From positions 186,001 to 250,000 of the forward strand of contig JAENYC010000001.1 in the NCBI GenBank assembly GCA_016841945.1: 64,000 nucleotides of DNA, read 5' to 3'. The notes beneath the pieces were generated by a model, which saw only the letters and a list, made by a program, of their open reading frames with translations, had not been told where the DNA came from and did no database searches. This DNA is from Haloplasma contractile. GTDB lineage: Bacteria; Bacillota_I; Bacilli_A; Haloplasmatales; Haloplasmataceae. This document shows, piece after piece, positions 1 to 64,000 of this stretch. Position 1 is the first letter of the stretch. Each line of letters opens with the position of its first letter. Made by a program: the position numbers and the translations under genes.

Positions 1-446
1 CAACTATTATTTTCTTTTAATGAAATTCTTAAGTTATCTACCATCTGCATTAATAATCTTCTAAGAATTAATTTTTCTTCGGTTGTTAAATGATTAAAAC
101 TATCTTTTTCAAGTATTTTCATTGACTGTTCTACATTTTTATACACTTCTTTTCCTTTTTCACTTAAATAGATTCGTGAAACACGTTTATCCACATCATC
201 AGGTTTCTTTTCTAAAAGATCAACCTTTTCCATTCTCTTAATCATGACTGTCAATGTAGCAGGTGCAATTCTTAATTTATTTGCTAATTCCTTTTGACTC
301 AGTCCTTCATGATGGAATAAGACTCTTAGTAATGATGATTGACCGGGATGAATTCCATCTTTTTCAAAAAGCATATGAGCTCTTAAATAGTGTAACCTCA
401 TCACACTTAAGAAGATATCATGTAAAGAATCTTCTTTTTTATTCAT
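1..446 (-). CDS. MarR family transcriptional regulator (3' end outside window)
   Basis: Winged-helix DNA-binding repressor of the MarR family. Reading the minus strand from ATG at 446 gives MNKKEDSLHDIFLSVMRLHY and then a typical MarR core: HPGQSSLLRVLFHHEGLSQKE, the recognition-helix region ELANKLRIAPATLTVMIKRME, and the wing DDVDKRVSRIYLSEKGKE. The frame is open to the window edge at residue about 148, so only the last few residues are missing. The start is fixed by an ATGGAGGTA ribosome binding site just upstream. A consensus promoter and a TTAGTNNACTAA palindrome lie directly in front, so negative autoregulation is likely. The ligand and other targets are unknown. Confidence 0.9.
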   Translation of the reverse strand, partial: MNKKEDSLHDIFLSVMRLHYLRAHMLFEKDGIHPGQSSLLRVLFHHEGLSQKELANKLRIAPATLTVMIKRMEKVDLLEKKPDDVDKRVSRIYLSEKGKEVYKNVEQSMKILEKDSFNHLTTEEKLILRRLLMQMVDNLRISLKENNS

Positions 447-464
447 ATTTTACCTCCATTATAC

Positions 465-480
465 TTAGTTGACTAATCAA
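465..480. promoter_or_regulatory. MarR-type operator at the transcription start
   Basis: TTAGTTGACTAATCAA contains the inverted half-sites TTAGT and ACTAA separated by 2 nt. It starts about 6 bp downstream of the -10 box of the MarR promoter, where a bound repressor would block transcription. A sequence with the same half-sites, TTAGTCTACTAA, occurs at 560-571. Repressor binding is inferred. Confidence 0.5.
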
Positions 481-485
481 ATTCA

Positions 486-514
486 ATCATAACATTACAC
501 ATTTATTCTGTCAA
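486..514 (-). promoter_or_regulatory. promoter of the MarR gene
   Basis: Minus strand -35 TTGACA (514-509), 17 nt spacer, -10 TATGAT (491-486). This is near consensus for the housekeeping sigma factor. Confidence 0.75.
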
Positions 515-550
515 GCACGATTATAATGGGTAAATTAGATAATTTCCCTA

Positions 551-586
551 AAAAAATAATTAGTCTACTAAATAATATTAGTAGAC
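551..586 (-). terminator. terminator of the CapA-like gene
   Basis: Minus strand hairpin GTCTACTAA / TTAGTAGAC with a 6 nt loop, followed by a T-rich tail. The upstream arm includes the last codons and the TAA stop of the CapA-like gene. It also contains the second TTAGTNNACTAA motif. Confidence 0.55.
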
Positions 587-1633
587 GATTATGTTTGAAT
601 TAAATGTTTGAATAAGCTTCTTTTTATTTTCGAATTGTTGTTTATAATCAGCTAAAATTTGTTGATTGATTTGATCAGAAAATAAAATTTTAAATTGGTC
701 ATTACTTTTATATGTATAAAGTAATTTAGCCTTAGGATTGTTTATCACAACGCTTGTATTCTTTAACTTATTAATCTCAATTGAAAATGCCATGCCAATT
801 AACCGATCTATTCCGAGTTGATCTGATAAAACATTACCTAGGGAATATATAACATAAGTTTTTTTCCCTTGATTTAAAATGACATCATAAGGCTGTATAA
901 CATGAGGATGATGTCCTAAAATAATGTCAACTCCTAAACAAGACAGAAAATTCGCTTGTTCTTTTTGTTCTTCACTCGGTATATGATGATATTCATTACC
1001 CCAATGCATTGATACGATGACAACATCTACTTTGTTCTTAATTCCCTTAAGTTGTTTTTCTGCTTTTTCATAGGTAAATACATTAACCAAGTAGTCCTTC
1101 CCTTCTGGTACTGGTATACCATTGGTGCCATAAGTATAGGCAACAAAGGCAAATCTTATATGATTAACAGTAAATATTTTGATAGGACTCTTACTTTTAA
1201 TTTCACTACCAGAATAAGTAACGGGTTGTTTTTTCCAATATTGAATAGAATTTTGAATGGCTTCTTCCCCTCTATCGAGTGTATGGTTATTGGCTAATGA
1301 AATCAGATTAAAACCAGCATCTACTAAGGCATCACCCACTTCATATGGACTATTAAAACGAGGATAAGTTGATAATCCTATTTCGCTTCCCCCTAAGATA
1401 GTTTCTTGATTAATAAAAGCAAGATCAAACTGCTTAATATAAGGTTTTATATCTTTATAAATTGGTTTAAAGTCATATTGATGATGATAGGCTGCTTTAT
1501 ATATTGTATGATGAATTAAATTATCACCAACTGCAACTAAGGATACTTTGTTACTTTCACCAGATACTTTACTACAGGAAAAGAGAGAAAATGTCAATAA
1601 TAATAAAACAAAACATAAAATATTTTTTTTCAC
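578..1633 (-). CDS. CapA-family lipoprotein (PGA_cap metallophosphatase fold)
   Basis: Surface-anchored protein of the CapA / poly-gamma-glutamate synthesis family, which has a calcineurin-like metallophosphatase fold. The N-terminus is a lipoprotein signal, hydrophobic residues 5-18 with lipobox LFSC at Cys20. Metal-binding motifs appear in family order: GDNLIHH (residue about 36), NQETIL, LANNHTLDRGEE (about 115), SMHWGNEYHH (about 210) and GHHPHVIQP (about 240), then YSLGN. The length of 351 aa suits a stand-alone CapA. No capB/capC genes lie beside it, so a role in capsule synthesis is unproven; such orphan CapA proteins may be cell-wall phosphatases or peptidases. It is transcribed alone and ends in a hairpin. 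Confidence 0.85.
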   Translation of the reverse strand: MKKNILCFVLLLLTFSLFSCSKVSGESNKVSLVAVGDNLIHHTIYKAAYHHQYDFKPIYKDIKPYIKQFDLAFINQETILGGSEIGLSTYPRFNSPYEVGDALVDAGFNLISLANNHTLDRGEEAIQNSIQYWKKQPVTYSGSEIKSKSPIKIFTVNHIRFAFVAYTYGTNGIPVPEGKDYLVNVFTYEKAEKQLKGIKNKVDVVIVSMHWGNEYHHIPSEEQKEQANFLSCLGVDIILGHHPHVIQPYDVILNQGKKTYVIYSLGNVLSDQLGIDRLIGMAFSIEINKLKNTSVVINNPKAKLLYTYKSNDQFKILFSDQINQQILADYKQQFENKKKLIQTFNSNIIVY

Positions 1634-1761
1634 TTCAGCAACACCTTTTTTATTTTTAGTTTATCAATTGAGTCTTTTTATATTCAGTATTTTATCGTTT
1701 ATATATTGTTTTAATTTTGTTCATACTATATATATAAACATCATTTATTAGGAGTAGAAAT

Positions 1762-3093
1762 ATGAAAAAACATGATAAAGGTCTTTCTATATTTGGATTA
1801 ACAATGTTAGCATTAGGTACAATTGTTGGTGGTTCATTCTTTTTAGGTTCAGCCATTTCACTACAAAATGCAGGTCCTAGTATTGTCATCGCTTATTTAC
1901 TTGGTGGTGTATTAGTCTACTTTATTCTTTTTGCATTATCAGAAATGACAGTTGCGGACCAATCAACTGGTTCTTTTCGTTTATTCGCTGAAAAAGCCTT
2001 TGGAAAAGGAATGGGTTTTACAATCGGATGGGTGTATTGGACTGGATTAATCCTAGCTATGAGTAGTGAAGCAGTCGCAGTATCCACTTTTATACGATTT
2101 TGGTTCCCTTATGTCTCCATTCCCTTACTAGGTGCCCTCATCATCATCTTTGTCACTGTTATCAATCTCTTAGGAACAGATAAACTAAGCACATTAGAAA
2201 GTGCCTTGGCATCTGTAAAACTTCTTTCAATTATTGGATTTATTATATTAAGTATTCTTTTAATATTTGGCTTATTCCCAGATAAAAATCCTGTTGGACT
2301 TGGCGCATTAGAAAATGAATCATTACTCCCAAATGGATTAGGAGGGATTGCAGGAAGTATGGTAATCATCATATTTACTTATGCTGGTTTTGAAATCATT
2401 GGTTTAGCTGCCTCTGAAACACCTAATCCCCATCGTGTTATCCCACGAGCTATTACTTATACTGTCATCGCTTTAATCGGATTATACACAATATCTACCT
2501 TTGTCTTATTACCATTAATTCCCACTGAACAAATATCAACTGACCTTAGCCCACTAGTTGCTGCATTAAATAACCAAAATATTACATGGGCAGGAAAAAT
2601 AATCAATTTTATAATGGTAACTGCCATACTTTCAACAATGCTTGCCGCTACTTTTGGATTAGCTCGCATGATTCGTTCATTGACTGATGAAGGTTATGCA
2701 CCACAGTTTTTAAAGGATAAGGGAGATATCCCCTATAAAGGTATTCTTTTTTCTGGATTTGCGATGCTTTTTTTCTTTGGAATGTCATTTATTCTACCAT
2801 CACAAGTTTACCTATTTCTTGTCAGCTCAGGAGGTTTTGCTTTCTTGTTTACCTATTTAGTTATTGTGCTTAGTCATTACAAATTTCGAAAGACAAATGG
2901 ATGTCCACCAAGTGGTAAATGTCAACTCCCTTTATATCCTTATTCATCTTATATTAGCATTATATTTCTTTTATTCATCATCATTAGTATGCCTTTTGTT
3001 AAAGGTCAAGGTCTAGGATTAATTGCAGGACTCAGCTTATTAGTCGTATATGTATTCATATATTATATACTGATACGAAATAAAACCAATTAA
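1762..3093 (+). CDS. APC superfamily amino acid permease
   Basis: Integral membrane transporter of the amino acid-polyamine-organocation superfamily, 443 aa with about 12 hydrophobic segments. The first helix carries the family glycine-rich motif GTIVGGSFFLGSA (residue about 20-32) used for substrate binding. A further recognisable stretch is FTYAGFEIIGLAASETPNPHRVIPRAI (around residue 205-230), the conserved helix 6 to loop region. The start is supported by TTAGGAG 7 nt upstream of the ATG. Substrate cannot be read from sequence. It is divergent from the CapA-like gene and convergent with the AEC transporter. Confidence 0.9.
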   Translation: MKKHDKGLSIFGLTMLALGTIVGGSFFLGSAISLQNAGPSIVIAYLLGGVLVYFILFALSEMTVADQSTGSFRLFAEKAFGKGMGFTIGWVYWTGLILAMSSEAVAVSTFIRFWFPYVSIPLLGALIIIFVTVINLLGTDKLSTLESALASVKLLSIIGFIILSILLIFGLFPDKNPVGLGALENESLLPNGLGGIAGSMVIIIFTYAGFEIIGLAASETPNPHRVIPRAITYTVIALIGLYTISTFVLLPLIPTEQISTDLSPLVAALNNQNITWAGKIINFIMVTAILSTMLAATFGLARMIRSLTDEGYAPQFLKDKGDIPYKGILFSGFAMLFFFGMSFILPSQVYLFLVSSGGFAFLFTYLVIVLSHYKFRKTNGCPPSGKCQLPLYPYSSYISIIFLLFIIISMPFVKGQGLGLIAGLSLLVVYVFIYYILIRNKTN

Positions 3094-3116
3094 AAAAACG
3101 CTTCAACTGAAGCGTT
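3091..3116 (-). terminator. terminator of the AEC transporter gene
   Basis: Minus strand hairpin AACGCTTC-AGTT-GAAGCGTT followed by seven T residues. The T-run favours the minus-strand gene. The APC permease ends right beside it on the other strand. Confidence 0.75.
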
Positions 3117-4065
3117 ATAATGGAAATAACATAGCGACAATTCCAATAGTTGCTGAGACTGTAATAGCACTAAATACAGTAGATGAAAACACAATTTGTG
3201 ATGATAACTCTGGCTCATTGTCATACTCTATCGCCAGTAAAACTGTATTAACAGCGGTAGGTGCACCACAACAAATAATGATAACTTGCGCAGCTAAAGG
3301 GTCAATCTTATCAATTGAAAATAATACAACGAATATATAAGCCAACAATGGTGCAATAATTAAACGAAGAAGATTAGAAAGGTATACCTTTGGTAATTTA
3401 AAATTCATCTTTGTATTTGCAAGTTGGGCACCTAAAGTAATTAATGCCAATGGCACCATTCCATTTCGAATGGTAATGAGCGCATCCCATACAGGTTCAT
3501 AAACTCCAATATTAAAAAATCTAAAAATAAAAGCAACAATCACTGCATAAATCATCGGTATTTTAAATGTTTCAAGTAAAGATTGTAATATAGTCTTTTT
3601 TCCAGCATTCGCAAAAAATATACCGAAAGTGTTTGTTAATACATTTTGAGTTAATAATATCACAATTTGTACAGATAAAGCAGCCGCAATTAATCGACTA
3701 TCATCTGTAAATAAAAATGTTAACAAAGGAATACAATAATTCCCACTATTAATCAAAACAACTGAGTTTATAAAGGAGCTCTTTACTCTTTTAGAAAAAT
3801 GAAATAAACGGCCCACTCCTAGAGAAATTAATAATAAAACAACAAAAATGATTAGGACTATACAGACAATCGGAAATATAATGTTTGATTGAACCGTTGT
3901 TTCATAAAAATTAGTAAATAATAAAGCAGGTAAAAAGATATAAAATTGTAGTTTTACTAAAGTTGAAGTATTCATATGAAATTTTTTTTGTAGTAGATAC
4001 CCTACACCTATTTGCAAAAATATTGGTAATATTACATTAATTATGATATTTATTAAATTTATCAC
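3115..4065 (-). CDS. AEC family (auxin efflux carrier-like) transporter
   Basis: Membrane transporter of the AEC family, 316 aa with about 10 hydrophobic helices in a 5+5 arrangement. The opening, with PIFLQIGVGYLLQKKFHMN and then LQFYIFLPALLFTNFYET, matches the N-terminal signature of bacterial AEC proteins such as malate permeases. The second half carries VPLALITLGAQLA and the C-terminal CGAPTAVNTVLLAIEYDNEPEL, both characteristic of the family. Bacterial members export or take up carboxylates such as malate; the substrate here is unknown. Monocistronic, with its own terminator overlapping the stop codon. Confidence 0.88.
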   Translation of the reverse strand: MINLINIIINVILPIFLQIGVGYLLQKKFHMNTSTLVKLQFYIFLPALLFTNFYETTVQSNIIFPIVCIVLIIFVVLLLISLGVGRLFHFSKRVKSSFINSVVLINSGNYCIPLLTFLFTDDSRLIAAALSVQIVILLTQNVLTNTFGIFFANAGKKTILQSLLETFKIPMIYAVIVAFIFRFFNIGVYEPVWDALITIRNGMVPLALITLGAQLANTKMNFKLPKVYLSNLLRLIIAPLLAYIFVVLFSIDKIDPLAAQVIIICCGAPTAVNTVLLAIEYDNEPELSSQIVFSSTVFSAITVSATIGIVAMLFPL

Positions 4066-4096
4066 TTCTATCTCTCCATCTTATATATTCATAGTA

Positions 4097-4122
4097 AATG
4101 ACTTTCACTAGTGAAAGTCATT
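4097..4122. other. perfect 26-bp palindrome between two minus-strand genes
   Basis: Both 12-nt arms match exactly (AATGACTTTCAC and GTGAAAGTCATT, centre TA). The T-rich tail lies on the plus side, where no gene ends. On the minus strand it follows the HD-GYP stop codon at 4135 but is followed only by TTACTATG. It is either a weak terminator for the HD-GYP gene or a DNA-binding site upstream of the AEC gene. Confidence 0.5.
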
Positions 4123-4134
4123 TTTTCATTTTTC

Positions 4135-5055
4135 TTATATTATACCATCTTTTTGTAAGGTTAAAATGAACGCTTCAACAACACTAGGGTCATACCATAT
4201 ACCTGATAATCTTTTTATCTCATCAATAGCTTCCTTAGGTGTCACTGCACTACGATAGGGTCTATCTGTTGTCATTGCATCAAAGGTATCAGCAACTGCT
4301 ATGATTTTAGCCTCAATACAAATTTTATCATCTTTTAATCCCAGTGGATACCCAGAGCCATCTATTCGTTCATGATGTTGTAACACAATATCACTCACAT
4401 CAATATATTTTATTTTTTTTACATAGTTGGCACTATTTTCTGGATGCAACTTAACACTTTCATATTCATCAAAAGTGAGTTTACCTGGTTTTCGCAAAAT
4501 TTTATCATCTATAAATATTTTACCTAAATCATGAAATAATGCAGCCAGTGCTAATGATGCAATTTTATCACGATTGAGTTGCATTTGTAAGGCTATTTTT
4601 ATAGTTAAATTTTGTACTCTTTCACTATGACCCCGTGTATATTTATCTTTTAAATCAATCTCTTTATTTATGTTATGTAACTCAGTTAATGATTCACCTA
4701 TAAAATGAAAAACAGGTTGAGACGAAACATACAAAAGTTTTACTTTTGTCAATGCCTTAAACACACATGGTTTAGTTAAATTTTTAGTATAAAAATATTC
4801 ATGAGGATTAATTAAAACAGATTCTTCTGTAGATAAATATTCAACCTGTCCCTCTATAACATAAAAAAACTCCATGATAGGCGCGTTATCTTCAGGTGGA
4901 TATATATCAAATGTTATATTAGCATTGATGGCCTGAATCATGACCTCAACCCCATCACCAGAAGCAATTAATTTAAGTTCTGAATTATCTAGAGTAACCT
5001 TATCTAATCCATCTTGATCCTTATTATTGTGAATCAATAATCCATTATAGTTCAT
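4135..5055 (-). CDS. Cupin-like domain fused to HD-GYP phosphodiesterase
   Basis: Probable c-di-GMP phosphodiesterase with an N-terminal sensor. Residues about 25-115 look like a small beta-barrel of cupin type (FDIYPPEDNAPIMEFFYVIEGQVEYLSTEES, then HEYFYTKNL). Residues about 135-300 form an HD-GYP domain: TRGHSERV, ALFHDLGKIFI carrying the HD metal pair, HPENSANY, LQHHERIDGSGYP which is the HHExxDGxGYP signature, and AVADTFDAMTTDRPYR. All expected metal ligands are present, so the enzyme should be active. A cupin input could sense a small ligand or metal. The other c-di-GMP gene nearby is the EAL protein at 10747-13026. Confidence 0.88.
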   Translation of the reverse strand: MNYNGLLIHNNKDQDGLDKVTLDNSELKLIASGDGVEVMIQAINANITFDIYPPEDNAPIMEFFYVIEGQVEYLSTEESVLINPHEYFYTKNLTKPCVFKALTKVKLLYVSSQPVFHFIGESLTELHNINKEIDLKDKYTRGHSERVQNLTIKIALQMQLNRDKIASLALAALFHDLGKIFIDDKILRKPGKLTFDEYESVKLHPENSANYVKKIKYIDVSDIVLQHHERIDGSGYPLGLKDDKICIEAKIIAVADTFDAMTTDRPYRSAVTPKEAIDEIKRLSGIWYDPSVVEAFILTLQKDGII

Positions 5056-5163
5056 ACAATCATTCCTTAACTGTTAGTATATATGCTTATACTGTAATTC
5101 TCAATTGATTACATATGTTCATTATACTAAAAATAGAAATAAGTTACAAGGAAGATAAATATA

Positions 5164-5194
5164 AAAAAATAAAAATGACCTTAAGGTCATTTTT
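5164..5194 (-). terminator. terminator of the small exported protein gene
   Basis: Minus strand hairpin with arms AAAAATGACC / GGTCATTTTT followed by a T-rich tail. The palindrome may work in both directions. Confidence 0.8.
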
Positions 5195-5202
5195 ACCATT
5201 CT

Positions 5203-5571
5203 TTACCAACTATGAACGCGTATAGGATCAACATATACCATTCTGTCACCGATAATAACTAGTTGATGGTAACATTCTGCTTCAATTCCATCTTTTTCTA
5301 AATTTTCTATTGTTTTTGACGAAATATCATAAGTTTTATCTAATAATAAAACAATTATTTTATCAAGTTTTTCATCATATTTTTTATCTTGATCATCTAA
5401 TTTTTCTGCCTTTTCTATGGCTTTTTCAATTTCATCATCGATCTTAGCATTTGCTTTTTCTACAATTTCAACGACTTCTTGATGAGTTGAAACGGATGCA
5501 TTTGCATTTACATCAAATAAAAAAAGAAATCCAAAGATAAAGAATAACAACATAAAATATTTTTTCATCAT
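5203..5571 (-). CDS. Small exported helical protein, unknown function
   Basis: No family recognised. The start is placed at the tandem ATG ATG (5571/5568) because AAAGGAGGA lies 4-7 nt upstream; a longer frame from 5607 lacks a ribosome binding site. The protein begins MMKKYFMLLFFIFGFLFLFD with a signal-peptide-like core followed by ANASVS, a plausible signal peptidase site. The mature part (about 95 aa) has a charged helical stretch with repeated Glu/Lys/Asp, roughly residues 40-75, then a short C-terminal part with one Cys and the ending VYVDPIRVHSW. It stands alone between its own promoter and terminator. Confidence 0.7.
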   Translation of the reverse strand: MMKKYFMLLFFIFGFLFLFDVNANASVSTHQEVVEIVEKANAKIDDEIEKAIEKAEKLDDQDKKYDEKLDKIIVLLLDKTYDISSKTIENLEKDGIEAECYHQLVIIGDRMVYVDPIRVHSW

Positions 5572-5605
5572 GAGTCCTCCTTTTGTATCCTTCAAATACA
5601 ACTTC

Positions 5606-5634
5606 ATTATATCAAATTATATTTATATTTACAA
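5606..5634 (-). promoter_or_regulatory. promoter of the small exported protein gene
   Basis: Minus strand TTGTAA (5634-5629), 17 nt, TATAAT (5611-5606), about 35 nt ahead of the chosen start. Confidence 0.65.
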
Positions 5635-5665
5635 TAAACCACAACAAATATTTTAATTAATTAAT

Positions 5666-6289
5666 CTATTCAAAATGATGTATGTAAAAAATAGCCAGTT
5701 GTGTTCGATCTCTTAGATTTAATTTTTCTAGTATAATGGTAATATAATTACGAACTGTTCCCTCGCTAATAAATAATTCTTGACTAATTTCTTTATTAGA
5801 ATACCCATTTCCAATCAATTCAAGAATATCATGTTCTCGATTAGTTAAGTTAAAATCTTCTTTATTACTCTGCTTTTCATATATTAAGTTTGGAATCATT
5901 GAAGCAATTTCTTTTTCAAATACAACACTACCATTTCCAACAGCTCTAAGACTTTTTATAATACTATCGGCTTTTTGACTTTTTAAAATATAGCCTTCAG
6001 CTCCATACTTTAATGCTGCTTTTATATATTCACTATCTTTAAAGGTTGTTAATAAAATAACTTTAACTTGCGGAAAATCCCGTTTTATATTATATGTCGC
6101 CTTCACTCCATCGACATAGGGCATTCTGATATCCATCAAGATAATATCTGGTTTTTCTATTTGGCATAAATTATAGGCATCTTCTCCATTATAACCTATT
6201 CCAACGACCTCTAAGTCCACTTCACTTTCAAAGATCATTTTTAATCCATCACAGATTAATTGATCATCATCTACAATTAATATTTTCAT
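5666..6289 (-). CDS. NarL/LuxR-type response regulator (Lnr-like system)
   Basis: DNA-binding response regulator, 207 aa. Receiver domain residues 1-120: acidic pocket VDDD (residues 6-9), phospho-acceptor Asp in IILMDIRMP (about residue 54), Thr in LLTTFKD and Lys in ILKSQ. The C-terminal LuxR helix-turn-helix reads LTNREHDILELIGNGYSNKE and then ISEGTVRNYI. It follows the sensor kinase gene with an 11-nt gap, so the two are co-transcribed with the ABC exporter upstream. It probably activates the exporter operon. In B. subtilis the related set LnrJ/LnrK controls LnrLMN; this assignment is by architecture. Confidence 0.9.
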   Translation of the reverse strand: MKILIVDDDQLICDGLKMIFESEVDLEVVGIGYNGEDAYNLCQIEKPDIILMDIRMPYVDGVKATYNIKRDFPQVKVILLTTFKDSEYIKAALKYGAEGYILKSQKADSIIKSLRAVGNGSVVFEKEIASMIPNLIYEKQSNKEDFNLTNREHDILELIGNGYSNKEISQELFISEGTVRNYITIILEKLNLRDRTQLAIFYIHHFE

Positions 6290-6300
6290 CTTCTGTTCAC

Positions 6301-7383
6301 CTACTTAAAAATATTTGTTTGATTTAAAGGTACTACAATAATAATTGTAAACCCATTTTGACCATCAATGTTTATCATTCCATTAACGTTTTTTATTCTA
6401 CTTTTCATACCACTTAACCCTAAACCATCCTTTATTTTCAAACATCCTTTGCCATTATCATGATAATAAAACCGTAAAAAATTAGCGTTTGTTTCAATTT
6501 TAATTTTTATTAAGGATGCAGATGAATGTTTGGATGCATTAGTAAGTACTTCTTTTAAATTTGTCATTATAATTTCAAAAATAGATGGTGCGATTTGATT
6601 CAAATTTCCTTCAATAACAAAATCAATTGGACAGAATATAAATTTATTAACAATATCTTTTAATAAATCCTCGTTAATTTCAATACTAGGTTTTATATTA
6701 TATACTGTATTACGTATCATGTTTAAACTATTACTTAATTTTTCACAACAAATAGTTAGAATTTGCTGCACTTTTTTAGGTTCTTTAGATAAGATTTTAT
6801 TGGCTCCTTGTAATTGAAATAATACTCCTGCAATATCATGACCTATATTATCATGGATATTTCTTGCAATACGATTTCTTTCTTTAATCTCTGTTAATCT
6901 CTCTATATCTTGACTATTTTTAATTAATTGTCGTTTTGTATTTTCTAGCTCATAACGTAATTTACGTTCAGTATCTAATGAATGTAGATAATATTTTTTA
7001 TTGTCTTCTTTTTGTTTCATTACGTAAGAACATAATCCCACCAAGATATAAAAAAATATTATATAAAATGAAAAAATCTCTCTATATATAAAGATAACAC
7101 CACATACAAGTAATAAAAATATATACTTCTTACAAAAAACAATATCTAATACACATATTGCCAATAATGAACTGAATAAAGGATTATAATTAATATACAC
7201 AATAACTAAAATAAATTCAAATATGGTTAATATAAAATGATTAAAAAATCGTTCTTTTATAATTATCACAATTAATAAAGTTAACATCATTACAACTACT
7301 GTAGGAATATATTCTTTTGATATTGAAAATATAATGTTTATGATTGAATAGATTAATATGAGTCCTAATAATATATGTTTCAT
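6301..7383 (-). CDS. Sensor histidine kinase, HisKA_3 type (Lnr-like system)
   Basis: Membrane sensor kinase, 360 aa. Residues 1-125 are almost entirely hydrophobic, about five or six short helices with no large extracellular loop, the intramembrane-sensing layout typical of kinases that detect membrane damage. A coiled linker (about 130-165) leads to the HisKA_3 dimerisation box RNRIARNIHDNIGHDIAG with the phosphorylated His. The HATPase_c domain has the N-box NLKEVLTNASKHSSAS, DNGKG, and GLGLSGMKSRI. The phospho-acceptor and ATP-binding residues look intact. Its partner regulator is the next gene. Confidence 0.9.
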   Translation of the reverse strand: MKHILLGLILIYSIINIIFSISKEYIPTVVVMMLTLLIVIIIKERFFNHFILTIFEFILVIVYINYNPLFSSLLAICVLDIVFCKKYIFLLLVCGVIFIYREIFSFYIIFFYILVGLCSYVMKQKEDNKKYYLHSLDTERKLRYELENTKRQLIKNSQDIERLTEIKERNRIARNIHDNIGHDIAGVLFQLQGANKILSKEPKKVQQILTICCEKLSNSLNMIRNTVYNIKPSIEINEDLLKDIVNKFIFCPIDFVIEGNLNQIAPSIFEIIMTNLKEVLTNASKHSSASLIKIKIETNANFLRFYYHDNGKGCLKIKDGLGLSGMKSRIKNVNGMINIDGQNGFTIIIVVPLNQTNIFK

Positions 7384-7468
7384 ATTATCACCTTAAAATT
7401 ACTATTACTTTCATTATACCAATCCTAAAGAAAAATTGAAATGAAATTTATCATCTCAATTTTAAACT

Positions 7469-8572
7469 TTATATTTTTGCAAAATCTGTTCTTTTAAATA
7501 CACCACATACAAAAAATAAAATAATAAATAGTACTAATATTCCAATATTATCAATGACTGACAAAAATCCCTCCTGGCCTAAGATTAAATCTTTTGCTCC
7601 CTTCATAACCCAGGTTGTTGGAATAAATAGACTAATCTTTTGTAACCAATCTGGCATCATCTCAATAGGCCAATAACAACCACCAAGCATTGCCAGTGGT
7701 GAAGCCATTACACCAACAATGAGATAAGCTTGAATAGGATGCTTCACAAGTGATACAACGAGTAATCCCATTGAAATACTAGTAATAGAGAATATAAATA
7801 CTAATAAATATAATATGATAAAATGAGGGCCATACTCGAAATTAAGTAAGAATTTAAAGAAAAATAGTAGGAATGTTACTTGAATGAAACCAACAACTAT
7901 ATAACTCAATAGACTTTCAAATAGAAATCTTTTTAAGCTAATAGGTGAATTAAATATCCTTTGAATTGATTTATTCTTTTTATCTTCTAGAATTAAACCA
8001 CATGTAATAACAGATAAAAAAATTAAGAAATAAACTATAAACCCAATACTAGATATCGCTTGTTGTATATCTGCGCTGTTATCATTTTCATTCTTAACTT
8101 TTAAAATGCTTGATTTAAAATCATTTAATACTTGATAAAATTCTTCTTTATTTTCAGTACTATTTTTAATGGTAATTAAATGATTGATTGATGTCTCAAG
8201 ATACGTTTTAGCATTTAATATATATTCATTCTCAACAAGGTAATAATCACTTATGGTTAAATCGTCATGAACAAAAAAATTATCTTCAAAACCTTTTTTA
8301 ATATGAAGGGTATAATCTAATTCATAATTAATAGTATTGGCTAATAGTTTATCCTTTTCTACTCGTTTTATATTGTAAAATTTGTTTTTTTGTAAATCAT
8401 TAATTATATATTCTGATAGTTGACTGTTATCTTCATCACATATTCCTATTGTCACGGTGTTAAAAGCACCAAACAAAAACAATGATATAAATAACAAAGG
8501 AACAAATAATAATACAACAACTCTAATTTTATTAGTAAAAATTCTTTTAAGTATAATTTTAAATATTTTCAT
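7469..8572 (-). CDS. ABC-2 type permease, second subunit (Lnr-like exporter)
   Basis: Membrane subunit of an ABC exporter, 367 aa from ATG at 8572. This start has GGGAG 8 nt upstream, while an earlier in-frame ATG has none. Topology is typical of the ABC-2/YhgE class: one N-terminal helix (about 12-35), a soluble extracellular region (about 40-165), then five or six C-terminal helices, including GLILEDKKNKSIQRIFNSPI and the ending VCGVFKRTDFAKI. The gene overlaps the preceding permease gene by 14 nt, indicating translational coupling. Two non-identical permeases with one ATPase match the LnrLMN arrangement. Confidence 0.87.
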   Translation of the reverse strand: MKIFKIILKRIFTNKIRVVVLLFVPLLFISLFLFGAFNTVTIGICDEDNSQLSEYIINDLQKNKFYNIKRVEKDKLLANTINYELDYTLHIKKGFEDNFFVHDDLTISDYYLVENEYILNAKTYLETSINHLITIKNSTENKEEFYQVLNDFKSSILKVKNENDNSADIQQAISSIGFIVYFLIFLSVITCGLILEDKKNKSIQRIFNSPISLKRFLFESLLSYIVVGFIQVTFLLFFFKFLLNFEYGPHFIILYLLVFIFSITSISMGLLVVSLVKHPIQAYLIVGVMASPLAMLGGCYWPIEMMPDWLQKISLFIPTTWVMKGAKDLILGQEGFLSVIDNIGILVLFIILFFVCGVFKRTDFAKI

Positions 8573-9686
8573 ATTTTCTTCTCCCTTCAAAGAAAATAAT
8601 CATGGCGTATACTATAATTAACATGATAAATAAACCAATAAATCCATTCATAATTAGTCTTTTTGGATAATCATAGATGGTACCAAAAATAATATTTAAT
8701 GCATAACGATTTGGTGCTATAAATGAAATTGGTTTGACCAATGTTTTAGGACTAAATGCACCTACCGATGCAGGTAAAACAACAGCTAGTAATGCTAAGA
8801 TTCCAAAAGAACTTGTATAGTTATTTGTAAATGACCCTAGTAAAACCCCTAATCCATTTGAAATTACTACAAATAATAAAATAGTAAAATAAATTAATAA
8901 GGGATTGCCATTCCAGTTGGCATTATAAACATATTTAGAAAAAATTATAATTATAATTGCTGCAATAAAAGAATACATGATACTCCCAATTAAACGTCCA
9001 ATGATAAACTCATGTTTATGAACGGGTAAACTTTTGATTCTTACTGATAAACCTTTTTGATAATCACGCATAACAATTGATACACCAAATATTGAACATA
9101 ACAATAAAAATTGTAATAAAGTTTGTACAGCATAATAATCGATTGATTTTGGATAAGATTCTTTTGAATTAATTAGACCTCGTTCAATCGTATATCTTTC
9201 TCCATCTTCAATAGGTATAAAGTCATTTTCTATAATTGATGCATTTAAATTATATGTATTAACATAATTATTAACAATGGCTGCAACATAAGTACGATTC
9301 TCTTTCCCTAAGATTTCAATTTCTGTCTCTTCTTCATCTTGTAATTGGCTTGAATAATTATCATCAATAAAAATCATAGAACTGATAATACCTTCTTCAA
9401 TGGCATTAGTTGCTTCTTCTTTAGTTGAAAAATTCCTAATCTCAATTAATTCACTAATTTCATCTTGCTGTAAAAACACATTAAAAGTATGGCTCATATT
9501 TCCTTTATCTAGATTAACATATCCCACTAAAGGTGGTTCTACATATGAAGCTGTTAAAAAAGAATCCAAACTGTTTCCTAAAATAAAGATAAGTATAATT
9601 GGTGAGAGAATCAAAATCAATAACATTTTGATATCTCGTATGTTTTTTAATAATTCATAATATGCAATAACTTTTATCTTTTTCAT
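8559..9686 (-). CDS. ABC-2 type permease, first subunit (Lnr-like exporter)
   Basis: Membrane subunit of the same exporter, 375 aa. N-terminal helix LLILILSPIILIFILGNSL, a long extracellular segment (about 45-180) rich in Glu and Asp, then about five helices. VMRDYQKGLSVRIKSLPVHKHEFIIGRLIGS is the cytoplasmic loop common in ABC-2 permeases, and the end is IIFFEGRRKYENI. The ATPase gene lies 10 nt upstream. Homologous exporters remove membrane-active compounds such as the polyene linearmycin; the substrate here is unknown. Confidence 0.87.
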   Translation of the reverse strand: MKKIKVIAYYELLKNIRDIKMLLILILSPIILIFILGNSLDSFLTASYVEPPLVGYVNLDKGNMSHTFNVFLQQDEISELIEIRNFSTKEEATNAIEEGIISSMIFIDDNYSSQLQDEEETEIEILGKENRTYVAAIVNNYVNTYNLNASIIENDFIPIEDGERYTIERGLINSKESYPKSIDYYAVQTLLQFLLLCSIFGVSIVMRDYQKGLSVRIKSLPVHKHEFIIGRLIGSIMYSFIAAIIIIIFSKYVYNANWNGNPLLIYFTILLFVVISNGLGVLLGSFTNNYTSSFGILALLAVVLPASVGAFSPKTLVKPISFIAPNRYALNIIFGTIYDYPKRLIMNGFIGLFIMLIIVYAMIIFFEGRRKYENI

Positions 9687-9696
9687 TTTATCACCT

Positions 9697-10629
9697 CTAA
9701 TCTCTTAAAGTTCTACCTGTTAAGGTCAAAAATAAATCTTCTAAATGAGCTTTCTCCATATTAATATTAATAATTTTACAATTTTCTTGATTTAAGTTAT
9801 TCAATATCTGGGTAATATTTTGCACCCCATATTTTGATATAATCGTGAGTACTTGATTTTTAATATGGCAATCTTTTACACCATATATTTTTTTTATTTT
9901 TTCAACAATGTTGTAGTTTACGTGATTAATTTGTATATTGATGATTTGTTCATCCATAATAAATGATTCTAATTCACTAATTGTACCATTTGCGATCACT
10001 TTACCTTTATCTATAATTACAATTCGACTACATATCTCTTCTACTTCTTCCATATAGTGTGATGTATAAATAATTGTAGAACCTTCTTTATTTAATGTTT
10101 TAATTGCTTGTAATATATGATTTCTTGATTGAGGATCAACACCTACAGTTGGTTCATCAAATAAAATTAACTTAGGTCTATGTACAATTGAACACGCTAT
10201 ATTTAAACGACGTTTCATCCCACCTGAAAATTTTTTTGGAAATTCATTTCTTCTTTCATATAAGTTTGTAAATTCTAATGATTCTTTAACCTTAATTTTT
10301 AAGTCTTTTCCTGATAAACCATATAATTCTCCAAAAAAAGTAACATTTTCAATAGCTGTTAAATCTTCATAAATTGCCAAATCTTGAGGGACTACACCAA
10401 CATCTTTTTTTATTTTTAATGCAAATTTCTCAATATCTTTTCCAAACACTTTAATCTCACCACTTTCAATTGATGTGTTCCCTAATAAAGCGTTTAAAAA
10501 AGTAGTTTTCCCTGCACCATTTGGTCCTAATAAACCTAAAATTTCACCACTATGTAATTCCAAACTTAAATGGTCATTCGCCAAAACATTTCCGTAACGT
10601 TTCACAATACTTCTAACTTGAACTATCAT
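9697..10629 (-). CDS. ABC transporter ATP-binding protein (Lnr-like exporter)
   Basis: ATPase of the DrrA/LnrL class, 310 aa from ATG at 10629, which has AAAGAGGTGAG upstream; a longer frame reaches 10725 without a ribosome binding site. Walker A GLLGPNGAGKTT, Q-loop GVVPQDLAIYEDLTAIEN, signature FSGGMKRRLN, Walker B KLILFDEPTVGVD and switch His in IIYTSHYMEE are all present. The C-terminal extension (about 225-310) is the DrrA-type regulatory tail ending LEDLFLTLTGRTLRD. It is the first gene of a five-gene operon: ATPase, permease, permease, kinase, regulator. Confidence 0.92.
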   Translation of the reverse strand: MIVQVRSIVKRYGNVLANDHLSLELHSGEILGLLGPNGAGKTTFLNALLGNTSIESGEIKVFGKDIEKFALKIKKDVGVVPQDLAIYEDLTAIENVTFFGELYGLSGKDLKIKVKESLEFTNLYERRNEFPKKFSGGMKRRLNIACSIVHRPKLILFDEPTVGVDPQSRNHILQAIKTLNKEGSTIIYTSHYMEEVEEICSRIVIIDKGKVIANGTISELESFIMDEQIINIQINHVNYNIVEKIKKIYGVKDCHIKNQVLTIISKYGVQNITQILNNLNQENCKIININMEKAHLEDLFLTLTGRTLRD

Positions 10630-10711
10630 GTTCTCACCTCTTTTATTTTTTACATTATTAGTATATAAAGAATTTATTGCTAAAACTAGTGACATTTTTC
10701 CATAATCTATT

Positions 10712-10725
10712 ATGACAAATGTCAT
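10712..10725. promoter_or_regulatory. candidate operator of the ABC/two-component operon
   Basis: ATGACAAATGTCAT has inverted TGACA/TGTCA half-sites with a 2-nt centre. It lies about 85 bp upstream of the ATPase start, and another TGTCAC half-site lies closer to the gene on the minus strand. A binding site for the operon's own NarL-type regulator is plausible but inferred. Confidence 0.35.
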
Positions 10726-10754
10726 TAAAAAAAGTGATAAAATTTATCACTTTT
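10724..10754 (-). terminator. terminator of the GGDEF/EAL gene
   Basis: Minus strand hairpin AAAAGTGATAA / TTATCACTTTT with a 3-nt loop followed by further T residues. It separates this gene from the exporter operon downstream. Confidence 0.7.
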
Positions 10755-13026
10755 CTAGATAGTTTACTATTTTTTCAGGTGGTAGTGCTTTATCGTAATA
10801 AAAACCTTGTCCTAAATCACATTGATTATTAATCAAGAATGTTAATTGCTCTTTTGTCTCAATTCCTTCTGCAGTCACTTCTTTTCTTAATCCTTGTGCT
10901 AATTGAATAATAGATTTTATAAATACTACATTATCATTCTCCATAATATCTCGAACAAATTCTCTATCTATTTTTACTACATCAATTGGTAATTTCTTAA
11001 GGTGAGTTAAAGAAGAAAATCCTGTACCAAAATCATCTAACGCTATTATAAATCCCATATCTTTTAACGATTTTAAAACACTATAAGTTTTATTAATGTT
11101 TTCTAAAGCAGTCGTCTCTGTTATTTCAAATTGTATGGTATGAGGTGCTATATCATATTTCTTGATTACTTCTTTTATATCTTCTATTAAATGGTTATGA
11201 TTTAGATGTTTATATGATATATTAACTGAGACTAATATATTATCATAACCATTTTTTTTCCATAAGTACTTTTGATAACAAACCTTTTCGAATACTAATT
11301 TATCAATATCATGAATCATACCTGTCTTTTCAGCAATCTCAATTAACTCAGCAGGTAACACGATTTGGTTTTCTTGTTTAAATCGTAGCAATGCTTCAAA
11401 ACCAGCAACTTCATTATCCTTTAACAACATAATGGGTTGATAGTAAACCATAAAATCATTGTTTTCTATGACCTTTTTTAGATAATTCACTGATTGTATA
11501 TATTGATTATTCTTTTGATTCATTATTTCATGATATAGATGAATCTTATCTTTTCCAGATTCTTTTGCATAATTCATTGCAGTATCAGCATTTTTAAATA
11601 AGGTTTCGTAATCCTTTCCATGTATTGGATATAAAGCGATTCCTATACTTGCTGTGATATAAAATTCATGATTATTAAATCTCCATGTTTTCTTAATTTG
11701 ATGATAGGTATCTTTTATCTTTTGAATTAAGTCCTTGTTTTCATCTATCTCATCATAAATAATTAAAAACTTATCTCCACCATAACGCGATACATAATGC
11801 GATTTTTCTACATATTGATTTAAAATAGTTCCAATTTTCTTGATTAAAAGATCACCTGCATAATGACCTAATGTATCATTAATTTGCTTTATGTTGTCAA
11901 TATCCACACAAACAAGGGCAAATTCTTTATTGTACATGATTATATTTCTAATATGCTTTTGAAATAAATAGCGATTTGGTAAACCCGTTAATTTATCATA
12001 ATATGCTAAATCGTTTAATTCTTTTTTCATTTTTGTTAATTGTGAAATATCTGTCCCCATTGAAATAATGGTAAAATTTTCATCACTTTGATATAATAAA
12101 TTATTAGTCCATAATACATGCAAGTCATCTTTTTTAATATGACTATCAACTACATGTGCTTCTTTATGAATAATTTCATCTATAATATTTAACCTTTCAT
12201 CCTCTTTTAAATGAGGTATAAAGGTATCAAAAAAATCTAAGCCAGTTAAATCCTTTTTAATTATTTTCTCAACCTGTGGATTAACCTCAATTATTTCTCC
12301 TAAATGATTCCATATAATAATAAAATTAGAAGTGTTTTTAAAGATATTCTTAATTAAATCATTATTTTTTTTAATTTCTTCCTTCAACTGCAAATGTTTG
12401 GTTATATCAGTATGTGACCCAGCGATACGGACCACTTGCTTTTTATCATTTAAAATCGCTTTTCCATTACTATAAAGCCATAAAGTTTTATTGTCTTGAC
12501 AAACAATACGAAAGAAATTTTTATATTGCGTCATTCCCATTTTTTTAAAATTTTCAATATATTGAATAAACTTACTTTTGTCATCAGGATGAATATAATT
12601 TAACCAATCCTTAAAACTTAAAACCTTTTTATCACTTCCCATAATCTTCTCTTGCCATTTAGGAGAAAGATAATACAAATCATTTTCTAAATCCCAATCC
12701 CAAATTGCATCATGCACACCATCTACAGCAAGCTCATATCTTTGTTGACTCAACATGAGGTCATCTTTTTGTTTTTTAAGTATTGAGTGGATATGTCTTG
12801 ATAAAAAAAATCGTTTATAAATTAAACAATACAACAAAACCATTGTCATTAATACATAAAACCAACCTTTATAAGTTTGAAATATTTGATAGGTATTATA
12901 ATCTTTAATCATAATAGCTAAAACTTTATCAGACAATAAAATCCATAAACCACCAATTATGCCGTATATAATTGTTATTCGAACTGATTCTTTTAACGGA
13001 TTAACATATTTTTCTTCATCTTTCAT
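10747..13026 (-). CDS. PAS-GGDEF-EAL membrane protein, probable c-di-GMP phosphodiesterase
   Basis: Signalling protein of 759 aa from ATG at 13026, which is preceded by GGGTGAGA. Two N-terminal membrane helices (about 15-75), a PAS domain starting near RYELAVDGVHDAIWDWDLE (about 85-205), a second PAS (about 225-335), a GGDEF domain (about 340-500) and an EAL domain (about 515-755). The cyclase active site reads GGDKF instead of GGDEF, so cyclase activity is doubtful. The EAL part is intact: GFEALLRF, VSVNISYKHL, FEITETTAL, LDDFGTGFSSL, KIDREFV and AEGIET. The net function is likely c-di-GMP breakdown, with the GGDKF domain perhaps acting as a GTP sensor as known for other degenerate GGDEF domains. 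Confidence 0.9.
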   Translation of the reverse strand: MKDEEKYVNPLKESVRITIIYGIIGGLWILLSDKVLAIMIKDYNTYQIFQTYKGWFYVLMTMVLLYCLIYKRFFLSRHIHSILKKQKDDLMLSQQRYELAVDGVHDAIWDWDLENDLYYLSPKWQEKIMGSDKKVLSFKDWLNYIHPDDKSKFIQYIENFKKMGMTQYKNFFRIVCQDNKTLWLYSNGKAILNDKKQVVRIAGSHTDITKHLQLKEEIKKNNDLIKNIFKNTSNFIIIWNHLGEIIEVNPQVEKIIKKDLTGLDFFDTFIPHLKEDERLNIIDEIIHKEAHVVDSHIKKDDLHVLWTNNLLYQSDENFTIISMGTDISQLTKMKKELNDLAYYDKLTGLPNRYLFQKHIRNIIMYNKEFALVCVDIDNIKQINDTLGHYAGDLLIKKIGTILNQYVEKSHYVSRYGGDKFLIIYDEIDENKDLIQKIKDTYHQIKKTWRFNNHEFYITASIGIALYPIHGKDYETLFKNADTAMNYAKESGKDKIHLYHEIMNQKNNQYIQSVNYLKKVIENNDFMVYYQPIMLLKDNEVAGFEALLRFKQENQIVLPAELIEIAEKTGMIHDIDKLVFEKVCYQKYLWKKNGYDNILVSVNISYKHLNHNHLIEDIKEVIKKYDIAPHTIQFEITETTALENINKTYSVLKSLKDMGFIIALDDFGTGFSSLTHLKKLPIDVVKIDREFVRDIMENDNVVFIKSIIQLAQGLRKEVTAEGIETKEQLTFLINNQCDLGQGFYYDKALPPEKIVNYLEK

Positions 13027-13097
13027 ACTTCTCACCCTATTACTTACTATATTATATTTTATCATATCTATATCGTTGTTTCTACATATTTCGACAT

Positions 13098-14003
13098 TTA
13101 TAACATAAAACGTTTTATATAATCACTATAATTCCAAGTTTTTAAAAACTTAATAACGGATTCGTAACCAACTTGATATAAATACTTTATATCATCCCTT
13201 GTCAACTTAAAGTCCGTGGACTTTATTTGATGGTCATTTTGTAAGATAATTGTTCTTACACTATCTTTATCTCGAACATAAGACATTTCATCCCTATTTA
13301 GACTGGCGTTTATAAGGTCAACTATATAAGAAAATATATTATGTTTTCCATTTGAAGAAAAACTGCATTTATCTTTAATCTTTAACCCAAAGGTTGGACG
13401 AACTGGTTTTTCTTCAATATCAAATATCCAAACTGGAAAGGTGCTTAATAATCCTCCATCTACAATATAACTATCTTTTTGTTTGACTGGTGTATAAAAA
13501 AATGGAATTGTACAACTCATTTGAACAGCTTTCGCAATTGAAAAATGTTGTGGACCAATACCATATTGATCTAAATCATCTGGTAATATTAACAATTTTC
13601 TCTTTGTAATATCAGCCGCAATAATCTTTAGAGGACTAACATTGTCTATCATGATGTCTTTAAAAGTATGAATCCCTTTTTTATTTAATAAATTTTCAAT
13701 CCATATTTCAACACACTGACCATTATATATTCCTTTATTAAATAGTAATGATAATCCCTTTCCGATAATAAAGGTAGATGATAATTTAGTTTTCTTAAGA
13801 AACTGTTTCAAATCTGTATTTTCTAAAACTTCTATTAACTCATCACATCCATAACCCGCCATGATTAAAGAAGCAATGACAGAACCAGCACTAGTACCAG
13901 CACATCGGACAATATCAAAATTAGAATCTCTTAATGCTTTATAAGCACCTAAAAAACTGATTCCTAAGACACCACCACCCTCAAATACTAAATCCACTTT
14001 CAA
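13098..14003 (-). CDS. Patatin-like phospholipase
   Basis: Cytosolic serine hydrolase of the patatin family, 301 aa. The oxyanion-hole glycine motif LVFEGGGVLGISFLG (residues 5-19), the nucleophile elbow GTSAGS (about 38-43), and the catalytic Asp in YIVDGGLLSTFPVWIFD (about 185) form the Ser-Asp dyad. Family members hydrolyse acyl chains from phospholipids or glycerolipids. No secretion signal is visible, so it probably acts on membrane lipids from inside. It is not tightly linked to its neighbours: the EAL gene begins 72 nt downstream. Confidence 0.9.
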   Translation of the reverse strand: MKVDLVFEGGGVLGISFLGAYKALRDSNFDIVRCAGTSAGSVIASLIMAGYGCDELIEVLENTDLKQFLKKTKLSSTFIIGKGLSLLFNKGIYNGQCVEIWIENLLNKKGIHTFKDIMIDNVSPLKIIAADITKRKLLILPDDLDQYGIGPQHFSIAKAVQMSCTIPFFYTPVKQKDSYIVDGGLLSTFPVWIFDIEEKPVRPTFGLKIKDKCSFSSNGKHNIFSYIVDLINASLNRDEMSYVRDKDSVRTIILQNDHQIKSTDFKLTRDDIKYLYQVGYESVIKFLKTWNYSDYIKRFML

Positions 14004-14049
14004 TCCATATCACCCTCTATTAATATATGACAAACACCTAAATTGTTTA

Positions 14050-14082
14050 TAAAAAACACCTTTCAGCAATGAAAAGTGTTTT
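14050..14082 (-). terminator. terminator of the 14.1-15.5 kb gene pair
   Basis: Minus strand hairpin AACACTTTTCA / TGAAAGGTGTT with one mismatch, followed by six T residues. Confidence 0.75.
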
Positions 14083-14549
14083 TATCGTTGACATTTAGCG
14101 TGATCAATTTCATACCTTAACCAAAAATAACCCATTATAACGATAATAAATGAAATTATTTTATACGGAAATCCTGCAAGCGGTAAAACCATAACGGAAA
14201 AAGTTATGCCAATAGAAGCAAAGAAAGAAACAATACACGGTGTACAACCATAGGTGAACATTCCAAAAAGAAGACTAAGTCCACTTAAAGTTGTTCCTTT
14301 TCCTTCTTTGCCTGATAATTTAAAATATACAGAACTTATGGTAATCATGATAGCACTAAAAAAAGACATCATGGTATTGGATAGAATATTAATTACCACT
14401 AAATAATATCCATAAAGTTCTAACAAATTATTGTAGCCACCATTAAAGATATCTAGTAATGTATACATACTGATAAAAAAGATAAAACAAAGAATTAGAA
14501 TTATTCTATATTTTTTTTCTTTTAGTTTTGTTTTTACGACTTTCCACAT
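14082..14549 (-). CDS. Small membrane protein with CxxC motif, unknown
   Basis: Not recognised. The protein has 155 aa with four hydrophobic segments (about 14-32, 45-72, 88-125 and 128-145). The third contains FTYGCTPCIVSFFASIGI, a CTPC motif inside or at the edge of a helix pair, followed by LPLAGFPYKI. A CxxC in this setting recalls small thiol-redox membrane proteins or metal transporters, but there is no clear match to DsbD/CcdA and the function is open. It lies 17 nt downstream of the coiled-coil gene and shares its terminator, so the two form an operon. Confidence 0.65.
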   Translation of the reverse strand: MWKVVKTKLKEKKYRIILILCFIFFISMYTLLDIFNGGYNNLLELYGYYLVVINILSNTMMSFFSAIMITISSVYFKLSGKEGKGTTLSGLSLLFGMFTYGCTPCIVSFFASIGITFSVMVLPLAGFPYKIISFIIVIMGYFWLRYEIDHAKCQR

Positions 14550-14566
14550 CCTATAATTCCTTTCAT

Positions 14567-15478
14567 CTATTCATTTTCTATTAATTGTTGTTTTTCCTTT
14601 TCAATTTTTAGTAATTGCTTAATATAATCTTTTTTGTATAATGTTAATGTATCTATTGAATGATTAATGATTTCATACCCTTTATTTATGTATTGTATGA
14701 TATTTAATAAACCTTCTTTATCCTTTATATCATCATACAATTTATTTTCATAATAATCAACAAAATGAATAATTTCACTAATATCAATTGGTAAATCCAT
14801 ATAAAAATTTAACACTTTTAATTCTCTGGTAAATTTATTTCCGAGATAATGAAGTTTTTTCACTTTTTCATCTGTTTGTTTAAATGCATTTGTCTTAGTC
14901 AAACTCAAAAACAAACCTCTTCCAAAAATATCAAAATTAGTCCAATCTTTTGTCTTATTTAATAATTCAACGAGGTATTTTAATGAATGTTCTAAATAAT
15001 TAGCCGCATTAATCGCTTCGTTAATATCTCGAACTCGGTTTTTATATTTTGATGATTCCACATTTAATTTTTGCATTTTTTCATATTTTTCTTTTTCACT
15101 TTCTAAAAGAATCTCTTCCTTTTCACTTATTAATCGGTCATATTCTATTTGATACTCCTCTATTTTTTCTATTTTATTTTTCAATTCTATCATCTCAGAA
15201 TGAATATAATCGTAAAGATTCACATAGATTTTATAATCATATTCAATCTTTGAAACTGATTTTCCTTTAGTGGTAAAAATGTCATACCATATATATATAA
15301 TCGTTTTATTATTAAGTTCCTTTATATCAATATCCATATTTTCTAATTTATAAACTATTTCTCGAATTTTATCTTTTAAATAATAATATTGATCATTTAA
15401 TTCTTGTACCTTTTTCTCAAAAATATACTTTCTATTTACCATCTCTTGTAATTCACTCATTCGCTTATCTAATTCCAC
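14567..15478 (-). CDS. Coiled-coil protein of unknown function
   Basis: Not recognised. It has 303 aa, highly charged, with predicted coiled-coil heptads at residues about 10-55 and 85-160. In between and beyond are conserved-looking segments such as IIYIWYDIFTTKGKSVSK and TKDWTNFDIFGRGLFLSLTK, which suggest a defined globular region. There is no signal peptide or membrane helix, so it is probably cytoplasmic. The start ATG at 15478 has a G-rich ribosome binding site (AAGGGGGG, with about 8 nt between). Its only partner in the operon is the CxxC membrane protein. Confidence 0.65.
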   Translation of the reverse strand: MELDKRMSELQEMVNRKYIFEKKVQELNDQYYYLKDKIREIVYKLENMDIDIKELNNKTIIYIWYDIFTTKGKSVSKIEYDYKIYVNLYDYIHSEMIELKNKIEKIEEYQIEYDRLISEKEEILLESEKEKYEKMQKLNVESSKYKNRVRDINEAINAANYLEHSLKYLVELLNKTKDWTNFDIFGRGLFLSLTKTNAFKQTDEKVKKLHYLGNKFTRELKVLNFYMDLPIDISEIIHFVDYYENKLYDDIKDKEGLLNIIQYINKGYEIINHSIDTLTLYKKDYIKQLLKIEKEKQQLIENE

Positions 15479-15621
15479 ATATCAACCCCCCTTTTTTCAA
15501 ACCTTTCCTAATATTATATGAAATACATAAATTTATGATGATTCCTTCGTGTTATATAGAATCAAGTTTATCATAAACTTATCTATCAAAAAAGAAAATG
15601 TAAAAAAGTATAGTTTATAAA

Positions 15622-15652
15622 TAAGAAAAAGAGCCCTTTAAGGACTCTTTTT
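15622..15652 (-). terminator. terminator of the kdgK-kduI-kduD operon
   Basis: Minus strand hairpin AAAAAGAGTCC / GGGCTCTTTTT with a short loop and T-rich tail. Confidence 0.8.
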
Positions 15653-15667
15653 CCTATTTATAAACTT

Positions 15668-16426
15668 TTATCTTGCTAACCATCCACCATCAACAGCGAT
15701 GGTATATCCATTTACATAATCAGATGCAGGACTTGCTAGAAAAATAGTAGTTCCTTTTAAATCATCAGGAGTTCCCCAACGACCTGCAGGTATTCTAGAT
15801 AAAATTTCTTCACTTCTTTTCTTATCTTCTCTTAATTGTTGTGTGTTATTCGTAGCCATATAACCTGGTGCAATTGCATTAACATTGATGTTGTGTTTAG
15901 CCCATTCATTAGCAAGTAACATCGTAATGCCCTTAACACCTGATTTACTTGCAGTATAAGACGGAACACGTATACCACCTTGGAACGATAACATCGATGC
16001 AATATTAATTATTTTTCCTCCTGTTTCTTGCGCAAGAAATTGTTTCGCTACCTTTTGTGATAAGAAAAATACAGTTTTAAGATTAATATTTAATACGTCG
16101 TCCCAATCTTTTTCAGTAAAATTAACTGAATCTTCTCTTCGAATAATTCCGGCATTATTGACTAAAATATCAATTTTTCCAAACTCATCAAGCGTTTCTG
16201 ACACTATAGTGTCTATTGGTTCTGTTGATAATAAATTAGCAATAATACCATGAAATTTACATCCTAAAGCTTCTACTTTAGCTTTTGTTTCATTCATAGG
16301 AACATAATCAACACCTACTATGTGACATCCAGCCTCTGCTAAACCAAGTGAAATACCTTGGCCTAACCCAGTTGAAGCGCCTGTCACAATCGCTACTTTT
16401 CCATTTAGGTTAAATAAACTTGTCAT
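15668..16426 (-). CDS. kduD: 2-dehydro-3-deoxy-D-gluconate 5-dehydrogenase
   Basis: Short-chain dehydrogenase, 252 aa, converting 2,5-diketo-3-deoxygluconate to 2-keto-3-deoxygluconate (KDG) with NADH. The NAD-binding motif is VTGASTGLGQGIS (residues about 14-26), then NNAGI, catalytic Ser in IASMLSFQG, and YTASK (Tyr and Lys of the YxxxK motif). The C-terminus DYVNGYTIAVDGGWLAR is typical of the family. It directly follows kduI (12-nt gap) and completes the isomerase-dehydrogenase-kinase series of uronate breakdown. The neighbourhood makes KduD more likely than a generic SDR. Confidence 0.93.
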   Translation of the reverse strand: MTSLFNLNGKVAIVTGASTGLGQGISLGLAEAGCHIVGVDYVPMNETKAKVEALGCKFHGIIANLLSTEPIDTIVSETLDEFGKIDILVNNAGIIRREDSVNFTEKDWDDVLNINLKTVFFLSQKVAKQFLAQETGGKIINIASMLSFQGGIRVPSYTASKSGVKGITMLLANEWAKHNINVNAIAPGYMATNNTQQLREDKKRSEEILSRIPAGRWGTPDDLKGTTIFLASPASDYVNGYTIAVDGGWLAR

Positions 16427-16438
16427 CTAAACACTCTC

Positions 16439-17275
16439 CTATTTCAAATCTTGCATTGATATGTGATCCATATCAGTAAAAGTTTGATTTTCACCACACA
16501 TACCCCAAATAAATGTATAATTACTTGTACCAACACCAGAATGGATGGACCAACTAGGACTAATAACTGCTTGTTCATTCTTTATGACTAAGTGTCTAGT
16601 TTCATTAGGTTCTCCCATAAAATGAAAGACTCTTGTATCTTCTTCCATGTCAAAATAGAAATATACTTCCATTCGTCTTTCATGAGTATGACATGGCATT
16701 GTATTCCAAGCATTATTTGGTTCTAATAAAGTCATTCCCATTAAGAGTTGACAACTTTCACATACATTTGGATGTACATATTGATAAATTGTACGTCTAT
16801 TTAAATTTTCTTGTTCACCTAATTTAACAGGATTAGCCTTTCCTATTTCTATTTTAACTGTTTTATATGATTGATGAGCTGGAACACTATTAATATAGAA
16901 CTTAGCAGGTTTATTCTCATCAATAGATTTAAATGATACATCTTTTACACCCATACCAATATATAAACCATCACGATAATTTAACTCATAATCATTTCCA
17001 TCTAATGTAACGATTCCTTTACCACCGATATTGATAATCCCCATTTCTCTACGCTCTAAGAAATAAGATACTCCCATCTCTTTTCCTGCAGTTAAAGAAA
17101 GAGTATTTTTTACTGGTTTAACGCCACCAGCGATTATTCTATCAACATGTGAATAGGTTAGGTCAATTGAATCATCATTAAAGATTTTTTCAATTAAATA
17201 ATTTTTTCTTAACTTATCTGTTGTGTATTGTTTTGAATCCTCAGGATGATTTGGATAACGAACATCAAATTTCAT
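16439..17275 (-). CDS. kduI: 5-dehydro-4-deoxy-D-glucuronate isomerase
   Basis: KduI, 278 aa, interconverts 5-keto-4-deoxyuronate and 2,5-diketo-3-deoxygluconate, products of unsaturated uronate release from pectin or glycosaminoglycans. Cupin fold with a zinc site. The conserved segment [19 protein letters not shown] (about 195-213) supplies His and Glu ligands, followed by [28 protein letters not shown], highly characteristic of KduI. The start ATG at 17275 has AAGGAGGAAAAT upstream. Second gene of the kdgK-kduI-kduD operon. Confidence 0.95.
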
Positions 17276-17296
17276 TTTATTTTCCTCCTTAAAAAA

Positions 17297-18319
17297 TTAA
17301 CGTTGTACTCGCCCAGATGCATCTCCTTGTGCTAATTTCTCAACTTCATCAACTGAAACATGATTAAAGTCTCCAGGAATTGTTTGTTTTAAGGCACTAG
17401 CTGCAACAGCAAATTCTAAAGCTTCTTTCATATTCTCTTTGGTTAATAAACCATGGATTAAACCAGCTGAAAATGAATCGCCTCCACCCACTCGGTCCAC
17501 TAATCGAATTTCATAACGACGAGAATGATAAAATTCTTCACCATCGTATATTAAAGCACTCCAACCATTATCACTAGCAGAATGACTTTCTCTTAATGTT
17601 GTAACGACATATTTAAAGTTAAATTGTTTTTTCATTTCGGTAAAAATTTGTTTATATCCTTCTAACTCTAAAGAACCTTTTGTGACATCTGTGTTTCCTG
17701 GTTTAAAACCTAAACATTTCTCTGCATCTTCTTCATTACCGATACATACATCACAATATTTCATTAATCTAGACATTGTTTCTTTTGCTTCTTGTGGTGT
17801 CCATAATTTTTTACGGTAATTTAAATCAACTGATACCATTACATCATTTCTTTTTGCAGCTTTTAAAGCTGTTTCTATTAACACAATCGCTTTTTTTCCT
17901 AAAGCTGGCGTTATACCACTCCAATGAAACCATGAAGCGCCCTTAAAAATTTCATCAAAATTAAAATCATTAACATCTGCTAAAGAAATGGCTGAATGTG
18001 CACGGTCATAAATGACCTTAGAAGGCCTCATGCTCGCACCTGTTTCTAAGAAATAAATGCCAACTCTTTCTCCACCTCTGGCAATATAATTTGTGTTAAC
18101 ACCAAAACGACGTAAATGATTAACAGCACTCTGTCCAATTTCATGTGTCGGTAATTTTGTAACATAATAAGCATCATGTCCGTAATTCGCTAGTGATACA
18201 GCAACATTAGCTTCACCACCACCATAAACAACATCAAACTTCTCTGATTGAACAAATCTTGAATAACCTGGGGTTGATAATCTCAACATGATTTCTCCCA
18301 TTGTGACAACCTTAAACAT
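17297..18319 (-). CDS. kdgK: 2-keto-3-deoxygluconate kinase (PfkB family)
   Basis: PfkB/ribokinase-fold sugar kinase, 340 aa, phosphorylating KDG to KDPG. N-terminal MGEIMLRLSTPGY, substrate-lid motif VYGGGEANVAVSLANYG (about 31-47) and the ATP/anion-hole motif GGGDSFSAGLIHG (about 290) with the catalytic Asp are present. The sugar is assigned from the co-transcribed kduI and kduD. No KDPG aldolase gene is in the window, so the last step is encoded elsewhere. First gene of the operon; its leader contains a cre-like site. Confidence 0.9.
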   Translation of the reverse strand: MFKVVTMGEIMLRLSTPGYSRFVQSEKFDVVYGGGEANVAVSLANYGHDAYYVTKLPTHEIGQSAVNHLRRFGVNTNYIARGGERVGIYFLETGASMRPSKVIYDRAHSAISLADVNDFNFDEIFKGASWFHWSGITPALGKKAIVLIETALKAAKRNDVMVSVDLNYRKKLWTPQEAKETMSRLMKYCDVCIGNEEDAEKCLGFKPGNTDVTKGSLELEGYKQIFTEMKKQFNFKYVVTTLRESHSASDNGWSALIYDGEEFYHSRRYEIRLVDRVGGGDSFSAGLIHGLLTKENMKEALEFAVAASALKQTIPGDFNHVSVDEVEKLAQGDASGRVQR

Positions 18320-18360
18320 TATTTATCCACTCCTTAAATTAATATATAAAATCTTTATAT

Positions 18361-18375
18361 AGTAAGCGTTTTCTA
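18361..18375 (-). promoter_or_regulatory. cre-like catabolite repression site in the kdg leader
   Basis: Minus strand TAGAAAACGCTTACT fits the CcpA cre pattern WTGNAANCGNWNNCW with one mismatch. It lies between the promoter and kdgK, a roadblock position, consistent with glucose repression of a sugar-acid catabolic operon. No CcpA gene is in the window. Confidence 0.55.
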
Positions 18376-18389
18376 TTGTACTTTTTTAA

Positions 18390-18417
18390 AGTTTGCATTA
18401 TATTTCAAATGCAAACT
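18390..18417. promoter_or_regulatory. inverted repeat in the kdg leader
   Basis: Perfect 10-nt arms AGTTTGCATT / AATGCAAACT with an 8-nt spacer. On the minus strand there is no long T-run behind the second arm, so an operator or RNA hairpin is more likely than a terminator. The motif AGTTTGC also occurs once more, near 18434-18440. Confidence 0.45.
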
Positions 18418-18445
18418 AAAAAAAAGTAACATGGCAAACTTTTTC

Positions 18446-18508
18446 GGATATTCGAATTATATTCGGTATTCCTAATATGAGTTTACAATAATCAAACTTA
18501 AAAGTCAA
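18446..18508 (-). promoter_or_regulatory. promoter and initial operator-like repeat of the kdg operon
   Basis: Minus strand TTGACT (18508-18503), 17 nt, TAAACT (18485-18480). Just downstream (18472-18446) a partial dyad contains CGAAT..ATTCG flanked by GGA and TCC, placed over the start of the transcript as expected for a repressor site. Confidence 0.55.
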
Positions 18509-18541
18509 CCTATTTCACTGAAAAATATTTAATTTCTAATT

Positions 18542-18573
18542 AAAAAAACTCTTCACATAATCGTGAAAAGTTC
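18542..18573 (-). terminator. terminator of the SpoU methyltransferase gene
   Basis: Minus strand hairpin AACTTTTCAC / GTGAAGAGTT (one mismatch) followed by T residues. It lies immediately after the stop codon. Confidence 0.75.
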
Positions 18574-19302
18574 CTACTTGATTTTAGAAAACTCATATAA
18601 AGCAATTCCAACGGCAACTGATAAATTCAAAGAATCTATTGAATTTTCATGTGGAATAATAACACTTGTGCCAATATCTTTAAAGGTATGATCTAATCCA
18701 CTACCTTCGTTACCAAAGATTAAAGAATAGGGATGGTGTTTATGAGGAGATACATCATATAGATTAAGTTTAGCGTCTAGCATAAATGGATATAAATCAC
18801 GTTGATGATAACTTATTTGATAATCTTTAAAACTGGTAAAATATTGAAATGATACTTGAAATAAAGAGCCCATTGATGCTCTTATTGTTTTTGGGTCGTA
18901 AATATCAACAGCATCACGAACTATTGCAATTTGTTTTACATCAAATCCTAAGGCAGAGCGTATAATAGTCCCTAAATTCCCTGAATCACTTGGATTAACG
19001 AGCACTATATGATTTTCTTCTTGATTCAAATGTTCCTCATATTTATTAAATACGCCAATTACATAGCAATTACCTTTTGAAGAAAGTATATTTATTAGTT
19101 TATCATTGATCTCATAAGGGATACTTTTTTCTTTACATAACGCTATGATTTTTTTTACTCCATTTGAATCTATGGCTTTAGACTGAATAAGCACACATTG
19201 AACCTCTGAACTTTTATATATTAATAACTCAATCGTTAGAAAAGTTCCCAATGTATAAGAATACTCTAAATCTTTTTTATATCTATTATATTTTCTTGCC
19301 AT
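18574..19302 (-). CDS. TrmH/SpoU family RNA 2'-O-methyltransferase
   Basis: SAM-dependent RNA ribose methyltransferase with the trefoil-knot SPOUT fold, 242 aa. Motif 1 SDSGNLGTIIRSALGF (about 98-113), motif 2 LIFGNEGSGL (about 188-197) and motif 3 IPHENSIDSLNLSVAVGIALYE (about 212-233) are all present. The N-terminal 85 residues resemble the RNA-substrate-binding domain found in TrmH/RlmB-type proteins. The target (tRNA or 23S rRNA) cannot be told from sequence. Monocistronic, with AGGAGGAAGG ahead of the ATG. Confidence 0.9.
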   Translation of the reverse strand: MARKYNRYKKDLEYSYTLGTFLTIELLIYKSSEVQCVLIQSKAIDSNGVKKIIALCKEKSIPYEINDKLINILSSKGNCYVIGVFNKYEEHLNQEENHIVLVNPSDSGNLGTIIRSALGFDVKQIAIVRDAVDIYDPKTIRASMGSLFQVSFQYFTSFKDYQISYHQRDLYPFMLDAKLNLYDVSPHKHHPYSLIFGNEGSGLDHTFKDIGTSVIIPHENSIDSLNLSVAVGIALYEFSKIK

Positions 19303-19426
19303 ATCCTTCCTCCTGTCTACTTCTTAATTATATCATTAACAGTATTTCCCAACAAGTTAAAAGAATACGGTTAAATCATGTATGATAATGATACCCTATA
19401 ACCAATACTATAATGAGGTGGAAACA

Positions 19427-19762
19427 ATGATAAAAAAAATTAGTGTTGTTTTATTATCTTCATTCACAATATTAAGTCTAATTAAATTTCCAGTTTCAGC
19501 TCATTTATTTAATAAACATACAGTAATCAATATTCAAACCCCCACTTTAACAGAAGAACAAAAAGAATTGCTAAAAGAACAAAAAGAAATATTAAAAAAG
19601 AAGTATCTAGAAAATTGGAAAGAAAAATCACCTGTAGAAAAAAAGAGAGCTTTGCAAAATTATAAAAAAGAATTAGATGATTTCTGTAAAGAACAATTTG
19701 GTTTTTCTTATCATGACTTAAAAATGAAGTATCGTCACTATTTTAAAAAATTACCGTCATAA
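19427..19762 (+). CDS. Small secreted basic helical protein, unknown
   Basis: Not recognised. The start ATG at 19427 has GAGGTGG 5 nt upstream; a longer frame from 19382 has no such site. It encodes 111 aa: signal peptide MIKKISVVLLSSFTILSLIK with a likely cut after PVSA (residue about 24), then a mature part dominated by Lys/Glu helices from about residue 40 (LTEEQKELLKEQKEILKKK). The C-terminus DLKMKYRHYFKKLPS is strongly basic. Convergent with pgsA and sharing a bidirectional terminator. Confidence 0.7.
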   Translation: MIKKISVVLLSSFTILSLIKFPVSAHLFNKHTVINIQTPTLTEEQKELLKEQKEILKKKYLENWKEKSPVEKKRALQNYKKELDDFCKEQFGFSYHDLKMKYRHYFKKLPS

Positions 19763-19765
19763 AAT

Positions 19766-19793
19766 AAAAAACGGCAAGCCGTTTTTTATTTTT
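19766..19793. terminator. bidirectional terminator
   Basis: Hairpin AAAAAACGGC / GCCGTTTTTT with an AA loop and T-runs on both strands. It serves the small secreted protein gene (plus); pgsA (minus) ends inside it. Confidence 0.85.
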
Positions 19794-20322
19794 TTATATT
19801 TTTCATAGTTTTTAGTTTTGTCGAACCAATGATTGAGTATTGAACAAATGCTAGTACCGCAAAAGAAATTGCGATGATAAATACATAATGACTATACTCA
19901 TCATATATAGCTAAAGATAAGACAGCGAGATAAAATGTGATAGTCGCAACTTTTCCAAAGGAGTTTGCAGGTATAACCATCTTTTCCTTTTGGGTATAGA
20001 GAAAAACTCCACCAAATATCATCGTCAATTCTTTAGCACCATAAATGATGATAATCCATATCGGAATAAGACCATCAATGGTGATACAGGTTAAAACAGA
20101 TAACTGCATTAATTTATCTGCTAGAGGATCCATCACTTGACCTATTTTAGTTATCAGTTTAAATTTCCTCGCTATAAAACCATCTAAGAAATCAGTAACT
20201 CCTGCTACAATAAAAATAATCACCGCTAAAAGAAGATGATTTTCCAATGTAGAAAAATAGACCAATATAAAAATTGGTACTAATAATAGGCGAATTATTG
20301 TTAAGATATTAGGGATATTCAT
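19786..20322 (-). CDS. pgsA: CDP-diacylglycerol--glycerol-3-phosphate 3-phosphatidyltransferase
   Basis: Membrane enzyme making phosphatidylglycerol phosphate, the committed step to phosphatidylglycerol. 178 aa from ATG at 20322, which follows AAGGGGTGATACC. The CDP-alcohol phosphotransferase motif DG(x)2AR(x)8G(x)3D(x)3D is seen as TDFLDGFIARKFKLITKIGQVMDPLADKL (residues about 39-67). N-terminal NIPNILTIIRLLLVPIFI is also typical. About five membrane helices. Monocistronic with its own promoter. Confidence 0.93.
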   Translation of the reverse strand: MNIPNILTIIRLLLVPIFILVYFSTLENHLLLAVIIFIVAGVTDFLDGFIARKFKLITKIGQVMDPLADKLMQLSVLTCITIDGLIPIWIIIIYGAKELTMIFGGVFLYTQKEKMVIPANSFGKVATITFYLAVLSLAIYDEYSHYVFIIAISFAVLAFVQYSIIGSTKLKTMKNIKK

Positions 20323-20393
20323 GGTATCACCCCTTCGTGTACTCACATTACTAGTATATTCATATCAAATAGTCTATATCATCTTTCTATAAA

Positions 20394-20422
20394 ATTTTAC
20401 AATTAATTCACCAGTAAGTCAA
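20394..20422 (-). promoter_or_regulatory. promoter of pgsA
   Basis: Minus strand TTGACT (20422-20417), 17 nt, TAAAAT (20399-20394), located just past the stop of the upstream hydrolase gene. Confidence 0.6.
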
Positions 20423-20423
20423 G

Positions 20424-21365
20424 TCAATTAAATGAACCAAGATATTTCAGTAAAAAAGATTCAAGTGCTTGTTCATAGGCATTTGGATTCGTATCATATG
20501 CCTCACCATGCCCTGCTCCTTCAACAACTAGTAATGATTTATCACAATTAGCCTGTTCATATAAATGATAAACCATTTCTGTAGGAACGAAGTCATCATT
20601 TCCACCATGTATAAATAAAATTGGAACTTCAGATTTTTTTACTTGTTCATATACTTTTCCATTCTTGAAACTATATTTTGCATATAATTTTGTAATGAAA
20701 TCCGTCACATTTAACAATGGAAATGTTGGAAGCTTATACATTCGTTTTGTGTGATAAGCTAAAATATTCTTAATACTATCATAAGCACAATCAGAAATAA
20801 TCAATTTTACATTATTAGGTAAATTTTCACCACTTGTCATTAATACTGTTGAGCCTCCCATTGAGATGCCTAACAAAACAATTTCGACCTCTTTACCAAA
20901 ACGTTTAATTATATATTGAATCCAATCAATAATTTCTAACCGTTCATGCCAACCAAATCCTATATAATTCCCATCACTTTTTCCATGTCCTCTTAAGTCA
21001 GGCATAAATATATGAAAGCCATACTTCTCATAAAATAGATGAGCAAAGCCTGCCATATCCGTGCTGCAGCTTGTATATCCATGAACCAATAGAATGACTT
21101 GATTTGTTTTTTCTTTCGCTTTTAAGTATTTCCCATGTAAATGAAGATTGTCGTATGATAAAATTTGGACATTTTCTAATGATTGTTTTTTTAACCACTC
21201 GATTTCCTTACCTAAATTTTCATAAATTTCTTTTAAAAGAGATTCATCTTCTAAAAAACTTTTTTTACTTCTTTTTATCACTTTACAATAAAAATAATAA
21301 CCAGAGATAAATAGAACTATAGAAACGGCTAACGAGACAATTAAGAAGATATATAAATATTGCAT
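20424..21365 (-). CDS. Membrane-anchored alpha/beta hydrolase
   Basis: Serine hydrolase of 313 aa from ATG at 21365, preceded by AGGAGTGATGTAATC. One N-terminal membrane helix (about 3-27), then an alpha/beta hydrolase fold: oxyanion region LLVHGYTSCSTDMAGFAH (about 95), MPDLRGHGKSDG, nucleophile elbow LLGISMGGSTVLM (about 165-177), acid residue in FIHGGNDDFVP (about 255) and catalytic His in VEGAGHGEAYD (about 283). It resembles the YfhR/YqkD-type hydrolases. The active site should face whichever side the helix leaves it on; the substrate is unknown. Confidence 0.87.
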   Translation of the reverse strand: MQYLYIFLIVSLAVSIVLFISGYYFYCKVIKRSKKSFLEDESLLKEIYENLGKEIEWLKKQSLENVQILSYDNLHLHGKYLKAKEKTNQVILLVHGYTSCSTDMAGFAHLFYEKYGFHIFMPDLRGHGKSDGNYIGFGWHERLEIIDWIQYIIKRFGKEVEIVLLGISMGGSTVLMTSGENLPNNVKLIISDCAYDSIKNILAYHTKRMYKLPTFPLLNVTDFITKLYAKYSFKNGKVYEQVKKSEVPILFIHGGNDDFVPTEMVYHLYEQANCDKSLLVVEGAGHGEAYDTNPNAYEQALESFLLKYLGSFN

Positions 21366-21424
21366 GATTACATCACTCCTATTATAGTTTATCTCATTTT
21401 TTTTATTTTGTGCAATCATATATA

Positions 21425-21459
21425 AATAAAACCTAGATATTTCTATCTAGGTTTTATTT
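21425..21459 (-). terminator. terminator of tdh-kbl
   Basis: Hairpin AAAACCTAGATA / TATCTAGGTTTT just after the kbl stop codon on the minus strand, followed by a T-rich tail. Confidence 0.75.
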
Positions 21460-21462
21460 ATT

Positions 21463-22650
21463 TTATATGATATTAAGTGTTTTTCCAACCTTTTCAATTA
21501 TTGAAATTGCCTTATCAAGTTGCGCTGTTGTATGATTTGCGGTAATCATACAGCGAACCCGACCTGTACCTTTTGGAACTGTAGGGAATACTATTCCTGA
21601 TACAAATACCCCATTATCTAATAACGCTTTTGAGAAGTCCATTGTCTTCTTTTCATCACCGATAATGATTGGTGTGATTGGTGTTTCACTCTTTCCAATA
21701 TTGTATCCTAATTTTGATAACTTATCTTTAAAATAACGAGCATTATTCCAAAGTTTGTCTGTAAACTCACTAGACTCCATTAACATCTTCACAGATTGAA
21801 TGATAGCCCCAACTGCTGCAGGTGGAAGTGATGTAGAAAAGAGAATAGGACGTCCACGATGTAGCAACCATTCTTTCATGGTTTTACTACCCGCTACATA
21901 ACCACCTACTACGCCAATTGCCTTTGATAAAGTTCCAATTGAAAAATCGACCTTACCATGTAGACCAAAATGGTCGACCGTTCCCCGTCCATTTTCACCT
22001 AATACGCCAGAACCATGGGCATCATCAACATAAGTTAAACAATGATATTTTTCAGCAAGTTCAACCATCTCAGGTAATTTTGCTATATCACCATCCATAG
22101 AGAATACACCATCTGTGATAATCAATACATTATTGTATGAATCTCTTTTTTCTTTTAGAATACGTTCTAAATCATTCATATCACTATGCTTAAATACTGC
22201 TTTATCTGCTTTTGACAGCCGAACACCATCAATGATTGAAGCATGGTTTAACTCATCAGATATGATTAAATCACCTTTACTCGTAATGGCTTGAATCGCA
22301 CCAGCATTACAAGCAAACCCTGACTGAAATACAACAACGGCTTCTTCACGTTTAAATTTTGCTAAGACAGCTTCTAACTCTTCATGAATGTCCATATTAC
22401 CTACTATCGTTCTAACCGCTCCAGCGCCTGCACCATATTTATTTACGGCATCAATCGCTGCTTTTTTAACTTTCTCATGATTAGCAAGTCCTAAATAATT
22501 GTTTGAAGATAAATTAATGACTTCTTTACCATTTAAATCAATTACAGCCTCGCAAGGTCCTGCATTAACAGGTAGTTGTCGATAAACTCCTGTATCCTTT
22601 AATTCTTGTATCTTTTCTTTTAAGTATGTTAATTCATGAACATTACTCAT
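21463..22650 (-). CDS. kbl: Glycine C-acetyltransferase (2-amino-3-ketobutyrate CoA ligase)
   Basis: PLP enzyme cleaving 2-amino-3-oxobutyrate with CoA to glycine and acetyl-CoA. 395 aa, the normal length. Alpha-oxoamine synthase features: [16 protein letters not shown] (about 46-61), [36 protein letters not shown], and the PLP lysine in [16 protein letters not shown] (about 240). It is co-transcribed with tdh 25 nt upstream, which makes its substrate, so Kbl is preferred over BioF. Product glycine feeds the neighbouring glycine cleavage system. Confidence 0.94.
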
Positions 22651-22675
22651 AATTTAATCACTCCTATTCATAAAT

Positions 22676-23722
22676 TTATGGTATCAATGCTATTTTACCA
22701 CTATTTCCACTTTTCATCACTTCCATCGCTTTTTCAATCTCATTAAGCTTAAAAGTATGGGTCACGATTTTATCTAAATCTAAACGCTTAATTAAGCCTC
22801 CCACTTGATGCCAAGTATCATACATAATCCGTCCTACAACTCCATACATTGTAATTCCTTTAAACACAATATCATTGGCTAAATCAAGCTCTATTGTTTT
22901 ACTTGGTATTCCTAACATACTCATTTTCCCACCAAGTTTAACGTATTTAAAAGCTTGCTCTATAGCTGTTTTATTACCTGAAAATTCGCCAATCACATCA
23001 ATCCCTAATCCATCCGTTTCTTCTAATACACGTTTGATAACATTTTCTTCTAATGGATTAATGATAATATCAGCACCTAATTCTTTCGCCAAGTGACGTC
23101 TGTATTCATTGATTTCAATCGCGATTATCTTAGATGCACCCACAACCTTAGCAATATTTACAGCCATTAAACCAATTGGGCCACATCCAACAATCGCAAC
23201 ACTCTTACCGATTATATCGAAATGAAGCATAGTATGTACAGCATTACCTAGTGGTTCTTGTATCGATAAAAATCGTGGATCAACATTTTTATCATTAATT
23301 AGACAATTTGTCGCTGGTATTTTAACATATTCTGCAAAACTACCATCTGTATCCACACCAATAATTTGAGTATTTTGACAGATATGTCCTTTACCTGTAC
23401 GACAGAACTCACATTCTCCGCAAACAATATGCGTCTCAGCTGACACAATATCTCCAACCTTAACTCGATTAACTTGCTCACCAACTTTTATCACTTCACC
23501 AGCAAATTCATGACCCATCGTAATTGGTGGTTTAATTCGATTCTGACTCCATTCATCCCATGTAAAAATGTGATAGTCAGTTCCACATATCGCAGTTGCT
23601 AAAACTTTAATTAATACTTCATCAGACTTTAAATCTTGTGGTATTTGTTTAGTTGTTAAAGTTAAACCTTGTCCTCTTTTTTCTTTAATCGCAACTGTCA
23701 TTTCCTTATTATTTATTAACAA
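22676..23722 (-). CDS. tdh: L-threonine 3-dehydrogenase
   Basis: Zinc- and NAD-dependent medium-chain dehydrogenase oxidising L-threonine to 2-amino-3-oxobutyrate, 348 aa. Catalytic zinc ligands in AICGTDYHIF and MGHEFAGEV; structural zinc site CGECEFCRTGKGHIC; NAD motif VGCGPIGLMAVNIAK. The start is placed at TTG 23722 because AAGGGGGG lies 7 nt upstream, giving MLINNKEMTVAIK; the next ATG (23701) has AAGGA only 1 nt away. First gene of tdh-kbl. A TGTTATAAT extended -10 lies upstream on the minus strand. Confidence 0.94.
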   Translation of the reverse strand: MLINNKEMTVAIKEKRGQGLTLTTKQIPQDLKSDEVLIKVLATAICGTDYHIFTWDEWSQNRIKPPITMGHEFAGEVIKVGEQVNRVKVGDIVSAETHIVCGECEFCRTGKGHICQNTQIIGVDTDGSFAEYVKIPATNCLINDKNVDPRFLSIQEPLGNAVHTMLHFDIIGKSVAIVGCGPIGLMAVNIAKVVGASKIIAIEINEYRRHLAKELGADIIINPLEENVIKRVLEETDGLGIDVIGEFSGNKTAIEQAFKYVKLGGKMSMLGIPSKTIELDLANDIVFKGITMYGVVGRIMYDTWHQVGGLIKRLDLDKIVTHTFKLNEIEKAMEVMKSGNSGKIALIP

Positions 23723-23821
23723 TTGATAGCCCCCCTTAAAAATGTAAGCATTATCATTCCTATTATAACATATATATTTTCATTTGGGATAAAAAGTGCG
23801 AAATAATTTTATTTAGAAATA

Positions 23822-23849
23822 TTGACTTTCATATCCCTTGTTTTATAAT
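23822..23849 (+). promoter_or_regulatory. promoter of the ICMT-like gene
   Basis: TTGACT (23822-23827), 16 nt, TATAAT (23844-23849), directly upstream of the ribosome binding site GAGGTGA. Confidence 0.6.
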
Positions 23850-23866
23850 GAGTTTGAGGTGATAAA

Positions 23867-24391
23867 ATGGAGTGGCTTTATTTAAATGGTTTTATATTAT
23901 TTTTGCCAATATATTTTATTCGATATGGCGTTTTAAGAATATTAAGTAAAGATGCCTTAAAACGTGCACATTATATGCCAGAAGTAAAACAAAAATACAT
24001 GATGCTTTTATACAATGTATCAACTGCTTTATTATTTTTCTTATTATTTTTTTATAAAATTAAATATTCACATTTCATCAATCAAATTGGATTTGTTTTA
24101 TTTTTAATTGGTCTAATCATATATTTAATCTCAATTATTAATTACGCATACCCACACAATGAAATCAATAAAGATGGACTCTATAAAATATCTCGGAATC
24201 CAATGTATGTTGGTTTTTTTATCTATTTTTTAGGTGTGTCATTTATATTAGCATCTTATATTATTTTTATTGTTTTAATAGTATATCAAATATCCTGTCA
24301 CTATATCATAAAATCAGAAGAAGATTGGTGTCTAAAAGTCTTTGGTGATAAATATCTAGATTATATGAAAAAAGTACGACGATATATATAA
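23867..24391 (+). CDS. Isoprenylcysteine methyltransferase-like membrane protein
   Basis: Integral membrane methyltransferase-like protein of the ICMT/PEMT superfamily, 174 aa with four or five helices. The C-terminal half carries the family signature: NKDGLYKISRNPMYVGFF (about 104-121), which contributes to the SAM site, and the terminal EEDWCLKVFGDKYLDYMKKVRRYI with the conserved Glu-Glu pair. Bacterial members have no farnesylated proteins to act on and their substrates are mostly unknown. Monocistronic between tdh (divergent) and lpdA (convergent). Confidence 0.85.
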   Translation: MEWLYLNGFILFLPIYFIRYGVLRILSKDALKRAHYMPEVKQKYMMLLYNVSTALLFFLLFFYKIKYSHFINQIGFVLFLIGLIIYLISIINYAYPHNEINKDGLYKISRNPMYVGFFIYFLGVSFILASYIIFIVLIVYQISCHYIIKSEEDWCLKVFGDKYLDYMKKVRRYI

Positions 24392-24395
24392 AGAT

Positions 24396-24428
24396 AATGC
24401 ATCTCAAGTACATTTGAGATGCATTTCT
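24396..24428. terminator. bidirectional terminator
   Basis: Hairpin AATGCATCTCAA / TTGAGATGCATT with a T-rich tail in the plus direction. It lies between the convergent ICMT-like gene and the gcv operon. Confidence 0.7.
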
Positions 24429-24432
24429 TTTA

Positions 24433-25797
24433 TTATTCAATTAATCCTCTTACTGCTTCTAACAAGCTTTCTGTTAAAGTAGGATGTGCATGTATCATTT
24501 CGACAGCTTCTTGTATTGATACTTTTTTATTGATGAGCACAACTGCTTCTTGTATCAATGAAGATGCCTGTGGTCCTATAATATGGACTCCAATTAAATG
24601 GTCATTAGTGGCAATTACTTTTACGAAACCATCCACTTCACCCATTGATAATGCTTTTCCATTGGCTCTAAACATAAACTTATTCGTTTTAATTGTCCCA
24701 TATTTTTCTTTAGCTTCTTCTTCGGTTAAACCGACCGTCGCAATTTCTGGAAAGGTAAAGACACAAGCTGGAATAACTTGAAAATTTGTTTCATTATTTT
24801 CATTTAAGATATCAGCTAGTGCTTTAAATCCTTGATAGGTAGCAACATGTGCTAACATATTTAATCCTGTGACATCACCAACAGCATATATATGTGAAAG
24901 TGAGGTTTGCATATTGTCATTAACCACAATGCCATTTTTATCATATAAAACATTAATTTTGTCTAAGTTTAAATGTTTAAAATTCGCTTCTCTACCTGTT
25001 GACATAAGAACATATTCAGTCGCTTTTGAGAATGATTTTCCTTTTTTAGTTTTTCCAATCACTTCTAGTCCTTCATCAGTTTGGCTTATTTTTTCAACTA
25101 ATGCATCTGTCGTGACAGTTATGCCTAGTTTTTTGAGGTATACCTTTAGTCTTGTTGAAATGTCTTTCTCCATTAACGGAACTAATCTGTCAAAATATTC
25201 GTAAATGGTCACTTCTGAACCTAATTCATTAAAGATAGTTGCCATTTCAACGCCAATAACGCCACCACCGATAATAACTAATTTTTTAGGGACTTCTTCT
25301 ATATCAAGCATTTCTCTACTTGTCACAACATTCGGTAATTGATATCCATCGATTGGTACCATTTTTTCTTTTGATCCTGTTGCGATAATAAAATGATCGG
25401 CACTAATTTCTAATGTCTCATCACCATAAACTTCTATGGTATGTTCATCTTTAAATTTTGCTTCTCCCTTAATTACTTCAACTTTTGCCTTTTTTAACAT
25501 CATTCTGATGTTATTTCTCAACTGTTCAATCACTTTATTTTTTCTTTCTTTTACATCGTTATAATCAAAAACATAATTTATATCATGAAGACCAAATTCA
25601 TCTGCATGTTTCATGATATGTAACACTTCAGCATTTTTATACAAGGCTTTAGTTGGAATACATCCATGATTTAAACAAGTGCCACCTATTTCGTTTTTTT
25701 CGATTAATGCTACATCTAAACCAGCTTTTGAAGTTTTTACTGCAATTTCATAGCCACCAGGTCCTGCCCCAATAATCACTAAATCCTTATTCATCAT
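24433..25797 (-). CDS. lpdA: Dihydrolipoyl dehydrogenase (L protein)
   Basis: FAD-dependent disulfide oxidoreductase that reoxidises dihydrolipoyl groups with NAD. 454 aa. FAD motif [13 protein letters not shown] (residues 7-19), redox disulfide [15 protein letters not shown] (about 37-51), NAD motif [22 protein letters not shown] (about 170), FAD-binding [14 protein letters not shown] (about 300) and C-terminal active-site [13 protein letters not shown]. It overlaps the end of gcvPB by 11 nt, so here it is the L protein of the glycine cleavage system; it may also serve other lipoyl complexes. Confidence 0.95.
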
Positions 25798-27247
25798 TTT
25801 CCTTTTGATATTTTAGTATTGGATTTCTTGCTGCAGTTGCTTCATCTAATCGTCTAACCGGTGTATGGTATGGGGCATTTTTTAAATAACCTGGATCTTC
25901 TTTCGCGAGTTTAGCAATTTTTTTCATCACCGTTACGAACTCATCTAACATTTCAATACTTTCTGTTTCTGTTGGTTCTATCATCATGGCTTCATCTACA
26001 ATCAATGGGAAATAAATAGTCGGTGCATGATAACCATGATCTAATAAAGTTTTAGCAATATCTAAAGTCGTAACACCCGTTGATTTATCTTTTAGTCCAC
26101 CTAATACGAATTCATGTTTGCAAATATCTTCAATTGGTAATACATAATCTTCTTTTAATAATTTTTGTAGATAGTTGGCATTTAAAACAGCCATTTGACT
26201 CGCATGTTTTAATCCTTCCTTACCCATCGTTAAGATATAGGTATAGGCCTTTACCATCACTCCGAAGTTACCAAAGAAATTTCCAACTCTTCCGATTGAA
26301 TCTGGAAGGTCATGTTTTAAACGATAGATTCCATCATCATATGCAATATCTGGTTTTGGTAAAAACTTTGCTAGTTTTTCGCAAACACCTACAGGACCAC
26401 TACCAGGTCCACCTCCGCCATGAGGAGTAGAGAAGGTTTTATGTAAGTTCAAATGAATGATATCAAATCCCATATCACCAGGTCTGGCCTCTCCCATTAT
26501 CGCATTGAGATTAGCACCATCATAATATAGTAAGCCCCCTGCTTCATGAACAAGTTTAGTGATTGTCACAATATCTTTTTCAAATATACCCAGTGTATTT
26601 GGATTAGTTAACATGATACCCGCGATTTCATCGTTTAATGCATTTTTTAAAGAGGCTATATTAACTGTTCCATCTTCATTTGATTTGATTTCAACCACAT
26701 CAAATCCAGCAACAGAAGCACTCGCTGGATTCGTCCCATGAGCAGAATCAGGCACAATTACTTTTGTACGCTTAAAATCATTATTTTTTTCATGATAAGC
26801 TTTCATTATCATTAAACCAACTAATTCACCATGCGCACCGGCAAAAGGTGTAGAAGATACTTTTGCCATACCGGTGATTTCTGCCAACTGATGATTTAAC
26901 TCATACATGAGTTTTAATGCACCTTGTGAGGTTAATTCATCTTGGTACGGATGTATCGATTGAAATAAAGGAGCCATATCCTCATTTATTTTAGGATTAT
27001 ATTTCATTGTACAAGAACCGAGTGGATAAAATCCTGTATCTACGCCATAATTTTTATTAGAAATATTCACATAATGCCGCATGATATCATTTTCACTCAC
27101 TTCTGGTAAAGCGTTTTCATTGTTGCGCAAAAATTTTTCTGGGATAACATCTTTAATTTGGATTGAATCAAATTCTAAAGGAGGAACCGAATAGCCTTTA
27201 CGGTTTTCTTTTGATAATTCAAATATCAATTTATCATACTGTCTCAT
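25787..27247 (-). CDS. gcvPB: Glycine dehydrogenase (decarboxylating) subunit 2
   Basis: PLP-binding subunit of the split P protein, 486 aa. The PLP-lysine loop reads [26 protein letters not shown] (about 263-288), a hallmark of GcvP. Other conserved parts: [34 protein letters not shown] and [14 protein letters not shown]. It pairs with GcvPA to decarboxylate glycine and hand the aminomethyl group to lipoylated GcvH. Its ATG overlaps the gcvPA stop (ATGA), coupling equimolar synthesis. Confidence 0.97.
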
Positions 27248-28587
27248 ACTGTCAATCCTCCTAACACTTGAATTAATTTATCAATCTCATCCTTTGTTCG
27301 CTTTTCAGTTACACAGAATAATATATGATTGTTGTAACGTGTGTCATAATCTCCTAAATGAAGACCAGCGACCATATTTTCTTTTAATAATGCATCTTTA
27401 ACCTTTTTATAATTAATATTCGTTTTAACCACAAATTCATTAAAGAAAGGTGTATCAAACACTTTTTCAAATTGTGGTAACGAAGTTATTTTTTGATACG
27501 CGTAATGTGCTTTTTTAACATTTTGTTCACATACTTCAACAATACCTTTTTTACCCATCGTTGCCATATATACTGTTGCTGCTAAAGCATTAAGTGATTG
27601 ATTTGAACATATATTTGAGTTGGCTTTTTCACGACGTATATGTTGCTCTCTTGCTTGTAAAGTTAACACAAATGCTCTTTTTCCTTCTACATCAGTTGTT
27701 TGACCAACAACACGTCCAGGAATTTTACGCATTAATTTCTTTGTTGTACAGATAAATCCGAGATAAGGACCACCATAGCTCAAAGGAATACCTAAAGGTT
27801 GTGCTTCACCACAAACTATGTCACAACCTATCTCACCAGGTGTTTTTAATAATCCTAAACTAAGTGGATTCACATTCATGATGAGAAGACTTTTATTTTC
27901 ATGAATTTTATCAATATAATCTGATGGGTCTTCAATCAATCCAAAGAAATTTGGATGAGAGACAACCACACAAGCAACTTCTTTTGTCAGTTTGTTTTCT
28001 AATTCAACCTCATCCACAATGCCCTGCTTGTTTTCTAATAGTTCAATCTCATATCCATTAAAGTGACCATAAGTTTTAATAGTTTCAATGGTATGAGGAT
28101 GCAATTGAGATGACACTAATACTTTATTTCTTCTTGTTTTGCTCACTGCCATCATAATTGACTCTGCACAACTTGTAGCCCCATCATACATCGATGCATT
28201 ACAAACATCCATATTCGTTAATTCTGTCATCATCGTTTGAAATTCAAAGATATACTGTAGAGTTCCTTGTGATACTTCAGGTTGATAAGGTGTATAAGCT
28301 GTGTAAAATTCTGAACGACTGGTAATATGGTGAATAATCGTTGGGATATAATGATCATAACTTCCTGCCCCAACAAAGTGAATCAAATCATTTTTATCCA
28401 TATTACTTAATGCTTTTAATGTTTTACTTACTTCACTCTCACTTAATCCTGTATTAAGATGATAATCACGTTTTAATTTTACTTCCTCAGGAATCTCTTT
28501 AAACAAAGCTTGAATATTAGGTTCTTTAATTTTCTCAAGCATTTTTTGAATATCTTTATCAGTATGAGGAATGTATTTATGGTTCAT
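27244..28587 (-). CDS. gcvPA: Glycine dehydrogenase (decarboxylating) subunit 1
   Basis: N-terminal-type subunit of the split P protein, 447 aa. The start ATG at 28587 follows AAGGTGGTAAAT. Family segments: [25 protein letters not shown] (about 76), [22 protein letters not shown] (about 98), [11 protein letters not shown], and [19 protein letters not shown] (about 253). It lacks the PLP-lysine loop, which is in GcvPB. The two-subunit form is usual in Bacillota, while the fused GcvP is found in many proteobacteria and in eukaryotes. Third gene of the gcv operon. Confidence 0.97.
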
Positions 28588-28612
28588 ATTTACCACCTTC
28601 ATCCTTTATATA

Positions 28613-28990
28613 TTATTCTTCACAAAAGTTTTTATAAGCTTCACTATCCATTAAATCATCTAACTCATTTATATCACTTAGTTCTATTACCGCAATATAG
28701 TTTTCAAATGGGTCTTCATTTAGTAATTGTGGTTCATCTTCTAATGCTTCATTCACTTCAACAACAGTTCCAGAAACAGGTGTAAACATATCAGAAGCTG
28801 CTTTAACAGATTCAATAACACCGATTGTTTCATCTTTATCATAATCAATATCAACCTCAGGTAATTCAACAAACACAATATCACCTAATGCATGAGCAGC
28901 ATATTCAGTAATCCCAATATAGGCTTTCCCATCAACTACTTTTACCCATTCGTGTTCTTCAGAATAATATAAACCTTCAATAACTTTCAT
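28613..28990 (-). CDS. gcvH: Glycine cleavage system H protein
   Basis: Lipoyl carrier protein of 125 aa that shuttles the aminomethyl group between the P, T and L proteins. The lipoylated lysine is in [17 protein letters not shown] (Lys about 63). N-terminal [21 protein letters not shown] and the C-terminal AYKNFCEE are standard. Located 16 nt downstream of gcvT and 25 nt upstream of gcvPA. The lplA gene divergent from this operon could supply lipoate to it. Confidence 0.97.
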
Positions 28991-29005
28991 TGTAAAAACC
29001 TCCCA

Positions 29006-30100
29006 TTATTTTTTATAATTTTTATTCATAAATTTTTTTGAAGTTACTTTCGCTTCATAAAATTTATTTCTAATTTTAACTAATACTTTAGTGTCTAAAC
29101 TTGCATGATTAATATCAATCAAAGCAAGTGCGATTGAATAATCACGTTCTGGTAGTAAATATCCTGTTGTCACTATACCAATTTCATTTTCTTCTAAATC
29201 ATGAACGGTATATCCATGACGACAAATACCACGTTTTAATAGTTGTAGACCCACTAATTTACGTTTTAATCCTTCTTCTTTTTGTTTTACTAACGCTTCT
29301 TTTCCTATAAAATCAGTATCTAATTTTACAAAGAAACCAAGTCCAGCTTCTAAAGGTGTGATATCTTGACTAATTTCATTCCCATATAAAGGAAGACTGG
29401 CTTCAAATCGCAAAGTATCCCTTGCACCAAGTCCAATTGGTTGAACTTCATCATAACTCACTAACGTTTGCCATAACGATACGATGGTATCTTCATCAGC
29501 ATAAATTTCAAATCCATCTTCTCCGGTATAACCAGTTCTTGAAACCAAACAGTTTAAACCATTCACTTGTATTTCTTCAAAATAAAAGAATTTAATTTCA
29601 CTTAAATCAAATTCAGTTAGCTTTTGTAGTAGAGTCTGTGCATTAGGACCTTGAAGTGCTATTTGCCCATAAGATATAGATTCATTGTTGATTTGTACGT
29701 TGAAACTGTCTTTATTTTTCAACATCCATTCATAATCTTTATCTACATTCGATGCATTTACTACAAGTAAATATTTTTCATTACTAAATTTATAGACGAG
29801 TAAATCATCCACAATACCACCACTTTCATAGCACATCATGGTGTAAACAACTTGTTTCTCTTTTAATTTAGTAATGTCTGCCGTAACTAATCTCTGAACG
29901 AATTGTTCCGCTTCTACTCCGGTTATGAAGATTTCTCCCATATGTGAAACATCAAATAGCCCAATGTTTGTTCTTACTGCCACATGTTCTGGGTTAATAC
30001 CACTATATTGTATTGGCATTTCCCATCCAGCAAAATCAACGATATTTGCGCCTAGTTTCACATGTTCACCATAAAGCGGCGTTCTTTTTAACTCATTCAT
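29006..30100 (-). CDS. gcvT: Aminomethyltransferase (T protein)
   Basis: Tetrahydrofolate-dependent T protein releasing ammonia and 5,10-methylene-THF, 364 aa. Conserved segments: VDFAGWEMPIQYSG, FDVSHMGEIFITG, the folate-binding SRTGYTGEDGFEIY (about 195) and GLGARDTLRFEASLPLYGNE (about 227-246). First gene of gcvT-gcvH-gcvPA-gcvPB-lpdA. A start ATG at 30100 with a GGGGGAA ribosome binding site and a clear promoter upstream define the operon head. No glycine riboswitch is visible in the short leader. Confidence 0.97.
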   Translation of the reverse strand: MNELKRTPLYGEHVKLGANIVDFAGWEMPIQYSGINPEHVAVRTNIGLFDVSHMGEIFITGVEAEQFVQRLVTADITKLKEKQVVYTMMCYESGGIVDDLLVYKFSNEKYLLVVNASNVDKDYEWMLKNKDSFNVQINNESISYGQIALQGPNAQTLLQKLTEFDLSEIKFFYFEEIQVNGLNCLVSRTGYTGEDGFEIYADEDTIVSLWQTLVSYDEVQPIGLGARDTLRFEASLPLYGNEISQDITPLEAGLGFFVKLDTDFIGKEALVKQKEEGLKRKLVGLQLLKRGICRHGYTVHDLEENEIGIVTTGYLLPERDYSIALALIDINHASLDTKVLVKIRNKFYEAKVTSKKFMNKNYKK

Positions 30101-30135
30101 TCTATTCCCCCTTACTAAAATTAATCTACACTTGT

Positions 30136-30164
30136 ATCATACTACAAATTTATCAATTTAACAA
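30136..30164 (-). promoter_or_regulatory. promoter of the gcv operon
   Basis: Minus strand TTGTTA (30164-30159), 17 nt, TATGAT (30141-30136). It faces the lplA gene, which starts within 55 bp on the other strand. Confidence 0.65.
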
Positions 30165-30216
30165 TTTAAATCCACCGAAAAATATGATAAAATTAAAAAA
30201 CAGGAGGGAAAAATGT

Positions 30217-31194
30217 ATGCGCTTACTTAAAAGTCACTCAACCAACGCTTATTTTAATCTAACAAGCGAAAAATATTTTATGGACAATTATAAAGAACCT
30301 GTTTTTATACTCTATATTCATACACCAAGTATTATCATTGGAAAAAATCAAAATGCCTTAGAAGAAATTAATTATGAGTTTGTTAGAGAAAATAATATTA
30401 GAGTAGCAAGACGTCTTTCTGGTGGTGGAGCAGTATTTCATGACGAAGGGAACTTAAACTTTTCATTCATCACCAAGAAAGAAGAAGGAAATATTGAATT
30501 ACAATTTAAAAAATTTACCAAACCCATCATTGATTTCTTAAATAGCCTTGGCGCAAATGCCAGTTTTTCTGGAAGAAATGATATTGTCATTGATGAAAAA
30601 AAATGTTCTGGAAATGCACAAGCTTATCAAAAAGACATCATGCTGCATCATGGAACACTTTTATTTGATTCAGATATGCAAAGTCTAGCAAAATCTCTAA
30701 AACCAAATCAATTTAAAATACAAAGTAAAGGGATAGAATCAGTTAGAAGCCGTGTTACTAATATTAGACCTCATTTGAATAAGGACTTTACCATTGAACA
30801 GTTCCGTGATGCCTTAATTGACTTCATAAAACTAAACTATACAGACCATTATGACAAAGGCTTTATAAAAGATGAAATCAATACAATTGAAAAAATGATT
30901 CAGGATAAATATGGTACTTGGGACTATGTATTCGGAAAATCACCAACCTATCAATTTAAAAATATCAATAAATTTAAAGGTGGCATCGTTGAATGTCAAT
31001 TTGATGTAAAAAAAGGTAAAATAGAAAACATGCATATCTATGGTGATTTCTTTGGAATGAAGGATATTGACGAATTAAACAATTTATTAAACGGCACCAA
31101 ACATGAAGAAGACGCATTAAGAAAAAAACTAGATCATATAAATGATTATATTAATAATGTCTCTGTCGATGAATTCATCAGTCTGTTATTCTAA
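30217..31194 (+). CDS. lplA: Lipoate--protein ligase
   Basis: Ligase attaching lipoate (via lipoyl-AMP) to carrier lysines, 325 aa. The start ATG at 30217 has AGGAGG 9 nt upstream; the frame is open farther upstream but without a start signal. Catalytic-domain motifs: IIGKNQNALEEIN (about 45), RRLSGGGAVFHDEGNLNFSFI (about 67-87, the RRxSGGGAV box), KCSGNAQAYQKDIMLHHGTLLFD (about 129) and the C-terminal accessory domain from about residue 240 (TYQFKNINKFKGGIVE). Divergent from gcvT, it probably lipoylates GcvH. Confidence 0.95.
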   Translation: MRLLKSHSTNAYFNLTSEKYFMDNYKEPVFILYIHTPSIIIGKNQNALEEINYEFVRENNIRVARRLSGGGAVFHDEGNLNFSFITKKEEGNIELQFKKFTKPIIDFLNSLGANASFSGRNDIVIDEKKCSGNAQAYQKDIMLHHGTLLFDSDMQSLAKSLKPNQFKIQSKGIESVRSRVTNIRPHLNKDFTIEQFRDALIDFIKLNYTDHYDKGFIKDEINTIEKMIQDKYGTWDYVFGKSPTYQFKNINKFKGGIVECQFDVKKGKIENMHIYGDFFGMKDIDELNNLLNGTKHEEDALRKKLDHINDYINNVSVDEFISLLF

Positions 31195-31701
31195 ATGACA
31201 AAAGAAAATATAAAAATATTAGGATTAAAATATCCAAATATTCCACATTATGAGTGGCAAGCAAAAATTTTAGAAAAAACAAAAGATTCTGTCATTGTCT
31301 TATCAACACCTGGAAATTATATACATCACACCAAAGGACAAACTTTAAAATATCCTGCTCATAGCATAGAATACTATTCTTACGTTAATTGGAATACAGT
31401 CACACTCAATGTAATAAATGGAGAGATTATTGACTATTATTGTAATATCGCACTACCATCAAAACTAAATGAAAATCTGCTCACTTTTGTTGATTTAGAT
31501 ATAGATATTATCTATAAAAAAGAAACAGGTTGGAAAGTCATTGATGTAGATGAATTTTTAATAAATAGCCGTAAATATCAATATCCAAAAGCGATTAAAG
31601 AAAGAACAATAAAAGAGACGAGAAAACTACTGGATAAAGCAATAAATGGAAAAGCACCATTTGATAGGACATTAAAGAAATATATTAATAAGTGTAAGTA
31701 A
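31195..31701 (+). CDS. DUF402 family protein
   Basis: 168 aa protein of the DUF402 fold, related to the B. subtilis YgaC / S. aureus Ntdp group, some of which hydrolyse nucleoside di- or triphosphates. Family features: HYEWQAKILEKTKDSVIVL, the aromatic strand SYVNWNTVTLNVINGEIIDYYCNIALPS (about 60-87), DLDIDIIYKKETGWKVIDVDEF with the acidic metal-binding cluster (about 100-121), and a C-terminal helical end. The ATG immediately follows the lplA stop (TAAATG), so translation is coupled. The link to lipoate metabolism is unexplained. Confidence 0.8.
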   Translation: MTKENIKILGLKYPNIPHYEWQAKILEKTKDSVIVLSTPGNYIHHTKGQTLKYPAHSIEYYSYVNWNTVTLNVINGEIIDYYCNIALPSKLNENLLTFVDLDIDIIYKKETGWKVIDVDEFLINSRKYQYPKAIKERTIKETRKLLDKAINGKAPFDRTLKKYINKCK

Positions 31702-31727
31702 AAAGAACTCAAAAACTGAGTTCTTTT
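31701..31727. terminator. bidirectional terminator
   Basis: Hairpin AAAGAACTCA / TGAGTTCTTT with T-rich sides between the convergent DUF402 and GH2 genes. Confidence 0.8.
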
Positions 31728-34113
31728 ATTGTTTAATAATATTTATATTAATGCTTTTAGTTTCATATAATAAGCTTTTTATGATGATATGACCTTTTCC
31801 ACTTTTTCCTACTGTCTTTACCCAAAAGGCACGACTTCCTCCAATTAGTGAAAATTGTTTAGGTCCAATTACTTCTAACGGTCCCTCTATTTGAACCTCA
31901 ATGGCATCGTGATTATATGTTAAGAGGTTTCCGTTTTCATCTACTGCTTTTAGTTCAATTCTTGTTACATCATAGGTTTCATCTTCAATAAGTTCAAATG
32001 TATGTGATGTGACGATTAAATTACTTCTTGCGCTAGGCCCTTTTATCGTTTCACAAACTAATTGATTATTTCTATATCCTTTAAAATGATATTTTAATGA
32101 TTCACTACCCCAATTAACCACGTATTTAGTGTACAAATCATAAGCTTTTTGATAACTTAATCTAGTTTTTATCATAACAAGACCAATTTTTAATAAATCA
32201 CGTAGTGATAACTTATCTTTTCTTATCATGAGATAAAATGCAGATTTAATTCTTTCAGCATCTTTTTTAGAAAATGATTCATTTTGATATAACTGTTCAC
32301 CAATAAAATCATTTACAATAATTGGAGGATGTGGTAAATACTTAAATGCTTTTCTATCTGGATAAAAAGTATTGATGTATTCATTATTCTTATATAATTC
32401 AACATAATCACAATTGGTAAATATATAGACATGGGGTAGTTTAGATGCGTCGTACTCTCCAATATTCATCTCACTTGATACATACATAACATCTTCTTCC
32501 TCTTGTTGAGATAAATAAGCATAACTCGCCATCTTTTCAGTTCTAAACATATCCATTACACCATGATAGCATATCTTATCACCGCTACCAAAATCTTTAT
32601 GGGTATTATAATCTACCATACACCATCCAATCGCACCACTGATGTCTTTAGATTTGTACATATCGTTTAGGACCCGTAAATGACGAAGAGCATGTTCAAT
32701 TCTTTTCTTTTCTTGATCAAACTTCTTCGTTGGAAACATATGCCCATTATGTTCAGTGACAAGATAAGGCACGTTTTTTTTAATCACCTTTTTTCTTTTA
32801 TTTAGACCTTGATTCCATCCAGAATGAATGAAATCATTATAAGTATAAACATCTTCAAAGAAATGACTGTTAGAAAAATTTCTAACGCCACCTGTTGGTC
32901 TTGTATCATCTATTGATCTTGCGATACGATTCGTCTCTTGATATAGCGCATCATCATCTTTTGATTCATTAATTCTAACTCCCCATAGTATAATACTTGG
33001 GTGATTATAATCATTTATTATCATCTCTCTCACATTATTTTTAACGACTTCTTTCCAATCATCATTTCCAATATATTGCCATCCTGGAATTTCACTAAAG
33101 ACTAACAAGCCTAACTCATCACAACGATTTAAGAAATGTTTTGATTGAGGATAATGAGATAGCCTAACGATATTTACACCCAACTGGTTTTTTAAGATCT
33201 CTGCATCTTCATATTGGGCACGTTTTGGCATGGCATAACCAACATAGGGATAAGATTGATGACGATTTAATCCTCTTAACTTAATTTTTTTTTGGTTTAA
33301 ATAAAATCCATCTGGTCTAAATTCAATTTCTCTAAACCCAAATCGTTCCTTTACTACATCTATCAGTTCATTTTTCTTATATAGCTCAATATCTAAGTCG
33401 TATAAATTTGGTTGTTTAATATCCCACAATAGGACATCTTTTACTTCATAACACTCCTTTAATTCTTTATCTTTACTTGCTAAAGAATGTTTAAATGTTT
33501 GAATTAACTTATGTTTATATAATAATTTAAAAACAATATAATATTCATCATGTAACGGTTGATTAAATTTAATGAACAAATCAAGTATTTTTTTATCTTC
33601 TAAAACCTTTTTTGTCTTGATGAAGACTTTTTCTATATAAGTAGTTTCCACTACTTCTAAATACACTTCACGATAAATGCCACCATAAGTTAAGTAATCA
33701 ACCACATGTCCATATGGTGGAATATCACTTCTTTCACTTGAATCAACCTTTATAACCAATCTATTTTCTTTATTAAATTGATAAACCTCTGTGATATCAA
33801 GGGTAAATGGTGTATAGCCTCCCTTATGAGTCCCCATTAATTGTCCGTTCAAATAAACTTCTGCATAACACATAACCCCTTCAAAATGTAGAAGGATTTT
33901 TTTGTTTTGATAGAAATCATCTAAATCGATAATTTTTATATAAGTACTTTCAAACTGAAAATCTTTCTCATCAAAATAATTATAAGGACATTCGATATTT
34001 GTATGGGGTAGGTTAACGACTTTTAAATCCTTTTCATCTGTTTGATGGATATAAGTCTCCTTGAAATGAGGTGTATAATACCAATTAAAATTTAAATTCA
34101 CTCTTTTTCTCAT
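31726..34113 (-). CDS. Glycoside hydrolase family 2 (beta-galactosidase-like)
   Basis: Cytosolic glycosidase of 795 aa without a signal peptide. Domain order: N-terminal jelly-roll (GVMCYAEVYLNGQLMGTHKGGYTPFTLDIT, about 78-107; DYLTYGGIYREVYLEVV, about 138), immunoglobulin-like domain (about 170-275), then the TIM barrel beginning GFYLNQKKIKLRGLNRHQSYP. The acid/base Glu is in ILWGVRINES and the nucleophile Glu in YLVTEHNGHMFPTKKF. C-terminal Ig-like domains run to the end. Specificity could be galactoside or glucuronide. Co-transcribed after a flavodoxin-like gene with which it overlaps by 4 nt. Confidence 0.9.
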   Translation of the reverse strand: MRKRVNLNFNWYYTPHFKETYIHQTDEKDLKVVNLPHTNIECPYNYFDEKDFQFESTYIKIIDLDDFYQNKKILLHFEGVMCYAEVYLNGQLMGTHKGGYTPFTLDITEVYQFNKENRLVIKVDSSERSDIPPYGHVVDYLTYGGIYREVYLEVVETTYIEKVFIKTKKVLEDKKILDLFIKFNQPLHDEYYIVFKLLYKHKLIQTFKHSLASKDKELKECYEVKDVLLWDIKQPNLYDLDIELYKKNELIDVVKERFGFREIEFRPDGFYLNQKKIKLRGLNRHQSYPYVGYAMPKRAQYEDAEILKNQLGVNIVRLSHYPQSKHFLNRCDELGLLVFSEIPGWQYIGNDDWKEVVKNNVREMIINDYNHPSIILWGVRINESKDDDALYQETNRIARSIDDTRPTGGVRNFSNSHFFEDVYTYNDFIHSGWNQGLNKRKKVIKKNVPYLVTEHNGHMFPTKKFDQEKKRIEHALRHLRVLNDMYKSKDISGAIGWCMVDYNTHKDFGSGDKICYHGVMDMFRTEKMASYAYLSQQEEEDVMYVSSEMNIGEYDASKLPHVYIFTNCDYVELYKNNEYINTFYPDRKAFKYLPHPPIIVNDFIGEQLYQNESFSKKDAERIKSAFYLMIRKDKLSLRDLLKIGLVMIKTRLSYQKAYDLYTKYVVNWGSESLKYHFKGYRNNQLVCETIKGPSARSNLIVTSHTFELIEDETYDVTRIELKAVDENGNLLTYNHDAIEVQIEGPLEVIGPKQFSLIGGSRAFWVKTVGKSGKGHIIIKSLLYETKSININIIKQ

Positions 34114-34679
34114 AAACTCACCTTCATTTTAATGCATTCTGCATATTCTTTTAGTTTTTGTTTAACATTAGGATGTTGTATTAAATGACCATCAATTGAT
34201 CTTTGATGATACATTTGTGATTGTAAAAGACAAACCTCAGGTAAAAAATCTTGATTAAAATAGGGATATAATATTTCTCTCAATGCCATATCAGCACCTG
34301 CGTTCTTATTGCCGATTAATATAAAATGAATTTTCTTTAGAAAATCTTTAACATAAGTCACGTCATCTCTTATGATTGATTGTTGTCTTTCTGTCCACAT
34401 AAAATAGGATGAAGGAAGATGACTTGAATATGTCGGTAATGACAATAAAATGATATCCGCATAAAAGCATTTCTCATATAACTTTTTCACATCATCATCT
34501 ATTACACAACCGTCTTCATAAAAACAATGATAATCACAATCTTTGCACGGATTAATATCATAATCGTAAATACTAATCAGTTCGATTTCATCATGTTGAA
34601 ATTGTTTTAAGCTATATTCTAAAGTTTTAAAACAGTTTCCATTTTTCCGATGACTAAAACTAATCCCTAAAATTTTCAT
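34110..34679 (-). CDS. Flavodoxin-fold NAD(P)H-dependent FMN reductase-like protein
   Basis: 189 aa flavodoxin-fold protein. N-terminal ILGISFSHRKNGNCFKTLEYS (residues 3-23) is the phosphate-binding loop for FMN. It has a Cys-rich insert NPCKDCDYHCFYEDGCVIDDD (about 43-63), as in iron-sulfur flavoproteins and related NADPH:FMN reductases, and LLSLPTYSSHLPSSYFMWTERQ, the flavin-contact loop. Overlaps the glycosidase start by ATGA. The reason for pairing with a glycosidase is unclear. Ribosome binding site AAAAGGAGAAG. Confidence 0.82.
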   Translation of the reverse strand: MKILGISFSHRKNGNCFKTLEYSLKQFQHDEIELISIYDYDINPCKDCDYHCFYEDGCVIDDDVKKLYEKCFYADIILLSLPTYSSHLPSSYFMWTERQQSIIRDDVTYVKDFLKKIHFILIGNKNAGADMALREILYPYFNQDFLPEVCLLQSQMYHQRSIDGHLIQHPNVKQKLKEYAECIKMKVSL

Positions 34680-34747
34680 ACACTTCTCCTTTTCATTTTA
34701 TTATTAATATCATTATAGCATATCAAACTTCTAAGATATAGCATAAT

Positions 34748-34780
34748 TAAAAAAGAATCATCTAAGATGATTTCTTTTTT
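34748..34780 (-). terminator. terminator of tspO
   Basis: Minus strand hairpin AAATCATC-TTA-GATGATT followed by six T residues. Confidence 0.75.
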
Positions 34781-34785
34781 CTTAA

Positions 34786-35250
34786 CTAGTTATATTTTAC
34801 AATTCCTACTTGCAAGAAGGATGCGAATACTGCCCATAAAATCAATGGGATAAGAAGATAACTTGCTTTTTTATTCAAAGTACTACCTGTCAGATATAAC
34901 ATAAATGAGGTAATAAGAACTAAAAATACATCGACTAATGCAAGATAAATATCCTTTAATTGAAATTGTATATATGGATACATTTGAATAAAAAAATAAT
35001 TTAAAATGAGTAAGCTTGTATAAAATCGTTTTGATTCAGATGTTTTGGTATACAATGTTAATGAAACGGATACTGAAATACATAGGAAAATTAATGTCCA
35101 TACAATAGGATAAATAATCTGTGGTGGTGTAAAACCTGGTTTTATTAAGCTTTCATACCATGTCTCATCAAATGGAGCGAGCCTTGCAGGAATGATATAT
35201 AAAAGAAATAATAATACTGAAGTCAAAATAATCTTAATATTTTTATTCAT
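34786..35250 (-). CDS. tspO: TspO/MBR family protein
   Basis: Five-helix membrane protein of the TspO / peripheral benzodiazepine receptor family, 154 aa. Signature segments: WYESLIKPGFTPPQIIYPIVWT (about 31-52), LILNYFFIQMYPYIQF (about 81-96), ALVDVFLVLITSFM and LLIPLILWAVFASFLQVGIVKYN at the C-terminus. Homologues bind porphyrins and sterols and influence tetrapyrrole metabolism and stress responses. Monocistronic. Confidence 0.9.
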   Translation of the reverse strand: MNKNIKIILTSVLLFLLYIIPARLAPFDETWYESLIKPGFTPPQIIYPIVWTLIFLCISVSVSLTLYTKTSESKRFYTSLLILNYFFIQMYPYIQFQLKDIYLALVDVFLVLITSFMLYLTGSTLNKKASYLLIPLILWAVFASFLQVGIVKYN

Positions 35251-35289
35251 ATCATCAACCCTTTATCTATATTCAATAATATATATGAA

Positions 35290-35326
35290 AGAAAAAAAGA
35301 ATAAATGATTTAAATCATTTATTCTT
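35290..35326 (-). terminator. terminator of the DUF4236-TPR gene
   Basis: Perfect 30-bp palindrome (arms AAGAATAAATGATTT / AAATCATTTATTCTT) followed by T residues on the minus strand. Confidence 0.85.
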
Positions 35327-35331
35327 AAATA

Positions 35332-36378
35332 TTATATTTGACTCATTAATTCTTTTACATCTTCATAGTCAGCACGATAATCATAAACCTCCATTAAATA
35401 AGAAAAGGCACGTTTTTTCTTACCACTTAATAATAAAGCTTTTCCTAACCCATATTTATATTCTAATAAATCATCATTCATCTCATCTTCTTTAACAGGC
35501 AACTCTTCATACCATCTAATTGCTCTATCATATTCCTTCAATCCCGTATAGCAATCACCCAATATTTTATATTTTGAATACTTAATATCTTCTTCTTCAG
35601 AATATACCTTTTCAATCGCACTAATTGCTTCTTCATAATGACCTAATTCACACAATGCTACACCTTCCATAAAATTCATGACTTCTAATGGTGCATAATC
35701 TTTTTTATATGCGTCAATATAATTAACTGTTTCTTGATATTTTTCTAATTTAAAAGTGGTAAACATCATTAAAATCAATGCTTTATTACTTCTTGGTTTT
35801 ATAGCGAGACATTTTTTTAATATCATATATGCTTTATCAAATCGATTCTTTTCAAATAAAGAAATTGAACGATTTAATCCAAAGATATAATAATTAAGCT
35901 TAGATTTAAACAGATAAAGACCTAACAACAATACATTGACACCGATTAAAATATAACTTAGTAGGGTTTTTTCTATGAATCCATAAATTCCTAATCCTAA
36001 TAAAGTAATGAATAAAAAATACAAAATATAATTACGTATAGGACTTCCTAAGTACAAAAGTAATGCTTGTTCATCTTCTGTTGGAATTCTTTCAAAATCA
36101 GTTTCAGGGTCAATAACATTTTCTTCTTCTATTTCTTGTTCAACTTTATTTATATCTCTATCTTTAATTTTTTTCTTTTCTTTTCTCTTCTTTTTCTTTT
36201 TAGTAAACCATTTTGTGTAATAAATTCCTTTTCCACCTAAGGAAACTCTTAATCCATAATTATTCTTACTAATTCGAAACCCTTTAAAACCAGTACTGAA
36301 CCCAATGCCACCACCTCTACTAAGATTAATTCTCGTATTCTTTCCAATTTTAAAACTCTTTCGAAAACTAATGCCCAC
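35332..36378 (-). CDS. DUF4236 domain fused to membrane helices and TPR repeats
   Basis: 348 aa. The start is taken as GTG at 36378 because GAGGTG lies 6 nt upstream and the resulting MGISFRKSFKIGKNTRINLS matches the usual beginning of DUF4236 proteins; in-frame GTG/ATG codons just upstream overlap the ribosome binding site. DUF4236 spans residues 1-55 (repeated Gly/Ser, LSRGGGIGFSTGFKG). A Lys/Glu linker and two membrane helices (about 110-150) follow, then about five TPR-like units (from residue 165; for example FDKAYMILKKCLAIKPRSNKA, YEEAISAIEKVYSEEED). Probably a scaffold; function unknown. Confidence 0.82.
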   Translation of the reverse strand: MGISFRKSFKIGKNTRINLSRGGGIGFSTGFKGFRISKNNYGLRVSLGGKGIYYTKWFTKKKKKRKEKKKIKDRDINKVEQEIEEENVIDPETDFERIPTEDEQALLLYLGSPIRNYILYFLFITLLGLGIYGFIEKTLLSYILIGVNVLLLGLYLFKSKLNYYIFGLNRSISLFEKNRFDKAYMILKKCLAIKPRSNKALILMMFTTFKLEKYQETVNYIDAYKKDYAPLEVMNFMEGVALCELGHYEEAISAIEKVYSEEEDIKYSKYKILGDCYTGLKEYDRAIRWYEELPVKEDEMNDDLLEYKYGLGKALLLSGKKKRAFSYLMEVYDYRADYEDVKELMSQI

Positions 36379-36408
36379 ATCCATCACCTCAATTTTCTTT
36401 ATAAACTA

Positions 36409-36436
36409 ATTATACAATATTATCATTTATTGTCAA
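36409..36436 (-). promoter_or_regulatory. promoter of the DUF4236-TPR gene
   Basis: Minus strand TTGACA (36436-36431), 16 nt, TATAAT (36414-36409). Confidence 0.65.
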
Positions 36437-36508
36437 TAAATAGGAAGAATCCACGTCTATCATATTAAGAATTATTATTTATATCTTTGTAAAGCGAAAA
36501 ATTACAGG

Positions 36509-36537
36509 TTGACTTATAATTGTTTTGAATATATAAT
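36509..36537 (+). promoter_or_regulatory. promoter of the DegV gene
   Basis: TTGACT (36509-36514), 17 nt, TATAAT (36532-36537), about 50 bp before the start codon. Confidence 0.7.
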
Positions 36538-36588
36538 ATTTCTATATTCAAATATTTTTAATATCAAAATAAATTAGGAGAAGATGAT

Positions 36589-37443
36589 ATGAGTAAAATA
36601 GGAATTGTAACATGTAGTACAAGTGGTTTAGATTATATTAAGGGATATGAATCAATTAAAAAAGCACGGACAACCATTATTATGGATGAAAAAGAATATT
36701 TAGATGGATTAGAAATCCATCCAAGTGAATTTTATAATAAACTAAATACCTTAAATGATATTCCTAAAACATCACAACCTTCTATGGGGCATCTTTTAGA
36801 ATTGTATGAAGAATTAAAAAATGAAGGTTGTACCGATATCATTTATATCTCTATTTCTGAACACTTAAGTGGAACTTACCAAGGGGTTGTCTTATCTAAA
36901 GATTTAATTGAAGATGTAAATATCCATCCATTTAATAGTAAAACCGCTTCTTTCTTAACTGGTTTTATGGCAATGGAAGCCTATCGCATGGCAAATGAAG
37001 GTAAGACAGTTGATGAAATTCTTGATTATTTAAGCTATTTAAGAGATCACGATAGAATCTTTTTAATGGTTGATGACTTAAAATATTTGGTTAGAAACGG
37101 ACGTTTATCAAATGCGGCAGGATTTATCGCTTCAGCTCTTAAAATTAAACCCCTTTTAGAGCTTGGTGAAGACGGTAAAATTGTTGCCAAGGAAAAAATT
37201 AGAACAGCAAAAAAAGCTTTAGACCGTGTTATCGACAGTTTTTTAGAAGATACCAATTATGGAAAAGATGCTAAGTTCATATTTTTGTTTAATACAGATG
37301 CTTTAAACCATGTGGAATATACCAAGAAAAGACTAGAGGAAGAAGGGATTGATACCCAACAATTAATCGATGCACCAGTATCACCAGCGATAGGATGTCA
37401 TGTTGGAAAAGGTGTTATTGGAATTGGATATATCAAAAAATAA
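36589..37443 (+). CDS. DegV family fatty-acid-binding protein
   Basis: 284 aa protein of the DegV family (two EDD-fold lobes that hold one fatty acid). Features: IGIVTCSTSGLDY at the N-terminus, KTSQPSMGHLLELYEEL (about 63-79), ISISEHLSGTYQGVVLSKD (about 90), FLMVDDLKYLVRNGRLSNAAGFIASALKIKPLLEL (about 155-190) and SPAIGCHVGKGVIGIGYIKK at the end. Some members (FakB) present acyl chains to the kinase FakA; no fakA is in the window. Ribosome binding site TTAGGAGAAG. Confidence 0.92.
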   Translation: MSKIGIVTCSTSGLDYIKGYESIKKARTTIIMDEKEYLDGLEIHPSEFYNKLNTLNDIPKTSQPSMGHLLELYEELKNEGCTDIIYISISEHLSGTYQGVVLSKDLIEDVNIHPFNSKTASFLTGFMAMEAYRMANEGKTVDEILDYLSYLRDHDRIFLMVDDLKYLVRNGRLSNAAGFIASALKIKPLLELGEDGKIVAKEKIRTAKKALDRVIDSFLEDTNYGKDAKFIFLFNTDALNHVEYTKKRLEEEGIDTQQLIDAPVSPAIGCHVGKGVIGIGYIKK

Positions 37444-37446
37444 TCA

Positions 37447-37483
37447 ATAAAAAAATCATAACGCTGTTATGATTTTTTTTTAG
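37447..37483. terminator. bidirectional terminator
   Basis: Hairpin AAAAAATCATAAC / GTTATGATTTTTT with a 3-nt loop and T-runs on both strands, between the convergent DegV and TM2 genes. Confidence 0.85.
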
Positions 37484-37823
37484 GTCTTTTTTGATAACCA
37501 TATTTTTTTAACCAGGTTTCTTTATCCATTAATATATAAATTAACACATCACAAATACAAAGAAACATAATAATTTGAAACCTTGAGAAGATCAAATATA
37601 ATAGTCCTAATGCTGGTTTACCTAAGTAAAATTTATGTAAACCAAAACGTCCTAAAAAAATTGCAAGTATTATGGCAATTATTTTACTTTTACCATATAT
37701 ATTATCCTTATTTGATAATTTTTTCTCAATTTCTTCTTCTGCTTCTTCAGTCTTTGGTTCAAATGTCATATGAACGTTATCTGCATAAAAATTGATAACT
37801 CTATCCTCTAACACCTCACCCAT
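37467..37823 (-). CDS. TM2 domain protein
   Basis: 118 aa. Residues 1-40 are acidic and soluble. Residues about 43-98 form a TM2 domain: KSKIIAIILAIFLGRFGLHKFYLGKPALGLLYLIFSRF, two membrane helices joined by the conserved GxHKFYLG turn, then a third short hydrophobic segment containing DVLIYI. Basic tail QKRPKKKS. TM2 proteins are widespread in bacteria and poorly characterised. The ribosome binding site is GGGGG before ATG 37823. Confidence 0.85.
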   Translation of the reverse strand: MGEVLEDRVINFYADNVHMTFEPKTEEAEEEIEKKLSNKDNIYGKSKIIAIILAIFLGRFGLHKFYLGKPALGLLYLIFSRFQIIMFLCICDVLIYILMDKETWLKKYGYQKRPKKKS

Positions 37824-37921
37824 TATATATCCCCCATCAATGCCTTTTCTTACTTCAATATACAGCTCTTTTTCAATCTTTATGTATAAATGTATAGAAA
37901 TTCTGATAATTTTCTTGTGTT

Positions 37922-38323
37922 TTATTCTTTGTTCTTCATTTTTTTAAGCAATATATTATGTTTCCTAATATTATAACGATAATAAACTTCATAGATTAAC
38001 AAAATAATAAAATAAGTCACAGTATAACTGATAAATATATTAAAAAAATAATCTCTTGATAAGTTCGTAATAATATTTACAATCAATAAATAAAGACTAA
38101 TGAAGCATAAAGTAAGAATATAATGAAACAATTGAACAATTCTGAGTGGCCATTCTTTTAGATAATTAAAGATTAATAGTGATAAAAATGCGATCGTAAT
38201 TAAAACAAATCGCGTTAATAAATCAAAGTATTGAAGCGATTCATTTCCTTTTATAAAAGCATCAATCATATCATATAATGTCAACAAAGTAAAGGTAATA
38301 GAAATTTGTATTCCTTTTTTCAT
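37922..38323 (-). CDS. DUF3021 family membrane protein
   Basis: 133 aa four-helix membrane protein of the DUF3021 type. Start ATG at 38323 with AAGGAGG 6 nt upstream. Helices at about 5-20, 33-52, 62-88 and 92-115, then a basic cytoplasmic tail (NIRKHNILLKKMKNKE). DUF3021 proteins are regularly encoded beside a LytTR regulator and are thought to modulate it, as membrane partners that may hold it inactive. That pairing is present here, overlapping nothing but separated by only 10 nt. Confidence 0.78.
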   Translation of the reverse strand: MKKGIQISITFTLLTLYDMIDAFIKGNESLQYFDLLTRFVLITIAFLSLLIFNYLKEWPLRIVQLFHYILTLCFISLYLLIVNIITNLSRDYFFNIFISYTVTYFIILLIYEVYYRYNIRKHNILLKKMKNKE

Positions 38324-38333
38324 ATTTTCCTCC

Positions 38334-38780
38334 TTAAAGTGTAACTTTTTTAATCGCATCAAAAAGATATGGTCGATAATGCCTTGTTGCGATTAATCTC
38401 TCTTTATTAGATAGAGTGATTAATAAACGCATACTAACATCGGTTTTCACATGATTAATTTTATAGATATTGACAATAAGAGATTTACTTATTCTTATAA
38501 ATTGCTGTTCATTAAATATTTCTTCAATCTCTTTTAATGTATATTTTGTTTCATATACATGATTTACTGTATAAGCGAATACTTTCTTATCAACAGATTC
38601 GAAATATAAGATATCATTTATATCTATCTGATACTGTTTTTCCTCCCTTAATCCTGAAATAAAAGGAATTTGCTCATTCACAATTTTTACTATGCGATTG
38701 ATTTTTTGATTTCTCGTTCTATAGTGAATATGAACGATATCGTGTATAAGTTTCTTGTTCTTTGTCATTTTTAAAAGCAT
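38334..38780 (-). CDS. LytTR domain transcriptional regulator
   Basis: 148 aa DNA-binding protein made almost only of a LytTR domain (about 38-145): YQIDINDILYFESVDKKVFAYTVNH, YTLKEIEEIFNEQQFIRISKSLIVNIYKI and ERLIATRHYRPYLFDAIKK. No receiver domain, so it is not a phosphorylated response regulator; it belongs to the LytTR/DUF3021 regulatory pairs. Start ATG at 38780 with GGAGTGA upstream. The MFS transporter gene lies 30 nt upstream on the same strand and may share the transcript. Confidence 0.88.
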   Translation of the reverse strand: MLLKMTKNKKLIHDIVHIHYRTRNQKINRIVKIVNEQIPFISGLREEKQYQIDINDILYFESVDKKVFAYTVNHVYETKYTLKEIEEIFNEQQFIRISKSLIVNIYKINHVKTDVSMRLLITLSNKERLIATRHYRPYLFDAIKKVTL

Positions 38781-38810
38781 TATCTATCACTCCTTCATCT
38801 TTCTATTCTA

Positions 38811-39956
38811 TCACATTTTTACAGTTTTAGGGATAAAACACAGAATGATGAATAAATTCATAATTTTAATAAAAGCATTAATATAAAACGGTAGACTATA
38901 TTGTATCTCATATAAAAATCCGCCAAATAAAGGTCCTATGATACCTCCAATACTCACCATTACCATAAAAATGCCATACATTTGACCAATATGATGTTTA
39001 CCAAAGTAATCACTGATTAATGTTTTATAACTAATGGTTGATAATATAATACCAATTGATTGAAACATCCATAGAATAATTAAACTGATAATATTATTTA
39101 CTTGTATAAAGAGAAGAATTGAGATAACACCAATTATTTTCCCAATCATTAATGTCTTTTTTCTACCATAATAGTCAATTATACGCCCTGCTTTTGGTGG
39201 AAAAATACTAAAAATGATTGAAGCAGGAATAAAGGACATGGCTAAATAACTTACTTTGTTTGAAATATGGTCTTGTAAAAATATCATAAAAATAGGTGTC
39301 ACCATACTAGAAGTTAATGAAGTTAGTAAAATGATTGTGAGCATGATGAAGAGAAATCGATTGATTTTTAGTTTTGTTTTTACCATCTCTTGATTCATTT
39401 TTTTTGTTTCTGGTGTTTTTATTAAAACATAAAAGAATGCGAAGAAACAACAACCACTATAGAAAATAAAAACAGTTTTCCACCCATTTAAAAAGGGATT
39501 ATTTAAAAAGATTAAAAAACCTATTATAGCACCAACTAGACCTCCTTTACTTTTGGCAGCATCTAGTAAACCAATCCGATTACCTACATTATCTTCACTT
39601 GATAGATCAATTGAAATAGAATAGATAGTTAGAGACAAAACAGCAGAACCTAATGCATGAAGTGCTCTTGCACCATATAAAATCATTTCATGAATACTAT
39701 AGGCATAACCTATTAATGCAAATCCAATTAAAATACACGCGATAACTAAAAATATCTTACGTCCATAGCGATCTAATCCTTTGCCAACTATAGGACGAAT
39801 GACAATATTTACCAAACTAACAATAGAAAACAATCCACCAATTTTTAATGCGTTCATGTTCATCTCTTTAGCATAGATTGGTAAAACAAAGGATATAAAA
39901 CCTACACTCAGTGATAATAGTAAGATTGGTAATTGAATACCATATAATTTTTTCAT
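38811..39956 (-). CDS. MFS transporter
   Basis: Major facilitator superfamily transporter of 381 aa from ATG at 39956 (AAGGA 8 nt upstream), with about 12 helices. The motif-A loop between helices 2 and 3 reads RPIVGKGLDRYGRKIFLVIA (about 58-77), with an equivalent in the second half, KAGRIIDYYGRKKTLMIGK. This form is typical of drug:H+ antiporter-like and sugar-efflux MFS proteins. The substrate is unknown. Upstream of, and possibly co-transcribed with, the LytTR-DUF3021 pair. Confidence 0.88.
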   Translation of the reverse strand: MKKLYGIQLPILLLSLSVGFISFVLPIYAKEMNMNALKIGGLFSIVSLVNIVIRPIVGKGLDRYGRKIFLVIACILIGFALIGYAYSIHEMILYGARALHALGSAVLSLTIYSISIDLSSEDNVGNRIGLLDAAKSKGGLVGAIIGFLIFLNNPFLNGWKTVFIFYSGCCFFAFFYVLIKTPETKKMNQEMVKTKLKINRFLFIMLTIILLTSLTSSMVTPIFMIFLQDHISNKVSYLAMSFIPASIIFSIFPPKAGRIIDYYGRKKTLMIGKIIGVISILLFIQVNNIISLIILWMFQSIGIILSTISYKTLISDYFGKHHIGQMYGIFMVMVSIGGIIGPLFGGFLYEIQYSLPFYINAFIKIMNLFIILCFIPKTVKM

Positions 39957-40122
39957 ATATACCATCCTTTCAACCACCAGTATATAAAAACACCTATATA
40001 ATTTCTATCAAATATAACTATCCTGCATTATTTCAATTCTAAAATGCGAAAAACAATTACATTTAATCATATTTAATCATTTGATAGTTTATATTGTATT
40101 AAGGGTACAAAAAGGAGGGCGT

Positions 40123-41931
40123 ATGAGAAAAACATTTAAAAACAGTTATCAGATAATTAAGCAGTATTTTCCCTTATTTATCATTTTATTTGTGATTAGA
40201 ATTATTCTATTTTTATTCTTATCAAGTAAGCATCATAAATCTCTAGATATGGTCATTAAACCTTATTTAGAAATGCTTCATGAAGATTACTTTCAACTTT
40301 CCCCAGAAGACTTATATTATTTATCAATAAGTGTAGTCCTTTTAATCTTTATTCAACTCACTACACTTATTGTAATGAAGTTAATTAAAACGCCTTTTAA
40401 ATTTACTTCTCTCATATCAAGATGTAGTAAGTTTATTTCTAGTTATATTGCTTTAATTGTAACTTGTGGTACCATCATGACATTTTTCATCGATGCAATC
40501 TCTTTTTTTAATGATTCACTCATAAAACAAATACTACAAATTCTTATGTTTTTAGCACTATTTATCTTTTTAGTTATGTATCGGTTTGCACCTATTGTAT
40601 CATTTGTTCATAACCATCTGACACAATCCTTTAAAGTCACAAAGAAATACTTAAAAAAACATTATTTGTATTCAGTCTTAATCCTCATCATTTCAATTCT
40701 TTTATATTGGATAGATGATCCTGGATTTGTATACTTTATTTGTATTCTTGATATCTTAATGATTACAACTCAATCTTTAAATATTGTGATTGTAAAAGAA
40801 CCTAAACTAAAACTGATCAAATATGCCCTATCTCTATCAATCGTTATTTCTGTATCCATTACCTTCAATATTCAATATAAAGAAGACATTCAAAACATAA
40901 AAGCTCAAAATGACATGATACATCAATTAAAAAACTTTGATGAACATGATTATATAGAAAATAATGTTGTGTTTACAGAAATTTATGAAAGAAATAGTGG
41001 TTATATCTCACTAGGATATCAAATAGATGCCCATCATGTATATAATGGTATTATCACAATTTTTGATGAGGATTTTAAAGTGATTGAGAGAATAAAAAAT
41101 GATGATATAGAACACAATGTATTTACAGCACTGTTTGAAACAACTGATCACGAATATATTGTTTATGGACATAAAATCACTCAGTTTGAAGAATCTAAAC
41201 TCTTCGTTATAAAATATGATGCTGAATTTAATCGTGAATGGCAGGTAAGTGTAGATACTAATTATTATTATACAATTGAACAAACAAAAGGTAATATATA
41301 TTTCACTGATGTAGGATATATCATTTTTTCATATGAACAATGTGTTGTAATTGGTGATGATGGAGAAATTTATCAAAATCTAGATTTATTGTTCCGTTTT
41401 AATACCGTTACAAAAACAAAAGATGGTAATTATCTTGCCTATGGTTATCAATATATATACACGATGGATCCTCAGTTTACAATAGAGTCAATGGAAATTT
41501 TTAATGATACAGAATATAATAGAAGTTATGTATTCAGTGAAAAAACGATACTTCAGGATATTTATGAAAATAAAAACACACAACTAACCATCATCTATAA
41601 AGATAATCAAAATCCTTTAATAAAAGACTTAGATCAAGTTTTCATTGAAGATATCTATTCATCAAATCATCAACTATACTTGATTGGTACAACAGTTGTT
41701 ACACATGATTATAGGGATTATGATGTCTACTCAATTAATCATGATATATATATAGGAACGCTTGATTATGAAAATTTGGTAATACATACCATCGGAGGAT
41801 TAAGAAATGAAATCGTATACCGTAGTCTACTTACACATGAAAATGAGATTATCATTCTTGGCTTACAAACTAGTTGCTATGAAAAACAAGGTTTTATCAT
41901 CAAATTATTACTTGATGAACTAACACACTAA
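40123..41931 (+). CDS. Membrane protein with large propeller-like extracellular domain, unknown
   Basis: No named family recognised. 602 aa from ATG at 40123 (AAGGAGGG upstream). Residues 1-260 contain about seven hydrophobic segments (for example FPLFIILFVIRIILFLFL, KFISSYIALIVTCGTIMTFFI and YLYSVLILIISILLYWI). Residues about 265-600 are soluble and made of repeating beta segments of about 45 residues, with patterns such as FDEDFKVIERIKNDD, YDAEFNREWQVSVDTN and DGNYLAYGYQYIYTMD, resembling the blades of a beta-propeller seen in lipoproteins with WD/PQQ-like repeats. It may be an envelope sensor or adhesin. Monocistronic and convergent with htpG. Confidence 0.72.
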   Translation: MRKTFKNSYQIIKQYFPLFIILFVIRIILFLFLSSKHHKSLDMVIKPYLEMLHEDYFQLSPEDLYYLSISVVLLIFIQLTTLIVMKLIKTPFKFTSLISRCSKFISSYIALIVTCGTIMTFFIDAISFFNDSLIKQILQILMFLALFIFLVMYRFAPIVSFVHNHLTQSFKVTKKYLKKHYLYSVLILIISILLYWIDDPGFVYFICILDILMITTQSLNIVIVKEPKLKLIKYALSLSIVISVSITFNIQYKEDIQNIKAQNDMIHQLKNFDEHDYIENNVVFTEIYERNSGYISLGYQIDAHHVYNGIITIFDEDFKVIERIKNDDIEHNVFTALFETTDHEYIVYGHKITQFEESKLFVIKYDAEFNREWQVSVDTNYYYTIEQTKGNIYFTDVGYIIFSYEQCVVIGDDGEIYQNLDLLFRFNTVTKTKDGNYLAYGYQYIYTMDPQFTIESMEIFNDTEYNRSYVFSEKTILQDIYENKNTQLTIIYKDNQNPLIKDLDQVFIEDIYSSNHQLYLIGTTVVTHDYRDYDVYSINHDIYIGTLDYENLVIHTIGGLRNEIVYRSLLTHENEIIILGLQTSCYEKQGFIIKLLLDELTH

Positions 41932-41933
41932 TA

Positions 41934-41967
41934 AAAAAAGTGATTTACCTCTTTGGTAAACCACTTC
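41934..41967 (-). terminator. terminator of htpG
   Basis: Minus strand hairpin AAGTGGTTTACC / GGTAAATCACTT (one wobble or mismatch) followed by seven T residues. Confidence 0.75.
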
Positions 41968-41972
41968 TTTTC

Positions 41973-43883
41973 TTATTTAGACGATTTAATCATTAACTCA
42001 CACATCTTATTTGAAAACTCAATGGGGTCTTCTAATTTAAATCCTTCTATTAGAAGCGCTTGAGAATACAATAGGTCTGCATATTGTTTAATTTGTTTTT
42101 TATCTTTCTCAAATAAAGCTTCTAATGCTTGAAATAATTGATGATTAGGATTAATTTCTAGTACTCTTTGCGCCTTAATATTTTGATTAGCACCTGGCAT
42201 AACAGACAACACTTTTTCCATTTCAAAAGATACGTCATCTTTACTTACTAAACATACAGCACTATCCTTTAATCTTGATGATAATTTAACTTCACTTACT
42301 TTATCTTTTAAACTATCTTTAATATATTTTAGTAATTTTTTATATGTTTTTTCTTTTTCCTCTAATTCTTTTTTCTCTTCTTTTGATTCTAGATTTAAAT
42401 CACCTTGCGTAATATTTTTAAACTTCTTCTCATCATATTGCATTAACATTTTAATCGCAAACTCATCGATATCATCAGTAAAATATAACACTTCATAATC
42501 TTTGTCTTTTAATAATTCCATTTGTGGTAGTTTATCGAGTTGATCAATACTTTGACCTGATGCATAGTAAATAAATTCTTGATCTTCATTCATTCTTTCA
42601 ACATATTCTTTTAATGTTGTTAATTCTTTTGTTTTTGAAGAAGTAAATAATATTAAATCTTTTAATAGATCTTTTTTAGCACCAAATTGGTCATATACAC
42701 CATATTTTATATTAACACCATAAGTTTTGTAAAATTCAATATAGTCTTCTCTATTATTTTTCAACATTCTTTCTAATTCATTTTTAATCTTTTTCTCTAA
42801 ATTAGACGCAATCTTATTTAATTGTTTACTATGTTGAAGCATTTCTCGAGAAATATTAAGAGATAAATCTGGAGAATCAACAAGACCTTTAATAAAACGT
42901 AAGTAATCAGGGACTAACTCCTTGCATTTATCCATAATAAAGACACCTTTTGAATAAAGTTGTAATCCTTTTTCATATTTTTCAGAATATAAATCATAAG
43001 GTGCTTTTTTAGGAATAAAGATTAGGGCGTTATAGTTTAAAACCCCTTCAACATTCATATGAATTGATTTAATAGGATCTTCGTAATCATGAAATTGATA
43101 TTGATAAAATTGATTTAAATCTTCATCCGTAATTTCAGCTTTACTTTTTTTCCAGATTGGAATCATTGAATTAAGTGTTTCAACTTCAGTAATTGATTCA
43201 TACTCATCCTTTTTATCTTCTTTAGGAACTTGTTTTGTCACTTCCATCATGATTGGATATCTAACGTAATCCGAATATTTTTTTACTAATTCCTTAATTT
43301 TATACTCTTCTACATATTGATCATATTGTTCATCTTCCTCTGAGTTTTCTCTTAAATATAATGTAATCTCAGTACCATGTTCCTTCTTATCTATCTTTTC
43401 AATTGAGTAGGTCTCCTCACCTGATGATTCCCAAACAAACCCATCCTTAGAAAATGGTGATTTGGTTTTAACGACAACTTTAGATGAAACCATGAAGGCA
43501 GAATAAAATCCAACACCAAATTGTCCGATAATATCTAAATTGATGTTTTCTGAATTTTCTTTTAATTTTTCAAGAAAAGATTTTGTACCAGATTTGGCAA
43601 TTGTTCCTAAATTTTCTACTAACTCCTCTTCTGTCATACCAATACCGGTATCTTTTATCGTTATAGTTTTGTCATCTTTAGACAATTCAATTTCGATTTT
43701 ATAATCTTCATCTGATTTTAATGAATCATCTTGTAAGGATAAGAAATGATACTTATCAATGGCATCACTAGCGTTTGAAATGAGTTCCCTTAAAAAAATC
43801 TCTTTGTGAGTATAAATTGAATTAATCATTAAATTGAGTAATTGTTTTGATTCTGTCTTAAATTCTCTTACTTGACTCATCAT
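41973..43883 (-). CDS. htpG: Molecular chaperone HtpG (HSP90)
   Basis: Bacterial Hsp90, 636 aa. GHKL ATPase motifs: ELISNASDAIDK (about 35-46, catalytic Glu and Mg-binding Asn), DTGIGMTEEELVENLGTIAKSG (about 78-99), GQFGVGFYSAFMVS and GTEITLYL. The middle domain contains NISREMLQHSK with the gamma-phosphate-contacting Arg. Tandem ATGs at 43883 and 43880 follow AAAGGAGGTTAGC. A clear TTGACA promoter precedes it; no CIRCE element or heat-shock operator was noticed. Confidence 0.97.
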   Translation of the reverse strand: MMSQVREFKTESKQLLNLMINSIYTHKEIFLRELISNASDAIDKYHFLSLQDDSLKSDEDYKIEIELSKDDKTITIKDTGIGMTEEELVENLGTIAKSGTKSFLEKLKENSENINLDIIGQFGVGFYSAFMVSSKVVVKTKSPFSKDGFVWESSGEETYSIEKIDKKEHGTEITLYLRENSEEDEQYDQYVEEYKIKELVKKYSDYVRYPIMMEVTKQVPKEDKKDEYESITEVETLNSMIPIWKKSKAEITDEDLNQFYQYQFHDYEDPIKSIHMNVEGVLNYNALIFIPKKAPYDLYSEKYEKGLQLYSKGVFIMDKCKELVPDYLRFIKGLVDSPDLSLNISREMLQHSKQLNKIASNLEKKIKNELERMLKNNREDYIEFYKTYGVNIKYGVYDQFGAKKDLLKDLILFTSSKTKELTTLKEYVERMNEDQEFIYYASGQSIDQLDKLPQMELLKDKDYEVLYFTDDIDEFAIKMLMQYDEKKFKNITQGDLNLESKEEKKELEEKEKTYKKLLKYIKDSLKDKVSEVKLSSRLKDSAVCLVSKDDVSFEMEKVLSVMPGANQNIKAQRVLEINPNHQLFQALEALFEKDKKQIKQYADLLYSQALLIEGFKLEDPIEFSNKMCELMIKSSK

Positions 43884-43912
43884 GCTAACCTCCTTTATTA
43901 TTTACGAAATAT

Positions 43913-43941
43913 ATAATAAATAATATCATTTCATTTGTCAA
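43913..43941 (-). promoter_or_regulatory. promoter of htpG
   Basis: Minus strand TTGACA (43941-43936), 17 nt, TATTAT (43918-43913). Confidence 0.7.
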
Positions 43942-44020
43942 GTCATTTGTTTTAATAGAAAATGAAAAAAAGACCTTTAATTATCCTTAAATAGTCAAAA
44001 CTAAGATTGAGGTGATAGGT

Positions 44021-44665
44021 TTGAATATCACAGCTTTAATTTTGTCCTATGGCTTACTATTTATTATGTTTATCGTTGCAACAATACTACCTAAATATCA
44101 TGTATCTAATGAACTAACAAGAAAACTTGTTCATATTGGCATGTCAAATTGGTGGTTTATCGTATTATTTTTTTTCACGCAGTTTCATTTTGCCTTAATC
44201 CCAGCAGTTTCATTTATTTTATTAAATTATTTATCCTATCGCTATCATTTAGTTAAGGGGATTGAGCGAGAAGATAAATCCGATTTAGGTACAATTTATT
44301 ATCCTATCTCTTTGGTCATCCTTGTTATTTTTTCCTTTGGTTTATTAAGTAAACCCTATATAGGTGCAATTGGTGTTTTTATCATGGGATATGGAGATGG
44401 TATAGCGGGGATTTTAGGCTCAAGATTCGGTAAAAAAAGACTCTGTAAAAATAAAACCTATATTGGCAGTATGTTCATGTTTATTATATCCTTTTTAACC
44501 ACCTTTATCCTGTTATGGTATTATCATCCAGTACATATGATTTTATATAGCTTTATTATTGCATCTGTTGCTACAATACTCGAATTATTTTCCTATAAAG
44601 GTATCGATAATCTAACGGTACCCATTATGTCTTCGTTTATCTATTATTTATTATTATTTCCATAA
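44021..44665 (+). CDS. Phytol/dolichol-kinase-like (CTP-dependent lipid kinase family) membrane protein
   Basis: Polytopic membrane protein, 214 aa, of the SEC59/VTE5/CDP-diglyceride-synthase-related family of CTP-dependent lipid kinases. Start TTG at 44021 is chosen because GAGGTG lies 6 nt upstream; the in-frame GTG at 44012 overlaps that site. Signatures: NELTRKLVHIGMSNWW (about 28-43), KSDLGTIYYPISLV, MGYGDGIAGILGSRFGKKR (about 122-140), KTYIGSMFMF and EFSYKG-like ELFSYKGIDNLTVPI at the end. Plant and cyanobacterial members phosphorylate phytol or geranylgeraniol; the bacterial role here is unknown, perhaps prenol salvage. Confidence 0.85.
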   Translation: MNITALILSYGLLFIMFIVATILPKYHVSNELTRKLVHIGMSNWWFIVLFFFTQFHFALIPAVSFILLNYLSYRYHLVKGIEREDKSDLGTIYYPISLVILVIFSFGLLSKPYIGAIGVFIMGYGDGIAGILGSRFGKKRLCKNKTYIGSMFMFIISFLTTFILLWYYHPVHMILYSFIIASVATILELFSYKGIDNLTVPIMSSFIYYLLLFP

Positions 44666-44689
44666 GAGATATCCTAATATTAACAGTTA

Positions 44690-46912
44690 TTATTGATTAA
44701 TAGGATAAATTTTATCAACCATTAAAGACCATACTGGAGCATTTTTGTATGCATATAAACTTCCTTCAGGAACATAGATTTTTTGATCGTAAATGGGAGC
44801 ATTCATTAATAAATGAGATGTTAATAATGGAGGTGTTGTTGATAAAAAGGTTAAACTATCTATACTAGTACTACTAAATACATATTCTCCTATTTTACTT
44901 AGATTTTCTGGAAAAATTATCGACGATAATTCTCGTGAATGTGAAAATACATAATCACCAATTTCCTCTAAATTACTATCTGTTTCAAATATAAGACTAG
45001 TTAAATTATCCATATTATAAAAAGCATGACTTCCAATTGTTTTGACACTTTTAGGTATCACTATACTCTGTATATTATTACAGTTGGAAAATGTATCTGG
45101 TCCAATATTTTCTATTTGACTACCCGACTCAAAATTGACAGATTGTATTGCACTAGAAGAAAAAGTAGCAAAGGTTAAATTTTGAACACTATTTGGTATC
45201 GTTATTTTACTTAGTTCGCTAGTCAGTGAAAAAGCCATAGTTTCTATTATTATAACAGTATTAGGAATTATTATGTTTTTAAAAGCTGTATTATAAAAAG
45301 CAAATTCACCTATAGTAACAACACCATTTGGAATAATATAGTCTTCTTGCTCACCATATACATAACTAACTAATTTCGTACCATCTTTTGTAAATAAAAT
45401 TCCATTTTCAGTTTTATAATAATTATTTTCTTCATCAATTACAAGAGATTCTAAAAAGGATAATCTTTGTAGGCCATGTCCAGAAATTGATTTCACCATT
45501 TTTGGTATATACAATGATGTTAATTTCGTCCCACTAAAAGCATAGTCATAAATATGCGTTAATTGACTATTTTCTTCAAATATGAGACTTGATAGATTAG
45601 AACATCCAGTGAATGCATTATTTTCTATTTTAGTAATACTCATTGGTACTTTAAATGATGTTATCTTTTTAGCTCCTTCAAAAACAGAGACACCAATTTT
45701 TGTAATTTGTGCTTCTGATTCAAATAATATATTTGCTATATTACTATATCTAAAAGCAAAAGGTTTTATATCTGTAACCGTTTTAGGTATAACAAAACTA
45801 TCTAATTCTTTGGTTGATTGGAATGCACAATTATTAATTGTAGTCAATTGACTATCTGGTTGTAATATTAAACGACTAATATGACTAGCTGAAAATGCGT
45901 GTTTCCCAAATTCAGTTACACTAGAAGGTATAGTAATAATCACAGGACTTGAGATATTAGCTAAAGCATATTCACCAATTAAAGTAGAACCATTAGTAAT
46001 GATTATGTTTTGTAATGATGTTGGGATTTCTTCACTAAATAAGTCTTTTATCACTATTTTTCCTGGCAAAGTAATATCTGTTATACTCGTATCTTTTAAT
46101 ATTTCAGTCCCAATTGTTGTAATACTATTAGGAATTTCAATTTTAGTTAGTAAACTTCCTTCAAAAGCATGATTACCAATATAATTCAACTTACTGTTAT
46201 AATCAACAAAAAATGTTTCAATAGTTGTATTTTTAAAAGCTTCATCTCTAATCCGGGTGACAACATAACCATTAATTGTGGATGGTATCGCAATATTTTT
46301 ACAATTATTAACACAACCTGTAATTTCAATTTCATCATCATTCTGTTGATAAGTAATATTATTTAAGTATTGAATATCATATGTCCATCTTGCATACAAA
46401 ATTAAATCATGATTAATTGTATCACCATATTGAAGGCGCTTACTAAATGATTGGTCTGTATACCAATCATCAAAAATAAAACCTTCTTTAATTGGGGTAG
46501 GTAATCCAATATCTATAACATCACTATCAATAATGAGGTCCTCTACGTAACTACCACCATTTGATTCAAATTTGATTGTAAATGAATGTTTGGCATCCCA
46601 ATTTGCGTATAAAGTGGTGTTACCATAGACAGGTGAACCAAATGTATATTTTGATGTAAATTCGTCATCACTATACCAACCGCAAAATACGTAACCATCT
46701 TTGATTGGTTCAACTGGTTCAGATATTGAATTTCCATGAAGAACTGACAAACTCTCTATATCAGTTCCTCCATTTGAGACAAATGTAATAGTATATGTTA
46801 GACTACTACTTGTCTGATAATCTTCTTCACCAACATCTGCGTATTGATCAACAACACAACCGTTTAATAAAAAAATAAGAAAAATTATTATACTAATTAA
46901 ATTTTTTTTCAA
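44690..46912 (-). CDS. BspA-type leucine-rich repeat lipoprotein with InlB-like B repeats
   Basis: Surface lipoprotein of about 740 aa. Start taken as TTG 46912 (AAGGAG 9 nt upstream), giving MKKNLISIIIFLIFLLNGC with the lipobox Cys at 19; an ATG nine bases upstream abuts the ribosome binding site. Two or three InlB B/Listeria-Bacteroides repeats (about 38-180) show ISEPVEPIKDGYVFCGWYSD and PTPIKEGFIFDDWYTD. From about 195 there are roughly 20 LRR_5 (BspA) units with the pattern IGxxAFxxxxxLxxIxIPxSVxxIG. The end is IYVPEGSLYAYKNAPVWS. Likely adhesion or protein-protein binding at the cell surface. Confidence 0.87.
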   Translation of the reverse strand: MKKNLISIIIFLIFLLNGCVVDQYADVGEEDYQTSSSLTYTITFVSNGGTDIESLSVLHGNSISEPVEPIKDGYVFCGWYSDDEFTSKYTFGSPVYGNTTLYANWDAKHSFTIKFESNGGSYVEDLIIDSDVIDIGLPTPIKEGFIFDDWYTDQSFSKRLQYGDTINHDLILYARWTYDIQYLNNITYQQNDDEIEITGCVNNCKNIAIPSTINGYVVTRIRDEAFKNTTIETFFVDYNSKLNYIGNHAFEGSLLTKIEIPNSITTIGTEILKDTSITDITLPGKIVIKDLFSEEIPTSLQNIIITNGSTLIGEYALANISSPVIITIPSSVTEFGKHAFSASHISRLILQPDSQLTTINNCAFQSTKELDSFVIPKTVTDIKPFAFRYSNIANILFESEAQITKIGVSVFEGAKKITSFKVPMSITKIENNAFTGCSNLSSLIFEENSQLTHIYDYAFSGTKLTSLYIPKMVKSISGHGLQRLSFLESLVIDEENNYYKTENGILFTKDGTKLVSYVYGEQEDYIIPNGVVTIGEFAFYNTAFKNIIIPNTVIIIETMAFSLTSELSKITIPNSVQNLTFATFSSSAIQSVNFESGSQIENIGPDTFSNCNNIQSIVIPKSVKTIGSHAFYNMDNLTSLIFETDSNLEEIGDYVFSHSRELSSIIFPENLSKIGEYVFSSTSIDSLTFLSTTPPLLTSHLLMNAPIYDQKIYVPEGSLYAYKNAPVWSLMVDKIYPINQ

Positions 46913-47139
46913 GTTATTCATCTCCTTTAGAACAAAAAAACTCATTCTTATAATATATAATCATCAGTTATAACAACAAAGTCTTTTTAAAATAAGCGTC
47001 TAGTTCAATTATAACATGCTATTGAAATTATTATATATTATTCAATAATAATATATAAAATTTTTTTTTAATATAAATAAAGATAATAACGAGCTTTTAA
47101 TTTAATTCAAAAACTCTAATTTACAAGCATTCATTTCTA

Positions 47140-47634
47140 TTAAGCAAAATGATTTAACGTTAATAATAGATTATATAACACATTATGTCGAAATACATTT
47201 GTAATAATTTCTGTTACCATATTAAAGTGGACTCTATTTTTCATCGCAAATAGTATTTGTTGATATTTTACTATCGTCGCTAGTTCTCTTTTTAGGGATT
47301 GTTTTAAACCTTCATTAAATGATTGTGGTTTTTGAAATGATTCATTTTCATCTGGTGGTAATACTTGACCTGTTAACTGATAATAAATCGTTCTAAACAT
47401 TTTAATGTGTTTTATCTTATCATCTCGTATATCTGATAGGATTTCTCTGGCTTCTTCGTTTGGTGTGATATTGACTAAATAATGATAAAATAATTCATCA
47501 CTTCTTTCACAACATAATATTTCTTTTATTAACCGCACGGCATTTTGATAGTTTTTTGGATAAGTATAGATATTTAAATCATTCACCATATCACTACTAT
47601 TGATTCGATAATCAAAATAAGGATTATAATTCAT
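47140..47634 (-). CDS. Ferritin-like domain protein
   Basis: Four-helix ferritin/rubrerythrin-like protein, 164 aa from ATG at 47634 (GGAGG 8 nt upstream). Helix A contains LIKEILCCERSDELFYHYLVN (about 32-52); helix B has EEAREILSDIRDDKIKHIKMFRTIYYQLTG (about 57-86), where family members carry an E/DxxKxH iron-binding motif; helices C and D span SFNEGLKQSLKRELATIVKYQ to the C-terminus. Several expected Glu ligands are replaced by Asp or missing at the end, so iron binding is uncertain. Such small proteins are common in Bacillota and often described as rubrerythrin-related. Confidence 0.7.
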   Translation of the reverse strand: MNYNPYFDYRINSSDMVNDLNIYTYPKNYQNAVRLIKEILCCERSDELFYHYLVNITPNEEAREILSDIRDDKIKHIKMFRTIYYQLTGQVLPPDENESFQKPQSFNEGLKQSLKRELATIVKYQQILFAMKNRVHFNMVTEIITNVFRHNVLYNLLLTLNHFA

Positions 47635-47693
47635 TAAAAAAACCTCCATAAAAAATATCAATCTATTATATGAAGGTCATTTTCATTAGGTTA

Positions 47694-48830
47694 TTAGAAT
47701 ACTTGTAGCTCAACGCATATCCGTATATATGTTTCTACCCCATGAAACAAGATGTTATCATCAAAATTAAAATAACAACTATGGAGTGGATGTGTATATC
47801 CTAAAGCATCATTTCTTGTACCGAGCATGAAAAAATAACCAGGTACTTCTTTTAAGTAAAACGAGAAATCCTCTGAAATCATCATTGGTTTTAATTCAAC
47901 TATTTCATCATCTTTTAATATTTTTTTCATCATCTCATAAAACATATGGTGATTGATTAATGAAGGATATAAATCTCTGAAATCCATGATAACTTCTACA
48001 TCATACATATGATTTAAACCTGAATTAATTTCATTCATTCTTTTTTTCATCAGTTCATATGTGTCCTCATTAAAAGCGCGCATCGTACCCGTCATAGATA
48101 CTTCTCCCGCAATTATATTTCTTCTTTCACCACCATTAATCGTACCAATAGTTAAAACAGCACCTTCTATCGGATTTACATTACGACTTATGACACTTTG
48201 ATAGGTTTGTATTAACTGTGATGCAACATAAATACCATCTATACCATCTTGTGGCATCGCACCATGACAGCTTTTGGCTTTTATTGTGATATCAAATTCT
48301 CCAACTTGACCCATCAATACACCATCAGTTAAACCAATTTTACCCTCAAGTATTTCTGGAAATACGTGAAGACCAAAAATATATTCAACATTATATTTTT
48401 TTAAATATCCTTCATCCACGATGATTTTAGCACCACCAGGTCCTTCTTCAGCAGGTTGAAAAATAAAAACAACATCCCTATTTAACTCCTTATGTGCGAT
48501 ATAGTTTGCAAAACCCAATAATATACTCATATGTCCATCATGCCCACAGGCATGCATTTTTCCCTCATGTTTTGAATGAAAACTCACATCCGTCTTTTCT
48601 GTAACGGATAATGCATCCATATCGGCTCTAAATGCTATCGCTTGATTGTTTTTACCTCTTTTTACAGCGATTAAACCTGTTTTAGCTACTTCAAGGACTT
48701 CAAATCCCAATTCAATCAATTCTTTTTTAATAAATGCCTGTGTTTTATACTCTTCAAAACCTAGCTCAGGAACTTGATGTAATTCATGCCTATAATTTAT
48801 TATTTTATTTTTTATACGTTCTGTTAACAT
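47694..48830 (-). CDS. M20 family amidohydrolase
   Basis: Metallo-peptidase family M20D (N-acyl-amino acid amidohydrolase / hippurate hydrolase type), 378 aa from ATG at 48830 with GGAGGTTAAC directly upstream. Motifs: RHELHQVPELGFEEYKTQ (residues 14-31), the metal-site MHACGHDGHMSILLG (about 95), FQPAEEGPGGAKI (about 124) with the catalytic Glu, and SEDFSFYLKEVPGYFFMLG at the C-terminus. Members remove acyl groups from amino acids or hydrolyse indole-acetyl-amino acids. It is downstream of a flavodoxin-like gene but separated by a terminator. Confidence 0.92.
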   Translation of the reverse strand: MLTERIKNKIINYRHELHQVPELGFEEYKTQAFIKKELIELGFEVLEVAKTGLIAVKRGKNNQAIAFRADMDALSVTEKTDVSFHSKHEGKMHACGHDGHMSILLGFANYIAHKELNRDVVFIFQPAEEGPGGAKIIVDEGYLKKYNVEYIFGLHVFPEILEGKIGLTDGVLMGQVGEFDITIKAKSCHGAMPQDGIDGIYVASQLIQTYQSVISRNVNPIEGAVLTIGTINGGERRNIIAGEVSMTGTMRAFNEDTYELMKKRMNEINSGLNHMYDVEVIMDFRDLYPSLINHHMFYEMMKKILKDDEIVELKPMMISEDFSFYLKEVPGYFFMLGTRNDALGYTHPLHSCYFNFDDNILFHGVETYIRICVELQVF

Positions 48831-48895
48831 GTTAACCTCCAAATGATTATTTACAAAGTTATTATTATTATAAACATCTTTAAGTAAAATCGCAA

Positions 48896-48926
48896 CCAAA
48901 AATAAAAAACCGATAAAATCGGTTTT
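48896..48926 (-). terminator. terminator of the flavodoxin-like gene
   Basis: Minus strand hairpin AAAACCGAT-TTT-ATCGGTTTT followed by a long T-rich tail. Confidence 0.8.
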
Positions 48927-49392
48927 ACACTTCAAAATAGTGATGAATTAAATCAACTAACGTTGATATTTGTTTTTTTCGACTACTTTTTCTTGACCAT
49001 TGCACAACACCAGCACAATATGGTGTCGCACCTTTTAATTCACACATGTTTTTCATCTTTTTCAAGGTTTGTTTCGCTCCCATCCATCTAAATGGAAAAA
49101 ATTGCGTCACAAAGCACACGATTTTTTTATTTTCTAAAGATGATACTTCTTCTAAAAATAGTTTAAAAACTCTTGATAATTGAAAACCTTCTACAAAACT
49201 ACCTAATACAAGTCCATCATGAGTATCAATATTTGGAATTAATTCTAATTTTGGTTGCGTTTTATTAGGAGAGACATTTTTTAATTCTATTAATTCCACT
49301 TGATGATTTAAACTAGCTAGTCCTTCTTTTATTTTAGAAGCAACTGATAAAGTATTACCGGTTTCCGAATAAACGATGACACCAATATTCAT
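48925..49392 (-). CDS. Flavodoxin-like protein
   Basis: 155 aa flavodoxin-fold protein. N-terminal IGVIVYSETGNTLSVASKI (residues 3-21) is the FMN phosphate loop (SxTGNT). LVLGSFVEGFQLSRVFKLFLEEV (about 61-83) and IVCFVTQFFPFRWMGAKQTLKKM (about 90-112) are the second and third flavin loops, with hydrophobic replacements of the usual Trp/Tyr stacking residues. Probably an electron carrier or quinone/flavin reductase; partner not known. Ribosome binding site GAGGAGG. Confidence 0.8.
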   Translation of the reverse strand: MNIGVIVYSETGNTLSVASKIKEGLASLNHQVELIELKNVSPNKTQPKLELIPNIDTHDGLVLGSFVEGFQLSRVFKLFLEEVSSLENKKIVCFVTQFFPFRWMGAKQTLKKMKNMCELKGATPYCAGVVQWSRKSSRKKQISTLVDLIHHYFEV

Positions 49393-49436
49393 TTTTTCCT
49401 CCTCATATCGTGATTAAACATCTATATTTTATTATA

Positions 49437-49546
49437 TCAGTTAGTTATCCTTTTGTTTTTCTTTTGATTATAATTTTTCTTATTGATTGATTTCCTTTTA
49501 ACAGGCATTTTATCAAAGGTCACATGTTCTTTTTCTTTTTAGCCAT
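49437..49546 (-). pseudogene. Small basic protein, frameshifted in an A-run
   Basis: An ATG at 49546 overlaps the stop of the upstream gene (TAATG) and has GGGAG 6 nt before it, but after MAKKKKNM the frame stops. Adding one A in the A-rich stretch right after the start gives a continuous 36-residue reading, MAKKEKEHVTFDKMPVKRKS followed by an Asn/Lys-rich tail ending KRITN. This suggests a recent one-base deletion or a sequencing error in a short basic protein gene. Not recognised as a family. Confidence 0.4.
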
Positions 49547-50051
49547 TAGTGACTCCCACTACTGCTTCCACCACTACGTTGTGCTTCAACTAAATTTCTT
49601 ATTCCTTCTACCAAATTGATAGTTTCATATATATCAAAATCATCATTTAGAATTTTAACACAATAACTATGTGACCGTAATGAGATAAAAGATGTATAAC
49701 TTGATACTTCAATTAGGACTTGATTTTGATAAAACACTTTAAAATTAGGATCAAAAACATTCCCTTCTATTTGAAAGATTAGTCCTTTATTGTTTTGATA
49801 AATATATCTTTTTTTAAAGAATGAAAACAATTGTTTAATTCTTCCTATTTCATTTTCTTCTGTATCTAAAATTTACCAAGTTGGTCTAAATGAAAAGACT
49901 TTTTTATGTCCTTTTGAAATCACTTGATCACGTGAATCTAAAATTGTGAGTTTTCTTGAAAAACTATCAATTTTAGCAACAACTTGTTCATGTTGGTCCA
50001 TGACTTCACTAATTCCACTATTTTATCTGGCATAATAAGTATTCTTTCCAA
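49546..50051 (-). pseudogene. LURP-one/YxjI-like (Tubby C-type fold) protein, disrupted
   Basis: The intact part downstream of 49830 reads as beta strands followed by a helix (FKKRYIYQNNKGLIFQIEGN, then DFDIYETINLVEGIRNLVEA and a Ser/Gly tail), like the C-terminus of LURP-one-related/YxjI proteins. The same frame continues upstream through ILDTEENEIGRIKQ, one in-frame TAA after FSFRPTW, then VMDQHEQVVAKIDSFSRKLT. Farther upstream the coding frame shifts by one base to LERILIMPDKIVE, which starts at TTG 50051 with AGGAGG 7 nt upstream. So one nonsense and one frameshift mutation interrupt the gene. Function of this family in bacteria is poorly known. Confidence 0.6.
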
Positions 50052-50074
50052 AAAAGTTCCTCCTTTAAATGACT

Positions 50075-50104
50075 AAAAGAGACATACGTAGCGATGTCTC
50101 TTTT
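50075..50104 (-). promoter_or_regulatory. hairpin just ahead of the LURP-one-like gene
   Basis: Minus strand arms AAAAGAGACAT / ATGTCTCTTTT with loop CGCTACGT. It ends about 11 nt before the AGGAGG of the LURP-one-like gene. The loop and 3' arm are complementary to the end of the leader peptide coding sequence at 50137-50153, so two structures exclude each other. Confidence 0.55.
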
Positions 50105-50136
50105 AATCCTTCACCTTCTATTGAATCTATAAAAGG

Positions 50137-50178
50137 CTACGTATTCATCTCTCCCAAGAAGGTGTTAATAAAAAACAT
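50137..50178 (-). CDS. 13-codon leader peptide
   Basis: MFFINTFLGEMNT from ATG 50178 to TAG 50137. Upstream is a very strong AAAGGAGGTGGTG stretch (GGAGG 12 nt from the ATG, with a second G-rich part closer). It is the only plausible use of that ribosome binding site, because no longer frame follows. Its last codons lie in sequence that pairs with the downstream hairpin. Translation is inferred, not shown. Confidence 0.45.
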   Translation of the reverse strand: MFFINTFLGEMNT

Positions 50179-50261
50179 TTTATCACACCACCTCCTTTTC
50201 TTTAAGTTAATTTATTATAAAATATTTTAAAGAAAATTTCAACATTTTATCAAAAAAATAT

Positions 50262-51584
50262 TTATTTACCATTTTTTTCTTTTAAATTCTTTATATACTT
50301 GATTCGGTCTTTAAACTTCTTTTCAAGTCCCTGTTCAGTTGGTTCATAATACACACTATCTTTTAACTTATCAGGTAAACATGTCATATTAGTCACTTTA
50401 TTTTCATAATTGTGCGCATATTGATAATTTTTCCCATATCCTAAATCATCCATGAGTTTAGTCGGTGCATTTCTGATTTGAAGAGGTACACCTTCAGACA
50501 AGGTGTTTAGAGCATCTTCCCTTGCTTTATCGTAAGCTTTATACAAAGCATTTGATTTTGGTGCAACTGACAAATAGACAACAGCCTGGGTAAGATTCAC
50601 GTTACATTCTGGCATGCCATTGTAATGAGATGCTTGATAAGCAGCAATTGCGATTTCCATTGCCCGTGGGTCAGCCAGTCCAATATCCTCTGATGCAAAA
50701 CGAATTAAACGTCTGGCAATATAAAGAGGGTTTTCTCCTCCTTCAAGCATCCTCGCAAGCCAATATATCGCTGCATCAGGGTCACTATTTCTCATTGATT
50801 TGTGTAGTGCTGAAATTATATTATAATGTTCTTCACCATTTTTATCATACAATAAAGTTTTTCGCTGCATACACTCTAAAACAGTTGATTTAGATATGTT
50901 GATTACACCCTCATTTTCATGACTACTCGTAACACTCATCTCTAAAATATTTAAAGCAGTACGCGCATCTCCATTACTAAATTCTGCGATATTTGATAAT
51001 AAAGCATCCTCGATTTTTATCTCTTTATTTGAAAAAGCACGTGAATCATTTAAAACCTGTTTTAAAAGTTGTTTGATATCATCTTCTGTCAATGCATTTA
51101 ACACAAAAACTCGACAACGAGATAAAAGCGCAGAATTAATCTCAAACGATGGATTTTCAGTTGTTGCGCCGATTAGAATGATATTTCCTCTTTCTACATG
51201 GGGTAAAAAAGCATCCTGTTGTGCCTTATTAAACCGATGTATCTCATCCACAAATAAAACCGTCTTAATACCCATTTTACGATTCTCAGAAGCTTTATTC
51301 ATTACTTCTTTAATTTCTTTTATTCCACTCATAACCGCACTAAAATTAATAAATTTGGCCTTTGTCATCTTCGCGATAATCATCGCAAGTGTAGTTTTCC
51401 CAACACCAGGTGGACCCCAAAAGATCATTGAAGTCACTTTATCAGTTTCAATCAATTTTCTTAATACTTTTCCTTCTCCGATAATATGTTTTTGTCCCAT
51501 AAATTCATCTAAATTTCTCGGCCTTACCCTATCGGCAAGGGGAGTTTGTTCATAATTATAAAATAATGAATTACTTTGCATCAT
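50262..51584 (-). CDS. rarA: Replication-associated recombination protein A (AAA+ ATPase)
   Basis: AAA+ clamp-loader-like ATPase RarA/MgsA acting at stalled replication forks, 440 aa. The start is set at the ATG pair 51584/51581 with GGAAGTG upstream; the ATG at 51602 has no ribosome binding site. PLADRVRPRNLDEFMGQKHIIG at the N-terminus, Walker A FWGPPGVGKTT, Walker B VLFVDEIHRF, sensor IGATTENPSFEI, Arg finger SRCRVF, then the RarA-specific C-terminal part GGENPLYIARRLIRFASEDIGLADP. Neighbourhood with tcdA, 6S RNA, aspS and hisS resembles that in Bacillus. Confidence 0.96.
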   Translation of the reverse strand: MMQSNSLFYNYEQTPLADRVRPRNLDEFMGQKHIIGEGKVLRKLIETDKVTSMIFWGPPGVGKTTLAMIIAKMTKAKFINFSAVMSGIKEIKEVMNKASENRKMGIKTVLFVDEIHRFNKAQQDAFLPHVERGNIILIGATTENPSFEINSALLSRCRVFVLNALTEDDIKQLLKQVLNDSRAFSNKEIKIEDALLSNIAEFSNGDARTALNILEMSVTSSHENEGVINISKSTVLECMQRKTLLYDKNGEEHYNIISALHKSMRNSDPDAAIYWLARMLEGGENPLYIARRLIRFASEDIGLADPRAMEIAIAAYQASHYNGMPECNVNLTQAVVYLSVAPKSNALYKAYDKAREDALNTLSEGVPLQIRNAPTKLMDDLGYGKNYQYAHNYENKVTNMTCLPDKLKDSVYYEPTEQGLEKKFKDRIKYIKNLKEKNGK

Positions 51585-51734
51585 ATATTCACTTCCATTC
51601 ATTTCAAACGCATGTTCGTAACCTAAATTATACCATTTATAAAGTTATAATTCAATATATTTAAAAATTGTTATAAAAAGTCGTATTATGTCAAAACTAA
51701 TGGTAGAATAAAAACTTTTAAGTAGGTGCTAATA

Positions 51735-53333
51735 ATGCGATCATTTAAAGACATATTTGATTCAATCAAAAAGCAAGCACAAAATAATCAAAATGAAGAA
51801 AAGAAATTATTAATAAGTAAAGATTTAAAGAAAAATATAAATAATATCAAAGATTACCTTGGAAGTAGTACTGACCTAATCCTAAGAGAATTTATAATCG
51901 GTGAAAAATATAGATGTGCTTTATTTATCATTGATGGACTAACTAACGGAGTATATATATATGATTACTTACTAAAACCCTTAATGGTTGATGTAAGAAA
52001 CACCAAATTATCAGTAGAAATTAACTCACCACAGGATTTATTTAAAGTGTTAAAAGATCGCGTCATTTCATTAATAGATATAAAAGATGATGATGATTTT
52101 TATCAATTAGTTGATGCACTATTAACCGGAGATTCTTTACTATTTGTTGATGGCGTCGCTAAAGCTTTTATCATAGAAACAAAAGGTTGGCAAGACCGAG
52201 GTGTTACTGAGGCCAGTTCCCAAATGGTTGTAAGAGGACCTAAGGATAGTTTTAATGAGACCCTAAGAACCAATACGATGTTAATCAGAAGAAGAATAAA
52301 AGATCCTAATTTAAGAATAGAAAACAAAACCATCGGTACTCGTTCAAGAACAGACGTTGCGATCATGTATATCAAGGGGATTGCAAACGATAAGGTAGTT
52401 GAAGAAATACACGAACGACTAGATAGAATAAAGATAGACGCAATTTTAGAAAGTAGTTATATCGAACAATTAATACAAGATAACAGATTTTCTCCATTTC
52501 CAACAATTTCTAACACTGAAAGACCCGATTCAGCTGCTGCTTCTCTTTTAAGTGGTTTTGTCGTATTATTAATTGACGGAACACCTTATACTTTAATAGT
52601 CCCTGGTCTTTTTATTTCATTATTTCATACTGCTGAAGATTATTATCATCGTTTCTTTTTTTCAACAATGGTTCGTTTGGTGAGAAGTTTTGTCTTTTTT
52701 TTAGCCCTTTTGACACCATCTATCTATATTGCCATCACGACCTTTCATCAAGAAATGTTACCTACGCCTCTCCTAATTAGTATTTCGAATCAACGGGAAG
52801 GTATTCCATTTCCCGCTTTTATTGAGGCCTTATTAATGGAAATGACATTTGAAATCTTACGTGAGGCAGGTATAAGAATGCCAAGAGCGATTGGTTCTGC
52901 AATTACGGTAGTTGGTGGTCTTGTTTTAGGAGAAGCCGCTGTACAAGCGGGCATTGTGTCTTCTGTGATGGTCATTGTAGTATCTCTAACTGCAATATCA
53001 AGTTTAATCACACCTGCTTATGATTTAGGCATCAGCGTTCGTCTATTGCGATTTGTTTTCATGTTTCTTTCAGCGAGTTTTGGATTATATGGTATTACGA
53101 TTGGTTTATTATTTTTACTTCTTCATTTGTGTAGTTTACGGTCATTTGGCATTCCCTATCTCTATCCACTTGCCCCATTTAATTTTGAAGCATTTAAAGA
53201 TTCCATCATTCGACAACCTTTATGGAAGGATTGGAAACGTCCAAACTTAGTTAGTCATGGTAATGTCAGACAAAAACCACCAAAAATCGCTGCACCTAAA
53301 CCACCAAAATCTAGTAAAGAAAAGAATCGCTAG
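51735..53333 (+). CDS. Spore germination receptor subunit A (GerA family)
   Basis: Nutrient germinant receptor A subunit, 532 aa from ATG at 51735 (TAGGTG upstream). A cytoplasmic N-terminal domain (about 1-245) includes RGPKDSFNETLRTNTMLIRRRI and TRSRTDVAIMYIKGIAN; the membrane part begins at the signature NTERPDSAAASLLSGFVVLLIDGTPY (about 255-280) and contains about five helices, including the region EALLMEMTFEILREAGIRMPRAIGSAITVVGGLVLGEAAVQAG. The C-terminus is basic (PPKIAAPKPPKSSKEKNR). First gene of an A-C-B operon like gerK. The protein sits in the spore inner membrane. Confidence 0.95.
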   Translation: MRSFKDIFDSIKKQAQNNQNEEKKLLISKDLKKNINNIKDYLGSSTDLILREFIIGEKYRCALFIIDGLTNGVYIYDYLLKPLMVDVRNTKLSVEINSPQDLFKVLKDRVISLIDIKDDDDFYQLVDALLTGDSLLFVDGVAKAFIIETKGWQDRGVTEASSQMVVRGPKDSFNETLRTNTMLIRRRIKDPNLRIENKTIGTRSRTDVAIMYIKGIANDKVVEEIHERLDRIKIDAILESSYIEQLIQDNRFSPFPTISNTERPDSAAASLLSGFVVLLIDGTPYTLIVPGLFISLFHTAEDYYHRFFFSTMVRLVRSFVFFLALLTPSIYIAITTFHQEMLPTPLLISISNQREGIPFPAFIEALLMEMTFEILREAGIRMPRAIGSAITVVGGLVLGEAAVQAGIVSSVMVIVVSLTAISSLITPAYDLGISVRLLRFVFMFLSASFGLYGITIGLLFLLLHLCSLRSFGIPYLYPLAPFNFEAFKDSIIRQPLWKDWKRPNLVSHGNVRQKPPKIAAPKPPKSSKEKNR

Positions 53334-53346
53334 AGGAGATGATGTT

Positions 53347-54540
53347 ATGAAAAAAGTATCTATTTTTCTATTTATTATTATAATTACTCTATCATTAACC
53401 GGTTGTTGGGGGAAAAAAGAACTAGATGAAATTTCCTTGATTTCAGGGCTTGCCATTGATCCTAGTGAAAAAGGATACTTAATATCTGTGCAAGTCATGG
53501 TACCTGGTGAAATAACTGGTGAAACAAGAAGTGCAGCATCAAACGCTAGAATGTTTAGCGAAGAAGGTGAATCCATCTTTCAAGCGATACGTAAACTAAC
53601 CATGAAGATGCCAAGAAAGGCATATTTTACTCATTTGATGGTTATTATTATTAATGAAGAAGTCGCAAAAGATAATATGTTAGAAATCATTGATTTGTGT
53701 TTACGGGATACAGAAATTAGACCTGATGTCCCGATTATTATCTCCAAAGATGATATGGCAAGAGATATTTTGAAATCTGTGACACATATTGAAAATATTC
53801 CTGCGAATAAGGTGAAAAAAACTGGAACTAATATGAATGAAAATTGGACTGCTACTAAAACGATAACACTTCTTAACTTATTTAACGCGATGGCAAGTGA
53901 TGGGGTTAATCCCACACTAATTGGTGCAACTGTCGTTGGAGATGAAAAGGAAGGTGAGACAACTAAAAATGTTGAGGACATCGAGTCTCCTGCAATGATT
54001 GAATTAAGATATTTTTCAGTATTTAAGAATAATAAGTTAATTGGATGGTTAGATGAGGACGAAAGTAGAGGGTATAGTTATTTAATAGGCGAAATACACA
54101 GTTCAATTATGACCGTGCCGTGTGATGAATATAATACATACAATTTAGAAATCTATAGCTTTAAAACAAAGGAAGATGTGAAAATTAAAGAGGGTAAACC
54201 TGTTGTTTATATCGATTATTACATCGTAACCAATGTCGGAGAAATAGGATGTAGTATTAATCTAAAAAATATGGATGAGGTAAAAAAATTAGAATCTATC
54301 TTTGAAGAAGAAGTCATTGAAAATTCATATTACACGATAGAACAACTACAAATAAAATATCAATCAGACATTGTTGGTTTTGGTGAAATGATTCATCGAA
54401 AAGAACCAAAGATATGGAAAGCATTAAAAGAGGATTGGGATTCTCATTTTGAAAATCTAGAGGTTGTTATAGACGCGAAAGTGAAGATTCGTAGACCAGG
54501 AACAATAAGAGGTCAAATCATAGATGAAATAATAAAATAG
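53347..54540 (+). CDS. Spore germination receptor subunit C (Ger(x)C lipoprotein)
   Basis: Ger(x)C family lipoprotein, 397 aa from ATG at 53347 (AGAGGAGATGATGTT upstream). Signal peptide with lipobox SLTGC (Cys at about 22) followed by WGKKELDEISLISGLAID, the standard opening of the family. Later conserved parts are EEGESIFQAIRKLTMKMPRKAYFTHLMVIIINEE and the C-terminal domain VGEIGCSINLKNMDEV and KIWKALKEDWDSHFENLEVVIDAKVKIRRPG. Anchored to the outer face of the spore inner membrane and required with the A and B subunits for germinant response. Confidence 0.95.
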   Translation: MKKVSIFLFIIIITLSLTGCWGKKELDEISLISGLAIDPSEKGYLISVQVMVPGEITGETRSAASNARMFSEEGESIFQAIRKLTMKMPRKAYFTHLMVIIINEEVAKDNMLEIIDLCLRDTEIRPDVPIIISKDDMARDILKSVTHIENIPANKVKKTGTNMNENWTATKTITLLNLFNAMASDGVNPTLIGATVVGDEKEGETTKNVEDIESPAMIELRYFSVFKNNKLIGWLDEDESRGYSYLIGEIHSSIMTVPCDEYNTYNLEIYSFKTKEDVKIKEGKPVVYIDYYIVTNVGEIGCSINLKNMDEVKKLESIFEEEVIENSYYTIEQLQIKYQSDIVGFGEMIHRKEPKIWKALKEDWDSHFENLEVVIDAKVKIRRPGTIRGQIIDEIIK

Positions 54541-54552
54541 AGTGTGAATTAC

Positions 54553-55656
54553 ATGGAAAAGGCTAAAATATCTTTACTACAATTATATACCCTAATGGTT
54601 TTATTTGGTTTAGGGAGCTCTTCTTTATTAGGATTAGGAGCAAGTGCTAAGCAGGATGCTTGGATTGCGATATTAATAGGAAATATCGCAGGTATGGTAT
54701 TATTACTTCTTTATGGTTATATCTTTAAAAATTATCCTGATTCATCATTTATTGAAACTGTTGAATTAGTCCTTGGAAAAATAATCGGACGAGTTATCGC
54801 TTTTTTATATATTATATACCTTCTCTATAAAGCAACACTCGTATTAAGAGATATCATGGAACTCATCCTTTTGTATGTACTAACCGCTACTCATATGTTA
54901 GTGGTTGGTATCCTAGCTATGACAGTGGTTTTATATGCGATTTTCCTTGGAATAGAAACTATCTGTCGTTTTAGTCAAATCGCCTTTATTACAGTTCCCA
55001 TGAAAATGTTATATGTATTTGGTGCTATAGCTTCTGGCATCACAGATTTTAATCATTTAAAACCAGTGCTTGAAAACGGATGGATGCCAGTTCTTAATGC
55101 AACATTTCCTTTAATTTCTTCGTTTCCATTTGGTGAGATGGTAGTTTTCCTCATGGTTTTTCCATATGTGAATAAAAAGGAAAAAGCTATAAAAACTGGC
55201 ATTCTTGCCATAATAACAGTTGGTATCGTTCTAACACTTATTACAATTGGTAACATTATTACCATAGGTCCTTTAATGATAGAACTCGCCATCTTTCCAA
55301 CCATTCAAACAGCTAAGATGATTAATATTATGGATTTTATTCAACGCATTGAAGGGTTATCTGTAATCACATTCCTAACATGTAGTATGACAAAAACGAT
55401 TGTATATGCTTATGCAGCTTCTATTGGTTTAAACGTCTTTTTTAAGAGTAAAAATTATAGATATTATATTATTCCTGTTTTTTTAGTCATTCTATTAGGT
55501 TCTATCTATACAGAATATAATATGACTGTACATTTATTTGTTGGCTTAAGACTCGTTCCATTCTTTGTCAATACACCATTTGAAGTTATAATACCTTTGC
55601 TTTTGATTACTGTTATAATCATAAAGAATTTTTTTAAAAAAAGAAATCAATATTAA
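54553..55656 (+). CDS. Spore germination receptor subunit B (APC-fold permease-like)
   Basis: GerB family membrane protein of 367 aa with ten hydrophobic helices, distantly related to amino acid permeases and forming the ligand-binding part of the receptor. Opening KISLLQLYTLMVLFGLGSSSLLGLGASAKQDAWIAILIG is typical. The start is set at ATG 54553; a GTG at 54544 is possible, and the ribosome binding site (AGAGTG) is weak. It follows gerC by 12 nt and ends in a bidirectional terminator, closing the three-gene operon. No gerD or extra B subunit is nearby. Confidence 0.93.
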   Translation: MEKAKISLLQLYTLMVLFGLGSSSLLGLGASAKQDAWIAILIGNIAGMVLLLLYGYIFKNYPDSSFIETVELVLGKIIGRVIAFLYIIYLLYKATLVLRDIMELILLYVLTATHMLVVGILAMTVVLYAIFLGIETICRFSQIAFITVPMKMLYVFGAIASGITDFNHLKPVLENGWMPVLNATFPLISSFPFGEMVVFLMVFPYVNKKEKAIKTGILAIITVGIVLTLITIGNIITIGPLMIELAIFPTIQTAKMINIMDFIQRIEGLSVITFLTCSMTKTIVYAYAASIGLNVFFKSKNYRYYIIPVFLVILLGSIYTEYNMTVHLFVGLRLVPFFVNTPFEVIIPLLLITVIIIKNFFKKRNQY

Positions 55657-55684
55657 AAAAACACAATCAAGTTGTGTTTTTTAC
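55655..55684. terminator. bidirectional terminator
   Basis: Hairpin AAAAAACACAA / TTGTGTTTTTT between the convergent ger operon and msrA. Confidence 0.85.
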
Positions 55685-56178
55685 TTTTTCTCATCATCTT
55701 TTAATAATCCTAAATTAATATGACAATAGCCTGTTGGATTTTTATCTAAGTATTTTTGGTGATATTCTTCTGCTTGATAAAAGTTTTGTAGTTGTTTCAC
55801 TTCAAGTACAATTGGCTCAGAATATTCATTTTGTTTTTTTGTGATAAAACGAATCGCTTTTTCCATATCTTTTTCATCTTCATAATAAATACCAGTACGA
55901 TATTGTGACCCTACATCTCCCCCTTGTTTATTAAAAGATGTTGGGTCAATGATTCTAAACAAATGATTAAACAATGTTTCTAAATCAATTTCGACTTCAT
56001 TATAAGTTATCTCAACTGCTTCTACAAACTCAGTCTTACCTGTTTTAACCATTTGATAGGTTGGATTCATAATCTTTCCATTGGCATAGCCGACTCTTGT
56101 TTTATTAACGCCTTTTAATCTTGAAAAATATGCTTCTACACCCCAGAAGCAACCACCGGCTAATACAATTTGTTTCAT
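55681..56178 (-). CDS. msrA: Peptide-methionine (S)-S-oxide reductase
   Basis: Repairs S-oxidised methionine in proteins, 165 aa. Active site GGCFWGVEAYFSRLKGV (residues 8-24) with the nucleophilic Cys; RVGYANG, GKTEFVEAVEITYNEVEI, the strand HLFRIIDPTSFNKQGGDVGSQYRTGIYYED, and AEEYHQKYLDKNPTGYCHINLG at the end. The ATG overlaps the tcdA stop (ATGA), so the two are translated from one message. No msrB is adjacent or fused. Confidence 0.96.
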   Translation of the reverse strand: MKQIVLAGGCFWGVEAYFSRLKGVNKTRVGYANGKIMNPTYQMVKTGKTEFVEAVEITYNEVEIDLETLFNHLFRIIDPTSFNKQGGDVGSQYRTGIYYEDEKDMEKAIRFITKKQNEYSEPIVLEVKQLQNFYQAEEYHQKYLDKNPTGYCHINLGLLKDDEKK

Positions 56179-56933
56179 GATTTTTCACCATCTCTTTCAA
56201 TTTTAATGTCTTTTAATAAAACCTTTATCGCATAACTTGATGCGATGAACCCAGCAACAGGTGGAACAAAACTAGTCGAAGCGGGTGGATACTGAGTTTT
56301 TCTTGTATCCTTATATATATCACCGTCATATTCATGATATTTAGAGGTAATAGGTTTTTCTTTTGAGTAAACGACTGGTATTTTCCCCTTTATCCCTTCT
56401 TTTCTCAATTTAGTACGAATAACCTTCGCGATTGGGTCATATGAAGTATGCTTAATATCAACAATTTCAAACTGACTCGGGTCCAATTTATTAGCGGTAC
56501 CCATGACACTAATAAATGGAATTTGTCGTTTTAGACATTCTTTAATTAGTAGTATTTTATATGTGATGGTATCACTGGCATCAATGATAAAATCTATTTT
56601 CTCACATAATATTTTTTCATAGGTTTCATCATTAAAAAATAGTTCATGCTGAATGATTTCACATTCTGGGTTTATAGTCTTAATTCTTTTAGCCATTAAC
56701 TCTACTTTTGATTGACCAATGGTATCTAAACTGGCATGGAGTTGACGATTGATATTAGTAATATCTACTGTATCCTTATCAACTAAAATCATTTTACCAA
56801 CACCACATCTAGAAATAGCCTCACAACTAAAACTACCTACACCGCCTAATCCTAGTATTAGTACAGTTGATTGATTTAAAATCGTTTGTCCTTTTTTACC
56901 AAATGTTAATAGATTTCGACTAAATTGATTCAT
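56175..56933 (-). CDS. tcdA: tRNA threonylcarbamoyladenosine dehydratase
   Basis: E1-like ATPase that cyclises t6A37 of tRNA to ct6A, 252 aa from ATG at 56933 (TTAGGTGAGATAT upstream). Nucleotide motif VLILGLGGVGSFSCEAISRCGVG (about 28-50), DKDTVDITNINRQLHAS (about 56), DASDTITYKILLI and the TcdA-specific C-terminal segment KIPVVYSKEKP and GTANKLDPS. It lies in the rarA-aspS-hisS neighbourhood, as yrvM does in Bacillus. Confidence 0.94.
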   Translation of the reverse strand: MNQFSRNLLTFGKKGQTILNQSTVLILGLGGVGSFSCEAISRCGVGKMILVDKDTVDITNINRQLHASLDTIGQSKVELMAKRIKTINPECEIIQHELFFNDETYEKILCEKIDFIIDASDTITYKILLIKECLKRQIPFISVMGTANKLDPSQFEIVDIKHTSYDPIAKVIRTKLRKEGIKGKIPVVYSKEKPITSKYHEYDGDIYKDTRKTQYPPASTSFVPPVAGFIASSYAIKVLLKDIKIERDGEKS

Positions 56934-56945
56934 ATATCTCACCTA

Positions 56946-56990
56946 ACAAAAGAAATAAAGTCCAAAAATATTTTGACTTTATTTCTTATT
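56946..56990 (-). terminator. terminator of the 140-aa membrane protein gene
   Basis: Hairpin AAGAAATAAAGTC / GACTTTATTTCTT (13 bp arms) with a short T tail on the minus strand. Confidence 0.7.
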
Positions 56991-57401
56991 TTTAATACCA
57001 AAATATGGTTTTACTATGATAGAAATAAAATAATATAAGAAAAATCCAATCACGAGTGGTATTGAAATATTTAAATAATCACTTGTATATTGCGATACTA
57101 ATGCGACGATAATTAATATATCCAATAGCAACAATATTTCAAACCATAAATACTTTTCATTATGACTAACATCTTCTTCGTCATCATCTTCGTGATTTTT
57201 TTTCGCTCTTCGATAAATTACATAAACGATAATTTCATAAATGATAACAGTTAACACTGTAAAAGATTGAATTCCAATCTTAATAAAAATAAACTCGTAA
57301 CTAATGAAGAAATCTACAAAAGAGATAATACAAACGAATGTAAATGCGACTAATTGTAATAGTATAAAGTTAATTTGATACTTAGATAATTTCTTGTTCA
57401 T
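56979..57401 (-). CDS. Small four-helix membrane protein, unknown
   Basis: No family recognised. 140 aa with hydrophobic segments at about 8-30, 36-60, 85-105 and 112-132. Between helices 2 and 3 is a charged cytoplasmic loop RRAKKNHEDDDEEDVSHNEK. Start ATG 57401 with AGGAGGAAC-type ribosome binding site upstream. It lies 21 nt downstream of the AI-2E family gene on the same strand and is probably co-transcribed with it. Confidence 0.65.
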   Translation of the reverse strand: MNKKLSKYQINFILLQLVAFTFVCIISFVDFFISYEFIFIKIGIQSFTVLTVIIYEIIVYVIYRRAKKNHEDDDEEDVSHNEKYLWFEILLLLDILIIVALVSQYTSDYLNISIPLVIGFFLYYFISIIVKPYFGIKNKK

Positions 57402-57422
57402 ATAAGGTTCCTCCTAAAAATG

Positions 57423-58511
57423 TTAAACCTCATATCCCTCTACTTCAATCTTCTCCTTCACTTCACGATAATATAGAATACATACTTTAATCAATCCAGT
57501 TATCGGAACTGCAAATATAACACCTAAGACCCCAAATAAACTACCAAAACCTAAAATAGCAGCTAAAATAATTAATGGATGAATATCCAATTGTTTACTC
57601 ATTATAACAGGTTGTAAAATATTACCTTCTACGAATTGAAAACCGATATTTAGTAGTAGAATATAATACCATGGTACATCACCTGTTAAAAGAGAATATG
57701 TGACGGGCACAATTGCGGCAATTGTAGCCCCTATATATGGAATAATATTAGTTAATCCAACAATAATACCAAATAATATCGCGTTATCTAAATCAATTAA
57801 GGTGTACCCTACTGTTGAAATAACGGCAATACCAATCATAATAATGATTTGACCTCTAATATAAAGACCCAATGTTTCATTAATTCTTTTACTCAATTCA
57901 ACATAATGTTCTTTATATTTATCAGGAACCACTCTATAGAAACCTTCACCAATTTGATTGTGATCTTTTAACATATAAAATAAAATAATTGGTGATAATA
58001 TTAAAGCTAGGATAAAACTAAATAAACTTGATACTGATGTACCTGCATTAACAGCAGCATTCGTAAGATAATTCTGAATACCTTCTTGGATTTGTTCATA
58101 GATATTTAATAAAGTCGGATTGTCTTCCAAATGTAAATCTTCAAATCGTCCACTAAGGTCTTGATATATTTCGGGAACTTTTTCCAAAAACAAATCTTTC
58201 ATTTGCTCAATGACAAGTGGTGTGATTTGCCACATGATAATTGCAATTAATCCAAAGATAAATACATACAGTAAAGTAACAATTAACCATCTTGGTCTAA
58301 TTCCTTTATCTTCAGCATAAATAACAAGTGGGTAGATTAAAAAATTAACAAAAAAAGCGATTAAAAATGGTGTCAATACAGCTTTTAATGCAGCCATAAC
58401 ACTCGTAATGAATCCAGTGAATTGGCTAAAAATATATAGACATATTAAAAATAAAGTAATGATGACTAAAATCTTTATTATTTTATTTAATTTTTGATCA
58501 GAAAGGTGCAA
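57423..58511 (-). CDS. AI-2E family transporter / permease (PerM/YtvI type)
   Basis: Membrane protein of 362 aa with about seven helices. N-terminal helix pair, a soluble segment (about 95-150, including MKDLFLEKVPEIYQDLSGRFEDLH), and a C-terminal bundle with the family motif RGQIIIMIGIAVISTVGYTLI, then FGIIVGLTNIIPYIGATIAAI, LLLNIGFQFVEGNILQPVIMSKQLDIHPLIILAAILGFGSLFG. The start is placed at TTG 58511, 11 nt from GAGGA; GTG at 58520 is in frame but too close to it. Members have been linked to Na+/H+ antiport or quorum-signal export; the substrate here is unknown. Confidence 0.85.
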   Translation of the reverse strand: MHLSDQKLNKIIKILVIITLFLICLYIFSQFTGFITSVMAALKAVLTPFLIAFFVNFLIYPLVIYAEDKGIRPRWLIVTLLYVFIFGLIAIIMWQITPLVIEQMKDLFLEKVPEIYQDLSGRFEDLHLEDNPTLLNIYEQIQEGIQNYLTNAAVNAGTSVSSLFSFILALILSPIILFYMLKDHNQIGEGFYRVVPDKYKEHYVELSKRINETLGLYIRGQIIIMIGIAVISTVGYTLIDLDNAILFGIIVGLTNIIPYIGATIAAIVPVTYSLLTGDVPWYYILLLNIGFQFVEGNILQPVIMSKQLDIHPLIILAAILGFGSLFGVLGVIFAVPITGLIKVCILYYREVKEKIEVEGYEV

Positions 58512-58646
58512 GATAACCACTTCCTCGTTGATAATTCAAATATGATTATAACATAAAAGCAATATAACAGGTAGTTAAATTTAAAAATTTAATAATATTT
58601 CTCATTTTCTTTTCAAATTAGACGTAAATATGGTAAAAATTAATGA

Positions 58647-58675
58647 TTTACATCATTCAGGTCTAGTGATATAAT
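58647..58675 (+). promoter_or_regulatory. promoter of 6S RNA
   Basis: TTTACA (58647-58652), 17 nt, TATAAT (58670-58675), about 7 nt before the predicted start of 6S RNA. It fixes the RNA on the plus strand. Confidence 0.75.
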
Positions 58676-58681
58676 AAAAAT

Positions 58682-58875
58682 ACAATAAGTGCCGAACTAG
58701 TACGAAGATTTATAAAATTAATCCGAACATCTTATAATAAGGAAGTTGGGTATACTTTATTCCGTGTTGAAAGCCCACTTTAAGTGGGAATCCTGAAGAA
58801 TGAGTCGAAACTTCCACCTGCACATAACGCGGGTTAAACACCTTAAATCTACGGCTAGTTGGGCCTTATTCTATA
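58682..58875 (+). ncRNA. ssrS: 6S RNA (Firmicutes type)
   Basis: RNA polymerase-binding regulatory RNA of about 195 nt. The two ends pair in a long closing stem (AATAAG...AACTAG near 58684 against CTAGTTGGGCCTTATT near 58855). Internal features recall the Firmicutes 6S core: GCCCACTTTAAGTGGG hairpin, then CCTGAAGAATGAGTCGAAAC, and CACCTGC...GCGGGTT, the counterpart of the conserved 3' hairpin of E. coli 6S. Position next to aspS agrees with bsrA in B. subtilis. It is convergent with aspS and divergent from the AI-2E gene. Assigned from memory of family features, without an Rfam search. Confidence 0.82.
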
Positions 58876-58889
58876 TTATTATCAAAAAT

Positions 58890-58924
58890 AAAGTCACTAT
58901 TTATTTACAATAGTGACTTTTTTC
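58890..58924. terminator. bidirectional terminator of 6S RNA and aspS
   Basis: Hairpin AAAGTCACTATT / AATAGTGACTTT with T-runs, stronger on the plus side (six T). Confidence 0.8.
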
Positions 58925-58931
58925 TTTGATT

Positions 58932-60686
58932 TTATTTTTGTAATTTTATATGTAACTCGTCTAATTGTTTCCTATCAACTGGCGATGGTGCCTTAGTCAT
59001 CAAACTAGCCGCTGATAAAGTTTTTGGAAAGGCGATAACATCTTTAATATTATCTGTATTAACGAGTATCATAATGATTCTATCTAGTCCAAGCGCAATA
59101 CCTCCATGAGGTGGTGTACCATATTTAAAAGCATCGATTAAAAATCCAAATTGTTGATAAGCCTCTTCTTTAGTAAAACCTAATGTTTCAAACATTTGAT
59201 TTTGTATATCAGCTTCATGAATTCTTATTGAACCTCCACCAATTTCATGTCCATTTAAAACCACATCATAGGCTTTTGCTAAACATTTATTTGGTTCATT
59301 CTTTAAATATTGAATTGATTCCTCTTTAGGTGCTGTAAAAGGATGATGTGCTGCATAATAGCGTTTGTCTTCCTCGTCATATTCAAATAATGGCCAATCT
59401 ATAACCCATAAGAAATCGTATGTATCTTGAGGAATTAAATCCATCTCTTTAGCGATTAATTTTCTAAGGGCACCTAATGCTTCACAACTGACATCAAACT
59501 TATCAGCAACAAATAGGATTATATCATTATTTGTTATAGCTAGTTGTTCTATAAGTGCATTTCTTTCTTCTTCATTTAAAAATTTATTAATTGGGCCTGA
59601 AAACTCATTTTGATTATATTTTAAGAATGCCAAACCTTTGGCATTATATTTCTTCACAAATTCTGTTAACCGATCAATTTCTTTACGTGAATATTGTTTT
59701 GCTCCACCTTTAACATTGATTGCTCGTACATGACCACCATTTTTGATAGTATTAGAAAAAACAGAAAATGCAGATGATTTAAAGACCTCATTTAGTTCAA
59801 CAAGCTCCATCTTAAAACGTCTATCTGGTTTATCACTACCATAGCGTATCATCGCTTCATAATATGTCAATCTGTCAAATGGTACTTTAATATTAACTTC
59901 TTTGATTTCTTTCATTACCTTAACAAACAAGTTTTCAACGATGGTTTGAATTTCTTCTTCTGTTAGAAAAGAAGTTTCAATATCAACTTGAGTAAACTCA
60001 GGTTGTCTATCCGAACGTAAATCCTCATCCCTAAAACACTTTGCGACTTGATAATAGCGTTCAAGTCCAGCAATCATACACAATTGTTTAAATATCTGTG
60101 GAGATTGAGGTAGGGCATAGAATTCATGGGGGTGTATGCGAGACGGTACTAAATAGTCTCTTGCACCTTCTGGGGTTGATTTTGTAAGAATAGGTGTTTC
60201 TATTTCAATGAAATCTAAATCACTTAAATAATTCCGAATTATTCTCGTCACATTTGACCGAAGTATGATATTCTGCTGCATCTTGGGTCTTCTTAAATCA
60301 AGATAGCGATACTTTAATCTCGTATCTTCTAATGCATCAGTTTCATCTTGAATCATCATTGGCGTCGTTTCTGCTTTAGAAATAATGTCTAAATCAATGA
60401 CTTTTACTTCTACTTCACCAGTCTGTAAATTAGGATTTTTACTTTCTCTTTCGACTACGATTCCTTTTACATAAATAATATATTCATTCCGTATCTTTTC
60501 AGCTTTTTCATAAATAGATAAATCAACCTCTTCTGGATTAACAACGACCTGAGTAATGCCATAACGGTCACGTAAATCAATAAAAATAATGGTTTTATTT
60601 CGTATTTTTGAAACCCAACCTTTTAACTCAACGGTTTCATTAACATGTCTTAGACGTAATTCATTATTATGATGTGTCCTATTCAT
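58932..60686 (-). CDS. aspS: Aspartyl-tRNA synthetase
   Basis: Class II synthetase, 584 aa, bacterial type. OB anticodon domain (VELKGWVSKIRNKTIIFIDLRDRYG, about 19-43), catalytic motif 2 region FRDEDLRSDRQPEFTQVDIE (about 215), the bacterial insertion (GAD) domain (about 285-410) and motif 3 GIALGLDRIIMIL (about 530). ATG at 60686 (with another at 60689) follows GGAGGATT inside the end of hisS, so the two genes overlap by 8 nt and are translationally coupled. Discrimination between Asp-only and Asp/Asn charging is not attempted. Confidence 0.97.
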   Translation of the reverse strand: MNRTHHNNELRLRHVNETVELKGWVSKIRNKTIIFIDLRDRYGITQVVVNPEEVDLSIYEKAEKIRNEYIIYVKGIVVERESKNPNLQTGEVEVKVIDLDIISKAETTPMMIQDETDALEDTRLKYRYLDLRRPKMQQNIILRSNVTRIIRNYLSDLDFIEIETPILTKSTPEGARDYLVPSRIHPHEFYALPQSPQIFKQLCMIAGLERYYQVAKCFRDEDLRSDRQPEFTQVDIETSFLTEEEIQTIVENLFVKVMKEIKEVNIKVPFDRLTYYEAMIRYGSDKPDRRFKMELVELNEVFKSSAFSVFSNTIKNGGHVRAINVKGGAKQYSRKEIDRLTEFVKKYNAKGLAFLKYNQNEFSGPINKFLNEEERNALIEQLAITNNDIILFVADKFDVSCEALGALRKLIAKEMDLIPQDTYDFLWVIDWPLFEYDEEDKRYYAAHHPFTAPKEESIQYLKNEPNKCLAKAYDVVLNGHEIGGGSIRIHEADIQNQMFETLGFTKEEAYQQFGFLIDAFKYGTPPHGGIALGLDRIIMILVNTDNIKDVIAFPKTLSAASLMTKAPSPVDRKQLDELHIKLQK

Positions 60687-61959
60687 CATAATCCTCCATT
60701 CTACATTTAATTTCTTTTTCCACATTATGAATACTGATAACATCTTGTATCTGTGTTTTCATATTCTTAATACTTATCTGCTCATTATTTAGTTCTTCTT
60801 CACCAATAATAATGGTAAATTTAGCATTTAGTTTATCCGCTTGTTTAAATTGAGCTTTAACCTTACGATTAAAATAATCTTTCTCTGATTTAATATAATT
60901 TTTTCTTAATAATTCTAATAATTTAAAGGCATAAATCTCTGTTTTATCTGAAGTTGAAACAATATAAACATCAACTTCATCTTTGGTATCAATGGTGATT
61001 TCTTCAGCTTCAAGCGCTAGTATTAAGCGGTCCATTCCGAAGGCAAAACCCATGCCTGGTACATCAGGACCTCCTATTTCTTCTACTAATCCATTATATC
61101 GCCCACCACCACCAAGAGCATTTTGACTTCCAAATCCAGGCACATAAGTAATGACTTCATAGACTGTATGATTATAATAATCTAGGCCTCTTACTAAACT
61201 ATGATCAATTTCATACTCAATTCCAAGTTGTTCTAAATCCTCTAGTACATGTTTAAAAAATGCTTTAGAATCCTCATTTAGATAATTTGACATCATAGGA
61301 GCAGTCTTCATCGCTTTGTGTGCTTTATCTACTTTACAATCTAATATTCGAAGCGGATTTTGTTCGAGTCTTTTTTGACAATCTTCACATAATTCTTCTT
61401 TAACTGGTTTAAAATGATCGATTAAGGCTTGTCTATATTGTTTTCGACTTTCCTTATCCCCAAGGGTATTAATCAATACTTTTACTTTTTTTAAACCTAA
61501 TTGTCTAAATATATTGACTGATAATGCAATAACTTCTGCATCAACAGATGGATCATTACTTCCAATGGCTTCAACACCAAATTGATGAAACTGCCGACTT
61601 CTCCCTTTTTGCATTCGTTCATAACGAAACATTGGTCCCATATAATACAATTTTGTCAACTGATTTAAATCAGCATATAATTTATGCTCAACATAACTTC
61701 GTACAACACAAGCGGTCCCTTCAGGACGTAACGTGATTGAACGATTTCCTTTATCTTTGAAGGTATACATTTCTTTTGTGACAATATCTGTACTTTTACC
61801 AACACCGCGTATAAATAAATCAGTACTTTCAAATATCGGGGTTCTTATCTCTTGATAATTATATAATTCACATGTCTTTCGTATAATAGATTCTAGATAA
61901 TGCCATTTATGAATATCACTTGGTAAAATATCATAGGTTCCTTTGGCAGTTTGAATCAT
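60679..61959 (-). CDS. hisS: Histidyl-tRNA synthetase
   Basis: Class II synthetase, 426 aa. Start ATG 61959 (AAAGGAG 9 nt upstream). Motif 1 region RTPIFESTDLFIRGVGKSTDIVTKEMY (about 39-65), motif 2 LYYMGPMFRYERMQKGRSRQFHQFGVEAIG (about 105-134), HisA box LVRGLDYYNHTVYEV (about 255) and motif 3 GMGFAFGMDRLILAL (about 305). The anticodon-binding domain follows. First gene of hisS-aspS under the T-box leader. Confidence 0.97.
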   Translation of the reverse strand: MIQTAKGTYDILPSDIHKWHYLESIIRKTCELYNYQEIRTPIFESTDLFIRGVGKSTDIVTKEMYTFKDKGNRSITLRPEGTACVVRSYVEHKLYADLNQLTKLYYMGPMFRYERMQKGRSRQFHQFGVEAIGSNDPSVDAEVIALSVNIFRQLGLKKVKVLINTLGDKESRKQYRQALIDHFKPVKEELCEDCQKRLEQNPLRILDCKVDKAHKAMKTAPMMSNYLNEDSKAFFKHVLEDLEQLGIEYEIDHSLVRGLDYYNHTVYEVITYVPGFGSQNALGGGGRYNGLVEEIGGPDVPGMGFAFGMDRLILALEAEEITIDTKDEVDVYIVSTSDKTEIYAFKLLELLRKNYIKSEKDYFNRKVKAQFKQADKLNAKFTIIIGEEELNNEQISIKNMKTQIQDVISIHNVEKEIKCRMEDYDE

Positions 61960-61980
61960 CAATATCATCTCCTTTATATT

Positions 61981-62183
61981 AAAAAAAAAGTCCTTAGAAA
62001 AATTCTAAGGACGCATATTTACGCGGTACCACCCTAGTTGCTTATATATAGCCAACTTAAAAATGTATATCTCCAAAGTGTCATTCACTAACTCATTTGT
62101 AGGAGCTTACAGCCTAAGACTCCATTCTCTAAAAACAAATTGGTTTAGTTACTCTTCTTTATCATCGATTCATATTCATTATC
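61981..62183 (-). promoter_or_regulatory. T-box riboswitch of hisS-aspS
   Basis: Leader that reads tRNA charging. The T-box core AGGGTGGTACCGCG lies at 62035-62022. The terminator GTCCTTAG / CTAAGGAC plus nine T is at 62012-61981. In stem I, the 5' AGTA loop-E element is followed by ACTAA, which pairs with TTAGT at 62091-62087; next comes the specifier-loop strand GAATGACACTTT. Alignment with the known glyQS loop (GAA-N-codon-A) gives GAC (Asp, 62082-62080) as specifier, overlapped by CAC (His, 62080-62078). The discriminator-pairing base after TGG is T. Confidence 0.93.
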
Positions 62184-62189
62184 ACAATT

Positions 62190-62218
62190 ATTATAACCAA
62201 TATTTAAATATGATGCAA
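62190..62218 (-). promoter_or_regulatory. promoter of the hisS-aspS T-box transcript
   Basis: Minus strand TTGCAT (62218-62213), 17 nt, TATAAT (62195-62190). Confidence 0.7.
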
Positions 62219-62315
62219 GATTATATTGTAATATTTTTATTTTCTTTTACCTATTCCATTATATTAAATAATAATATTTTATAAATGTTCGATTATTTTG
62301 TCATATGAAGGCGAT

Positions 62316-64000
62316 TCACTCATATAGTAGTCCTACTGTGGGTAATGGATTACTAATTGGAGAAAACAATTCTTCAGCTAATCCTTTTAATCTAATATCC
62401 TCAACAAGCACATCTCGTATATATAATTCTGTATCTATATTTTGATCACTTCTAATATTATCTAATTGATCCCAATAATAAACATAACTGATGACAGCTA
62501 CAGTATAGGTCGATGAATCATTTAGATTTATATCAGCTGCCAATGAATAAAAAATAGAGTTATTATTGAGTAATGATTCAATTTCTTGATATGTCACTTC
62601 TATTAAATAAATATTGTTGTCGAAAGGACAGATTTCATACAATTGATTAAGGGTTACATCTCCACCTGCGGTGATTTCACCAGTTGAACGAATACCACCG
62701 GTATTGTGAATTGCAATATCAGCGCCTGTAGTCGCTAACATGACATTTCCAACCCAATCAAATAATTGACTATAATAAGTAATGGTTTCTCCAGCTGTTG
62801 CGAGTACTTCATTTCCTAAATTTGCTCTAAATCCATCAATAATCCCTTCAACCGTTGGATCATAATTTGTACCAGCTGAGGATACATTTGATGATATCTA
62901 CTGTAGAGTTTATAACCTCCATCGTGTCTAGCCCAATTGTTAATGTAACTTCTCCAAAAGCTGCTCCATTTCCACCCGCCTGTATGACTGGCATCGGTGT
63001 TCCATCGATACGATTTATTGATTCTTCATAATAAGAGTGTGTATGACCATTAATCACAACATCGACCAAATAATCTCCATATTGATCTCTTAACGTAGAG
63101 AGTTGGTAATTGGTGTTTGTGTCAAATCCATGTATATTGACAACAATCACATCAACACCTGTTTGTACTAACTCATTTCCTATTTGTTCTACAGATTGAG
63201 AAATATCTAAATCAAAATAGTAATCATCAACTTTATCATATGCGATAGAATTATATGTATCTCCGATATAACTGATAATTCCTACTTCAACTCCTTCTTT
63301 CTCAATAACAACTGAATTTAGGACATCTCCTCCTGGCTCTGTTAATAATGAATCATCATCAATTGAATAAATATTGGCATTAAGTAGTGGAAAATCTGCT
63401 TCATCATTTGTCTCTACTTCATCAAAATAATCTATTATGGTATCTATTTCCCAATCAAATTCATGATTACCTATACCCATTGCATCAAATTGCATCGCAT
63501 CCATACTTTCAATTACAGCCAAACCATTTGTCATATTAGAAATTGCAGTCCCTTGTAACATGTCACCATTTCCAATTAACACAACATCATCTAAAGGATT
63601 TTCATCTCTTATTTTATTAATTAAATAGGCCATATTAGACAACCCGTTCATACCATATTCATCTTGTTCGATATAACCATGAAGATCGTTCACAGATAAT
63701 ATGGTTAATGGAAACGTATCATATTCCGTTTCTTCATAGACATCAGTTACTAATATGTTAAAATATTTAGTACTGTCGCCACTGACATATAATACATAAC
63801 CTTCAACAGTAATTGTATCTCCTATTAAATTATTTAATCCTAAACTTGTATCATCGGTATTCAATGAACCGACAACATCAGTTTCAGGAACATCTAAATT
63901 AAGGTAATTTCCACTTTGGGATAAACTGCCTGTTAACCTCACACATTCTCCTACCAAAAAATTATTTACATATGTGGTTACTTCGCTACCACTTAACTCA
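62316..64000 (-). pseudogene. YhcR/5'-nucleotidase-like extracellular protein, frameshifted, 5' end outside window
   Basis: The minus strand enters the window in frame. An OB-fold-like YhcR domain comes first (GECVRLTGSLSQSGNYLNLD to about 63730), then a metallophosphatase domain with LSVNDLHGYI, LIGNGDMLQG, GIGNHEFDWE and INGHTHSYYE, and after the frameshift a 5'-nucleotidase C-terminal domain (TGADIAIHNTGGIRSTGEIT, PFDNNIYLIEVTYQEIESLL). At about 62887-62898 the frame changes by +1: reading runs from NSTVDII into a stop 10 codons on, while the next frame continues as SNVSSAGTNYDPTVEG without a break to 62316. One extra base is the simplest cause. Family members hydrolyse nucleotides at the cell surface. 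The C-terminus has no visible anchor. Confidence 0.75.

What the first reader, a model, noticed from the sequence alone, without database searches (positions are those of the whole stretch)
50055..50200. Leader peptide with mutually exclusive RNA hairpins ahead of a LURP-one-like gene
Seen: a strong ribosome binding site precedes a 13-codon frame (MFFINTFLGEMNT, 50178-50137). Its final part, AGAGATGAATACGTAGC, can pair with GCTACGTATGTCTCT at 50092-50078 (14 pairs around a short bulge). That same stretch is needed for the hairpin AAAAGAGACAT / ATGTCTCTTTT at 50075-50104. A further CACCTTC / GAAGGTG pair (50164-50158 with 50118-50112) encloses the first element. Known: such alternative pairing around a short peptide is how erm/cat-type translational and amino acid operon attenuators work. 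Inference: ribosome position on the leader decides which structure forms and so whether the downstream site is used. I know of no such device for this family.
Basis: partly seen in the sequence, partly recalled or inferred. Interest (0 to 1): 0.65.

Follow-up and report, generated by a model that had tools for sequence, protein, structure and literature searches.

The report
Conserved two-way RNA switch after rarA

Summary
The RNA pairings are real and better than chance. On the minus strand a promoter (50242-50214) is followed by a hairpin that buries the short frame's ribosome site, a second hairpin, and an intrinsic-terminator-like hairpin (50104-50075). A segment overlapping the frame's end (50152-50136) pairs with the terminator's loop and 3' arm and competes with it. 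Upstream matches this good: 0 of 2000 shuffles.

One close relative (85% over 153 bp, another genus) also lies after rarA, but precedes an M20 amidohydrolase, not LURP-one. A third (another genus, after rpsR, before an Imm64 gene) keeps only promoter, terminator and competing segment; it has no ribosome site or matching frame. About 390 other genomes of the class show no relative.

The window's LURP-one-like gene is a pseudogene (frameshift plus in-frame TAA). Between the two relatives with the frame, changes in it are 5 non-synonymous and 1 synonymous: no sign of selection on the peptide.

Best reading: a small promoter-switch-terminator element restricted to Haloplasmataceae, most likely a transcription attenuator; ribosome sensing is plausible only for the rarA-linked form. 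A free-standing small RNA is the main rival. erm/cat-type control and a present-day LURP-one target are not supported. Everything is sequence-based; nothing shows expression.

The parts
50214..50242 (-). promoter TTGAAA-17-TATAAT of the element (-35 50242-50237, -10 50219-50214; start of transcription expected near 50207)
   Evidence: 11 of 12 consensus match; TTG...17 nt...TATAAT at the corresponding place in both relatives, read from sequence (only TTG and TATAAT match there, so the scan did not list them)
50156..50197 (-). hairpin P1 AAGGAGGUG/CACCUUCUU, buries the Shine-Dalgarno of the short frame; start codon in its upper part
   Evidence: fold; all 9 pairs identical in G004; absent from G005
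50137..50178 (-). short frame MFFINTFLGEMNT* (13 codons)
   Evidence: counterpart MSFNYTFLGVLNT* in G004, none with a ribosome site in G005
50136..50152 (-). segment D, antiterminator-like strand; core AUACGUAGC is the end of the short frame
   Evidence: core ACGUAG identical in three genera
50113..50137 (-). hairpin P2 CCUUUUAU/AUAGAAGG, candidate pause hairpin
   Evidence: 8 of 9 pairs identical in G004; weak in G005
50075..50104 (-). hairpin P3, intrinsic-terminator-like; loop 50093-50086 contains GCUACGU; segment E = 50092-50078
   Evidence: two pairs with compensatory changes when G005 is included; the G004 and G005 counterparts are listed as terminators by the scan; the window copy has only a 4-U tail and was not listed
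49546..50051 (-). LURP-one-related (LOR) pseudogene: start TTG 50051 with Shine-Dalgarno 50064-50056, frameshift after MERILIMPDKIV, in-frame TAA 49875-49873
   Evidence: PF04525 E 9e-9; intact homolog in G006
50262..51602 (-). rarA, upstream neighbour
   Evidence: also upstream of the G004 copy

Best explanation
A small transcription attenuator of the family Haloplasmataceae. It has its own promoter and makes a leader RNA ending in an intrinsic-terminator-like hairpin (P3). Segment D pairs with the P3 loop and 3' arm as these emerge from RNA polymerase; if D is free, this antiterminator forms first and polymerase reads on into whatever gene follows; if D is covered or sequestered, P3 forms and transcription stops after about 130 nt. 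In the two rarA-linked copies D contains the last codons and stop of a 13-codon frame whose ribosome site sits in hairpin P1, so a ribosome finishing the frame would cover D and cause termination, while no translation or early stalling would allow readthrough. Shown by sequence: the competing helices, their conservation in three genera, the promoter and terminator positions. Inferred: that termination and readthrough happen, and that a ribosome is the switch in the rarA-linked form. In the window itself the gene it would serve is now a pseudogene.
For: D:E pairing beyond chance in each copy (0/2000 and 7/2000 dinucleotide shuffles in the window and G004; 11/2000 mononucleotide shuffles in G005). 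Nascent-chain folding: the antiterminator is the lowest-energy fold at lengths 120-135 in the window, 126-129 in G004 and 66-77 in G005, and the terminator takes over later; masking D as by a ribosome at the stop leaves the terminator. D fits its own terminator arm better than a foreign one in the window and G005 (-21.6 vs -16.3; -17.1 vs -14.6). P3 has two compensated pairs. Identity is about 0.83-0.93 inside the element and about 0.4-0.5 right after it, while rarA 3' end and M20 are 0.71 and 0.69. Only 24 nt (window) and 36-43 nt (G004) separate the terminator from the next start codon, so in these two the element is in that gene's leader unless a promoter is hidden there.
Against: The downstream gene is different in all three copies (LOR pseudogene, M20 amidohydrolase, Imm64) and about 130 nt away in G005. 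Only three copies are known, two of them similar. In G004 the terminator is favoured over the antiterminator by 2-8 kcal/mol once its arms are complete. The window's U tract is short. The frame's ribosome site is buried and far from its start codon, the frame shows no constraint on its amino acids, and it is absent in G005. No expression data.
Confidence: 0.5

Rival explanations
1. A free-standing small RNA gene (about 80 nt in G005, about 130 nt in the others): own promoter, own terminator, acting in trans; D pairs with the terminator loop as a pseudoknot or as an alternative fold that masks a seed in the loop.
For: Promoter and terminator bracket the conserved part; downstream genes differ in all three copies; in G005 the terminator has a full U7 tail and the next gene lies about 130 nt further; D core and loop GCUACGU are the most invariant letters and 7 bp of D can pair with the loop alone.
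Against: In the window and G004 there is hardly room for another promoter before the next gene, and the D:E match extends beyond the loop into the stem and follows stem changes, which a loop-only pairing does not need.
Confidence: 0.3
2. A leader RNA whose switch is set by a bound metabolite or protein rather than by a ribosome.
For: The switch exists in G005 without the frame; the stretch AUUCA between D and P3 is also conserved in all three.
Against: No Rfam family reaches threshold; no compact conserved aptamer-like domain; unrelated downstream genes.
Confidence: 0.1
3. An ordinary rarA terminator with accidental complementarity upstream; the frame is a chance reading.
For: P3 is the first terminator after rarA in the window and G004; AAAAGAGACA..TGTCTCTTTT-like terminators are common in the class.
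Against: Conservation of D, P1, P2 and promoter at 85%, shuffle tests, and a copy with the same D core and loop away from rarA in G005; the loop-and-arm pattern occurs elsewhere in the class only at chance level.
Confidence: 0.1

Closest known systems
Ribosome-sensing transcription attenuators with a short upstream frame, e.g. Bacillus subtilis vmlR leader (PMC9226507)
   Same: short frame in the first hairpin, a middle hairpin, an intrinsic terminator, and an antiterminator helix with the middle hairpin near its apex (paper read)
   Different: here the antiterminator strand lies after hairpin P1, not in it; it pairs with loop and 3' arm of the terminator; no resistance gene follows; the frame is lost in one relative
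ermC/cat-type translational attenuators (own knowledge)
   Same: alternative pairing around a short frame
   Different: the switched hairpin is a terminator; the downstream ribosome site is not in any switching helix
Amino-acid leader-peptide attenuators (trp, his; his leader peptides of bacilli in PMC2965389)
   Same: short frame plus overlapping terminator and antiterminator
   Different: no run of a regulatory codon in MFFINTFLGEMNT or MSFNYTFLGVLNT
Intergenic small RNAs with own promoter and intrinsic terminator (own knowledge)
   Same: gene layout, most clearly in G005
   Different: conserved competing strand against the terminator; next gene starts within a few tens of bases in two copies

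Membership tests
transcription attenuator (cis leader with terminator/antiterminator) | overlapping, mutually exclusive terminator and antiterminator helices | tested here: met
   conserved in three genera
transcription attenuator (cis leader with terminator/antiterminator) | intrinsic terminator with U tract before the regulated gene | tested here: met
   G004 and G005 found by the scan; window copy has a 4-U tail and was not listed
transcription attenuator (cis leader with terminator/antiterminator) | a regulated gene downstream whose expression depends on readthrough (usually the same gene in relatives) | tested here: inconclusive
   downstream genes differ: LOR pseudogene, M20 amidohydrolase, Imm64; dependence on readthrough could not be measured
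transcription attenuator (cis leader with terminator/antiterminator) | condition-dependent readthrough | not testable with these tools
   no transcript data
ribosome-sensing leader peptide (vmlR, trp type) | translated short frame overlapping the switch, conserved in relatives | tested here: inconclusive
   frame kept in G004, 5 non-synonymous to 1 synonymous change; absent in G005; ribosome site buried and 11-12 nt from ATG
amino-acid leader-peptide attenuator | several codons of the regulating amino acid | tested here: not met
   peptide sequences
ermC/cat-type translational attenuator | downstream ribosome site sequestered in the switching helix | tested here: not met
   switch ends at 50075; downstream Shine-Dalgarno 50064-50056 lies outside
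known Rfam cis-regulatory or small RNA family | score above gathering threshold | tested here: not met
   only 6S elsewhere in window; best here PyrR 19 bits against threshold 54
free-standing small RNA | own promoter and own terminator with no obligatory downstream gene | tested here: inconclusive
   fits G005 best; next gene within a few tens of bases in the other two

The most novel reading that the evidence does not exclude
A new, portable RNA switch of Haloplasmataceae in which one strand, D, imitates the terminator's 5' arm plus loop complement and competes for its loop and 3' arm, fitted in some copies with a short frame whose stop codon lies in D, so that translation in general (not one amino acid) sets transcription of whatever gene is placed behind it.
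Probability: 0.25. Interest if true: 0.55.

Novelty: new variant of a known kind. Interest (0 to 1): 0.4.

Why it matters
If right, it is an undescribed small regulatory RNA in a sparsely studied bacterial family, with the same switch placed before three unrelated genes and with or without a leader frame. That would make it a natural test of how attenuators gain or lose a ribosome sensor. It also corrects the target: not LURP-one.

Tried and rejected
Control of LURP-one: rejected as a present-day function, gene broken. Control of the M20 gene in the window: it has its own promoter-like site (48895-48867) behind a terminator (48926-48906), so the leader is not needed for it there. My first reading of the LOR gene as one frame with two TAA in place of glutamine codons was dropped after comparison with the intact G006 homolog, which shows a frameshift plus one TAA. 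Mobile repeat: rejected, one copy per genome. Same element after rarA in G001, G002, G003, G005, G007: not found. Plasmids and phages: none. The G029 hit and the weaker hits of model R3 are generic terminators without the GCTACGT loop. A scan of named genomes returned the G004 contig under its name, uncultured Haloplasmataceae, plus unrelated actinobacterial and Chloroflexi chance hits. Apparent compensatory changes in the AU-rich top of P1 depend on the alignment and were not found by the pair count, so they are not used. A literature search for a small RNA in Haloplasma found nothing relevant.

Full report
What is there. The window lies in a genome of a Haloplasma-type bacterium: the closest relative with the element is a contig named 'uncultured Haloplasmataceae bacterium', the same 6,050-base contig as G004:C57, which the tool places in the same family as the window. 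On the minus strand, between rarA (stop at 50262) and a LURP-one-related frame, a promoter TTGAAA-17-TATAAT (50242-50214, 11 of 12 consensus) is followed by three hairpins: P1 (50197-50156), which pairs the Shine-Dalgarno AAGGAGGUG with CACCUUCUU inside the short frame; P2 (about 50137-50113); and P3 (50104-50075), an intrinsic-terminator-like hairpin. The whole folds at -48.4 kcal/mol, z -5.3 against shuffles.

The competing pairing. Segment D (50152-50136), the last codons and stop of the frame MFFINTFLGEMNT*, pairs with the loop and 3' arm of P3 (E, 50092-50078). Duplex energy -19.2 kcal/mol, not reached in 2000 dinucleotide shuffles of the upstream RNA; in G004 -15.3, reached in 7 of 2000. 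Folding growing chains, the D:E form is the minimum at lengths 120-135 in the window and 126-129 in G004; P3 takes over afterwards. With D masked as by a ribosome at the stop codon, P3 is what remains.

Relatives. DNA search of 40 relatives gave one strong match, G004, 85% over 153 bp, from the -10 box to the end of P3. It too follows rarA, but the next gene, a few tens of bases after the terminator, is an M20 amidohydrolase. Conservation is highest inside the element and drops at its downstream edge. A model with P1, P2 and P3 found a third copy in G005 (E 1.2e-5): after rpsR and its own terminator, TTGTAT-17-TATAAT, a segment GGACAACGUAGUU, and a terminator AAAAGACA-GAGCUACGUC-UGUCUUUUUUU; P1, the ribosome site and the corresponding frame are missing; the next gene, about 130 nt on, is an Imm64 protein. 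There the D:E form is again the minimum at lengths 66-77 and the terminator afterwards. With G005 included P3 shows two pairs with compensatory changes, although 54 of 500 shuffles reach the same score, and in the window and G005 each D pairs best with its own E (in G004 its own and the window's are about equal). A screen of 395 genomes of the class found no further copy. With three sequences this is suggestive, not proof.

The frame. It is kept in G004 as MSFNYTFLGVLNT* with the same length and stop, but five of six substitutions change the amino acid (read from the alignment), and the segment from the start codon to P3 has no insertions or deletions inside or outside the frame, so keeping the frame is not informative. 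Its ribosome site is a good match to the anti-Shine-Dalgarno but is buried in P1 and lies 12 nt (11 in G004) from the ATG, compared with 3-9 nt in ten genes of the window. Translation of the frame is therefore possible, not established.

The neighbour. The LURP-one-like gene (PF04525) is broken: one frame reads MERILIMPDKIV..., the rest continues in another frame from ...MDQHEQVVAKI, and a TAA interrupts FRPTW|ILDTEEN; the homolog in G006 is intact through both places. Assembly error cannot be excluded, but two separate lesions make a pseudogene more likely. The flavodoxin-like gene further on and the M20 gene have promoter-like sequences of their own (M20; flavodoxin: extended -10 TGATATAAT, read from sequence only).

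How it most likely works. Best-supported is a transcription attenuator: D free gives antitermination, D covered gives termination. In the rarA-linked form a ribosome completing the short frame would cover D; that step is inferred. The layout resembles the vmlR leader of Bacillus subtilis (PMC9226507), but it is not a member: no resistance gene follows, and the contested strand lies elsewhere. The strongest rival is a free-standing small RNA, favoured by G005 and by the different downstream genes. erm/cat-type control is not supported because the downstream ribosome site is outside the switching helices.

Limits. No transcript data exist here, only three copies are known, the metagenome collection could not be scanned, and several genomes are drafts.

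Noticed in passing
window 58687-58869 (+): 6S RNA, 77.6 bits, the only Rfam family above threshold in the window.
   Followed up: no
window 51726-53333 (+): GerA-type spore germination protein (PF03323, E 2e-189), divergent from rarA, in a Haloplasma-type genome.
   Followed up: no
window 47140-47661 (-): 173-aa protein with weak similarity to encapsulin-cargo ferritin-like families, below curated cut-offs, next to the M20 gene; a similar protein lies at the same place in G001.
   Followed up: no
window 49546-50051 (-): LURP-one-related pseudogene with one frameshift and one nonsense codon; intact homolog in G006 (L055).
   Followed up: yes
L027 and L028 (G005, G006): In G005 the M20 gene directly follows a hexapeptide-repeat acyltransferase-like frame (dapD-like by eye), and one lies further upstream in G006, suggesting that the M20 protein may be an N-acetyl-diaminopimelate deacetylase (inference, not tested).
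   Followed up: no

What the first reader, a model, noticed from the sequence alone, without database searches (positions are those of the whole stretch)
62070..62095. T-box specifier loop reads GACAC: Asp and His codons overlap ahead of hisS-aspS
Seen: alignment of the specifier strand GAA-T-GAC-A with the well-known glyQS layout gives GAC (Asp). The next two bases make an overlapping CAC (His), and the operon encodes both synthetases. Known: T-boxes that serve two tRNAs through overlapping codons have been described for another operon. Against it: the base after TGG in the antiterminator bulge is T, which can pair with G73 of tRNA-Asp but not with the usual C73 of tRNA-His, and the last C of CAC falls in the lower helix. 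Asp-only reading with fortuitous overlap is therefore a real alternative.
Basis: partly seen in the sequence, partly recalled or inferred. Interest (0 to 1): 0.5.

Follow-up and report, generated by a model that had tools for sequence, protein, structure and literature searches.

The report
Aspartate T-box ahead of hisS-aspS
This is an ordinary RNA switch that most likely senses uncharged aspartate tRNA and controls two tRNA-charging enzymes; the histidine codon that overlaps its aspartate codon is probably a by-product of how such switches are built, not a second sensor.

Summary
A T-box leader lies on the minus strand (62174..62004) ahead of hisS-aspS. Its specifier is GAC (62082..62080), followed by AC, so CAC (62080..62078) overlaps it.

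The dual-sensor reading is not well supported. The A is the T-box family's usual stacking purine; the C is the top base of the lower Stem I helix. In T-boxes of other genes with NNC specifiers an overlapping CAY arises in 18 of 31. Among 158 GAC-type hisS-aspS leaders 42 have no His codon, and CAY changes state at least 16 times on the HisS tree. The base after UGG is C or U in 157 of 158, fitting G73 of tRNA-Asp; CAC-type T-boxes of his genes carry A or G in 12 of 14. Against this, the window's own phylum keeps CAY in 31 of 32 leaders.

The GACAC string and the dual-sensing idea for hisS-aspS leaders are already in print (credited to Gutierrez-Preciado 2009, not readable here). So: new member of a known kind, most likely Asp-only.

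Side result: in 58 of 217 leaders the specifier is AAC. In one clade (Planococcaceae and Lysinibacillus, 20 leaders) AAC goes with UGGA, which fits neither tRNA-Asn nor tRNA-Asp but is common in His T-boxes, and all 20 keep CAY.

The parts
62004..62174 (-). T-box leader of hisS-aspS (Stem I, Stem III, antiterminator); no room for Stem II/IIA-B
   Evidence: RF00230, 85.4 bits, E 3.4e-19, model 1-219 with 40 model positions skipped; one of 17 T-boxes found in the genome
62157..62160 (-). 5' strand AAAG of the lower Stem I helix
62150..62156 (-). 5' side of the specifier loop, AAGAGUA with the AGUA motif
62079..62086 (-). 3' side of the specifier loop, GAAUGACA
62080..62082 (-). specifier codon GAC (Asp), at the standard place
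62078..62080 (-). overlapping CAC: C of GAC, the conserved purine A62079, and helix base C62078
62075..62078 (-). 3' strand CUUU of the lower Stem I helix
62037..62056 (-). Stem III (GUUG ... CAAC)
   Evidence: read by eye; Rfam alignment
62025..62031 (-). antiterminator bulge UGGUACC; N = U at 62028 faces the tRNA discriminator base
   Evidence: alignment
61981..62012 (-). intrinsic terminator GUCCUUAG...CUAAGGAC plus U run; its 5' arm overlaps the antiterminator 3' arm
60679..61968 (-). hisS (histidyl-tRNA synthetase); start ATG at 61968 or 61959
   Evidence: ORF; PF13393 2.7e-43
58932..60743 (-). aspS (aspartyl-tRNA synthetase), longest ORF; true start probably near 60686 (inference)
   Evidence: ORF; PF00152 1.2e-125

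Best explanation
It is a class-typical transcriptional T-box riboswitch that senses uncharged tRNA-Asp. The anticodon pairs with GAC (62082..62080), A62079 stacks on that duplex, and the tRNA's 3' GCCA end pairs with UGGU in the antiterminator bulge, using a G73-U wobble. This holds the antiterminator against the terminator at 62012..61981 and lets hisS-aspS be read through; charged tRNA-Asp lets the terminator form. The overlapping CAC follows from T-box grammar (NNC specifier, then purine, then pyrimidine helix strand), and its third base sits in the lower Stem I helix. Shown here: anatomy, codon, fit of the discriminator base, variation among relatives. Inferred: tRNA binding, antitermination, and lack of a response to tRNA-His.
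For: Codon, loop and antiterminator are at the standard places. tRNA-Asp G73 in this genome, 3 copies read, fits N = U; N = C in the 7 other leaders of the family. Of 158 GAC-type hisS-aspS leaders N is C in 79, U in 78, A in 1, G in 0. 42 of the 158 lack CAY: next bases AA 8, AG 4, C 16, G 5, T 9; the share is alike in machine-read (79 of 108 with CAY) and hand-read leaders (37 of 50). CAY changes state at least 16 times among GAC leaders, 18 over all 217. CAY occurs in 18 of 31 other-gene NNC T-boxes; 116 of 158 against that has Fisher p = 0.13, not corrected for relatedness. In this genome 4 of 5 other NNC T-boxes also have it (ATC, AAC, TAC, TTC followed by AC; TAC-AA does not), two of the five read by eye. 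The Rfam consensus itself reads uuc-a-C. The third His base pairs in 111 of 112 re-read leaders: G-C 72, A-U 35, C-G 3, G-U 1. Opening that pair in the window costs 3.0 kcal/mol. CAC-bearing T-boxes of his-type genes have N = A 8, G 4, U 1, C 1 of 14.
Against: In the lineage of the window CAY is kept far more than in the other-gene set: 30 of 31 GAC leaders from its family and phylum, Fisher p = 0.0005 against 18 of 31, although these leaders are related and the comparison set comes from other, partly less AT-rich genomes (AT content not measured). In that sample the one leader without GAC (L047, GGC) keeps CAC. The 3 kcal/mol could be paid by codon pairing. The unconstrained lowest-energy folds do not show the standard Stem I (-15.7 free against -15.4 standard), so the structure rests on the family model. 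The pairing count is biased because the parser asks for a helix. I have no binding or expression data for this leader.
Confidence: 0.82

Rival explanations
1. Dual-specificity T-box: GACAC is read by tRNA-Asp in the standard frame and by tRNA-His two bases further on, after the top pair of the lower helix opens, so that either shortage raises both synthetases.
For: The operon encodes both enzymes. GACAC is kept in 8 of 8 family leaders and CAY in 31 of 32 leaders of the phylum sample. Overlapping codons are established for the C. acetobutylicum Asn/Glu T-box (Saad 2013, as described in PMC4052509). A two-structure model for hisS-aspS is in print (PMC4342826).
Against: 42 of 158 GAC leaders have no His codon, e.g. 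7 of 10 named Paenibacillus leaders. N = U does not fit C73 of tRNA-His; N is C or U in 32 of 32 leaders of the phylum sample, whereas CAC-type T-boxes carry A or G in 12 of 14. The third base is paired. CAY is common after NNC specifiers.
Confidence: 0.13
2. The leader is degenerate or not functional as a switch.
For: Its Rfam score, 85.4, is below the gathering score of 93.
Against: The core parts and the terminator are present; three other T-boxes of the same genome also score below the cut-off; loop and N are maintained in 8 of 8 family leaders.
Confidence: 0.04

Closest known systems
hisS-aspS T-boxes with GACAC in the specifier loop (Gutierrez-Preciado et al. 2009, MMBR; paper not held, known here from passages of PMC5313534 and PMC4342826)
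   Same: Same operon, same GACAC string. PMC5313534 reports that the authors suggested it mainly interacts with tRNA-Asp; PMC4342826 reports a suggestion of two alternative structures sensing both tRNAs.
   Different: No difference in kind. This leader has no room for Stem II, and its UGGU would pair by wobble where its 7 family relatives have UGGC.
Two-codon T-box of the C. acetobutylicum transamidation operon (Saad et al. 2013; read only as described in PMC4052509)
   Same: Overlapping codons in one specifier loop, operon serving two amino acids.
   Different: There both tRNAs are reported to bind. Here the second codon is not maintained in 42 of 158 GAC-type relatives and does not fit the antiterminator base.
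CAC-bearing (His-type) T-boxes of his biosynthesis and transport genes
   Same: Same family and fold; CAC present.
   Different: There CAC sits at the standard place in most (2 of 14 were offset in the machine parse) and N is A or G in 12 of 14; here the standard place holds GAC and N is U.

Membership tests
T-box leader (RF00230) | covariance-model match with Stem I, Stem III and antiterminator | tested here: met
   85.4 bits, E 3.4e-19, full length; below gathering score 93
T-box leader (RF00230) | intrinsic terminator that excludes the antiterminator, ahead of an amino-acid gene | tested here: met
T-box leader (RF00230) | UGGN can pair with the NCCA end of the tRNA named by the specifier | tested here: met
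   UGGU with GCCA of tRNA-Asp, G-U wobble
T-box leader (RF00230) | response to uncharged tRNA | not testable with these tools
   needs an in vitro or reporter assay
Two-codon (dual-specificity) T-box | two overlapping codons in the specifier loop | tested here: inconclusive
   GAC and CAC are there as letters, but the last C is placed in the helix, not the loop
Two-codon (dual-specificity) T-box | both codons maintained among homologous leaders | tested here: not met
   CAY in 116 of 158 GAC leaders, at least 16 changes on the tree; but in 31 of 32 leaders of the window's own phylum sample
Two-codon (dual-specificity) T-box | antiterminator base compatible with both tRNAs | tested here: not met
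   U fits G73 (Asp) but not C73 (His, read in genomes of the same genus and family; not found in this genome)
Two-codon (dual-specificity) T-box | binding of both tRNAs | not testable with these tools
   needs binding or antitermination assays
His-specific T-box | CAC at the standard specifier place | tested here: not met
   GAC is there

The most novel reading that the evidence does not exclude
The hisS-aspS T-box is a natural record of specificity switching through an overlapping codon. An Asp sensor (GAC-A-Y, N = C/U) became an Asn sensor in Bacillaceae and Staphylococcus-like lineages (AAC, N = C/U), and in Planococcaceae and Lysinibacillus (AAC-A-Y with UGGA, 20 of 20) the overlapping CAY is read by tRNA-His, so that there the hidden His codon has become the working specifier. 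For the window this would make GACAC an Asp sensor one step away from His sensing.
Probability: 0.25. Interest if true: 0.62.

Novelty: new member of a known kind. Interest (0 to 1): 0.3.

Why it matters
It bears on a question on which the accounts in print differ: whether one T-box senses both tRNAs for hisS-aspS. The comparison favours Asp (or Asn) for most lineages and points to one clade where a His response would be worth testing. It also gives a caution: in T-boxes a CAY after an NNC specifier is common from architecture alone and is weak evidence of a second codon.

Tried and rejected
Rejected: dual Asp/His reading as the main explanation, for the reasons given. Rejected: His-only reading (GAC holds the standard place and N = U). 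Considered: that the weak Rfam score means decay; three other T-boxes of this genome also score below the cut-off.

Led nowhere: one search used a wrong spacing and gave no tRNA-His. (DNA search for tRNA-His) rang in none of 3 genomes, including one that has the gene (G307), so it is no evidence of absence. One search used too strict an E-value (1 of 249 genomes) and was repeated as with a looser one and another group of genomes. One search was a first parse, replaced. Paper searches gave mostly unrelated papers. In one search the T-box mentions were in the reference list only.

Rows dropped before the count of 217: loci L135-L224 were skipped, because the hisS leaders seen among them repeat leaders held elsewhere; 19 had no T-box motif in the stretch held (two of these cut short, ten with only about 675 bases held upstream); 5 could not be parsed. 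By eye, three of those five, L099, L102 and L109, read GACAC; L270 was marked a repeat of another leader; L124 is unclear. Leaders with identical last 300 bases were counted once. One of 218 (L321) had no aspS found. 75 of the 217 loops were read by eye, 142 by the script. Other-gene set: 209 T-box matches in ten genomes; I held 90 loci from them, from which 71 rows were read, 67 after taking out 4 hisS leaders, 36 with an NNC specifier, 31 after taking out 4 CAC rows and one repeat (three of the loops set by hand).

Full report
What is there. The feature lies on the minus strand. Rfam's T-box model matches 62174..62004 with 85.4 bits and E 3.4e-19, full length but under the gathering score of 93. 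It is one of 17 T-boxes found in this genome, four of which are under that score. Read 5' to 3' on the minus strand: lower helix AAAG (62160..62157), AAGAGUA, the upper part of Stem I, then GAAUGACA (62086..62079), lower helix CUUU (62078..62075) and GGAG. Stem III follows soon after, with no room for Stem II. The antiterminator bulge is UGGUACC with N = U at 62028, and the terminator is at 62012..61981. Downstream are hisS and aspS. The specifier by position is GAC (62082..62080); CAC is 62080..62078. The unconstrained lowest-energy folds of the leader do not show this Stem I, so the structure rests on the family model.

Does the overlap mean anything? The two bases that complete CAC each have another job. 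A62079 is the purine directly 3' of the specifier; a review calls it conserved and gives its stacking as the reason (PMC7583486, passages). C62078 is the top base of the lower helix: of 112 hisS leaders re-read by machine it pairs in 111, as G-C 72, A-U 35, C-G 3 and G-U 1 (the parser asks for a helix, so this leans towards pairing). In the window's Stem I, opening this pair costs 3.0 kcal/mol. The Rfam consensus itself reads uuc-a-C at this spot. In T-boxes of other genes, taken from ten Bacilli genomes (90 of 209 matches held), 31 have an NNC specifier other than CAC, and 18 of them show a CAY overlap (L202 counted once). In this genome 4 of 5 other NNC T-boxes do so (two of the five read by eye). 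The overlap is therefore a common by-product.

What do relatives show? I gathered hisS upstream regions from the window's family and phylum, from named genomes and from a spread of the class of a Neobacillus genome. After removing duplicates and unreadable cases, 217 leaders stand ahead of hisS with aspS downstream (dropped rows are under Tried and rejected). The specifier is GAC in 158, AAC in 58 and GGC in 1. Of the 158 GAC leaders, 116 continue as CAY and 42 do not: next bases AA 8, AG 4, C 16, G 5, T 9. The 42 include 7 of 10 named Paenibacillus leaders (GACCU, GACUU; the other three are GACAC or GACAU), Exiguobacterium (GACCC), Aneurinibacillus (GACAA), Aliibacillus (GACGC) and one of two Oceanobacillus (GACGU). 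On a HisS tree (FastTree) the CAY state changes at least 18 times over all leaders and 16 times among the GAC ones. The difference from the other-gene T-boxes, 116 of 158 against 18 of 31, has Fisher p = 0.13, without correction for relatedness.

Split by source, the 32 leaders from the window's family and phylum are GAC 31 and GGC 1; CAY is present in 30 of the 31 and in the GGC one (L047), that is 31 of 32, against 86 of 127 GAC leaders from elsewhere. 30 of 31 against the other-gene 18 of 31 has Fisher p = 0.0005, again uncorrected. Kinship and AT-rich sequence may explain it, but I did not test that; the exception in this group is GACAA (L046). N is C or U in 32 of 32, which keeps the fit to G73.

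Which tRNA fits the antiterminator? tRNA-Asp of this genome has G73 in the 3 copies read and tRNA-Asn has G73 in the one read; tRNA-His has C73 where I read it: G005, G007, G304 (gene ends before CCA), G366, G301, G441 and the Planococcus genome G307. Its gene was not found in the window's own genome. The 158 GAC leaders have N = C 79, U 78, A 1, G 0, as expected for G73. T-boxes with AAC ahead of asnA (own L007, named by NCBIfam, and 22 of the 30 loci; the other 8 gave no T-box) have N = C or U in 23 of 23, and CAY in 7 of 23. CAC-bearing T-boxes have N = A 8, G 4, U 1, C 1 of 14: 11 from the 29 new loci, which were drawn by similarity to the hisZ-like protein of L154, plus L154 and two in L174; the tandem L163 is left out, and in two of the 14 (L477, the second of L174) the machine parse puts CAC off the standard place. 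Of the eight hisZ-like proteins checked (L154 and seven) all match hisZ models best, six of them below the curated cut-off of TIGR00443; L174 and L163 stand ahead of what look to me like amino-acid transport genes (named by eye). N = U in the window thus fits tRNA-Asp and is unusual for a His T-box.

Side result. The 58 AAC leaders fall into two kinds. In 38 (Bacillaceae, Staphylococcus-like and a few others) N is C or U, which fits tRNA-Asn; four of these have no His codon (AACAA in L277 and L278, AACGC in L338 and L339). In 20, neighbours on the tree (named members: Bhargavaea, Sporosarcina, Kurthia, Planococcus, Lysinibacillus; Planococcaceae is my name for the group, the listing says Caryophanaceae or Bacillaceae), N is A and CAY is present in 20 of 20. 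tRNA-Asn and tRNA-Asp have G73 in both genomes of this group that I read (G307, G366), so UGGA fits neither, while UGGA is common in His T-boxes. The geometry says Asn, the antiterminator says His. I keep the His reading of that clade as the most novel reading not excluded.

What is known. Passages of PMC5313534 say that hisS-aspS T-boxes characteristically hold GACAC and that Gutierrez-Preciado et al. 2009 suggested it mainly interacts with tRNA-Asp. Passages of PMC4342826 say that the same work suggested two alternative structures sensing both tRNA-His and tRNA-Asp. That paper is not held, so I rely on these accounts, which differ. PMC7927825 (passages) calls the hisS-aspS T-box of S. aureus a histidine T-box. 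Overlapping codons serving two tRNAs are reported for the C. acetobutylicum Asn/Glu case (Saad 2013, as described in PMC4052509, passages). The T-box database examines frames -1, 0 and +1 and sets discriminator matching aside for His (PMC7778990, passages). PMC9413887 (passages) treats His T-boxes of histidine genes. In the listings of searches and the passages read I saw no paper on AAC specifiers ahead of hisS-aspS, but the two main comparative papers were not read (one not held, the other not looked up), so I make no claim that it is new.

Verdict. The leader is a new member of a described group, most likely sensing tRNA-Asp alone. The His codon is best explained as a by-product of T-box architecture; its near-constancy in the window's own phylum leaves a dual reading open at about one in eight.

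Noticed in passing
58687..58869 (+): 6S RNA (RF00013, 77.6 bits) lies just downstream of aspS, on the opposite strand.
   Followed up: no
62316..63957 (-): A 5'-nucleotidase-like protein appears as two ORFs in different frames: metallophosphatase domain (62860..63957) and 5_nucleotid_C domain (62316..62741), suggesting a frameshift or assembly error.
   Followed up: partly
L065, L070, L071, L227, L230 and 15 others (hisS-aspS leaders): One clade with Planococcus, Sporosarcina, Kurthia, Bhargavaea and Lysinibacillus combines an AAC specifier with UGGA in the antiterminator, which fits neither tRNA-Asn nor tRNA-Asp.
   Followed up: partly
L056, L060, L233, L277 and others: In Bacillaceae and Staphylococcus-like genomes the hisS-aspS T-box specifier is AAC (Asn) with N = C or U, implying control of hisS-aspS by tRNA-Asn.
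   Followed up: partly
L047, upstream of hisS: One draft genome has GGC in place of GAC in the hisS-aspS T-box while the overlapping CAC remains.
   Followed up: no
L041, L043: Some related hisS-aspS T-boxes have a very short Stem I and lie about 600 bases ahead of hisS, perhaps with another gene between.
   Followed up: no
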